Part shown: one piece after another, positions 1 through 42,453 of the stretch
Position numbering within the stretch: position 1 is the first letter of the stretch
How the letters are laid out: each line of letters opens with the position of its first letter
Assembly (NCBI GenBank): GCA_016935415.1
Contig: JAFGRA010000360.1
Location: 1 to 42,453 of the forward strand
From: Anaerolineales bacterium
Lineage (GTDB): Bacteria; Chloroflexota; Anaerolineae; Anaerolineales; UBA11579
Length of the DNA: 42,453 nucleotides
Reading direction: 5' to 3'
Notes under the pieces: generated by a model
The model's input: only the letters and a program-made list of their open reading frames with translations
Database searches by the model: none
What the model was told of the DNA's origin: nothing
Position numbers and translations under genes: made by a program

Positions 1-1525
1 GAGTGAAGCTGTACTGCTTCGCCAGGTAGAGCGCCTGCAAAGGCTGCGAATACCCGAAATTGCCGGTCTGCTGGTAATTGCGGTACATCCAGGGCAGAAT
101 CGCCAAGGCCACACCCAACACCAATAAGCCAGCACTTTCCAGCAGGCGCTTGGGATTACGATACTGGAGCACGACAACAGCCAGCAAGAACACCGGCACG
201 AGTACGATTGCCTGAGAACGTAACAAGAGGAAGAGGCCTAACAATCCGCCGGTGACCAGTGCCAGGGCGCGCCGTTTCTCCCAATTGCGCAGCCACAGCA
301 AGCAAACCAGCGTGAGTAAGGCCAGCCCGAGCGCGGCCGGGAAGTCGGTCATCAGCAGCTTGGAATGTGACACACCGATCTCGCCGGACAGGGCAATCGC
401 ATTACGCTCCCGGAAGATCAGCAGTACGGCCGCGATCGCGCCCCCCAGACGCTGCTGGGCGGCACTGCCCAACAGGTAAACCAAGGCCGGGAAGAGCGCC
501 AGCACGACGATCTGGGCGGAGACCACGTCATCATAATCATGCCCCACCAGGGCGTGCAGCCCGGCCAGGAAGACATTATAGAGCGGCTTCTCGGCAATGC
601 GGGCGTAACCTTCGCCAATCAAAATATTCTCAGCGTTCACGTCCAGCAAGGCGGCATCCGAGAAGGGATAATATTCATAATTCGGGGCGCGCAAGGGCGG
701 CGAGAAATAGGTCGGGGTCAGCGGCTCCCCCCACCAGGCGAACATGGCCCACAGCCAGATACCAATCACCAGCATCCAATCGAAGAGGTGGAAGCGGCCA
801 AGTATTTCGCCGAAACGGGCAGAGCGCGCCGAGAGTACTTGCAACAGCCAGCCAACCAGCAGCACAGCCATCCCAACGCCCCAGGCCATCAGGGCTTGGG
901 CAGGCAGCAGCGGCACGCCGATATTGTCCCAACCGCTGCGATCGGGACGTAAACCCCACCCGGTCAGCGCTATCACCGCCCCCAGCACGACCAACGCGCC
1001 AAACGCGATTCCGGCGGCCAGCAAGGGCTGGCGACCTACTTTATAGGCTTCCGAACCAAAACGCAGCAGCGGCAGCAGTACCAATGTTTGCAGGCCCAGC
1101 GCGGCCAGCCATAAGATGATCGGCAAAACACGCGTAAGCAGCGCCAGCACCTGGGCGTCGGTGAACTTGACCGAGAAGGCGTAGGCATAGATGCCAATGA
1201 TGAAGGCCAACGCCGAGAACAGTAATACAGGAATGTAGACCCAGTTGCGGGCAATCGCTTTCTGAATGGTGGCGACAATGCGCTCACCCCACTGCATTTT
1301 GCGCCACAGCAACCAGGTCACTGTGCCAAACAGCGCCATACCTACCAGTACAGCCACCAACATCAGCAGACGCGAGCGCGAGAAACCCAACAGCCAGGCG
1401 TTCTTGGGATCGCGCGGCAGGGCCAGCAAGCCCATTAGCGCACCTATTCCCTCCAGGGTGGCCAGAGTGAAATAAATGCGAAAAATGAGTTGTTTGCTTT
1501 GTTCAGTAGTCTGTTTCACGGACAT
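1..1525 (-). CDS. Multi-pass membrane protein, GT39/ArnT-like (3' end cut off by window edge)
   Basis: Reverse-strand frame open from ATG at 1523-1525 (MSVKQTTEQSKQLIFRIYFTLATLEGIGALMG...) to the window edge; hydrophobic helices; contains PLYNVFLAGLHALVGHDYDDVVSAQIVVLALFPALVYLLG typical of GT39-like proteins; overlaps the stop of the upstream gene by 10 nt. Confidence 0.7.
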   Translation of the reverse strand, partial: MSVKQTTEQSKQLIFRIYFTLATLEGIGALMGLLALPRDPKNAWLLGFSRSRLLMLVAVLVGMALFGTVTWLLWRKMQWGERIVATIQKAIARNWVYIPVLLFSALAFIIGIYAYAFSVKFTDAQVLALLTRVLPIILWLAALGLQTLVLLPLLRFGSEAYKVGRQPLLAAGIAFGALVVLGAVIALTGWGLRPDRSGWDNIGVPLLPAQALMAWGVGMAVLLVGWLLQVLSARSARFGEILGRFHLFDWMLVIGIWLWAMFAWWGEPLTPTYFSPPLRAPNYEYYPFSDAALLDVNAENILIGEGYARIAEKPLYNVFLAGLHALVGHDYDDVVSAQIVVLALFPALVYLLGSAAQQRLGGAIAAVLLIFRERNAIALSGEIGVSHSKLLMTDFPAALGLALLTLVCLLWLRNWEKRRALALVTGGLLGLFLLLRSQAIVLVPVFLLAVVVLQYRNPKRLLESAGLLVLGVALAILPWMYRNYQQTGNFGYSQPLQALYLAKQYSFT

Positions 1526-3564
1526 GTATACTCCCGCCCTAACGGCATGAACAACTCCATGCCGACCAGCTTGAAATTCTCGACCGACTCGTATTCCTGG
1601 AAGAGTGGTTCGGTCACCCACTGCACCCAGGCGTTGTTCTCTTCGGCCAGACTCTCGCCAGTTTCCTTCTCGCGGATCGCCTGGCGGTCACTGATGATCA
1701 GCGCAAAACGGTGACTCGCCAGGTCTGCGTAGAACGCTTCGAAATACGCAGCATTGCCGGAAAGGGCTTCATCCATCACCAGTTTCTTTTCGTATTCCGG
1801 CACCAACGGCACGTTCTCCACAAAGCCGAAGGTCAGCAACTGGCGCTGGTCCATGAAGAGCACCTCGCCATACTGCTGGGCGCAGGACACGTACTCGCGC
1901 GCCGCGAACAAGGCCAGGGCGGTCTTGTCCTGGGGCGGCAGCGCCAGCGGATGGGCACCCAACAGCGCGCTGAAGGCCGGTACCAGCACGATCAACGCCA
2001 GCAGAGTCTGCACCACCGGCGACGTACGCAGCAACGCGCCCAGCCGTTCGCCAATGCCTGCTTCCCAGGCCAGAGCAGCAACAAAAACCAGCGTGACCAG
2101 GAACATATCCATGTTATGCAGGTTGGTGCCGCCGCCCACTTTTACGCTGGCGACCAAGCCCACTACTAAGAAAGCCAGCAATGGACCGCTCACCACCAAG
2201 ATTTGCCACAGGTTCAATTTAATGTAACGTTTAGTAACCAGATAAACGAACAAAAGCATCAACGGCAGCGTGGTTACCACCAACGCCAGCACAATCCCCA
2301 TCCCGAAAGTCTCATTCGGCCACAAACGCGCCCACAAAAGCGGCTGGCGCGTAGTGGCTTCGGCAACGCCTGCGCCGCTCAACACATGCCCGGCGCCCTC
2401 AATGGTTTCAACAGTGATCTGGTCGCCCGTCCGCAGGGCTTCCATGATACGCGGCCCCATGCGCGGGATCACAAAGCTGCCCAACATCCCAGCCGCCCCC
2501 AATACACCACCACGCAGCCAGTCTTTGAAGGTAAGTTTGAAGTCCTCGATGGCCGGCTGCACCATCGCCAGGATAATGATCCAGAAAGATGGGGCAAACA
2601 TCCAGGTATAGCGGCTCTGGTGGGCATAGTAACCGGCCAGCACCAGCATCGGGAGGGCCAACCATAAGGAACGCTTGCGCGCCCCGGCGACCAGGATAGC
2701 GGCCAGCACAAGCGGCGAATAGATTGGCCCCTGATTGAGGAAGGCCAACGCCCATAACCCGAACAGGAACCACCCGGCGAACTGCTCCTTACACGGCTTG
2801 AGCAGCATCCACCCCAAGATGGCATACGGAATGGTGAACAGCACGGCGCTCCACAAGCGCACGCCCACGATGGAAATCGAAGGCAGCAAGAACGGCAACC
2901 CCCACAGCGATTGACGGCCGGGATCGATGGCAGCCGGTATGGCCCGGTCGGCAGGGTAGTTGTAAAGGTCTTTGCCGTACAGCACGGAATAGTCCCACAG
3001 GCGATTGCCTTCCGACCAATACAGCGCAAAGGGATAACCGCTTACGTTGGTCAGTTCGACCGCCAGCACGAAAACACCGCCCAACAGCACGGCAGCCGAC
3101 AGCAGCGCCGACCAACTAACCAGTGTGGCGGGATCGGACGTCAAGGCCCAGCCCACCACGACGATAACCACTCCAAAAACGCACAGCCGGAATGCGAAAC
3201 CGGTGAAAATTGTGCCCCAGGGTGTATAAAGGAAGAACCCGACCGCCAGAAGCAGGATGCCGCCAGCCAGCAGATACCGGCCCCAGGTGGGGCGCGGGCG
3301 CAGCGCCAGGGCGCGCTGCCACAGCGGGCGGAGGCGTTCCGGCTGCCACAGCGTCAGCATTTCCAGCGTCCCCAACACCAGGCAGACCAATGCGAACCCG
3401 CCGAAAGTGAGCAGCCATTTGAGCGAAAAACGCCCAACCAGTGTACCGGAACCCCATCCGGCGCGGAAAACGTCCGCACTGGCGGTAATTAACAACGCCA
3501 GCATGAGCACCGTCCACAGGACTTTGGCGAAGGTTGAATCAGGCTTTTGGGTGTTGTTTGGCAT
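1516..3564 (-). CDS. Multi-pass membrane protein (682 aa), GT39-like/hypothetical glycan membrane protein
   Basis: Long ORF, many hydrophobic segments, soluble C-terminal domain; embedded in glycosyltransferase cluster. Confidence 0.75.
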   Translation of the reverse strand: MPNNTQKPDSTFAKVLWTVLMLALLITASADVFRAGWGSGTLVGRFSLKWLLTFGGFALVCLVLGTLEMLTLWQPERLRPLWQRALALRPRPTWGRYLLAGGILLLAVGFFLYTPWGTIFTGFAFRLCVFGVVIVVVGWALTSDPATLVSWSALLSAAVLLGGVFVLAVELTNVSGYPFALYWSEGNRLWDYSVLYGKDLYNYPADRAIPAAIDPGRQSLWGLPFLLPSISIVGVRLWSAVLFTIPYAILGWMLLKPCKEQFAGWFLFGLWALAFLNQGPIYSPLVLAAILVAGARKRSLWLALPMLVLAGYYAHQSRYTWMFAPSFWIIILAMVQPAIEDFKLTFKDWLRGGVLGAAGMLGSFVIPRMGPRIMEALRTGDQITVETIEGAGHVLSGAGVAEATTRQPLLWARLWPNETFGMGIVLALVVTTLPLMLLFVYLVTKRYIKLNLWQILVVSGPLLAFLVVGLVASVKVGGGTNLHNMDMFLVTLVFVAALAWEAGIGERLGALLRTSPVVQTLLALIVLVPAFSALLGAHPLALPPQDKTALALFAAREYVSCAQQYGEVLFMDQRQLLTFGFVENVPLVPEYEKKLVMDEALSGNAAYFEAFYADLASHRFALIISDRQAIREKETGESLAEENNAWVQWVTEPLFQEYESVENFKLVGMELFMPLGREYTCP

Positions 3565-4756
3565 AGATTTCCAAGAAGAGTTTTTCGTATTCCGCGCACA
3601 TGCGGTCTACGGTATATTCCGATTCTATCAGTTCCCGGGCGGCCTGGCCCAGGCGTTGGCGTTCGGCCGGGTCGGCAAGCAGGCGATTGATCGAGGCGGT
3701 GATGCCATCCACATCCTTGACCGGCACCATCAGGCCGTTCTCGTCCGGCACGATCATATCCTCGACGCCCTCGACCTCAGTAACCACCACCGCCAGCCCC
3801 ATGCCCATCGCTTCGAGCAGCGCCATCGGCAGGCCCTCCCACAGCGAAGGCATCACGAACACGTCTGCGGCTGCCAGCAACTCGGGCACGTCAGCGCGGT
3901 TACCCAAGAAGCGCAAAGCGTGGGCAATCCCCAGTTCTTCGGCCTTGGCCCGCATCTCGGCCTTGCGTGGCCCCTCCCCCGCCAGGGCGAAGACCGCCCC
4001 TGGGTGCTGGGCGAGCACCTGCGGGATGGCATTCAGCAGGTAGGTATGCCCCTTTTGGATGGTAAAGCGCGCCACGGTCAGCATCAAACTGCCGTCGGGT
4101 GGTACGCCCAGTTCATCCCAAATCTGGCGGCGGGCTTGCTCAACCGGTATATTCAGCTGTGGGATTTCGATCCCGTTCAGGATCACCCGCACGCGTTCCG
4201 GGCGCGCGCCCTCATCCTCAATGGCAACTTTCCGCACCCGTTTGGATACGGCCACCAGGCAGCTCGAAAGTCGCGAGTTGACCAGCCAGCCGTGCATGCG
4301 CCACAGGATGCGCGACGAACCTTCGATCATACTGTGATGGGTAGGCACGCGCACCGGCACGTTGCACAGCCAGGCCAGCGGAATGCCCAATAAGTCGCTG
4401 TGCGGCGTGAACGTTTCGACCACACTGAAACCCTCGCCACGCATCAGGCGATACAGGCGCAATAAACTGCCCGCCAGGTGGAAAATATTGGCTACTGGGC
4501 CACCCTGCGGGTCACGCGCCTGCAAGTCCAGCACCGGGAAAGGGTGTGCCGCCTGCCAAGCCGCGCCCAGGCCGTCTTTATCATAGAAGAAAGCCGCCGT
4601 GACCGGGTAGCCCTGCTTGTGGAACCAGCGCGCCTGGGTCAGCAGCACTTCCTGCGCTCCCGCCACAGTCATCTGTGTACCCAGCAGCAGAATTTTGAAA
4701 TTCGCTTTCGCGTGTGAATCGAGTGTCTTTACCAAGTTGCTCTCTAAACAATCCAA
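3539..4756 (-). CDS. Glycosyltransferase family 4
   Basis: GT4 features: VARFTIQKGHTYLLNAIP, ADVFVMPSLWEGLPMALLEAMGMGLAVVVTEVEGVEDMI; apparent TTG start. Confidence 0.9.
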   Translation of the reverse strand: MDCLESNLVKTLDSHAKANFKILLLGTQMTVAGAQEVLLTQARWFHKQGYPVTAAFFYDKDGLGAAWQAAHPFPVLDLQARDPQGGPVANIFHLAGSLLRLYRLMRGEGFSVVETFTPHSDLLGIPLAWLCNVPVRVPTHHSMIEGSSRILWRMHGWLVNSRLSSCLVAVSKRVRKVAIEDEGARPERVRVILNGIEIPQLNIPVEQARRQIWDELGVPPDGSLMLTVARFTIQKGHTYLLNAIPQVLAQHPGAVFALAGEGPRKAEMRAKAEELGIAHALRFLGNRADVPELLAAADVFVMPSLWEGLPMALLEAMGMGLAVVVTEVEGVEDMIVPDENGLMVPVKDVDGITASINRLLADPAERQRLGQAARELIESEYTVDRMCAEYEKLFLEIYAKQHPKA

Positions 4757-5037
4757 TATTTACCACCAAGTCACGAAGACACAAAGTGGTCTATAGATAA
4801 CACGAATTGCACGAATAAAACGAATATTTTTATTGGTGTCGTTCGTGTTTATTTTTTTCACCACAAAGGCACAGAAACACAGAGAGAAAAGATAAATCTC
4901 CGTAACCCCGCCCCGGCTTTCGCCACCCTTCCCCTTTGAAAGGGCAAGGGTAGGGGATGGAGTTCATTTCTCTGCCTATCTCCACGCCCTCTGCGGTGAA
5001 TCTTTTCCGACTACAAGAACCACATTATAAACGCTCC
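4757..5037. repeat. Intergenic cluster of degenerate palindromic repeat modules
   Basis: CCACcaagtcacgaagacacaaaGTGG (4763-4789); AACACGAA...TTCGTGTT hairpin (4799-4849); CACCACAAAGGCACAGAAACACAGAGAG (4859-); inverted CACCGCAGAGGGCGTGGAGA copy (about 4979-5000). Confidence 0.55.
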
Positions 5038-5038
5038 C

Positions 5039-5983
5039 CTATGCCTGTGAAGGCCGGTAACGCAGCTTTCGCCAAACCTTAATCAAACTCTCGCGCACGC
5101 CGGGCGGCAAAAAAGAAGCCACCCAGGCAGCATACGCCCCGGTTTCACGCGGCCAGTAACGCATCGCTTTCCAGGCGTGGGCGCGCACCAGGCGCATCTC
5201 CGGGCGGCGGCCCGCTCCCAACAGGTTTTGAGCCACGTTGGTATACATCCGCGCCAGGGCATGCCTTTTGAAGTCCTCGCTCAAATCCAGGTCTTCGGCA
5301 AAAGCCTTGTTCAGGTAGATCAGGAAAGCGTCTGCCGCTTTGGTCTTATCGCTGGACATACTGGTGGGATGTGTACGGATCTTCGCTAATGGTTCGGGAA
5401 CAATATAGAACGGGTAGCGCCGGGCGATGCGCCGCCACATATCCAGGTCTTCCGCCCACCATAAGCTTTCGTCGAAATAGCCGACTTCTGCGAAAACCTC
5501 TCGCCGAGAAACCACGCACGGGGCAGCCATCAGCACCGACCATTCCAACAGCATCTGTGGGTAAATCTGCCCGCTATAAAAGGAAGTATCGCGATAGCCG
5601 AGGTCGTTCCCAGCGTTGTCGAACTTGGAGAAACCGGCATGCACCAGCATGGCATCCGGGTGAGTAGCGAATACGGCCATCTGCTTTTCGAGCTTGTCGG
5701 GTGTGAACAGGTCGTCCGAATCCAGGAAGGCCACGTATTGCCCCTCGGCTATGCGAATGCCGGTGTTGCGCGCCGCCGGTAACCCGGCGTTTTCCTGGTA
5801 GGTGTAGCGCAATTCTCCCGCCGCGGCCAACGGGGCGAGCACTGTGCGCGTGTCGTCCGTCGAGCCGTCGTCGATCACGATGATCTCGTAGTCGCGGTAG
5901 CTCTGGGCGAAAACACTTTCCAGCGTTTCCACGATCAGATCGGCCCGGTTATAAGCAGGGATGATGACGCTTACAGTTGGCAT
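5039..5983 (-). CDS. Glycosyltransferase family 2
   Basis: MPTVSVIIPAYNRADLIVETLESVFAQSYRDYEIIVIDDGSTDDT...FLDSDDLF. Confidence 0.93.
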   Translation of the reverse strand: MPTVSVIIPAYNRADLIVETLESVFAQSYRDYEIIVIDDGSTDDTRTVLAPLAAAGELRYTYQENAGLPAARNTGIRIAEGQYVAFLDSDDLFTPDKLEKQMAVFATHPDAMLVHAGFSKFDNAGNDLGYRDTSFYSGQIYPQMLLEWSVLMAAPCVVSRREVFAEVGYFDESLWWAEDLDMWRRIARRYPFYIVPEPLAKIRTHPTSMSSDKTKAADAFLIYLNKAFAEDLDLSEDFKRHALARMYTNVAQNLLGAGRRPEMRLVRAHAWKAMRYWPRETGAYAAWVASFLPPGVRESLIKVWRKLRYRPSQA

Positions 5984-6005
5984 TACGCTCTCTTTTTCGC
6001 TTTTT

Positions 6006-6060
6006 CACCGCAGAGACGCGGAGACACAGAGATTTATTAATTTCTCCGCGCCTCTGTGGC
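6006..6060. repeat. Imperfect palindromic intergenic repeat
   Basis: Arms CCGCAGAGACGCGGAGA (6008-6024) and TCTCCGCGCCTCTGTGG (6043-6059); 15/17 pair by reverse complement. Confidence 0.65.
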
Positions 6061-6091
6061 AAAAAGATCACAGAAGGTTACTTTCTATAAC

Positions 6092-7033
6092 TTAGATCTC
6101 ACGCTTCAAATAGCGTTCTTGCAAGCGATAGATCAAGTCCAGCAGGCCTAATTTAGTGAAGGTTGTGCGCAAGATGTGGCGCAACCAACCAAACAATTTC
6201 AAGTAGCTGCGCTTGCGGCGGTAGCTTTCCACGTTTGGGAAGACCTCAACCAAAGGCAGCCATTCGCCCGCCACCTGGATTTCGTCCGGCCGGAATTGGG
6301 CAGCAGCATCCAGGTACTGCGGCCTGATTTTATCGTAAATGGCGTAACGTTGCTGAATGACGGTGCGTTCTATGGCGGCCTTAATTGAACCATCACGCGT
6401 ACTCAAACCGAGTTCAGCGTTGGTGAAATAGCCAATGGTTCCTGAGGCGCGGCACATTGGCAGGCCGTTCACGGCGACGCGCACGGCATACTCGAAGTCC
6501 GGGCCAATCAGCATCTGTTCGTCGAAATAGCCAATCTGGTCGGCCAGCGTCTTGCGCCACACCAAGAAAGCGCCACCCTGCGGGAATGCCCGGCTGAAGC
6601 GGCGAGGGTCGTAGGCCGGAGTTTCGTGAAAAGCGCCTGCGGTCAGGCCATACTGCGGTACTTCCACAAAATCGCCATAGCTCATCACGCAGTCTGAGTT
6701 GGCATCCAGGCAGGCAAGCTGGCGTTCCAATCCATCGGCCGGGCGGCAGTCGTCCACGTTCCACATGGCGACGTATTCCCCTTGTGCAGCGTGCCAACCG
6801 CGGTTCCAGGACGCGCCCAACGGCTCAACCGGAGTCACTTTCAAATGCCGGATGTGCTCGGGATGCTGCCGTTCGAAGGCCGCCACCACGGCAAGCTCTT
6901 CCGGCGTGGGGTCATTGTGCACCAGCACAATCTCCAACTGTGGGAAGATGGTCTGCGCCTGCACCTGCTCGAAAAAGTCCGGCAGGTAGCGCAGTCCTTT
7001 ATAGCACGAGGTAATCAAGCTCAGGCGGATCAT
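6092..7033 (-). CDS. Glycosyltransferase family 2
   Basis: [46 protein letters not shown]...MWNVDDCRP; GT-A fold N-terminus. Confidence 0.88.
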   Translation of the reverse strand: MIRLSLITSCYKGLRYLPDFFEQVQAQTIFPQLEIVLVHNDPTPEELAVVAAFERQHPEHIRHLKVTPVEPLGASWNRGWHAAQGEYVAMWNVDDCRPADGLERQLACLDANSDCVMSYGDFVEVPQYGLTAGAFHETPAYDPRRFSRAFPQGGAFLVWRKTLADQIGYFDEQMLIGPDFEYAVRVAVNGLPMCRASGTIGYFTNAELGLSTRDGSIKAAIERTVIQQRYAIYDKIRPQYLDAAAQFRPDEIQVAGEWLPLVEVFPNVESYRRKRSYLKLFGWLRHILRTTFTKLGLLDLIYRLQERYLKREI

Positions 7034-8358
7034 GACGCGTGCTCCAGAATTTCCCGGAACCAGTCCAGGTAATCATCCGCCATGCGTTGCAGCCCGAACT
7101 GGACGCGCGCCTTGTCCGCCGCGTTGGCGCCCATTTTCTGACGAAGTTCGGCGTTCTCGAAAAGCTGTGCCATCTGTGCCGCCATTGCATCAGCGTCGCC
7201 AACCGGGGCCAGGAAGCCGTTTTCGCCCGCGTCGACCTGTTCAGGAATCCCGGCCACGGCCGAGGCCACGACCGGCAGGCCGCAGGCCAGCGCTTCCAGG
7301 ATCGTGTTGGGAAAGGTTTCGGCGCGCGCAGCGTGCAGGTACACATCGGCGGCCTGGTAGGTACGCGCCACCTGTTGGCGGTCGTTGATGCGCCCGAGGA
7401 AACGCACGCTGGCCCGACCGATACGTTCGGTCTTGCCCTCCTCCCCCAGGCAAAGCAAGAGCAATTCATCGCTCCCCATACACTGTGCCAGCTTTGCCAG
7501 TGCAGTTTGCATGGTGGCATAATCCTTGAAGGTATCGTCGCGTTTGGCCGCACCTACGAACAGCACAATCGGCACGTCCGGCGGCAGCCCGAGTTCCCGG
7601 CGGGCAGCGATTTTGTCACCGGGCTGGAAAACCGAAAGGTCGATGCCGTTATAGATCACACGGCGGTCAACGATGCCACCCACCAGCATGGAACGCTCGA
7701 TCTTGTCCATCAGCCAGCGGCAGGGCGCGGCCACGTACAGGCGGCTGCGAGCGTAAATCTCGGCCTTGATCTGCCAATTCTCGACGGTGTTATCAACCGG
7801 GATAGCCGGGTAGATATTCAGGTCGGGGCAAGCGCCGCAGCCATCCAGCCAGCGTTCGCAGCCAAAGGAATGCGAGCAATGCCCGCTCAACAGCCAGGCG
7901 TCGTGCAGCGTGAGCACAAAGGGCACCTGCTTAGAGAGATTAGGCAATTGGCGTAAATCGAAATAACCACCGTGTAGGTTGTGGGCATGCACGATCTCGG
8001 GCCGCTCCGGCGACAAATCCAGCAGATGAGCCGTGCCGGGATAATCGAAATCCTCGTAACCCGCGTTCAGACGGGCGGTGCGTTGCGGCTCTCCCCAGGC
8101 AGCCAGCGCCCGCGAGAAGCGCGGCAGCAGCGGCAGGCGCGCCTTATAACCGGCGTCGGCCACCCCGCGCCAGAAGCGCGGCCACATTCTACGGTAAGCG
8201 TTGTTGGGAATTTCGTAGACCTGCGGGTCGCGGCTGTACTTGAAGCCGACTGCCATCTCCGCTACGTGTCCCTTTTCCCGGTAGGCGCGCTGCAAAGCAT
8301 CCGCCACCCAGGCCGCCCCACCGGCTTTTTGGTGAGAGGTAACCTGCAAGATGCGCAT
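7030..8358 (-). CDS. Glycosyltransferase family 4
   Basis: [26 protein letters not shown]...; [53 protein letters not shown] is open to 8466 but the start at 8358 is favoured (junction with upstream stop). Confidence 0.92.
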
Positions 8359-9392
8359 CAGGCTCGCCCTCGCAAGCGGCGGTATCCGGCCCGCGCCAGG
8401 GCCAGCGGCAGCCGCAGACTGAACCCCGGGGCTATGCGCACCAGTCGCATTAGGATACCACTCCAACCAGGTCGTAATGGGCGGCGCAAAGCTAAATCAG
8501 CTACTTCCCAGGCAACGTGCTGTTTGAGCTTACCCAGATCAGGATGATGGTGATGTTTGGCGGCAAACACCGTGAACAAATTCAAATAGTCGTTCAACAG
8601 CACAATGCGCTGCGGGTCGGGATCGTCCTCGAAGGCGGCGTGTCCGGCAGTCAAGGCGCGCAGGGCGCTTACCCGATCCGATGCAATAGAAAATCCCGGC
8701 AGAATCCGAGCAATGCTTTCCGCGGCGATGATGTCGTGGTTGCGCAACTGGGATTGGCGATGTTCGCCGGTGATGCCGTGCGAAAGGCGATACTGCAAGA
8801 GTGGCTCGGCCAGGTTCGCCCCCTGGGTATGTTCCAGCAAGCGGCACCACAGGTCGTAATCCTGGGCGGTACTGAAGCGTTCGTCATAGGACAAACTATG
8901 CTCCACCAACAATTCCCACCGGAACATCACCGTAGGGTGCAGGAAAGGATTTGCCAGCAGGCTCATCCAGCGGATCGCCAGGTCTGCCTGCGGGCGACGC
9001 GCAATTCCCTGCGATTCCCCCTCCGCGCCGATCACCTCGGCGGCCGTCCCCAGGATACCCACCTCCGGATGCTGTTCCAGGTATGTGATCTGCTTTTCCA
9101 GACGCGTTGGTAGGGCAATGTCATCGGCGTCCATGCGCGCCACGTACTTGCCCTTCGCACTCCGCAGGCCAACGTTTAATGCTGCCGTCAGCCCCAGGTT
9201 GCCTTCATTCTCGATCAATACGAAACGAGAATCGGTATATTCATGAATAATGATTTTTGAGTTATCCGGGGAAGCATCGTCGATGACGATGAATTCGAAG
9301 TCAGTGAGAGTCTGTGCCAGGATGCTGTCCAGCGCGGCATGCAAAGTAGACGCATTGTCGTACACAGACATCAGTACACTAACCAGGGGCAT
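8358..9392 (-). CDS. Glycosyltransferase family 2
   Basis: MPLVSVLMSVYDNASTLHAALDSILAQTLTDFEFIVIDDASPDNS...VARMDADDIALP. Confidence 0.93.
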   Translation of the reverse strand: MPLVSVLMSVYDNASTLHAALDSILAQTLTDFEFIVIDDASPDNSKIIIHEYTDSRFVLIENEGNLGLTAALNVGLRSAKGKYVARMDADDIALPTRLEKQITYLEQHPEVGILGTAAEVIGAEGESQGIARRPQADLAIRWMSLLANPFLHPTVMFRWELLVEHSLSYDERFSTAQDYDLWCRLLEHTQGANLAEPLLQYRLSHGITGEHRQSQLRNHDIIAAESIARILPGFSIASDRVSALRALTAGHAAFEDDPDPQRIVLLNDYLNLFTVFAAKHHHHPDLGKLKQHVAWEVADLALRRPLRPGWSGILMRLVRIAPGFSLRLPLALARAGYRRLRGRA

Positions 9393-9401
9393 GAAGAACT
9401 C

Positions 9402-10400
9402 TCAGGAACTCAATTCCACGCGGCGCGGAGGGTTTTTCTCCAGGATCATCGCAAAGAACAGTTCAGCCTCGCGCTGGCTACCATCGCCACCGTGCCCAAT
9501 CGCCGGAAGTACACGCACACCGTACCAGGCCTGCTTACGATTGTACACATCCAGCAAGCGGAAACCGTGCTCGGAGAACAAATTAACACTATCGTATTGG
9601 TGCTGCACCAGGAAGAGTGGCGGCAGCGTTTCCTGTTCCTCGGCCAAAGCACACAGGTCAGGAACGGTTTCAATGCTCTCACCCTGCAAATAGGCATAGG
9701 GATTATTGGTGTTCTGTTCACCGTAGTCGCGGACTTTGGCTTTCAGGTCGACCTGGGGAGCCATAGCGTAAATGCCGTCACAGCCGTATTTAATACCGTG
9801 GTACAGCGCCCCAAAGCCTCCCATCGAACCACCCAGCGTGAACCAGGGTTGTCCTTGATTATCCTGGCGATGCAGGTTAATCAAGTCCTGAATCAGATGC
9901 TCAACGAAATTGTCGCCTTTCTCCCCCCAGAACCAACTGCCATTGCGGTTCCAGCCGAAAGTATCCCACGGGGCCAATACGTCGAATTGTTCCCAGGCGC
10001 GCATCGGCCCCATGTGTAGAAAAGCATTGTGCCCATGGAAAAGTACCACCAGCCCCTGGCTCTCTTTGCGAGCTGGGAGGAACGCATATCTTAGGATACG
10101 ATCTTCCCATTCGAAGACGTTAGGGTAAGTAGACTGCACCTGTGAAGCATCGAAGACCAATGCCGTCGCACGCATTTGCTGCTTCTCGCGAGCGCGAATT
10201 TCGGCTGGCGAGAGCGTCAAGATTGCGCTGCGGTCAGCGCGTTCCAGAGGAACTTCGCCGGAAGGTTGTAAGGCGCGGATAACCGCGATGCGCAGTGCTT
10301 TCTGCCAGCCTTCTTCCGCTGCCTTCTGCAGGAAGAAACTCCGGGCGCTGCGCACCTTCTGGGTGTAGCTCTTCCAGCGCGCCTTACGGGAAGCTTTCAT
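9402..10400 (-). CDS. Alpha/beta hydrolase (esterase/peptidase S9-like)
   Basis: LVVLFHGHNAFLHMGP, nucleophile elbow GGSMGGFGALYHG, late histidine in AIGHGGDG. Confidence 0.75.
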   Translation of the reverse strand: MKASRKARWKSYTQKVRSARSFFLQKAAEEGWQKALRIAVIRALQPSGEVPLERADRSAILTLSPAEIRAREKQQMRATALVFDASQVQSTYPNVFEWEDRILRYAFLPARKESQGLVVLFHGHNAFLHMGPMRAWEQFDVLAPWDTFGWNRNGSWFWGEKGDNFVEHLIQDLINLHRQDNQGQPWFTLGGSMGGFGALYHGIKYGCDGIYAMAPQVDLKAKVRDYGEQNTNNPYAYLQGESIETVPDLCALAEEQETLPPLFLVQHQYDSVNLFSEHGFRLLDVYNRKQAWYGVRVLPAIGHGGDGSQREAELFFAMILEKNPPRRVELSS

Positions 10401-12025
10401 TTTTTATATCCGATCATATTGCCTATGCACAAAACATCCATGCCGGTCTTCAAGAAAGTTTCCACGGCGTCATCTGGGGATTCTACAATAGGGTCGCCCA
10501 TATCGTTGAAGCTGGTATTGAGCACAACCGGCACTCCGGTCAGTTCACCGAACTTGGAGATCAATTGATGGTACATCGGGTTACGGCGGCAATCCACCAT
10601 CTGGATGCGTCCGGTCTGGTTGAGATGAACCACCGCCGGTACAGCGGCCTTGCCCTTCTCGGTTGCTGGGACGGTGAAAGTCATATAAGACAGGTCGGCT
10701 ACGCCCTCCGGGTAGTCAAAATATTCCCCGGCAGTCTCCGCCGCCGCTGAGGGGGCAAACGGACGGAACCACTCACGGTGCTTGATGCGCTCATTGATGA
10801 TGTCCTTCATCTCAGCCACGCGCGGGTCTGCGACGATGGAGCGGTTGCCCAAAGCACGCGCCCCCATCTCCGAGCGGCCCTGGAACCAGCCAATGATTTT
10901 GCCCTGAGCGACCCATTCGGCTGCTTCGGCGACAATGTCAGCGCTCTTTTCATACCGCAGGCCGCCCTTGCGCATGGCACGGGTGGCATCGCGGTCAGTG
11001 TATTCGTTGCCATAATAGACTGCATCGAGTTCAAAGAAACGCTCCACGCCCTTGATGTGGTGGATGTAGTACAGCGCCGCACCCAGGCCAATACCGCGGT
11101 CAGAAGCCATCGGCAGCGGGAAGACATGCTCAAACTCGCCGCTGTTCATCAGGTAACCGTTCAGGGATGAATTCATCACCACCCCACCGCTCAACACCAG
11201 GTCCTTTTCGCCGGTCTCACGCTTCAGGATTTGCGCCAACTGCATTACCACAGCGTGCAGCACTTGCTGGATGCTGGCCGCCAGGTTCATGTGTAAATCC
11301 GTCAACGGTTCAGGGACGATACGGCGCGGGCAGTAGGCGTTGAGGAAAGCGTTGTTCAACAATTGCGTGTTCAGGTAGCCGCCCTCTTCGGCCAGGCGGG
11401 ATTCGTCGCTGCGCAATTTATCACTTAGCTTGACGATGCCATCGGACGTGATCTCGATTTCGTTCATATAATCGTCGAAAATAGTCGGCTCGCCGTAGGG
11501 GGCCAGCCCCTGGGTTTTACCCTCGGAGCCATAACCGCCCAGACCAAGGTGGATGGTAGCGCGCAGGTATTCAAGGCCGATGCTGTCATGATCGCGCACG
11601 CGCTGCAACTCCTCAATCTGGTTGCCCTTGCCGTGGGCTAGGAGCGTGCTGTAGCCGTCGCCAAACCCATCCACCGAAAGGATGGCTGCCGATAGGTAAG
11701 GGGAACTGAAAAATGCCGCCGCGGCATGTGCCAGGTGATGGTCGACGTCGACGAACTCCTTGCCGCGTAGTTCACGCTTCAAATCCTCCTTACAATCAAA
11801 ATCGTCGGTGTGTCCAAAAGCGACCACGTCGATGTCACGGATGCGTACCCCCAGATCCTTGCAGACCTGTTTTATCGGTTCCAGCAGATCATCTCCCGGC
11901 TGGATCACGTGGTGCTTGCGCCGGGATAGGCGCTCAGCTTCCGTCATGGCGATACGCTTGTTCTCCACATCGACCAGCACACAATTGTAGTCGTGCATGA
12001 ACCCACCAATACCTAGAACTAGCAT
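10397..12025 (-). CDS. Carbamoyltransferase, NodU/TobZ family
   Basis: MLVLGIGGFMHDYNCVLVDVENKRIAMTEAERLSRRKHH; DVDHHLAHAAAAFFSSPY; C-terminal GRSEMGARALGNRSIVADPR...WFRPFAPS. Confidence 0.95.
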   Translation of the reverse strand: MLVLGIGGFMHDYNCVLVDVENKRIAMTEAERLSRRKHHVIQPGDDLLEPIKQVCKDLGVRIRDIDVVAFGHTDDFDCKEDLKRELRGKEFVDVDHHLAHAAAAFFSSPYLSAAILSVDGFGDGYSTLLAHGKGNQIEELQRVRDHDSIGLEYLRATIHLGLGGYGSEGKTQGLAPYGEPTIFDDYMNEIEITSDGIVKLSDKLRSDESRLAEEGGYLNTQLLNNAFLNAYCPRRIVPEPLTDLHMNLAASIQQVLHAVVMQLAQILKRETGEKDLVLSGGVVMNSSLNGYLMNSGEFEHVFPLPMASDRGIGLGAALYYIHHIKGVERFFELDAVYYGNEYTDRDATRAMRKGGLRYEKSADIVAEAAEWVAQGKIIGWFQGRSEMGARALGNRSIVADPRVAEMKDIINERIKHREWFRPFAPSAAAETAGEYFDYPEGVADLSYMTFTVPATEKGKAAVPAVVHLNQTGRIQMVDCRRNPMYHQLISKFGELTGVPVVLNTSFNDMGDPIVESPDDAVETFLKTGMDVLCIGNMIGYKK

Positions 12026-12048
12026 TTGCTATACTCCTCCTAAAAATA

Positions 12049-13695
12049 TTATTGCATTGGTTTTAGAATACTATATTTGTCGAACGTGACCACTATGTAT
12101 TGTGAATCCAGTGGTTCGTATTGCGGTAGACTTCGGCTATAGATCAAGATATAGTCAGGTTTTTCTACCTGACCATCCGGTGTTTTGGCCGTATTATGAA
12201 TGCCGTACAATGATTCTAACAAATAATCGTGCTCAACGCCGACGTAATAGCGATCATAATTCACCAGACTGCCGTTGGCAACAATCCAGCAATCTTCCGG
12301 GTAAGTGTGCAAGTGGTCGTAACGCATGGCCGCCGCAGTCTTGCCCTGTGCTTCCAAGTCAGCAGCGATCCAATCCCACACGGCGCGCTGCGGGTTGGGA
12401 TATTCGGCTGTGGCAAACCGCTGGGTTGTATTCACCAGCTGCCCGGTGCCCTGTACCAGCAAGGCCAACAATCCGGCCAGCAAAGCCCAACGCACGTATT
12501 TCTGCTTCGTCCATTTCGGCACAGTCAATCCATAAGCGATCACCAGCATTTGCGCGCCGTAGAACATCCACGAGATCGAAGGCCGGAAGGAAGTGTGATG
12601 CGGGGTCACGTTCTGGAGCGCAGCCGGGAGCAGGTACCCCAGCAATAACAATTGTTCCGGGCGGGTGGACTGGCGCTTGTACAAGCGATAGAGCAAAACC
12701 CCCAATCCCCAGGCAAAAGCAGCAACTTCAACAAAATACAGGCCGCGCCGGAAAATCGAAGTGGAAGCACCGCGGGTCAGTGACCAGTAGAAATTGCTCT
12801 CCAGCGAGCGCACCATGCCCACCACAAACCAGAAGCCGCGCTCAACAATAGGGTATAGAAAGGGGGCATGCGCTTGCAGGTAATCCGATACCTGATCTTG
12901 CAGTCCCCCACCGCCTGTATCGGCCACCGACTCGGTCACACACAAGGCAGATAATGTACCAGGATCTACAGTGGGGAGTTCGCCGGTGAGCAGCACTTGC
13001 AGGTCGATGAAATCGCGCGTGGTTTCGAACTTGAGGAAGGGCAGCCACATCACCCCTGCCAGTACAACCCCGACCAACAAGGGAGCCAGCTTGACCGGTG
13101 GGCGATAGATCAACGCCAGCAGTACCACCACCCCGAAAAGCACAATCCCGCCCCAATGTACACCGGGGATGAATGCCGCAATCACCAACAGGCCGGTTAG
13201 GTGCCAAGGTTTCTTCCCCTCGATCCATTCGAAAAAGCTGAAGAGCATAATCACGAAGACCGGTGGCAGCAGCCCTTGCGCCCAACTTGTATGCCCGAAG
13301 TAAAAGCCCCAGCGCGAGAAGGCATAAAAATAAACCGCCACCACACCCATCGGAATATCAAAGTAGCGCTTTCCGATGCGGTAAAGCAGTAACATGGCGA
13401 TCAAATGCAGGGCAAGCGCCGGGATGATCTGGAACCAAGCCGGGTTCAAGGTGAGCGCCATCCCGGGAAGGTAGAGCCAGACGAAAAAGGGCGGGTTGAA
13501 AGCGCCCTGGCTATTCATGATGCCATGGATAGGGAAAATGCCGTGCTTTACAAAGTCCAAGCCCAAATAGAAGCCCTGGGCCTTATCGAAATCGACTTCA
13601 TAGCTGGGGATACCCGCCAAGTGTACCCCCGCGCCGATCAATATACCCAGCAAGAGCAAGGTCTTCCACAGGCGATCTTGCAATTGTTCCGTCAT
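12049..13695 (-). CDS. GT39-like multi-pass membrane protein
   Basis: N-terminal YEVDFDKAQGFYLGLDFVKHGIFPIHGIMNSQGAFNPPFFVWLYLPGM followed by multiple hydrophobic segments. Confidence 0.75.
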   Translation of the reverse strand: MTEQLQDRLWKTLLLLGILIGAGVHLAGIPSYEVDFDKAQGFYLGLDFVKHGIFPIHGIMNSQGAFNPPFFVWLYLPGMALTLNPAWFQIIPALALHLIAMLLLYRIGKRYFDIPMGVVAVYFYAFSRWGFYFGHTSWAQGLLPPVFVIMLFSFFEWIEGKKPWHLTGLLVIAAFIPGVHWGGIVLFGVVVLLALIYRPPVKLAPLLVGVVLAGVMWLPFLKFETTRDFIDLQVLLTGELPTVDPGTLSALCVTESVADTGGGGLQDQVSDYLQAHAPFLYPIVERGFWFVVGMVRSLESNFYWSLTRGASTSIFRRGLYFVEVAAFAWGLGVLLYRLYKRQSTRPEQLLLLGYLLPAALQNVTPHHTSFRPSISWMFYGAQMLVIAYGLTVPKWTKQKYVRWALLAGLLALLVQGTGQLVNTTQRFATAEYPNPQRAVWDWIAADLEAQGKTAAAMRYDHLHTYPEDCWIVANGSLVNYDRYYVGVEHDYLLESLYGIHNTAKTPDGQVEKPDYILIYSRSLPQYEPLDSQYIVVTFDKYSILKPMQ

Positions 13696-13697
13696 CG

Positions 13698-14828
13698 CTA
13701 CGCGCCTACCTGTGAAATCAAATCTTGCAGCAAGGCCAATTCCCGGTCAGCAATCTTGATGAGGGCATAATGCTCCAGGGCATAGGCGCGGGCGTTTGCG
13801 CCCAGTTTGGCGCGCAAATCAGCATCGCCTAGTAACTGCTGGATAGCAGCGCGGATGTCTTCGGCCTCCATCCCACATAGCCAGCCATTTTCGCCAGATG
13901 TAATGACCTCCTGGATACCGGGAACAGCGGTGCCAATCGCGGGCAGGCCGCAAGCCATTGCCTCCACCAAGGTCTTGGGGTGGCCCTCGTAATGCGAAGG
14001 CAGCACGAAGACCCTGGCGCGCCGCAGGTAAGCGGGAACCTCATCATTGGGCAGCTTATCGATCCACTGCAAACGCCCATTCAGGTCGCCGTATTGTGCC
14101 ATCAAGTCGGCGCGCAGTTCCCCATTGCCGACAATCACCAGACTACAATCCAGGGGCTGCACGGATTCCAGCAACAAACCGACGTTCTTCTGCGGGTCGA
14201 TGCGCCCAATGAAGATCAGGTCGATGTCCTTCTCGACTTCTCCCGGTGCAAACGCCACTATATCGACGTAATTGGGAATTACAGTCGTTTTCTCAGCAGT
14301 TTCTGGGATGCGTTCAGCAATATCGGCCGCCATCATCGGGGTGGTGACCACCACGTGGTCGGCGGCGGCGAACACCTCTGCTTCAGCCTGCAAGACATGC
14401 TGCACGAAGGCATCATCCGCACCCAACTGGCGGATCGCAAACTCCGACCACATATACCCGCAGCGCGCCACCAGCGGCTTGCCGAATTTGCGGGCGGCTC
14501 CCAGGGCCAGGTCAGCGCCATCAGTCTGGTTGGTTTTGATAATGTCGCAGTTCCTTAGTACCCGGCGGTGCAGCCAGGACAGCCAACGCTCGTAAAGCGC
14601 ACTGGGCAAATGCCAGCGGTTGCAGTAAATGTCGATGCCGGGAATCCGGTCAGCGTAGTGCAAGTCGCGATGGTCACCAAAAGTGATGAAGCTGACCTTG
14701 ACACCGCGGCGCTGCAATTCCCGGTACAGCGCGACCTCGCGCCCCAACATACCGACACGCTCCCAGGTCTGCAGGGAAACGCCGCGCGTGAAGAACAGCA
14801 CCAGATGAAAAACAGGAGAAACCTTCAA
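13698..14828 (-). CDS. Glycosyltransferase family 4
   Basis: LIFIGRIDPQKNVGLLLESV; ARVFVLPSHYEGHPKTLVEAMACGLPAIGTAVPGIQEVITSGENGWL. Confidence 0.93.
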   Translation of the reverse strand: MKVSPVFHLVLFFTRGVSLQTWERVGMLGREVALYRELQRRGVKVSFITFGDHRDLHYADRIPGIDIYCNRWHLPSALYERWLSWLHRRVLRNCDIIKTNQTDGADLALGAARKFGKPLVARCGYMWSEFAIRQLGADDAFVQHVLQAEAEVFAAADHVVVTTPMMAADIAERIPETAEKTTVIPNYVDIVAFAPGEVEKDIDLIFIGRIDPQKNVGLLLESVQPLDCSLVIVGNGELRADLMAQYGDLNGRLQWIDKLPNDEVPAYLRRARVFVLPSHYEGHPKTLVEAMACGLPAIGTAVPGIQEVITSGENGWLCGMEAEDIRAAIQQLLGDADLRAKLGANARAYALEHYALIKIADRELALLQDLISQVGA

Positions 14829-14842
14829 AATAGCTTAACCGC

Positions 14843-15715
14843 CTACTTCGTCTTGCGCATGTACATATACCCGCGCTGCTCGTCGACCATGAACGGTTGC
14901 CCGGTATACGTCCCATCAGCCAGGAACTCATCCACAGCCTGCACCACACCGGGGAATTGCGCCGGGGTGTAATCATCACACACCACCACGTCTCCAGATT
15001 GCTGGCGGGCGCGCACATAAGCTAATTCCATCTGCAAGGTGGTATAGTCGTGCCCGCTGTCCAGGAAGGCAAAATGTACGCGTGGCCATTCCAATTGTGA
15101 TAGGGCAATGTCGGTGTAGCCACGCAGGAAGATCACGTAGCAATCCAGCAATCCCTGCCACGGTTCGAGCAATTGCAGGCGGGTCTTTTGTCCCTCGGCA
15201 TCGCAGATGCAGTTCCAATACAGCGGCTTGCGGGCATGCAGCACATCCAACGTGACGATCTTCCCAGCGCGGTCGGCGTCGGCCAGGGCTTTTGCCATAC
15301 ACAGCGCACTGAAACCGCGCGCCGTGCCGGTCTCCAGGATATTCACCGAATACAACTCGGGATGTGCTTGCAAATAATTTCGCAGCGCGCCGTAGAGCAG
15401 GTAACCATGCATGTAAAGCAGTTGCGATTTTTTAACCACCACCTGGGTCGCCAACGCTAACTCATCAACAAAAGCCTTCTCCGGCAGAAAACCAAATTCG
15501 GCGTCCACCGCTTCCAAAAATGCTGGATACACTCGCCCTTGCACCTCGGCCGCCAGGTCCAGATAGGCCTGGCGGGAAATCTCCGCCGGGCGCACGCCGA
15601 AGGGGTTATCATCAAAATGCGTGTACCAGCTTTGCCACACCTTTTGGCGATGTTCTTGCGTATTCACGGCCACACCAAACCGATTTACGAAGGTAGCCTT
15701 TAAGTTCTTGAGCAT
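14843..15715 (-). CDS. Class I SAM-dependent methyltransferase, Methyltransf_24-like
   Basis: NILETGTARGFSALCMAKAL...KIVTLDVL...VHFAFLDSGHDYTTLQMEL...DVVVCDDYTP. Confidence 0.75.
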   Translation of the reverse strand: MLKNLKATFVNRFGVAVNTQEHRQKVWQSWYTHFDDNPFGVRPAEISRQAYLDLAAEVQGRVYPAFLEAVDAEFGFLPEKAFVDELALATQVVVKKSQLLYMHGYLLYGALRNYLQAHPELYSVNILETGTARGFSALCMAKALADADRAGKIVTLDVLHARKPLYWNCICDAEGQKTRLQLLEPWQGLLDCYVIFLRGYTDIALSQLEWPRVHFAFLDSGHDYTTLQMELAYVRARQQSGDVVVCDDYTPAQFPGVVQAVDEFLADGTYTGQPFMVDEQRGYMYMRKTK

Positions 15716-15721
15716 ACGTTC

Positions 15722-16882
15722 CTACTCCTTCAATTTATCCAATACCGGGCGGTAAACCTGATGGTAATACTGGGCTGCAATCACTGACCAGTCATAATCT
15801 TGAATAGTCTGCAAACCGTTTGTGGTCAAATCCCAGGCGAGGTCGGAGTCTGCGATCACCCGGCTGACAGTTTGCGCCAGCGCTTCCACGTCTTCCACGT
15901 CCGCCAGCAAGCCATTGTACCCGGATTGGATCACGTCCGGTGCCAGCCCTACCCTGGTGCTAACCAGCGGCACACCCGAAGCCAATGCCTCCAGCACACC
16001 CTTAGGGCCACCCTCTTCGCGTGAGGTCACCAGATACAGATCGAGCAAATCGTAATATGTGGCAACCTCCCGGAAATCATCCAGCATGACATGTGTATAA
16101 GGCACGCCGATTTTCTCCAGGCCGCGCTTGACATAGCCGCGCGCCGGAGCGGTCAGAAAGACGTGCAGTTTGTGCTGCTTGGCAAGGCGTTCGATCACAT
16201 CTACGAACAGGTCTGGGCCTTTGATCAGTTTCGGTTCCAGACCCTCTTCGAAACCAACGCCATCCTTATGGAACGAGCCAATACAAAACGCGTCCGGCGG
16301 GACATCGAACTTTTTACGCAATGCCTGGCGGGTTTGCGGTGTGCCGGGGCGGAACATTTCCAGATCAATACCCAGCGGGATGCGTACGATCTTTGCTTGC
16401 GGCACAGCCCATTCCAGCAAACGCTGCTCCATGATGCGGCTGGCGGTGACGACCTTCTCGACATTATCCAGGTTATCCAGGAAACGGTTGACGCCGCGCT
16501 GGAGTTCGGGGGACGAATCTTCCAGACGATCACCGTGGAAAATGGTCACAATCAATTGGTTGCGCGCATTATGGGCAAAGTCCAGGTTATACAAGAATTC
16601 CCACAAGGAACCATAGTGCAGAATATGATCGACCAGCCAACGCGGGGAAGAGGTCAGATGCGCTTTCAGGTCGAACTGCTGGTTGATCCCCTGGATGATG
16701 TAACGTCCCACCCAATCGAGCACCCAGGCCTGGTCGCGGCCGGGCACGGTGTAGTAAAGCTGCGGCTTGCCCGGCACCCCCAGGGCGCGCCTGCCCAGAC
16801 GGTAGGTCCGGCCTATGCGTCCAGTAACGCCACCCCACACACTTCGCAAATATTTAGAGGGTTTCAGATTAGCGGCACTCAC
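15722..16882 (-). CDS. Glycosyltransferase family 4
   Basis: LDLYLVTSREEGGPKGVLEALASGVPLVSTRVGLAPDVIQSGYNGLLADVEDVEAL. Confidence 0.9.
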   Translation of the reverse strand: MSAANLKPSKYLRSVWGGVTGRIGRTYRLGRRALGVPGKPQLYYTVPGRDQAWVLDWVGRYIIQGINQQFDLKAHLTSSPRWLVDHILHYGSLWEFLYNLDFAHNARNQLIVTIFHGDRLEDSSPELQRGVNRFLDNLDNVEKVVTASRIMEQRLLEWAVPQAKIVRIPLGIDLEMFRPGTPQTRQALRKKFDVPPDAFCIGSFHKDGVGFEEGLEPKLIKGPDLFVDVIERLAKQHKLHVFLTAPARGYVKRGLEKIGVPYTHVMLDDFREVATYYDLLDLYLVTSREEGGPKGVLEALASGVPLVSTRVGLAPDVIQSGYNGLLADVEDVEALAQTVSRVIADSDLAWDLTTNGLQTIQDYDWSVIAAQYYHQVYRPVLDKLKE

Positions 16883-16900
16883 AGGTCAACAGAAATTTTC

Positions 16901-17887
16901 TCAACGTCCAACAATCGCAAATTCGTGCCAGGCCAGCCAGATGCGTTCTTCCGGGGAAAGCGTCGGCGGGCGTTCCACCGCCTGCACCATCTCGTCCATA
17001 TAACGCCCTAAGATGAAATCGGGATGGAAGGCTGTCAGGGCACGTTGGCGGGCACAAGCCGCCAACTGTTCTTGTTCGGTCATCAGGTGCGCCAATTGCT
17101 GGGGGAAGTTTTCCACCATCACCGGTAAGCCACAGTCGCCCACCACCTCGGCCATCGCACCGCTGTCAATGTACAACACCGGCAACCCGGAGGACAGGGC
17201 TTCAATGACGTGATTGGGGCAGGCTTCATTTTGCGAAAAGGTCAGCAAGGCGTCCACCGAGCGCAGCGCGGTCGCCAACTGCCGGCGGTCGAGCACACCC
17301 TGGGGATAAATATTCGGCAGATCGGGCGCATCGGGATAGCGCCCGCACAATACAAAGCCAACTTCCGGGTTCTCGCGGGCAACCTGATAGACTGAGGCCG
17401 CTCCTTTCAACGGATTCGTGCTCCAGGTCGTGCAGGCCACCAGCACATCCTGGGCGAAATCCTGCGCCAGCCGCGGCCCTTCTGGTGAGAACAATTCCCC
17501 ATTGACCGGGTTATGAATGATGGGCCCATCCTGGCCGATCACCGGGAATTTCTCCCGCGTGGCGTAGCGGCAGTATGCGCTCTGAAAAATGGTCAGGTCG
17601 GCCAGACGGTTGACGGCGCGCTGGCGATCATCGGCATTGTCCTTACGGCCGTAATCCTGCGCCGCCCCATCGATGCGCTGCACAATGCGTACATTGGGGT
17701 TGTAACGTATTGCCCGCAGGATATCGATGCGGGTAACCATCCAGTGATTGGTGAACAGCAAGTCGTAATCCGCTTCTAACGCGTGCACGACTTCCCAGCC
17801 GGACGCTTCCAGGTAATCCTTCAAAAAGCGTAAGAAATAGTGCCCGCCGCCCTGCGGCTTGAACTCAATCGGAATACATACTCTCAC
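16901..17887 (-). CDS. Glycosyltransferase family 4-like
   Basis: VDALLTFSQNEACPNHVIEALSSGLPVLYIDSGAMAEVVGDCGLPV. Confidence 0.85.
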   Translation of the reverse strand: MRVCIPIEFKPQGGGHYFLRFLKDYLEASGWEVVHALEADYDLLFTNHWMVTRIDILRAIRYNPNVRIVQRIDGAAQDYGRKDNADDRQRAVNRLADLTIFQSAYCRYATREKFPVIGQDGPIIHNPVNGELFSPEGPRLAQDFAQDVLVACTTWSTNPLKGAASVYQVARENPEVGFVLCGRYPDAPDLPNIYPQGVLDRRQLATALRSVDALLTFSQNEACPNHVIEALSSGLPVLYIDSGAMAEVVGDCGLPVMVENFPQQLAHLMTEQEQLAACARQRALTAFHPDFILGRYMDEMVQAVERPPTLSPEERIWLAWHEFAIVGR

Positions 17888-18903
17888 GCGGCTGCTCCCA
17901 TCCGGGCGTTGAACGCCTCGACAAAGGCGAAGAAATCGCCGCGCTTGTCGTCTTGGTTGCGGTTGGTCGTGCCGCGCCCGCGGTGGATGAAAATCACAGC
18001 GCCGTCCTCATCGAAGCTCTTGCGCCACATGGCATTGTACGGCGTTGCCAATTCAGGATAGCGCCGGGCGAATTGCTCCGCATCCGTATTCAGAGGGGCG
18101 AAATGCACCGGCGCACCGGCCGCCATCACCGCCTGTTTGGTAAAGTCATATCCGTTCAGCGGGTCGCCAAGATAGTCACCGGTGATGCCACGCGAGGCAC
18201 AAATATACGCCTTTTGGCCGCGCTGGAAAGCCTCCAGTGGAATCTGCTCCCCACTGTCGATGGACGCGTAATGCGAAACCTGATCCCGGAACGGCTCCAA
18301 GCCAGGGATCACGTAATGGTTGTCTTGCTTGGGCATCCAGTCCACGGCCAGGCCGGCGAAGTTGCGTTTATCGTACAGCATCCCACCGGTAAAGGGGAAA
18401 ACATGGCGCTGTGTAAAGGCTGCCACCGGCGTGTCGGCATCCATCTTGGAGAGCAAGTAAGACAAAAAGTTTTCCTTGTAACCCATCATATCGGTATGGC
18501 TGAAGAAGCCATAGCGCGCCGTACCCAGGTTCATCCCGATCTGGGCAGCAACAGAGGCCCCATTTGAGGCCCAGTTATTCCCGGCGTAACGCCTGTCAGT
18601 AGCCCGCACTTTATTTAAGATCAGTACGCGGCTGACGCGCGGGTCTTTCTTGATGCCGGTGAAGGCCCACGGGCGATGGGAGTCGTCCACCACCCAGATG
18701 TGCAGGCGGGCTTGCTTTTCAAGCGCAAGGTAGTTCTCAATCGCAGCATTGACTTCACGCGGCTGGTTGTAGGTGCCGATCACCACGTCGATGTCGGCTT
18801 CCGTATCGCATTGGTCGGCGAGCACGTAAATATTTTTCGGGATCAAATCCCCACGGTAAGTGGGGAAAAGCTCTCTGCTGCGTAATTTGATGATTTTTGG
18901 CAT
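17884..18903 (-). CDS. Divergent GT2/GT-A-like glycosyltransferase
   Basis: DIDVVIGTYNQPREVNAAIENYLALEKQARLHIWVVDDS; possible metal-site segment FFSHTDMMGYKENF; overlaps downstream gene by 4 nt. Confidence 0.6.
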   Translation of the reverse strand: MPKIIKLRSRELFPTYRGDLIPKNIYVLADQCDTEADIDVVIGTYNQPREVNAAIENYLALEKQARLHIWVVDDSHRPWAFTGIKKDPRVSRVLILNKVRATDRRYAGNNWASNGASVAAQIGMNLGTARYGFFSHTDMMGYKENFLSYLLSKMDADTPVAAFTQRHVFPFTGGMLYDKRNFAGLAVDWMPKQDNHYVIPGLEPFRDQVSHYASIDSGEQIPLEAFQRGQKAYICASRGITGDYLGDPLNGYDFTKQAVMAAGAPVHFAPLNTDAEQFARRYPELATPYNAMWRKSFDEDGAVIFIHRGRGTTNRNQDDKRGDFFAFVEAFNARMGAAA

Positions 18904-18961
18904 GTATTCGTCTACTCATTCACATGATTTTGGCTTCCCTGGAGGAAGTATGGTATGCTCG

Positions 18962-19687
18962 CTAAACCCAGAGCACACCTATCCCAACCGCTTGGCTTTC
19001 GCCAATAAATTCCTGATGGCGGTAGGTTTGCTTGATCTCTTCCCAAAAGCGGTCAACTTGAATATTCGCAATACCGCGCGGCAGAATATCATGAAAGACA
19101 ATCATACCGCCAGGGCGTACATAGGTCTTATAGGCTTCACAATCTTGTTTCACGCCATCATACGAATGATCGCCATCGATAAACAAAAAATCCAGTTGGT
19201 CATTCCCCAACACTTGTCTAAAATTTTCAACGATGTGCCGATCATGGGAATTACCTGGAATAAAATGCAGTTGCTGCCGGTTCGATTGCGCAAACTGACG
19301 GTACAGCGCCAGGCGCGGCCATGAAAACATCGCTTCCCAGCTATGGTCACCTGGCAGGTCTATAGCGATCAACTTGGCATCCGGGCGGGCAGCCTGACAC
19401 CACAGATAGAACGTCCCGCCGCGATATGTGCCGATCTCAGCCGCAAAGCGGACATTACTCGCTTTAACGAGATCGTAAAGGGCACGAATTTCCTGCAAGT
19501 TCTGCTTCGGGCGAATGGTCTTGAGAAAACCTACGCCCTCATATTCAAATGGCAGGCGAAATGTGTCGCCTTCCTTCCGCCGAAGTTTCACTTCCAGCGA
19601 TTTTAGGCGCGCCCGCGAAATCATAAACTCAATCGGAAAGCGGAAGATATAGAATATCTTCCAGACCAAGCGTCTTAATTTATACAT
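18962..19687 (-). CDS. Class I SAM-dependent methyltransferase (CmcI/Methyltransf_24-like)
   Basis: RFAAEIGTYRGGTFYLWCQAARPDAKLIAIDLPG...DFLFIDGDHSYDGVKQDCEAYKTYVRPGGMIVFHDIL. Confidence 0.85.
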   Translation of the reverse strand: MYKLRRLVWKIFYIFRFPIEFMISRARLKSLEVKLRRKEGDTFRLPFEYEGVGFLKTIRPKQNLQEIRALYDLVKASNVRFAAEIGTYRGGTFYLWCQAARPDAKLIAIDLPGDHSWEAMFSWPRLALYRQFAQSNRQQLHFIPGNSHDRHIVENFRQVLGNDQLDFLFIDGDHSYDGVKQDCEAYKTYVRPGGMIVFHDILPRGIANIQVDRFWEEIKQTYRHQEFIGESQAVGIGVLWV

Positions 19688-19733
19688 GCCACCTCTCCTC
19701 CAGATACAATTCCTCTTACTTTTAATAATCTAC

Positions 19734-21602
19734 CTACCCAGTAGTCAAATTTTCTGATCCGAATTGCAGTTCACACAAATAGCGATACACCTCACAACGG
19801 GTGAGCAGTTCTGCATGCGTGCCAATGTCGGCGACCTTACCGGCGTCCATCACCACGATCTTATCAGCGTTCAAGATCGTCGAAAGCCGGTGGGCGATCA
19901 CGATGGCAGTCGTGTCCTTGATGACCCGGTCAATCGCTTCTTGTACTAATTTTTCGGCCTGACTGTCCAACGAACTGGTGGCTTCATCCAGGATCAGGAT
20001 TTGCGGCTTGCGTACCACAGCGCGCGCAATCGCAATGCGTTGGCGCTGCCCGCCCGAAAGCCGCACGCCGCGATCTCCTACCAGAGTGTCGTACCCCTGC
20101 GGCAGGTCCCGCAAAATGAATTCGTGCGCGTTGGCTATTTTGGCAGCCTCTATGATCCGTTCATACGGAAGGTCTGGTTGATTGTATGCGATATTTTCGG
20201 CAATCGTGGCATTGAACAAGAAGCTGTCCTGAGCCACTACACCGAATAAATTACGATAAGCGGTTAAATCTACTTGGTGCAGGTCAACGCCGTCGATCAA
20301 GATACGGCCTTGTTGAGGATCATAGAATCGCAGGATCAAATCCACCAGGGTCGACTTACCGCTTCCACTTACACCTACCAGAGCAACCACATTGCCGTGT
20401 GTGATCTCAAAACTGACATCTTGCAGCACGACTTCTTCCTCGTACCGGAAAGTCACATCCTGTAATTCGATTTTCTGCTCGAAATTTTCTACCTGTACCG
20501 CGCCACTTTCCACAGCCGAAGTTTGCAAGAACAACTCATGTACACGGTCAGCAGAGACCACCGTATGCTGGGCAAGCAAATAGGTACTGGACAATCTACC
20601 CAGCGGGTCAAGCATGATGCGGCCAACGTAAATATAGAGGCCAAAGCCAACCACGGAGAGGCGACCTTCGAAGAGTTCGCGCGCTGCGAAGAAAAGCACT
20701 GCCACATTGGTAGCGGCTTTAATCATCATCACCAGCGGCTCGATCAAATTATTGGTGCACAAGAAATGATAAGCCGTTTGCACATACCCAACCAGGATTT
20801 CCGCCAGACGACCGGCTTCGTACTTTTCGGCAGTAAAAGATTTGACAACCCGCGCCCCCGAAAAGATTTCCTGGTAGTAGGCCTGCAAATTGGTCAGGGC
20901 GGCCAGGAAGATTTGTTTGTTCTGCCGCAGCGGACGGCGGATCAACCAGGTCAGGCCATACTGCACAACCGCGATCAGGCCGACTACAGCCGTCAATTGG
21001 ATACTGGTGCGCAGCAGTAACACCAGGTAAAAAGCCGCCAGGATCACATCGATGATCAAATTGCGAGTTACCGTCTCCAATCCCTCAACGGTCTGGCTGG
21101 TATCGGTGCGGATCTTGGTAATTAACTCACCGACTTTGCGGTTATTGAAAAAGTCCAAAGAGAGGGACATTAGATGATTGAATAAATCTTGCTGGATGTC
21201 CTGCCCCGCCTTTAAGCGCAGCCAGGCGGAAAGCACATTCGAGCCATAACTGAACAGATAGAGCACGAGAGAAATCATTAAGTAAGCCACCGACAGGTAA
21301 ATGAGGATTTGCCAGGTAGTCATTTCTCCCAAATGGAGGTACTGGGCCACAAATTGGCCAATATTGTTCAGGTCTACGTCTTTCAAAGCAATCGGTCCGG
21401 TATCTGCCGGGGCAGAGAAAATCGTGCCCTCTCCCAAAACAAGATCTAGCAGCGGCGTCATGATCATCGGCTGTACGGCAGTCAGCCCGGTGACGCTGAA
21501 ATAGGAGAACAACAGGGTCAATACCGCCACCCAATACGGCCGGATGTAGGTCACTAGGAAGGAAAGCAGCAAGCGATAGTCGGATGTTTTTCGTTTTTCC
21601 AT
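19734..21602 (-). CDS. ABC transporter, fused permease/ATPase (MsbA/PglK-like exporter)
   Basis: Walker A GVSGSGKSTL, signature RLSGGQRQRIAIARA, Walker B ILILDEATSSLD, preceded by a 6-TM-type permease; start MEKRKTSDY favoured over the upstream in-frame ATG at 21629. Confidence 0.95.
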   Translation of the reverse strand: MEKRKTSDYRLLLSFLVTYIRPYWVAVLTLLFSYFSVTGLTAVQPMIMTPLLDLVLGEGTIFSAPADTGPIALKDVDLNNIGQFVAQYLHLGEMTTWQILIYLSVAYLMISLVLYLFSYGSNVLSAWLRLKAGQDIQQDLFNHLMSLSLDFFNNRKVGELITKIRTDTSQTVEGLETVTRNLIIDVILAAFYLVLLLRTSIQLTAVVGLIAVVQYGLTWLIRRPLRQNKQIFLAALTNLQAYYQEIFSGARVVKSFTAEKYEAGRLAEILVGYVQTAYHFLCTNNLIEPLVMMIKAATNVAVLFFAARELFEGRLSVVGFGLYIYVGRIMLDPLGRLSSTYLLAQHTVVSADRVHELFLQTSAVESGAVQVENFEQKIELQDVTFRYEEEVVLQDVSFEITHGNVVALVGVSGSGKSTLVDLILRFYDPQQGRILIDGVDLHQVDLTAYRNLFGVVAQDSFLFNATIAENIAYNQPDLPYERIIEAAKIANAHEFILRDLPQGYDTLVGDRGVRLSGGQRQRIAIARAVVRKPQILILDEATSSLDSQAEKLVQEAIDRVIKDTTAIVIAHRLSTILNADKIVVMDAGKVADIGTHAELLTRCEVYRYLCELQFGSENLTTG

Positions 21603-21618
21603 AAGCTTATTCTCAACT

Positions 21619-22605
21619 CTAGACCGCATAAACGCCGGGGCGATACCACTGGCGGTTTGCTTTAACCCACTCGATGGTAAGCTGCAAGCCTTCTTCCAGC
21701 GTTACCCCTGGTTCCCAATGCAACAGTTCCTGCGCCAGTTGATTGTCGGCGAGCAAACGGGTAACCTCGCTTTTCGAGGGGCGCACCCGTTGGTCTTCCT
21801 GTTCGATTTTCACGTTCACACCCACCAGGTTGGCGATCAATGCTGCCAGGTCACCGATACTGATCTCGCGCCCGGAACCGACGTTGATCACTTTTCCGCA
21901 TACGTTCGGGGCCAGGGCTGCCCGCATAAAACCATCCACCGTATTGCCAACGTAGTTCAGGTCACGGGTTGGATGCAGGCTGCCCAGACGAATCACAGCT
22001 TCCCCGGCCAGACACTGTGTAATGATAGTCGGGATCACAGCGCGCGCCGACTGGCGCGGACCAAAGGTATTGAATGGGCGCACAGTGACGACGGGCACAT
22101 CGAACGAACTGTAAAAAGCTTCGGTCATCTTGTCGGCGCCGATCTTGCTGGCAGAATACGGCGACTGGCCTTGCAGAGGATGTTTCTCATTAATCGGCAC
22201 ATACACGGCGCTGCCATACACTTCGCTGGTCGAAGTATGCACCATGCGTTCCACGCCGCACTCACGGACGGCCTGGAGTACATTGGTAGTACCTTCCACA
22301 TTAGTGCGGATATAGGAATAGGGAGCTTGATAGGAATAAGGGATGGCGATCAGCGCCGCCAGGTGGAAAACGATGTCCACTTCGCTCACGGCGTGCCGCA
22401 CACTGTCACGGTCACTGATGTCCCCGGCGATCACTTCCATCTGTGCTTTATACGAGGAAGAATCCAACCAACCCCAGCTTCCCAGGGCATTATAATGCAC
22501 CAGGGTGCGCACCTTGGCACCTTGTTCTATCAATTGCTCTGCCAGATGGCTGCCGATGAAGCCGCCTGCTCCGGTAACTAAAACTCGTTTTCCATTGAAA
22601 TTCAT
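21619..22605 (-). CDS. legB: NAD-dependent epimerase/dehydratase, LegB-like (4,6-dehydratase of legionaminate pathway)
   Basis: VLVTGAGGFIGSHLAEQLIEQGAKVRTLVHYNALGSWGWLDSS; VHTSTSEVYGSA...YSASKIGADKM; next to NeuB/NeuC/NeuA homologs. Confidence 0.85.
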   Translation of the reverse strand: MNFNGKRVLVTGAGGFIGSHLAEQLIEQGAKVRTLVHYNALGSWGWLDSSSYKAQMEVIAGDISDRDSVRHAVSEVDIVFHLAALIAIPYSYQAPYSYIRTNVEGTTNVLQAVRECGVERMVHTSTSEVYGSAVYVPINEKHPLQGQSPYSASKIGADKMTEAFYSSFDVPVVTVRPFNTFGPRQSARAVIPTIITQCLAGEAVIRLGSLHPTRDLNYVGNTVDGFMRAALAPNVCGKVINVGSGREISIGDLAALIANLVGVNVKIEQEDQRVRPSKSEVTRLLADNQLAQELLHWEPGVTLEEGLQLTIEWVKANRQWYRPGVYAV

Positions 22606-23690
22606 AAAGAAAATTTGCCTTTCTGAATATCCTCTTGCGCCTGGCGATAATCGGTATGCTGGCCGATGTCCAGCCAGTATTCCAAAATCGGGAAACTGAC
22701 CACGGAACGCTCATGTTCGATCAGGGTAGTGATCAAGTCAGGCATATCAAATCTTTCGTGGGCCGGGAAGAATGCAAAGGCGCTGGGTTCCAGCAGATAT
22801 ACCCCGGCGTTGACCAGGAAACTATAGGTTGGCTTCTCGCGGACTTTGGTAACCTGTACATCATCACTCTCCACAACGCCGTAAGGCACCTGCACGGAGA
22901 ACTGGCGTACGCCCACGGTCAGGTCGGCGTGGTGTTTCTGGTGGAAGGCGAACATTTCCCGGAAGTTCAACTGTGTGAGGATATCACCGTTGATCACCAG
23001 CAAGGGGCCGTCAGGCTGCCCGACCAGCCCCAATGCTCCGGCCGTGCCCAGAGGCGAGTCTTCAGTCAGATAATCGATGTTGACACCAAAGGATTCGCCG
23101 TTGCCAAAGTGGTTCTTGATGCGCTCGCCGAGATAATGCGTGGAGATGTGTATGTTGCGAATCCCGGATTGGTTCAATTGCTCCACCACCCATTCCATCA
23201 AGGGTTTGCCACCCACCGGCAGCAAAGGCTTGGGCGTGTCATCGGTGAGCGGGGATAAGCGTGTACCATAGCCGCCCGCCATGATGAGTGCATTGACCGG
23301 CAGCGCTTCTTCGGGCACCAGCGTGTCGATCGTAATTAGATCAACGACCCGGTCCTCCTCATCTAACACTGGCAGTTGGTAGATTAGATATTGCTGCAAG
23401 AGCTTGATGCGTTCTTCCTGTGGGGTATCAACGTGTACGGCAATCGGGGAAGCATACATGCCACCCGCTTTGCTCTCCAGAAGATGGGAAACACTGGTTT
23501 CCAAAGAGAGACCCGCCAACACCGCCCGGCGGATGTCACCATCTGTGATCGTGCCGATCAAATGTAGGTCAGCATCCGTCACCAATACGATCCCCAAAGC
23601 GCCTTTATCCAGCGTTTCAAGGGCAATATGAATGCTCGTTTCCGGGCGAATGCAAATGCTGGTAATGTCTTTGATCTCTTTAGATGCCAC
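22602..23690 (-). CDS. ptmE: CBS-domain fused sugar-phosphate nucleotidyltransferase, PtmE-like
   Basis: N-terminal CBS pair (GTITDGDIRRAVLAG) then NALIMAGGYGTRLSPLTDDTPKPLLPVGGKPLMEWVVEQL. Confidence 0.85.
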   Translation of the reverse strand: MASKEIKDITSICIRPETSIHIALETLDKGALGIVLVTDADLHLIGTITDGDIRRAVLAGLSLETSVSHLLESKAGGMYASPIAVHVDTPQEERIKLLQQYLIYQLPVLDEEDRVVDLITIDTLVPEEALPVNALIMAGGYGTRLSPLTDDTPKPLLPVGGKPLMEWVVEQLNQSGIRNIHISTHYLGERIKNHFGNGESFGVNIDYLTEDSPLGTAGALGLVGQPDGPLLVINGDILTQLNFREMFAFHQKHHADLTVGVRQFSVQVPYGVVESDDVQVTKVREKPTYSFLVNAGVYLLEPSAFAFFPAHERFDMPDLITTLIEHERSVVSFPILEYWLDIGQHTDYRQAQEDIQKGKFSL

Positions 23691-24361
23691 TACGATTTTT
23701 TCCTGTCTCGCTCAAGCAATGGTTGATACTTTTTAGCGGGGACACCAACCATCACCGTCTCCGGAGGAACATCCTTGACCACAACCGCGCCCGCGCCAAC
23801 GATGGCATAAGCGCCAATTGTAATCCCTTGGCGTACCACCGCACCAATCCCAATGTGTACACCAGTAGCCACATGCACGTTGCCGGCCAGATGTGCGCCG
23901 GTGGCAACGTGGGCGTGGTCGGCAATACAGCATTCGTGCTCGACGATCGCACCGCTGTTGACGATCACGTTCTCACCCAACTGCGCTTCGGCTGCCACCA
24001 CCGCCTGCGGGCCGACCACAATGCCTTCAGCCAATGCAGCCGAACGCGCCACCACCGCCGAGGGGTGAATGGCCGGCACGAAGGTAAAACCGGATTGCTT
24101 CACGCGGGTGTAGATTTGCTGGCGTGGCCGGTTATCACTGCTGCCCCCCACGCCCAGGAAGGCCAACGTAATACCTTGTGCCAGGAGTTCTGGCAGCAAG
24201 GTATCGTCTCCAATTACCGGAATACCCAATCGGGTTTGTTCCTTTAATGAGGCAGCGCGTTCTAGCAAGCCAACAATTTCATATTGATCTTGCAATTGCA
24301 GGATGTCGATGATCACGCCAGCGTGCCCACCGGCCCCAATGCCAATCACTTTGGACTTCAT
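23690..24361 (-). CDS. legH: Left-handed beta-helix acetyltransferase, NeuD/LegH/PglD family
   Basis: MKSKVIGIGAGGHAGVIIDILQ; hexapeptide repeats GAHLAGNVHVATGVHIGIGAVVRQGITIGAYAIVGAGAVVVKDVPP. Confidence 0.88.
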   Translation of the reverse strand: MKSKVIGIGAGGHAGVIIDILQLQDQYEIVGLLERAASLKEQTRLGIPVIGDDTLLPELLAQGITLAFLGVGGSSDNRPRQQIYTRVKQSGFTFVPAIHPSAVVARSAALAEGIVVGPQAVVAAEAQLGENVIVNSGAIVEHECCIADHAHVATGAHLAGNVHVATGVHIGIGAVVRQGITIGAYAIVGAGAVVVKDVPPETVMVGVPAKKYQPLLERDRKKS

Positions 24362-25518
24362 GATTGCCCGTCCCGATAGAAGCGTTTGGCAATCAATGCG
24401 ACATTGATCTCCGTATTCACCAATACGCTGACAATTTTCTCGGCGGCCTTGCCATCGCCATAGGGGTTGACCATGCCCTGCAATGCTGCTTTAAATTCGA
24501 GTTGGGTCACCATCTCTACAGCTTGTATGATCGCGCTGCGTTCGGGGGCGGAGTGTACCACATTCTCGCCGTGCAAGCGGCCTTGCTGACGATTACCAAT
24601 ATTGACCACCGGCAGGGTGAATGAAGCCGCTTCGATGATGCCGCTGGAAGAGTTGCCAACCATCGCCAGGGCCGCGTTCAACATGCTGTAATATCCTTGC
24701 GTGCTGAAATTGGCGACCACTTGAGCCTGTGGTCTGCTTTGAACATACGCCTCGATACGCTGGATGATCGTCCGGCCTTGTGCATCGGCATTGGGATAGG
24801 TGAACACAACCGGCAAACCAAGCGTATCCAATGCTGCAAGCAATTCATTAAAATACACACCGGTCTGTTCAACTTCGCGCGTCACGGGATGGAAGGTGAC
24901 CAATAAGGGTGGCGCCGCCAAATCTAAACCGAACTGCGCCTCCAATTGTTTTTTGTCGAGCAAAGGGATTGCCGCCATATTATCGAGCGCCGGTGCACCG
25001 CTGACCGTCACCCGCCAGGGTTCTTCACCCATCCGGATCACGTTCTGGGCATAGGCTTCAGTAGAAGTGAAATGCAAATGGCTGAGCTTGGTGATGGCGT
25101 GCCGGATAGATTCATCCATCGCCCCAAAGGTCAATTCGCCGCCATGCAGGTGGGCAAGCGGAATATTAAAGGGCAGGCTGGCACATGCCGCCGCAAACAT
25201 TTCATAGCGATCTCCCAGCACCAGCAGTATATCCGGTTGGAAGCGCCCGAAAACCTGAGCGAAGCCAATCACCCCTAGCCCCAGCGATTTACCGATGCCT
25301 TCGGCGGTATTGCTGGAAAGCGTAAATTCGACGCGTTCCTGGATGGGGAAACCGTCCGCCTCGATAACCTGGACGGTATTACCGAATTCCGGGGACAGGT
25401 GCATCCCAGATGCAATCAAATACAAATCCAGGTCAGGATTTGCCTGGATGGCACGCAGCACCGGCAGGTAAATGCTGTAATCGGAACGCGCCACGCTAAC
25501 CACGCCAATCGTCCTCAT
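24358..25518 (-). CDS. legG: Hydrolysing NDP-sugar 2-epimerase, NeuC/LegG family
   Basis: MRTIGVVSVARSDYSIYLPVLRAIQANPDLDLYLIASGMHLSPEFG; LVLGDRYEMFAAACASLPFNIPLAHLHGGELTFGAMDESIRHAITKLSHLHF. Confidence 0.93.
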   Translation of the reverse strand: MRTIGVVSVARSDYSIYLPVLRAIQANPDLDLYLIASGMHLSPEFGNTVQVIEADGFPIQERVEFTLSSNTAEGIGKSLGLGVIGFAQVFGRFQPDILLVLGDRYEMFAAACASLPFNIPLAHLHGGELTFGAMDESIRHAITKLSHLHFTSTEAYAQNVIRMGEEPWRVTVSGAPALDNMAAIPLLDKKQLEAQFGLDLAAPPLLVTFHPVTREVEQTGVYFNELLAALDTLGLPVVFTYPNADAQGRTIIQRIEAYVQSRPQAQVVANFSTQGYYSMLNAALAMVGNSSSGIIEAASFTLPVVNIGNRQQGRLHGENVVHSAPERSAIIQAVEMVTQLEFKAALQGMVNPYGDGKAAEKIVSVLVNTEINVALIAKRFYRDGQS

Positions 25519-26561
25519 GCCAGCAGCTCCCAGGTGATCAGACTATCGACCGGAATATCAACCTTGGCAACCCGCCCAATGACGGCTGGCAGCATCCCCG
25601 GCAGCAATCCCGTACCAGGGCGTTTGGCAGTGAGCATCTGGCGTTCGATTACCGTACCGGCCGAAATATCCATCGCCGTGACCAGGCTTTTGCGCGCCAC
25701 GCTGCGCACATCACTTTCGCAGTCCGCCGGACGTTTTTGCCCATCGCCCAGGGCGGCTTCTACTTTGCGAATCCCGGCAACCATCGCTCTGAATTCTTCC
25801 AGCATCACCGAGGCGCGATGGTCCGGGCCAGGCAAATCGCGATCCAACGTCAGATGCTTTTCAATCACACGCGCCCCCAAAGCCACCGCCGCCAGGGCAA
25901 TCTCAATGCCCATGGTATGGTCGGAAAAGCCTACCGGCACGTCAAACGCCTGCGCCAGTGTGGACATGGCGCGCAGGTTGCTGGCTTCAGGCGGAGCAGG
26001 ATATTGGCTGACGCAGTGCAGCAAAGCAATCGCCGGGTTGCCGTTCTCCCGAATCGTATCTACAGCGGTTTCCACTTCTCCCAATGTAGACATACCGGTA
26101 GAAACAATCATCGGCTTGCTCTTGCGGGCAATATGTGCCAAATACGGCAAGTTGGTGATCTCGCCGGACGGGATCTTATAAGCACGCACGCCAAGCTGCT
26201 CTAGGAAATCGGCGCTGTCCTCATCAAAAGGCGTGGAGAGGAAAAGAATTTTCCGGTCCCGGCAGTATTCCAGAACCGCTTGATGGTCAATGGGGGAAAG
26301 CTCCAACCTTTTCAGCATCTCGAACTGCGACTCTTCGCCACCGGTGGTCTGAGTCTGGTAATCAGCTTTCGCCGCCTGGCGCGTGACCAGCTTCTCCGTT
26401 TTGAAGGTCTGGAATTTAACGGCGCTGGCTCCGGAATCGGCGGCAATATCAATCAATCGGCGGGCTAGTTCGAGGTCGCCGTTATGGTTGACGCCGATCT
26501 CAGCGATGATGAACGCCGGTTGGTACTCGCCAATTGCCAATGTTTCCGTAATCTGGATCAT
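25515..26561 (-). CDS. legI: N-acetylneuraminate/legionaminate synthase, NeuB/LegI family
   Basis: PAFIIAEIGVNHNGDLELARRLIDIAADSGASAVKFQTFKTEKLV; C-terminal SAF-like segment; start MIQITETLAIGEY preferred over 26609. Confidence 0.94.
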   Translation of the reverse strand: MIQITETLAIGEYQPAFIIAEIGVNHNGDLELARRLIDIAADSGASAVKFQTFKTEKLVTRQAAKADYQTQTTGGEESQFEMLKRLELSPIDHQAVLEYCRDRKILFLSTPFDEDSADFLEQLGVRAYKIPSGEITNLPYLAHIARKSKPMIVSTGMSTLGEVETAVDTIRENGNPAIALLHCVSQYPAPPEASNLRAMSTLAQAFDVPVGFSDHTMGIEIALAAVALGARVIEKHLTLDRDLPGPDHRASVMLEEFRAMVAGIRKVEAALGDGQKRPADCESDVRSVARKSLVTAMDISAGTVIERQMLTAKRPGTGLLPGMLPAVIGRVAKVDIPVDSLITWELLA

Positions 26562-27262
26562 GGGTTGACTTCCTCCCAAAGTAACTCGGCAACTTTGAAT
26601 TCCCACCACTCATCGATATCCCAGGCTGCAATCCGTTCCATCACGTACCCGACCACCGGAACATCGGCAAAGTGCCGCATCTGGAAAAGCGTTTCACGTC
26701 GGATAGCGTAAACCGCCCCACAGGGTTGGTATAACTTTTGGGTGCTGACTGACGCCTCGGTGCTATCCAACATCTTACCAATCGAGGTCAAAGCACCATC
26801 GGCGGCCAGGTGGTACATCCAGGTCAAGGGGAGGTCGGCCTGCCGCACGGACAGCGCGGCCGAAGCATCGCTAGAAAGCAGCGCCTGGATCGTGCCATCG
26901 ATGTGTTCTGCGCGGCGAAACGGTGAAGAAGGTTGCAACAGCACGGCAATGTCCGCCGTCCAACCCTGATTGTCCTCGTACCATTTCACGGCGTGCCGTA
27001 CAACATCCCAACTGGAGGCTATATCCGAGGCCAACCCCGGCGGGCGCATAAAAGGCAACTCGGCCCCGGCCGTTCGACCCGCGGCGGCAATCTGCTCATC
27101 ATCGGTCGATAAGACAATCCTGGATACCAGTTTACTTTGCTGGCCGGACTGCACGGCAAGCTCAACCAGCGATTTGCCCCCCAACTGGAGCAAATTCTTG
27201 CCGGGGATGCGCTTGGAGCCGCCCCGGGCGGTAATGATGGCAAGCACCTTTGGCGTCATCAT
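26558..27262 (-). CDS. legF: CMP-nonulosonate cytidylyltransferase, NeuA/LegF family
   Basis: KVLAIITARGGSKRIPGKNLLQLGGKSLVELAV...VLSTDDEQIAAAGR; start at MMTPK... chosen. Confidence 0.92.
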   Translation of the reverse strand: MMTPKVLAIITARGGSKRIPGKNLLQLGGKSLVELAVQSGQQSKLVSRIVLSTDDEQIAAAGRTAGAELPFMRPPGLASDIASSWDVVRHAVKWYEDNQGWTADIAVLLQPSSPFRRAEHIDGTIQALLSSDASAALSVRQADLPLTWMYHLAADGALTSIGKMLDSTEASVSTQKLYQPCGAVYAIRRETLFQMRHFADVPVVGYVMERIAAWDIDEWWEFKVAELLWEEVNP

Positions 27263-27269
27263 TGCTCGT

Positions 27270-28487
27270 TCAACCCTTGGCCTCTGTAAGCAGTCGCTCT
27301 TGCACGGCATCCAGTACACGCTGTGATGCCTGCCCGTCCAGCGGGCCGACAAAACGATCTAAATAACGTTGACGGGCGGCTTCATCAAATCCAAAATCGC
27401 CAAATTGCTGCCGGGCAAAATTCTGCAAGAAACTGGCTAAAGGCACCCGGGTAACCGCACCGGGCGCATCCCACAAATCCGAGAAATTATGCTGCAATTC
27501 GGTATATAAAACAGCGGTATCTCGATCTGGCAGGCGCACTTCCACGTAGGGCACGGCCGCAGCCAGCGCCTCGGTCGCCACAACACTATTGAAACCCACC
27601 GCTAGGTCAGCAATCTTCAAAAGTTTGAGGATCGTGGCGGGGTAGAAGCTTACATCATAAAAAACCTGGTCGGCGGCTGCGGTCTCTTCGGCGAGTAGCG
27701 GGTATTTCGAACGCGCCTTAACGGCCATCACCGCGTTTTGGTTGGTAGCAAAATGGCGCACGCGTGCGATCAAGTTCTTGTAATTCCACCCGCGCCAGAT
27801 ATAAGGCAGATATTCCCAGCGTAAATGATTCTTGAACTTCCACAATTGCTTGAGACGGCTGGATACGGTGAAAATATATTGGCAGTAAACGGTCGGCTGC
27901 AAGCGCCCACAGGCATCGCTGGGCAAGAAGAGCACGACCGGGCGGTCGGCAGGGATACCCAATTCGGCCCGTACCTGGCTTTCATCAAGCTGGGGAAGCA
28001 CATCCAGTTCGGGAAAGCCAACCGGCACACTGATCGCCTCCAACTGCGCTTGCGTTCCAACAGAAAGCGCCTGTCCGGAATTTTCCAGGAACTGCACATA
28101 CCAGTCCACCCAATCGCTGGTGTAGGCACAAAACAGATCGGCGGTCAGAAAGTTGGCAATCTCGCGATTGGCTAAAAAGGAATCCAGGGCACGCTGCACG
28201 TGTACCCAGGGTTTTGTTTTTTCAATGCCATAATAGGCAGGCGGTGCCCCAGCGATCACGCAGTCCACCTGCTCTGCCAGGGTTTCAAGTTCTTTGAAAT
28301 CTTCAATGGCAATGATCTCCGTCTGCCCGTTAGCGTAGGTCGGGATCAAATCCTGCTCAGCTTCCGAATCGAAGCGGTGCCAGCAGGTCACCTGCCAGCC
28401 GCGTCCCAAGGCCGCATCAATGATCGGGGCGAGGTGACGGTAATCGTAGATGCGCCCAATCGGAATGCCCAGGCGGACGGTACTCAT
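27270..28487 (-). CDS. GT-B-like protein of unknown specificity (surface carbohydrate biosynthesis), paralog A
   Basis: Inside nonulosonate operon; WRGWN, PATILKLLKIADLAVGFNS, RYLDRFVGPLDGQASQRVLDAV shared with the adjacent gene. Confidence 0.7.
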   Translation of the reverse strand: MSTVRLGIPIGRIYDYRHLAPIIDAALGRGWQVTCWHRFDSEAEQDLIPTYANGQTEIIAIEDFKELETLAEQVDCVIAGAPPAYYGIEKTKPWVHVQRALDSFLANREIANFLTADLFCAYTSDWVDWYVQFLENSGQALSVGTQAQLEAISVPVGFPELDVLPQLDESQVRAELGIPADRPVVLFLPSDACGRLQPTVYCQYIFTVSSRLKQLWKFKNHLRWEYLPYIWRGWNYKNLIARVRHFATNQNAVMAVKARSKYPLLAEETAAADQVFYDVSFYPATILKLLKIADLAVGFNSVVATEALAAAVPYVEVRLPDRDTAVLYTELQHNFSDLWDAPGAVTRVPLASFLQNFARQQFGDFGFDEAARQRYLDRFVGPLDGQASQRVLDAVQERLLTEAKG

Positions 28488-29770
28488 CGAATCACCTCCG
28501 GTTGGGCAACGCGTGCTTCAACTGCATCAAGCACACGGCGGCTGGCCTGGTGATCGATCGGTCCGACATATTTCTCCAAGAAATTCTGGCGGGCCTGAGC
28601 GTCGATCTTGAAGGTATCCAGAGCGTAGGTGGGCAACTGCTCGATAGCATCTGGGATTGACAGCCAGCGGTTGACGCCCACGAAATTGTAAGGGCCTTGC
28701 GCTATGCTGCTCCACCAGCGCGTCGGGTAAGGCGGCCGTTCACCATATTTGGCAAAGGGGCTAGGCCGGTGGATGCACAGCGCGGGAACACCAGCGTAGG
28801 CCGCTTCGAGCGTAGCCGTGCTATAAAAGTGGATGCACAGATCAGCAATCGCCAACGCTTCAAAGATCGTGGCCGGGTCGTTTTCATCGTCGTAGAGCAC
28901 CTTGTCGGCGACTGCGGCCAGCGAGGGCCGTACCGGGTCTTTCTTGCGCCCCTTGACCAGCAAGTAAGCTCCGTTGTGCTGACTGAACTGGCTCAGGACG
29001 TGATTGAGGTACGCATCGTTCCAGCCGCGCCATGCCCAGGAGAAATGCTCGAAGAACAGCGCCGGGGATTCGTGCACCCCACCCCAGAATAGTTTCTTGA
29101 GTTGTTGGGCACGCGTCTCGGCCATGAAGAACAACGACCAGTAATCGGAGAGGTTAGCAAGCGGGATCGGCAGCACCAGCACGACCGGCTGCTCGGCGGG
29201 TATTCCCCAGCGTTGGCGGACTTCCTGCGGGTCGATTTTAGCGAACTGGTCGAACTGCGGCGCGCCGGCAAAAGCGATTTTGCCTGCAACCGCTTCGCCA
29301 TATTCTTCCCGCTTACCCTGCCCACTCAAGGCGTAGATTTCGGCAGAAAGATCCAACCAGTAAGGTGTATACAGGCACACTAAATCAGAGGTGCCAAAAA
29401 CGCTCTGCTTGCCCGAATTAGCAAGCGTATCGACGCCGACCTGCAAGGTGACGAACAGGCTATCCGGCAGATCGGCACCAAATTTGGCGTAGTGTCCTCT
29501 TTCCTGGGTGCTGATGATCGCGTCCGGCTGCAACTGGGCAATCAACCTTTCCAAAGCGGCGTAACCGGTAAAAGGAAAACTTTCCACCTTTGTACGCAAG
29601 GCCGCGGGTAGATCAGCCTCCGTGGCATCCAGATGCGCCTTGGGGTCACCGGCGGCTGAGATTTGCCCCAGCAAGCAAAACACCTGATAGCCGCTCCGCA
29701 ACGTTTCAGCGATTACCGGCGCGAGGTAACGCACCAGGTTGCCGCGGTCGATCAAGAAAGCAACCTTCAC
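28484..29770 (-). CDS. GT-B-like protein of unknown specificity (surface carbohydrate biosynthesis), paralog B
   Basis: WRGWN, PATIFEALAIADLCIHFYS, NFLEKYVGPIDHQASRRVLDAV parallel paralog A; 4-nt overlap with it. Confidence 0.7.
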   Translation of the reverse strand: MKVAFLIDRGNLVRYLAPVIAETLRSGYQVFCLLGQISAAGDPKAHLDATEADLPAALRTKVESFPFTGYAALERLIAQLQPDAIISTQERGHYAKFGADLPDSLFVTLQVGVDTLANSGKQSVFGTSDLVCLYTPYWLDLSAEIYALSGQGKREEYGEAVAGKIAFAGAPQFDQFAKIDPQEVRQRWGIPAEQPVVLVLPIPLANLSDYWSLFFMAETRAQQLKKLFWGGVHESPALFFEHFSWAWRGWNDAYLNHVLSQFSQHNGAYLLVKGRKKDPVRPSLAAVADKVLYDDENDPATIFEALAIADLCIHFYSTATLEAAYAGVPALCIHRPSPFAKYGERPPYPTRWWSSIAQGPYNFVGVNRWLSIPDAIEQLPTYALDTFKIDAQARQNFLEKYVGPIDHQASRRVLDAVEARVAQPEVIR

Positions 29771-30243
29771 GCCTGGCTCCCTTTGCCATCCTGATGGCGA
29801 TAAAGTTCATAGCCGTAACCATTGTCTTTCACACACCACTCTCGGGCTTTTTCATCAAGTGCGATACCAGCTTCGATACAGGTCAGGCGCATGATGTCCA
29901 TGGTTTCACCTTTGCCGCGCAGCCATACGTGTTCAATGCCTTTAGCTTCCATATCCCGCACAATCATATTGGCTTGTTTGCGCAGGCGATTGTAGACCTT
30001 GAGTGCATCCCCAAAATAGCGCGTGGCACGCTGCGCCAACGCAGCCAGCCCTTCCGGGGTGAGGTTGTATTGCAGGCGGTTGCGATCCATGCGTGTGGCT
30101 TTGATGTAACCGATCTTGACCAGGCGCTTGATGTACCAATTCACACTGCCCACCGCAATGTCTAGTTGGGCAGCCAACCCGGCCTGGGTGACTTCTTCGT
30201 CTTCGGAGATAGCCTGTAAAAGGCGGTATTCGCGTTCCTTCAT
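29767..30243 (-). CDS. Winged helix-turn-helix transcriptional regulator, EPS-associated MarR-like N-terminus with extra C-terminal domain
   Basis: EREYRLLQAISEDEEVTQAGLAAQLDIAVGSVNWYIKRLVKIGYIKA...YNLTPEGLAALAQR then HVWLRGKGETMDIMRLTCIEAGI. Confidence 0.82.
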   Translation of the reverse strand: MKEREYRLLQAISEDEEVTQAGLAAQLDIAVGSVNWYIKRLVKIGYIKATRMDRNRLQYNLTPEGLAALAQRATRYFGDALKVYNRLRKQANMIVRDMEAKGIEHVWLRGKGETMDIMRLTCIEAGIALDEKAREWCVKDNGYGYELYRHQDGKGSQA

Positions 30244-30273
30244 CTAATCTCTGCGCCGTTCAAACACAGGCGC

Positions 30274-31485
30274 TCAGTCCTCCAACGCCGCGGCCAGTTC
30301 CTGGCACACGATCTCGACCTGCGCTTCGGTCATCACACTGGAGAACGGGATAGCCAGACCGCGCTTTCCGAGGTCCTCGGTGACCGGATAATCACCTTCC
30401 TGATAGCCGAATTGTTCGACCATGAAGGGTTGTAGGTGAATGGGGGCGAAATACGGGCGGGCCGGAATGCCGCGCTCGGCCAATTTGTGGATCAGGGCAT
30501 CGCGGTCGATCTCAGGCGTGACGCGAACGACATACACAAACCAACTCATGCGGGTAGTAGTGTCCAAAATCTGAGGGGTTTCCACCAGGGCGAGGTCGCC
30601 CAACCGTTGTTCGTACCACTCAGCCACCTGGGCGCGCTTGGCAAGCATTTCATCCAGGCGCGTAGCCTGGATATGCCCCAACGCGGCACTGATCTCATCC
30701 AGGCGATAATTGTAGCCCAGGTGGGTGTGCGCCAGCCAGGTATCCCCGGGGGCACGGCCCTGGTTGCGCAGGGCGCTCATAAACGCGGCCGCTTCGGCAT
30801 CGTTGGTAACCACCATGCCGCCTTCACCGGTGGTCATCTGCTTGTTGGGATAAAAAGCAAATACGGCGTAATCAGCCTGCGAGCCAGCCTTGCTGCCTTT
30901 GTACTCCGCGCCAATCGCTTCGCAGGCATCCTCAATGATCTTTAGGTTGTGGTCTTCGGCCATCGCCAGCAACGGATCGAGGTCGGCCGGTTGGCCGAAC
31001 ACATCCACCGGCAGGATCGCCTTGAGTTCACCGGCGGCTTCTGCACCTTTACGCGGCAACCACTTGGCCGCGGCAGCGCCACCGGTCTTTAGATCATCCA
31101 CAGCCTGCCGCACCTGCGCTACGTCGATATTACCGCTGGCCGGGTCAACGTCCACGAAAACGGGAATGGCGCGTTCGAACAACAGCACATTACTTGACGC
31201 CACGAATGAAAACGGGGTGGTGATCACCAGGTCACCCGGCCCGATCCCGGCAGCGCGCACGCACAGGTGCAATCCAGCCGTACCGGAATTGACCGTCAGG
31301 GCATGCTCGACGCCGGCGTAAGCGGCAATCGTGTCTTCAAAGTTTTGGGTTTCCGACCCCATGCTCAACCAGCGGCTTTGCAGCACAACGTTGACGGCTT
31401 CAACTTCCACCGCGGTAATGTCGGGCGAAGACAGGGGAACTTTATATTGTGATTCGGCAGCCAAACTCTGAGATTCTTTACGCAA
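30274..31485 (-). CDS. legC: DegT/DnrJ/EryC1/StrS PLP aminotransferase (LegC-like)
   Basis: ALTVNSGTAGLHLCVRAAGIGPGDLVITTPFSFVASSN; IIEDACEAIGAEYKG; FYPNKQMTTGEGGMVVTND (PLP lysine); clustered with legB/H/G/I/F. Confidence 0.9.
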   Translation of the reverse strand: MRKESQSLAAESQYKVPLSSPDITAVEVEAVNVVLQSRWLSMGSETQNFEDTIAAYAGVEHALTVNSGTAGLHLCVRAAGIGPGDLVITTPFSFVASSNVLLFERAIPVFVDVDPASGNIDVAQVRQAVDDLKTGGAAAAKWLPRKGAEAAGELKAILPVDVFGQPADLDPLLAMAEDHNLKIIEDACEAIGAEYKGSKAGSQADYAVFAFYPNKQMTTGEGGMVVTNDAEAAAFMSALRNQGRAPGDTWLAHTHLGYNYRLDEISAALGHIQATRLDEMLAKRAQVAEWYEQRLGDLALVETPQILDTTTRMSWFVYVVRVTPEIDRDALIHKLAERGIPARPYFAPIHLQPFMVEQFGYQEGDYPVTEDLGKRGLAIPFSSVMTEAQVEIVCQELAAALED

Positions 31486-31620
31486 GGGAGACTCCTTTGG
31501 GATAACCGGTAGCGAGAAGCATACACCGTATTAGGTATTGACAGTAGGCTTAGCATCTACATTCAGAAAATGAATTCTCGCATGGAAGTGGGGAATTGTC
31601 AAGGAGCGGGAAAGTGAGGG

Positions 31621-31756
31621 ATTAGAAATTACAGATGGCAAATTGCAAGGTGCACGATGCAAGATGCATTTGCGAATTATGAATTAGATATACAACTTCT
31701 ATCTGCCACTCAAAACACCTTGGTGCCTGAGTGCCTCGGTGTCCTATCACACTGAT
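31621..31756. repeat. Intergenic low-complexity/repeat-like region
   Basis: GATGGCAAATTGCAAGGTGCACGATGCAAGATGCA, then AACACCTTGGTGCCTGAGTGCCTCGGTGTCC, similar in style to the 4757-5037 repeats. Confidence 0.35.
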
Positions 31757-31855
31757 TGTCTAGTCGCATCCCCTCAATTCACAATTTTGTAAGCCTTGGA
31801 TTTAGATCTATCCGGCGGGAGTCTACCAGAGAAAACCATGATAGAATGAACGAAG

Positions 31856-32929
31856 ATGGCCGCACACCGAATCCTAATCGTAGACGACCAGCGTGAAGTC
31901 GCCAGAGTGTTCCGATCGGGGCTGGAAAGCCTGCAAGCCGATTTCGATATCAGCGATGTGCTCTCCGGCGAAGAAGCGTTGCTAGAATTATCCCGGGGAC
32001 CAGTAGACTTGCTGGTCTCTGATGTGCGCCTGCCGGGAATCACTGGTCTGGAGTTGATGGGTAAATTCAAAGTCCTCAATCCAGAGCTGAAAGTCGTGCT
32101 GATCAGCGGCGTAACCGATCCCAAGATCCGCAGAGAAGTAGCTCAAGCCGGCGCTGATGCCTTTTTCTTCAAGCCGGTCGAATTGGCCGATTTCCTCGAC
32201 GCGGTCGAACGCATCTTAGGTCTGGTCGAAACCATCCTACCCCACGAACTTGAAATCGCCCAGGAAGAAATCCTGGAAAGCGAACTCGGCACCGAGGGCT
32301 TGTCCGAGCATATTGCCCGGCTGCGCCAGGAATTGGATGCTACTGCTACCCTGCTGTTGAGCGATACCGGCCAGACCGTAGTCAGCGCCGGGAACCTGCC
32401 AGAAGCAGCCGTCAAGGCGCAACTCACCGAAAAGATCCTGCCGCTCTTCAGCGCTGGATTGCGCGTCTCGCGGGAAATCGGCAATCCGACCCCGGAAAAC
32501 TTGCTCAGTTTCAAAGGCAATGGCTTCGACATCTTCTTCTCCCACGTTGGGGAAGCCTACGCCCTGCTGACCATCACCAATCACAGCGACCAGACTGACA
32601 GCCAAACCCTTGGGGAAATCGCTTCGAAAACCGGCCAAACCGCCAAAGAAATCCTCAAAGTACTCTCCAAGCTGGGCGTCTCCCTGCACGAACCGGAATC
32701 GTTAAAAGAACAGGCCCCGCCCGAACCCACCATCGAAGCAGAGGATGTTTCCATCGATCCAGAACTGGACGGCATTCTCGACACGGCCAATTTCAAGAAA
32801 GAAGAGGTCGATGCCTTCTGGGAATCGATGTCGGAGAAGAAAGTCAACGATCAGGTTTATGGTGGAGACTCCCTATCTTACGATCAGGCCCAGCAACTTG
32901 GCCTGACTCCTTCCGAAGAAGAAAAATAG
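31856..32929 (+). CDS. Response regulator receiver domain protein with C-terminal roadblock/LC7-like region
   Basis: ILIVDDQREVARVFRSGLES...DLLVSDVRLPGITGLELMGKF...VVLISG...AFFFKPVE; C-terminal DATATLLLSDTGQTVVSAGNLPEAAVKAQLTEKILPL. Confidence 0.8.
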   Translation: MAAHRILIVDDQREVARVFRSGLESLQADFDISDVLSGEEALLELSRGPVDLLVSDVRLPGITGLELMGKFKVLNPELKVVLISGVTDPKIRREVAQAGADAFFFKPVELADFLDAVERILGLVETILPHELEIAQEEILESELGTEGLSEHIARLRQELDATATLLLSDTGQTVVSAGNLPEAAVKAQLTEKILPLFSAGLRVSREIGNPTPENLLSFKGNGFDIFFSHVGEAYALLTITNHSDQTDSQTLGEIASKTGQTAKEILKVLSKLGVSLHEPESLKEQAPPEPTIEAEDVSIDPELDGILDTANFKKEEVDAFWESMSEKKVNDQVYGGDSLSYDQAQQLGLTPSEEEK

Positions 32930-32931
32930 TA

Positions 32932-32960
32932 TTGTCGCAACCCTTTGCATGTGATACAAT
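32932..32960 (+). promoter_or_regulatory. Sigma70-like promoter for tRNA-Gln
   Basis: TTGTCG (32932-32937), 17-nt spacer, TACAAT (32955-32960), about 30 nt before the tRNA. Confidence 0.6.
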
Positions 32961-32989
32961 TTGCCCGCTTGGAAATCCAAGTATAAGTT

Positions 32990-33060
32990 TGGGGCGTGGT
33001 GCAATGGTAGCACACCGGACTTTGAATCCGTTGATCTAGGTTCGATCCCTAGCGCCCCGG
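32990..33060 (+). tRNA. tRNA-Gln (TTG)
   Basis: TGGGGCG/CGCCCCG acceptor, anticodon loop CTTTGAA, T-arm CTAGGTTCGATCCCTAG. Confidence 0.92.
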
Positions 33061-33142
33061 CTAAGTAATGGTACGTGAGGAACGTAACAACAGTCGTGTC
33101 AGACACAGACCCTGATTTAGAAAAACGATCAAGTTCTTCCAG

Positions 33143-33191
33143 AACGGCGAGCCGAGTATTGCTGTTATAGCAGTGCATGGCTCGCCGTTTT
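33143..33191 (+). terminator. Stem-loop, probable terminator of the tRNA-Gln transcript
   Basis: AACGGCGAGCC (33143-33153) / GGCTCGCCGTT (33179-33189) perfect 11-bp stem followed by T-rich TTTTGAGATTTT; extra inner stem TGCT/AGCA. Confidence 0.7.
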
Positions 33192-33229
33192 GAGATTTTG
33201 GATACATTGATATTAAAGAGGTTGAGTAC

Positions 33230-34573
33230 ATGAAAATAGCCACCGTACTGCTCGCGGCCGGTGAAGGCACGCGCATGAAATCCAACACCAACAAAGTCCT
33301 CCATCCCTTGCTGGGCAAGCCGCTGGTCTGGCACAGTTTGCAAGCCGTCAAAGCCGTCACCCCCGAGTTACCGGTGGTCGTGATCGGCAACGGAGCCGAA
33401 AGCGTACGCGAAGTCGTCGGCGACGCGGCCCAATTCGTCGTCCAGGTCGAGCGCCTGGGTACCGGTCACGCCGTAATGCAAGCCGAAGCAGTGCTGCGCG
33501 GCAAAGCCGACCTGGTATTGGTTGCTTACGCCGACATGCCCCTGCTGACCGCCGAAACTCTGCAAAAATTAGTGGCAGCGCAGCATGCCAACTCCGGCCC
33601 GGTCACCATGACCACGATCATCGCCGAAGACCCGCGCGGCTTTGGGCGCGTGGTGCGCGGCGGGGATGGCAGCGTACAAGCGATCGTCGAAGAAGCCGCC
33701 GCCACGCCCGAGCAATTGGAAATCCGCGAATTGAACGTCAGCCCATACTGCTTCGATGGCGAATGGCTGTGGGACGCCCTGCACCGCATCCCACTTTCCG
33801 CCAAAGGCGAATATTACCTGACCGATCTGATCGGTCTGGCTGTTGCAGACGGCGGCAAGGTGCAAGCTGTCGCCATGGAAGATCCTCAAGAAGCGATTGG
33901 CATCAACACGCGCGTACACCTGGCTGAAGCCGAGGCTGCCCTGCGGGAACGCCTCAACCGGCGCTGGATGCTGGCCGGGGTCAGCATGGTCGACCCGCAG
34001 TCGACCTACATTGAGCCGGGCGTGACCATTGGGCAGGACACCGTGATCTGGCCGAATACCTACCTGCAAGGTGACACCTACATCGGCCCGGACTGCACGA
34101 TTGGCCCCAACACGATCATCCGGGATACGCGCATCGGAGCCCGCTGCGAAGTGTTCTCCTCTGTGCTGGAAAGCGCCCAACTCGAAGACGAAGTCGACAT
34201 CGGCCCCTTCGGGCACCTGCGCAAGGGCGCTCACCTGGCTCAGGGCGTGCACATGGGCAACTTTGGCGAGGTCAAGAATTCATACCTCGGGCCAGGCGTC
34301 AAAATAGGACACTTCTCCTATCTTGGTGACGCCACGATTGATGAAAACGTGAACATCGGTGCGGGGACGATCACCTGCAATTATGACGGTGAAAAGAAGC
34401 ACCCCACCAAGATCGGCGCTAACGCCTTTATCGGCAGCGACACCATGCTGGTCGCCCCCCTCAATATTGGAGCAGGAGCTAAAACCGGCGCGGGTTCGGT
34501 AGTCACCAAAGACGTCCCCCCCAAGACAGTGGCCGTCGGCGTGCCTGCCCGGGTCGTGCGAAAGTTGGAATAG
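33230..34573 (+). CDS. glmU: Bifunctional GlmU (UDP-N-acetylglucosamine pyrophosphorylase / glucosamine-1-phosphate acetyltransferase)
   Basis: VLLAAGEGTRMKSNTNKVLHPLLGKPLVWH; LbetaH C-terminus with IGAGTITCNYDGEKKHPTKIGANAFIGSDTMLVAPL. Confidence 0.97.
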   Translation: MKIATVLLAAGEGTRMKSNTNKVLHPLLGKPLVWHSLQAVKAVTPELPVVVIGNGAESVREVVGDAAQFVVQVERLGTGHAVMQAEAVLRGKADLVLVAYADMPLLTAETLQKLVAAQHANSGPVTMTTIIAEDPRGFGRVVRGGDGSVQAIVEEAAATPEQLEIRELNVSPYCFDGEWLWDALHRIPLSAKGEYYLTDLIGLAVADGGKVQAVAMEDPQEAIGINTRVHLAEAEAALRERLNRRWMLAGVSMVDPQSTYIEPGVTIGQDTVIWPNTYLQGDTYIGPDCTIGPNTIIRDTRIGARCEVFSSVLESAQLEDEVDIGPFGHLRKGAHLAQGVHMGNFGEVKNSYLGPGVKIGHFSYLGDATIDENVNIGAGTITCNYDGEKKHPTKIGANAFIGSDTMLVAPLNIGAGAKTGAGSVVTKDVPPKTVAVGVPARVVRKLE

Positions 34574-35863
34574 GTGAACAATCTTAGCATCACATTGCTT
34601 TTGATCTTCCTTTTTATCGATTTGCTCGTCAATGCGGCACGCACCGGATTGCTGAACGTACGCCTGGCGCGCCTGCTCTACCTCAAGGAGGGCGGCGAAA
34701 ACCAAGTCGACCGCACCATCCAACTCGTGCAAAAGCACGACCGCCTGCGCGCCAGCATGAAACTGGCCCAGGGCTTGCTACGGGTGCTGATCGTCGGTAT
34801 GGTGGTCAATTTCTTCATTACTCCGCAAAGTCTGACCGTTTCCATCTACGGCCTGCTGGGCAGGTTGGCACTCGCGGCCCTAATCGTCTGGCTGGCCGAG
34901 ATCCTGGTCGAGCGGCGGGTGCTCAACGAACCCGAATCCTGGGCCATCCGCCTGACCCCGATTGCCAACCTGCTTACCATGTTGTTTTCACCCTTGGTTG
35001 GCCTGACGCTGTGGTTGTTCAAACACGAGCGCGCCGGGGAAGAAAAGCTGGTCTCGATCACCGAGGACGAACTCAAGTCCCTCGTCGATGCCAGCCAGCG
35101 CCAGGGCGTGTTGGAGCAGGAAGAAGGTAAGATGATCTACTCGATCATCCAGCTTGGGGACACACTGGTGCGCGAGATCATGATCCCACGCATTGACATG
35201 TTCACCATCGACGTGAACAGCCCGATCTCGGCCGTCCTGAACGATATCCTCGAATCCGGTTACTCACGCGTCCCGGTATACGAAGACAGTGTCGATAATA
35301 TCGTCGGCTTGCTGTACACCAAAGACGTGCTCAAACTTTGGCAGGAGGGTCAAGTCGACAGCACCCCGTACGGCCTGCTGCGCCCGGCCAATTTCATCCC
35401 CGAAGCCAAGAAAGCCGACGAACTGCTGGCCGAAATGCAAGCCCAACGCACCCACATCGCCATCGTGGTCGATGAATACGGCGGCGTGGCCGGTCTGGTT
35501 ACACTGGAAGATATTGTTGAAGAAATCTTCGGCGAAATCCGCGATGAATACGACCAGGGCGAAGAAGTGCTCTTCACCAAAGTGGACGAGCGCGAATATA
35601 TTTTCCACGGACGGATTGACCTGGACGATTTCAATGATATTATGGACAGCCAACTGCCCACCGAAGAGGCCGACACGTTGGGTGGTCTGATCTACAGCCG
35701 CATCGGCCGCATCCCCCGCGTCGGCGAGCAGGTGCGGGAAGATGACCTGCTGCTGACCGTGGAAAAGATCAGCGGGCGGCGCATCCACAAGGTGCGTGCC
35801 CAATACGAGAACGCGCTGCAAGCCGCACAAACCCTAGAGGAAGGCACACCTGATGTTGACTGA
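34574..35863 (+). CDS. CNNM/CorC/hemolysin-family membrane protein with CBS and transporter-associated domains
   Basis: REIMIPRIDMFTIDVNSPISAVLNDILESGYSRVPVYEDSVDNIVGLLYTKDVL; VVDEYGGVAGLVTLEDIVEEIFGEIRDEYD; GTG start. Confidence 0.93.
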   Translation: MNNLSITLLLIFLFIDLLVNAARTGLLNVRLARLLYLKEGGENQVDRTIQLVQKHDRLRASMKLAQGLLRVLIVGMVVNFFITPQSLTVSIYGLLGRLALAALIVWLAEILVERRVLNEPESWAIRLTPIANLLTMLFSPLVGLTLWLFKHERAGEEKLVSITEDELKSLVDASQRQGVLEQEEGKMIYSIIQLGDTLVREIMIPRIDMFTIDVNSPISAVLNDILESGYSRVPVYEDSVDNIVGLLYTKDVLKLWQEGQVDSTPYGLLRPANFIPEAKKADELLAEMQAQRTHIAIVVDEYGGVAGLVTLEDIVEEIFGEIRDEYDQGEEVLFTKVDEREYIFHGRIDLDDFNDIMDSQLPTEEADTLGGLIYSRIGRIPRVGEQVREDDLLLTVEKISGRRIHKVRAQYENALQAAQTLEEGTPDVD

Positions 35864-36263
35864 TGACACCCGCCAGGAATTAATCGAAGTCGCCCGGAAC
35901 GCCCAACAATGGGCCTACGCCCCGTATTCGAATTACGCCGTCGGTGCCGCCCTGTTGAGCAACTCCGGCCGCATCTACGAAGGCGCTAATGTGGAAAATG
36001 CCGTCTACCCGGTCACGATGTGCGCCGAACGCGTGGCTGTGTTCAAAGCTGTCTCCGAGGGCGAGCGTGAATTCAGTGCTATTGCTGTGGTCACGCGTGA
36101 TGGCGGCTCACCTTGCGGCAGTTGCCGCCAGGTGCTGGCCGAGTTCGGGCTGGATACCATCGTGGTGATCGCTGATGAAGAAGGCCAGGTCTGCCAAGAA
36201 ACCACGGTCGCAGGCTTGCTGCCCCATTCCTTTGGCCCTTCAAATCTGAAAGAAACCCCCTAG
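35853..36263 (+). CDS. cdd: Cytidine deaminase
   Basis: YAPYSNYAVGAALLSNSGRIYEGANVENAVYPVTMCAERVAVFKAVSEGE...GGSPCGSCRQVLAEFG. Confidence 0.95.
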   Translation: MLTDDTRQELIEVARNAQQWAYAPYSNYAVGAALLSNSGRIYEGANVENAVYPVTMCAERVAVFKAVSEGEREFSAIAVVTRDGGSPCGSCRQVLAEFGLDTIVVIADEEGQVCQETTVAGLLPHSFGPSNLKETP

Positions 36264-36287
36264 ATTCGTCGTTTTTTTGACGAATCT
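36262..36287 (+). other. Perfect 9-bp hairpin with poly-T loop after cdd
   Basis: AGATTCGTC - GTTTTTTT - GACGAATCT. Confidence 0.6.
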
Positions 36288-36303
36288 GTGCTAACATACG
36301 CCC

Positions 36304-37032
36304 ATGCGCGCGCTGGTAATCACTGACATACACGCCAACTTGGTAGCTTTGAAAAAAGTGCTGGAAGATGCGGCGGACGTTGATGCCGTCTGGTGCCTGG
36401 GGGACGTGGTCGGTTATGGCCCTAAACCAAACGAATGCATTGCCCTGCTAAAAGAACAGCCGAATATGCTATGCGTCTTGGGCAACCACGATGCTGCTGC
36501 CCTGAACCTGCTCGATTTGAGCACTTTCAATCCGGAAGCGCGCCAGTCTGTGGAGTGGATGCAGACCCAACTCAATGCCGAAAGTTTAGAATTCCTGGAA
36601 AATCTACCGGAGATGGTCGACGTCGGTCAGGCCACGCTGGTCCACGGCAGCCCGCGTCACCCGGTCTTCGAATACCTGCTGGACACGCGCGCCGCCACCG
36701 ACAACTTCAACCACTTCGAAACCGATTACTGCTTCGTCGGCCACACCCACCTGCCGGTGATGTTCTACATCCATGAAGATGACTACATGGCCGGGCTAAC
36801 CATCCCGCCGGTTAACATGGTCACCCACCTGTCACCGCGCGCCATCATCAATCCCGGTTCCACCGGCCAGCCGCGCGACCGCGACCCACGCGCTTCTTAT
36901 GCCATTTTCGATACCGAAGCAGAAACCTGGGAATACCGCCGCGTCAATTACGATATCGAAACCGTACAGCATATGATGGAAGACGCCGGTTTGCCCGAAC
37001 GCCACATCCTGCGCCTGCAAGGCGGCTGGTAA
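36304..37032 (+). CDS. Metallophosphoesterase (calcineurin-like)
   Basis: MRALVITDIHANLVALKKVLEDA; WCLGDVVGYGPKPNECI; VLGNHDAAAL; FVGHTHLPV; INPGSTGQPRD. Confidence 0.93.
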   Translation: MRALVITDIHANLVALKKVLEDAADVDAVWCLGDVVGYGPKPNECIALLKEQPNMLCVLGNHDAAALNLLDLSTFNPEARQSVEWMQTQLNAESLEFLENLPEMVDVGQATLVHGSPRHPVFEYLLDTRAATDNFNHFETDYCFVGHTHLPVMFYIHEDDYMAGLTIPPVNMVTHLSPRAIINPGSTGQPRDRDPRASYAIFDTEAETWEYRRVNYDIETVQHMMEDAGLPERHILRLQGGW

Positions 37033-37043
37033 AGGTTTAGCAA

Positions 37044-38804
37044 TTATTCAGCCAGCGGGGAAACACCACTGAGGTTATAGATCCACACATGTGCGGTGCC
37101 ATTTAACAATATCGTCTTTTCGGGCGTATGCGCGCTGAGATAAGCATCCAGTTCCGGGCTTTCCTGGCGCTGCTCCTCGCGGACGTAATACACCAGGAAG
37201 TCGGCCTGTTCCAGATCGTAAGTTTCAATCGGGGAAATGTAGACCGTCTCACCATCAAAGAAGGGCGTGAAGTATTCCGCATAGCGCGTGGCCGCCGAAA
37301 TATCATCCCTATAAGAGTCGTTGAGGTACTCGGCCGCCAGACTCAAACCCTCTCCATCTCCCAATAAGAAGATTTGCTTCGCTGCTTCTGTGCCGCCGAA
37401 CAATGGCTCATAGTAAGCCACCATATATGGAAACGAGCGCACGAACGGCAGCACGTGGAAAAGCACCACCAGCAGCCCTCCCACTGTGTAGGTGAAAGCT
37501 TCCGGCGACAGTTTGATCGCCTTGAATTTATTGCGCCCCCAATCCAATGCCCGCACCAGATAATATCCGGCCACAATGTCCAGAAACAGAAAGCTGGGCA
37601 ACAGGTAACGTTGGATTTGTTTTGCGGCCATGCCCATCACCAGCATAAATCCCAAGGCGAACACCAGCAGGTAAATCACGCGCCCATCCCAATCATCGAG
37701 CCGTTTCCTGAACAGGTCGACCAACAGCCAGCCGAAAGCCACCAACCCGAAGATCAAGGTCAACGGCGTGGTGCGATACAGCCAGGTCAGCGGGTAGAAG
37801 CTCGGGCCAGGAGTGTAAACCAACTCGCCCCGGAAGAACTGGCGCGGCGAATCGAAGACCTGATACTGGCGGTATTCTTCCAGTTTGGCGATCACAGCCG
37901 GGTTGTTGCTGTACAGCGCCTCGACTTCTTCAGCGGTCACATCGCCGCCATGCGGCGTATTCACCCCCCACATCACGCCGGTCACCAACCGCGAGAGGGT
38001 GTAGCGCGGCTGTGTCCACATCGCCGGCCAACCCACATAGAAGGTAATCACCAGCAGCAGCAGCCAGATTCCCGCCAATTTTAGGCGCGGGAACCATTTG
38101 AAGCCAAAGGCTTTTTGGGCGCGGTCGAACAGCGCCAGGAAATCATTCGGTTGGAAAAGGATGGTGAGTACAGCCGCCCCTACCAACAGAATCGCATTGA
38201 CATTGGTCAGCAACGCCAACCCACCCAATACCCCGGAAAAAGCGATCCAGGGCCACTGCTTTTCTTTAGAAAATGCTACCAGCAAGGCAACGAAAGACAG
38301 TATGATGAAGGTAGCCGACACAGCATGCACATGCACGGCGCGCGTGTAGGCCAGCACGAACGGGTCCAGGGCAATGATCGTGCAAATGATGAAGCTCTGT
38401 CCGACGCGCAGCACCTGGTTGAGCAGGTAGAACAAGACCACACAGCCAATGGCGGTCAGCACGCCAACCGCAAAGCGGCCGAGTATGATCCAATCTACGC
38501 CGTTATAGACATCGAAGCTGATCTTGTTAGCAACCTTGAAGGTGAACCCGACGATCCACATGGTGATTACATTGGGATGCGTCATCTGGTAAGTGCCGCC
38601 GAAATTGCCGTCCAGCAGGGCGTCCCAGAAATTGAGCGAGCGGATGTGCCATAGGCTTTCATCGACGGTCAGGTAGCCGCCAATTTCCAAGATGCGCGGT
38701 ACCAGAGCAATCACGAACAAGAGCAGCGCCAGCAGCAACACAGAGATATTTATACGGCTCACCAATTTTTTCATTCGGGCTTCTCCTGCTGTTGTTTCCC
38801 GCAA
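37044..38804 (-). CDS. GT39-like multi-pass membrane glycosyltransferase
   Basis: VDESLWHIRSLNFWDALLDGNFGGTYQMTHPNVITMWIVGF and multiple TM segments; alternative start MKKLVSRINIS a few codons in. Confidence 0.82.
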   Translation of the reverse strand: MRETTAGEARMKKLVSRINISVLLLALLLFVIALVPRILEIGGYLTVDESLWHIRSLNFWDALLDGNFGGTYQMTHPNVITMWIVGFTFKVANKISFDVYNGVDWIILGRFAVGVLTAIGCVVLFYLLNQVLRVGQSFIICTIIALDPFVLAYTRAVHVHAVSATFIILSFVALLVAFSKEKQWPWIAFSGVLGGLALLTNVNAILLVGAAVLTILFQPNDFLALFDRAQKAFGFKWFPRLKLAGIWLLLLVITFYVGWPAMWTQPRYTLSRLVTGVMWGVNTPHGGDVTAEEVEALYSNNPAVIAKLEEYRQYQVFDSPRQFFRGELVYTPGPSFYPLTWLYRTTPLTLIFGLVAFGWLLVDLFRKRLDDWDGRVIYLLVFALGFMLVMGMAAKQIQRYLLPSFLFLDIVAGYYLVRALDWGRNKFKAIKLSPEAFTYTVGGLLVVLFHVLPFVRSFPYMVAYYEPLFGGTEAAKQIFLLGDGEGLSLAAEYLNDSYRDDISAATRYAEYFTPFFDGETVYISPIETYDLEQADFLVYYVREEQRQESPELDAYLSAHTPEKTILLNGTAHVWIYNLSGVSPLAE

Positions 38805-38920
38805 TCGGGTCGGATTTAGGGGATTATAACAATGAATCCAGCGTTAGATGGGATGGGAATCCCCCTAAAAAATACCCGCGATTGGTCAAACGACTAAAAG
38901 GCTTCCCTTCCGGGTTGGCT

Positions 38921-39085
38921 TTACTCCTCAGCAGGCTCGAAGGCCGGCTGGCGTTTGCGGATCAGGGCGATCAGACGTTGGCGTTCGCGCAGCGTTTTGG
39001 CTTCTGCCAGTTGCTGCTTGAGCTTACCCAGGCGTTTCTTGCGCCGTTTGCGGCGGCGAATATCTTTCTGGCGTTGGGTCGACAT
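38921..39085 (-). CDS. Small highly basic protein (54 aa), uncharacterised
   Basis: MSTQRQKDIRRRKRRKKRLGKLKQQLAEAKTLRERQRLIALIRKRQPAFEPAEE; start at 39085 has a purine-rich stretch (GAGGAAGG) upstream. Confidence 0.65.
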   Translation of the reverse strand: MSTQRQKDIRRRKRRKKRLGKLKQQLAEAKTLRERQRLIALIRKRQPAFEPAEE

Positions 39086-39114
39086 AGTTATCCTTCCTCT
39101 ATTGTTAAGTTTAC

Positions 39115-39189
39115 AAAAAACGCCAACCGGCAAATGGTTCCAGGTACTTTGCTGCTTTTACAACAAATCGAACCAATTGCCGGTTAGCG
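39115..39189 (-). terminator. Long stem-loop followed on the minus strand by T-run; terminator downstream of CarD-like gene
   Basis: AACCGGCAAATGGTTC (39125-39140) vs GAACCAATTGCCGGTT (39170-39185), 15/16 paired; minus-strand exit reads GGCGTTTTTTG. Confidence 0.7.
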
Positions 39190-39289
39190 CAACGCGGTTT
39201 GCTTATCCTCATCCGGGCAGGGAATCATCAAACCGTGACGTTATCACACTCGTTTTTGATCTTGATTGTGCTCCAATCCAATACGTGGC

Positions 39290-39811
39290 TCAGTCGTCAC
39301 CATTCGAGCTTTTCGCGATACTGGTTTTCAGGGCCTGTTGGAGCTTCTTTTCCAGCGTGGCTCGGTCTTCAGCACGGACTATCGACCATTCATTCAAAAA
39401 CTGTTTTTTCATTTTCTCGAACGCGTCTCCCTCGCTAAAATTCAAGCGGGAGGAGACCCGTTTGCCATGCAGATCGCGAATCATGCGCGCTTTTTTACTC
39501 AAGGACAGGTCTTGAAACGTCTCAGAGATTTCTTTTTTCCGAGAACGATGGTTATCAGGCAATTCAGCGGGTGGCTTCCTGATCAGCGTAAGGGCACGTT
39601 TCATCTGACGTTTGGAGGCTACCGGGCGAATGTGGTCTACATCCACATGCTCAACCGGCAGCCAGTAAATACCATTGAAGGTCTTCACCCGGTAAAAAGC
39701 CTGTTTTTCTTGCTCCAAAACTTTTGTTTCTTTACCTTTGATTTGTCCAATCCCATAATTGGCATGGACGATCCAATCGCCTTTCGAAAATGTGTCTTGT
39801 GAAGTACTCAT
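39290..39811 (-). CDS. CarD-like/TRCF-RID domain transcriptional regulator
   Basis: FSKGDWIVHANYGIGQIKGKETKVLEQEKQAFYRVKTFNGIYWLPVEHVD; helical C-terminus. Confidence 0.85.
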   Translation of the reverse strand: MSTSQDTFSKGDWIVHANYGIGQIKGKETKVLEQEKQAFYRVKTFNGIYWLPVEHVDVDHIRPVASKRQMKRALTLIRKPPAELPDNHRSRKKEISETFQDLSLSKKARMIRDLHGKRVSSRLNFSEGDAFEKMKKQFLNEWSIVRAEDRATLEKKLQQALKTSIAKSSNGDD

Positions 39812-39823
39812 ACGATACTCTTT

Positions 39824-40036
39824 CTAGTACCTCCTGCTGCGGGTGCTTTTCTTATGCTGGCGGATCTTCATGCGGCGGATGGCTTTTTTCTTTGCCAACC
39901 GGCGCTGCTCATTCTTCGAGACGAACCAGCGCTTTTTGCGCACTGCACTCTTGATGCCACTGCGAGACACAACTTTCTTAAATCGACGGAGCAATTGTTG
40001 CTGCGATTCACCATTTCTAAGTTCTACTTTAACCAA
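39824..40036 (-). CDS. rpsU: 30S ribosomal protein S21
   Basis: MVKVELRNGESQQQLLRRFKKVVSRSGIKSAVRKKRWFVSKNEQRRLAKKKAIRRMKIRQ; TTG start preceded by AAGGAGG. Confidence 0.9.
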   Translation of the reverse strand: MVKVELRNGESQQQLLRRFKKVVSRSGIKSAVRKKRWFVSKNEQRRLAKKKAIRRMKIRQHKKSTRSRRY

Positions 40037-40360
40037 AGCGATAAACCTCCTTATCTATTATTTTCTGGAAACCAAAAATTTCCGATCAGATCACACACAT
40101 CCAACCGGAACCATTTATGCATTACAGGGAAAAGCAAAAAGATTTGGGCAAAATCGCACCAAATCCTAAGAAGCTCCCGCTAAGTTGGGAAAGGCATTAC
40201 GAAACCTTCGATCTATCTCAACCAACCGTCCCCCTATTGTGATGGAACGATACCATCATTGTAAATATTTCTAGTTGATTTCTCCAATACTTCTTAGGTT
40301 ACCCTGAAAACTTACTCAGGTTCCAGATTCTTATTAATCTAAATTATAACACAAGACGCC

Positions 40361-40410
40361 TTTACAAATGACCCGAAGTCATTTACAATTGACCGCAAGT
40401 CATTTACAAG
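40361..40410 (+). promoter_or_regulatory. Tandem operator-like 21-bp repeats upstream of tetR-family gene
   Basis: TTTACAAATGACCCGAAGTCA (40361-40381), TTTACAATTGACCGCAAGTCA (40382-40402), partial TTTACAA (40403-); each has palindrome TGAC-N5-GTCA. Confidence 0.75.
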
Positions 40411-40418
40411 GAGACTCC

Positions 40419-41093
40419 ATGGAAAGAAAACGCGCCGTCACCGATTCCCAAAAAGAGCAGCGCCGCCAGACTATGCTCGACGCGGCCGAAAAACGCTTCA
40501 CCGAGGCGGCCTACGAGGTCATCAGCATGGATGAGATCGCACAACAAGCAAAAGTTGCCAAAGGAACGCTGTATCTATACTTCAAGACCAAAGAAGCCTT
40601 GTTCCTGGCGCTGTACACGCGCGTGTTGGAGCAGTGGTTCGATGAAATCGACGCCCGATTAGGAAAGCTGGCCGTCGCCCAAGATGCCTGCACGACAGCA
40701 GAATTCACCACCCTGGTGGGCGAAACGCTCTCCCACTACCCGATCTTGACGCGGCTGATGTCGATCACGCACAGCATCCTGGAACGCAACATCGACGCAA
40801 CTGCCGCGCTGGCTTTTAAACAGATGCTGAGTATGCGCCTGCTGCACACCGGCCAACTGACCGAAACCTGCCTGCCATTCCTGAAACCCGGACAAGGTCC
40901 GCATCTATTCTTGCAACTGTACGCCCTGGTGATCGGCATCCAGAGCATGGCCGAACCAGCCCCGGTCGTCAGGCCCTTGCTCGAGCGTCCCGATCTGCAA
41001 ATCTTCCAGATTGACTTTTCGAAAGAACTCTTATCCGCCCTGACCTTATTATTACTAGGGATCGAATCCCAAGCGAGGAACCAATACAACTGA
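40419..41093 (+). CDS. TetR/AcrR family transcriptional regulator
   Basis: RRQTMLDAAEKRFTEAAYEVISMDEIAQQAKVAKGTLYLYFKTKEALFLALY; ATG at 40419 preceded by AAGGAG. Confidence 0.93.
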   Translation: MERKRAVTDSQKEQRRQTMLDAAEKRFTEAAYEVISMDEIAQQAKVAKGTLYLYFKTKEALFLALYTRVLEQWFDEIDARLGKLAVAQDACTTAEFTTLVGETLSHYPILTRLMSITHSILERNIDATAALAFKQMLSMRLLHTGQLTETCLPFLKPGQGPHLFLQLYALVIGIQSMAEPAPVVRPLLERPDLQIFQIDFSKELLSALTLLLLGIESQARNQYN

Positions 41094-41235
41094 ACAAATC
41101 GCCCTGATTACCGGCGGAAATTCCGGCCTGGGCTACGAATGTGCGCGTGTGATCGCACAATCAACAGACTGGCACATCTTCATCGCCAGCCGCAACCTCG
41201 AAAAATCTACCCAGGCAGCCAACCGGCTCAACGCC
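41086..41235 (+). pseudogene. N-terminal remnant of short-chain dehydrogenase/reductase
   Basis: TTEQIALITGGNSGLGYECARVIAQSTDWHIFIASRNLEKSTQAANRLNA has the SDR TGxxxGxG motif, then homology stops abruptly. Confidence 0.8.
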
Positions 41236-41778
41236 CACAAACACATAATTGAGCACCCCCGTGATCCCCGACACCGTTCCCAGGCGGGTGCGGAACCACA
41301 TCGCCAGCATATTGCTAGAAAGCAGTGTCAGCGCACCCTGCCCAAAAGTACGCAGAAAAAAGAACGCCAGGAAGAGCATGAACAGATTGCGGGCCTGGGA
41401 AGTGAACAGGCAGGTCAGCCCCAGCATCAGCAAACTGATCAATGTCAGCCGCCGGATGCCCCACTTATGCATTAAAGTACCCAGGAACGGCTGGGGAATT
41501 GCTGCCAACAACGTCCCACCCATATAAGCCGCCGATAATTGGCTCAAACTAAGGTTGAAAGTCTCGCGAAAATAAGGGTTAAAAACGGATACCAGGAAGG
41601 TCTGGCCCGGGCTGGTTGCCAGGAGCGTTACGACCGAAATCGGAACGATCATCCAACCATAAAAAAACGGTAGGTGACCTGCCAGCCAATGGCGTTTTGA
41701 GGTTTGCGAAGTTTCCACGTGCACCGCCTTGCATGAATTCGAGGGTTCTATATTAGTGGAAGAAGCCTGAAAAAGCAA
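41236..41778 (-). pseudogene. Truncated MFS transporter (N-terminal half only)
   Basis: FYGWMIVPISVVTLLATSPGQTFLVSVFNPYFRETFNLSLSQLSAAYMGGTLLAAIPQPFLGTLMHKWGIRRLTLISLLML...GVLNYVFVG, then runs into antisense SDR sequence. Confidence 0.8.
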
Positions 41779-41901
41779 TCAAGCAGAGCCAGAACGTGAA
41801 TTTTTGTGGAAATCACGACCAGTAATATTGACGCGCGTAAAAAACTCTGATAGACTCCCGCCTCGTACGTTTAAAATTCGGATTCTATTCAAATACAAAC
41901 C

Positions 41902-41930
41902 TTGTATAAGCACAAGCCGTCTGGTATAAT
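41902..41930 (+). promoter_or_regulatory. Strong sigma70-like promoter for tRNA-tuf operon
   Basis: TTGTAT (41902-41907), 17-nt spacer, TATAAT (41925-41930). Confidence 0.75.
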
Positions 41931-41968
41931 GCCTTGCGCTTTAACGGGCGTTTTTAATAATAGAATAC

Positions 41969-42041
41969 GCCGACGTAGCTCAGTTGGCAGAGCACTCGCC
42001 TTGTAAGCGAGCTGTCATGGGTTCGAATCCCATCGTCGGCT
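41969..42041 (+). tRNA. tRNA-Thr (TGT)
   Basis: GCCGACG/CGTCGGC acceptor, anticodon loop CTTGTAA, GGGTTCGAATCCC T-arm. Confidence 0.95.
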
Positions 42042-42123
42042 TCCGTTGCAGGTTAGTGAGCATGGCTGGAGACCCGGCCCTGCTTGCCAGCCCACAACGG
42101 AGCTACGATAAACATTCTAACCC

Positions 42124-42206
42124 GGGCGGATACCCAAGCGGCCAAAGGGGACTGACTGTAAATCAGTTGTCAGATGACTTCGGAGGTTCGAATCCTTCTC
42201 CGCCCA
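42124..42206 (+). tRNA. tRNA-Tyr (GTA)
   Basis: GGGCGGA/TCCGCCC acceptor, anticodon loop CTGTAAA, long variable arm, GGTTCGAATCC. Confidence 0.95.
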
Positions 42207-42257
42207 CTCAGACTAGAGCCGAGCGTTTAAAAACCTCGGCTTAGTCGTGTGTAATTA

Positions 42258-42330
<73 letters not shown>

Positions 42331-42379
42331 CTCGAATTACACATCTTTCAAATGTCATGATTGAAGGAGATGAAGATAC

Positions 42380-42453
42380 ATGGGTAAGGAAAAATTTGTA
42401 CGCGATAAGCCGCACCTGAACGTCGGGACGATGGGACACATCGACCACGGGAA
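42380..42453 (+). CDS. tuf: Elongation factor Tu, N-terminal part (truncated by window edge)
   Basis: MGKEKFVRDKPHLNVGTMGHIDHG; GGAG upstream; follows tRNA cluster. Confidence 0.93.
   Translation, partial: MGKEKFVRDKPHLNVGTMGHIDHG

Follow-up and report, generated by a model that had tools for sequence, protein, structure and literature searches.

Tandem GT-B-like proteins encoded with a CMP-sugar synthetase in Anaerolineae are candidate CMP-ulosonate transferases

Transfer of the activated sugar is the least known step of bacterial nonulosonate pathways, and sequence searches for the enzymes that perform it lean on the HP motif. In an uncultured Anaerolineae (Chloroflexota) bacterium, an operon for a legionaminic-acid-type sugar encodes two adjacent GT-B-like proteins, A and B, which raises the question of whether these proteins use the CMP-sugar that the operon makes. 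To address it, we analysed the two genes and their surroundings in a 42,453-nucleotide stretch of DNA (contig JAFGRA010000360.1; the whole stretch is hereafter the window) together with homologous loci from other genomes.

Two paralogous genes in a nonulosonate operon

Both genes lie on the minus strand, A at 28484..29770 (428 aa, GTG start) and B at 27270..28487 (405 aa, ATG start), and they overlap by 4 bp; these open reading frames coincide exactly with those of the initial annotation, which had described A and B as tandem GT-B-like paralogues. BLASTP confirmed the paralogy far past chance (147 bits, E=1e-44, 127/416 identical residues, 31%), with B as the divergent paralogue of A, a glycosyltransferase-like protein; identity was lower in the N-terminal half (28%) than in the donor core (39%). 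The sequence motifs that had been listed as common to the two proteins were all present in both translations, except that the 'YLAP' element reads HLAP in B. The 'lone K-R-K' segment noted among them corresponds to K-G-R-K-K in A (residues 273-277; 28940..28954, minus strand) and to K-A-R-S-K in B (residues 257-261; 27705..27719, minus strand), that is, to a K-x-R-x-K motif where K-x-H-P would be expected.

The gene order given in the initial annotation (aminotransferase, MarR-type regulator, A, B, CMP-synthetase, NeuB) was reproduced, with all of these genes on the minus strand. A PseC/LegC-type aminotransferase (30274..31485) is followed by a MarR-type regulator (29767..30243), which shares 4 bp with the start of A and has homologues in 11 of the 14 loci described below. 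On the other side, the ATG of the CMP-sugar synthetase gene (26558..27262; CTP_transf_3) lies 7 bp past the stop codon of B. Because of the two 4-bp overlaps and this 7-bp gap, the regulator, A, B and the CMP-synthetase are probably co-translated. The names legC and legF proved approximate, as the aminotransferase scored higher with PseC (296 bits) than with LegC (274 bits) and the best NCBIfam model of the cytidylyltransferase was PseF (138 bits), all below cut-off.

Further along the same strand lie genes for a NeuB/LegI-type nonulosonate synthase (25515..26609; PF03102, 338.8 bits), a NeuC/LegG-type hydrolysing 2-epimerase (24358..25518; TIGR03568, 447.8 bits, over cut-off), a NeuD/LegH-type acetyltransferase (23690..24361; TIGR03570, 214 bits, over cut-off), a protein with CBS and nucleotidyltransferase domains that we take to be PtmE-like (22602..23690), a LegB-type 4,6-dehydratase (21619..22605; TIGR04180, 473.5 bits, cut-off 475) and an MsbA-like ABC exporter (19734..21629), the other gene common to nearly all homologous loci. 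Seven nonulosonate-pathway genes thus share the operon with A and B. Judged from known pathways, a hydrolysing NeuC together with LegB points to legionaminic rather than pseudaminic acid. The operon proteins that were scanned included no member of a recognised nonulosonate-transferase family. The minus strand further encodes, downstream of the exporter, GT2-type and GT4-type transferases and a carbamoyltransferase (Carbam_trans_N/C; window positions 10397-12025), and a homologue of the latter also occurs near the A/B-family gene of genome G050 (L033:11388-13202).

A narrowly distributed family outside named families

The initial annotation could not place A and B in a named family, and our searches agree: neither protein reached a Pfam or NCBIfam cut-off, and a PDB sequence search with A and B returned no significant match. 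The weak sequence matches of the family were to TagF-type Glyphos_transf and to BFO_1060. With PF04464 (Glyphos_transf, TagF/TarL), B scored 20.2 bits, below the gathering cut-off of 22.1, and A gave no match; weak matches occurred in 7 of 15 family members (best E 2.4e-7). With NF046086 (BFO_1060 family glycosyltransferase), A scored 19.8 bits and B 15.9 bits against a cut-off of 200, and we found no tie between BFO_1060 and an experimentally tested transferase. Pfam searches of A, B and their relatives detected neither PF05159 (Capsule_synth), which was also missing from the window locus, nor PF01973 (MptE-like/Maf). A literature search, with most subscription papers outside its reach, found no description of the family.

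Of 24 genomes from the taxonomic family of the window's genome, 13 contained a homologue, as did one genome from another part of the order; the family set analysed here comprises 14 loci and 15 proteins, two of them contributed by the window. When about 300 genomes were sampled from the class and as many from the phylum, with few candidates scored per genome, the window's genome was the only one recovered, so the family looks narrow in distribution. Single-protein seed scans of viral contigs, genome contigs, plasmids and phages gave no family match, and a seeded scan with a narrower alignment (A5) recovered four named Anaerolineae/Chloroflexi MAGs. Two copies occur in the window's genome only, all other loci being single-copy. 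In the family tree, A clusters with the proteins of a related genus that has one copy per genome (34-41% identity), and B branches outside A and its orthologues. A recent duplication inside the window's genome was therefore rejected as the simple reading of the pair, although the branch of B is long.

Family genes accompany CMP-sugar synthetases

The initial annotation had proposed that A and B consume the CMP-sugar made by the operon. In all 14 loci, a CMP-synthetase gene was found within 10 kb of the family gene, and the two genes adjoin each other directly in the window, G005, G006, G010 and G013. The MsbA-like exporter was present in 13 of the loci and NeuB in 11 (missing at G012, G013 and G019). 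The share of a genome that lies within 10 kb of a CMP-synthetase is about 1.4-3.1%, and the 13 linkage cases come from related genomes and are not independent, so that multiplying these fractions gives no P value. In a tree, the linked synthetases are spread over several distinct branches, although some placements rest on long branches: two kinds occur within one genus, another clade holds those of G003, G005, G006, G010 and G013, and those of the window and G050 stand apart. This scatter over the tree suggests that the association of the family with the synthetase outlasted replacement of the synthetase itself.

Because three of the 14 loci carry a CMP-synthetase without NeuB, the family follows CMP activation rather than nonulosonate synthesis, and 'CMP-sugar' is a better supported description than 'nonulosonate'; the nonulosonate-specific claim of the initial annotation is the weaker for it. 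No homologue was found in a genome lacking NeuA/NeuB homologues, and genome-level co-occurrence with NeuB carries no information, as NeuB is present in all 24 genomes. In G019 (L021:4579-9401) and, similarly, in G012 (L024), the place of NeuB is taken by an Ldh_2-family dehydrogenase, a CMP-synthetase, a methyltransferase, an SDR protein and a GT2-cytidylyltransferase fusion. The fusion lies upstream of the transferase in both genomes, and the G019 synthetase comes after the Ldh_2-type dehydrogenase rather than after NeuB, a layout that suggests a different CMP-activated sugar or acid.

Two further features of related loci were recorded. Short NeuB proteins (243-246 aa; L022:11925-12665, L025:8281-9012, L026:8016-8747 and L027:11163-11897) sit with short CMP-synthetases of about 190-210 aa; the L022 protein, the one of the four that was scanned, matched NeuB and had no SAF domain. 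Elsewhere, sulfotransferase genes flank the homologue (L030:8425-9609, 11589-12458 and 14167-15219; L031:10428-11432), so the exported glycan of such loci may be sulfated.

Next to which transferases do the remaining CMP-synthetases lie? For each of the 82 CMP-synthetase genes in the 24 genomes, we took the nearest PF05159, PF01973 or A/B-family gene within 12 kb as the candidate transferase. A candidate was found for 76 of them, the nearest being PF05159 in 41 cases, PF01973 in 22 and the A/B family in 13; most of the 6 synthetases left over are on short contigs. Neither PF05159 nor PF01973 occurred within 20 kb of an A/B-family gene in the 13 loci searched. Synthetases sampled for the tree from genomes without the A/B family were of other types, with the one exception of G002, whose relevant synthetase sits on a contig of 3.8 kb, which would end before a family gene if the layout is as in G019. 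More strongly than any other result, this complementarity argues that the family occupies the slot of a CMP-sugar transferase, though a transferase role of the PF05159 and PF01973 proteins is itself putative here.

The same pattern bears on a rival explanation, in which A and B are ordinary GT-B transferases for another UDP-, GDP- or dTDP-activated sugar and lie beside the synthetase only through a shared glycan cluster. That explanation would account for the absence of the (K/R)XHP motif, and it agrees with a generic GT-B fold that has UDP-binding proteins among its best matches. It also has a precedent in SpsB, a TagB-domain protein of the Bacillus subtilis Leg operon that is dispensable for Leg transfer (PMC7439481); as SpsB shows, operon position can mislead, and location in a Leg operon does not by itself make a GT-B protein the Leg transferase. 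However, the other glycosyltransferases of the cluster come and go, whereas the CMP-synthetase is constant (14/14) and drawn from several branches, and the PF05159 and PF01973 transferases are both missing from the family loci. We consider the rival unlikely.

The survey also brought up a PF05159-like glycosyltransferase of about 540 aa with an invariant RAHP, encoded directly after a CMP-synthetase in the window's genome (L073:8656-10254, G000:C45) and, in several further genomes of the order (L054-L071), between NeuB and a CMP-synthetase. Below every NCBIfam cut-off, this protein is another unnamed candidate for a CMP-sugar transferase. A profile comparison of its family with that of A and B was not significant (probability 3.7%). 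In most genomes of the taxonomic family, a PF01973 (MptE-like/Maf) protein is encoded about 2.5 kb from one CMP-synthetase type (G000:C11 and relatives).

A GT-B fold with a putative variant donor site

Confident AlphaFold models of A and B (pLDDT 87.0 and 87.7, pTM 0.88) revealed two facing Rossmann-like domains, and Foldseek matched them with probability 1.00 to many GT-B structures, in line with the GT-B-like character first assigned to the pair. The best solved folds were TagF, whose donor is CDP-glycerol, and non-hydrolysing UDP-GlcNAc 2-epimerases, at TM scores of only 0.5-0.6; no sialyl- or Kdo-transferase was among the top 50 matches. Such scores are generic for GT-B proteins, and the fold settles the superfamily but not the donor.

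Two other readings draw on these matches. A and B could be TagF/TarL-like phosphotransferases acting with CDP-glycerol or CDP-ribitol, since TagF ranks first or close to first among the solved folds and the weak PF04464 matches recur in the family. This is very improbable, because the HP of the TarL KMHP motif is replaced and the scan of operon proteins recognised none that would make CDP-glycerol or CDP-ribitol; a CMP-sugar synthetase, by contrast, is present at every locus. Alternatively, with 2-epimerases among the top folds and a small GT2-type gene adjoining NeuB and the CMP-synthetase in one genus and in G050, the family might consist of epimerase-like or regulatory GT-B proteins, transfer being left to another gene such as that of the GT2-type protein. 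But PF02350 (2-epimerase) matched no member of the family, most loci already have a genuine 2-epimerase, and neither in the operon core of the window nor in G003, G005, G006, G010 or G013 could the GT2-type gene seen in that genus be recognised, which makes a non-transferase role hard to credit.

In GT-B enzymes, it is usually the C-terminal domain that binds the donor. Seventeen residues are invariant across the 13 other loci; A has all 17 and B has 13. In its C-terminal half, B keeps every invariant residue (K-x-R-x-K, P, T, S, E, G, S and others) save for a conservative change of L to M, and its other losses (F5, K44 and L109) are N-terminal. K-x-R-x-K is invariant in the 15 proteins, none of which has HP at that site, and the D/E-D/E-G motif, which holds the catalytic base of bacterial sialyltransferases, has no conserved occurrence among them. 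S317-x4-E322 is likewise invariant, a similar S...E pair being common among GT-B proteins, and position 114 is D/E in 14 of 15. A weak alignment to TarL places K273 on the K and R275 on the H of KMHP. In one pairwise profile alignment, to a KLHP protein, the motif is displaced by two residues relative to the TarL register, so the equivalence of K-x-R and K-x-H is uncertain.

In known CMP-sugar transferases, (K/R)XHP is a shared motif whose His contacts the CMP phosphate, and in KrkA it is essential, the H227A variant being inactive (PMC12887879). The HP-motif His of MhPST is H291, and the enzyme also has a ribose-binding Glu (PMC5517516). By comparison, S317 and E322 are plausible counterparts of the KrkA residues that contact CMP (PMC12887879) and, in MhPST, of the Glu that binds the ribose (PMC5517516), and the arginine of K-x-R-x-K could take over the phosphate contact. 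K-x-R-x-K in the place of K-x-H-P is either a variant CMP site or a warning against reading the family as CMP-transferases. The proposed consumption of the operon's CMP-sugar has good indirect support in the ever-present synthetases of several lineages and the different candidate transferases at other CMP-synthetase loci; the absence of HP from the site in 15 of 15 proteins speaks against it.

Discussion

Taken together, we propose that A and B are candidate CMP-ulosonate transferases, a function to which we assign a probability of roughly 0.7. Because they lack the motif shared by the known enzymes, we describe them as candidate CMP-sugar transferases and not as members of any characterised family. 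As cytoplasmic GT-B transferases, they would take an ulosonic acid from its CMP-activated form, in this operon most likely a legionaminic-acid-type nonulosonate, and attach it to a growing glycan for export by the adjoining ABC transporter. The C-terminal half would bind CMP, with K273 and R275 in the role of K-x-H-P and with S317 and E322 positioned at phosphate and ribose, respectively, and D/E at position 114 would act as the catalytic base. Since B keeps the donor-side residues and has diverged most in its N-terminal, acceptor-side half, it may use the same donor as A with a different acceptor, a fair inference from sequence and no more. The initial annotation's further idea, that the pair may form two linkages or that one protein may have become a chain extender, would concern this genome alone, the one with two copies. 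The fuller proposal, an undescribed Anaerolineae family of CMP-ulosonate transferases that binds CMP through K-x-R-x-K in place of (K/R)XHP, was retained through several synthetase replacements and is doubled here into two donor-sharing enzymes, has in our view even odds of being correct.

If A and B do transfer CMP-activated ulosonic acids, an HP-less family would account for some of the missing transferases, provide new tools for the synthesis of legionaminic-acid glycans and show that a CMP site can be rebuilt. In these genomes, the 'one CMP-synthetase, one transferase' layout also offers a practical route to further transferases.

Among known systems, TagF/TarL (PF04464) shares the GT-B fold as the best solved-structure match; its NNAVVLFKMHP segment gives an ungapped local match to N-x-A-x(4)-K-x-R of the family, and the S-x4-E region aligns. 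A and B differ from it in falling below the Pfam cut-off, in having K-x-R-x-K versus K-x-H-P and in lying next to a CMP-sugar synthetase, not CDP-polyol genes. The PF05159 proteins of the same genomes (KpsC/KpsS-like, about 540 aa) similarly lie near NeuB and a CMP-synthetase at other nonulosonate loci, but their aligned members have an invariant RAHP and never occur within 20 kb of the A/B family. Although A and B lack (K/R)XHP and any sequence match to GT38, GT52, GT80, GT99, GT107 and GT140, none of which is in the top 50 folds, they share the two-Rossmann-domain logic of these families, and their S and E plausibly equal CMP contacts of KrkA and MhPST (PMC12887879, PMC5517516). GtfS (Tanf_01245) and TFUB4_00887 of Tannerella forsythia, transferases of pseudaminic and legionaminic acid derivatives described as TagB-domain proteins (PMC6120980, PMC6388019, PMC7439481), are set apart by description, since they have the D/E-D/E-G and HP motifs (PMC6388019) that A and B lack; like A and B, they are GT-B proteins, of about 440 aa, encoded together with CMP-NulO genes.
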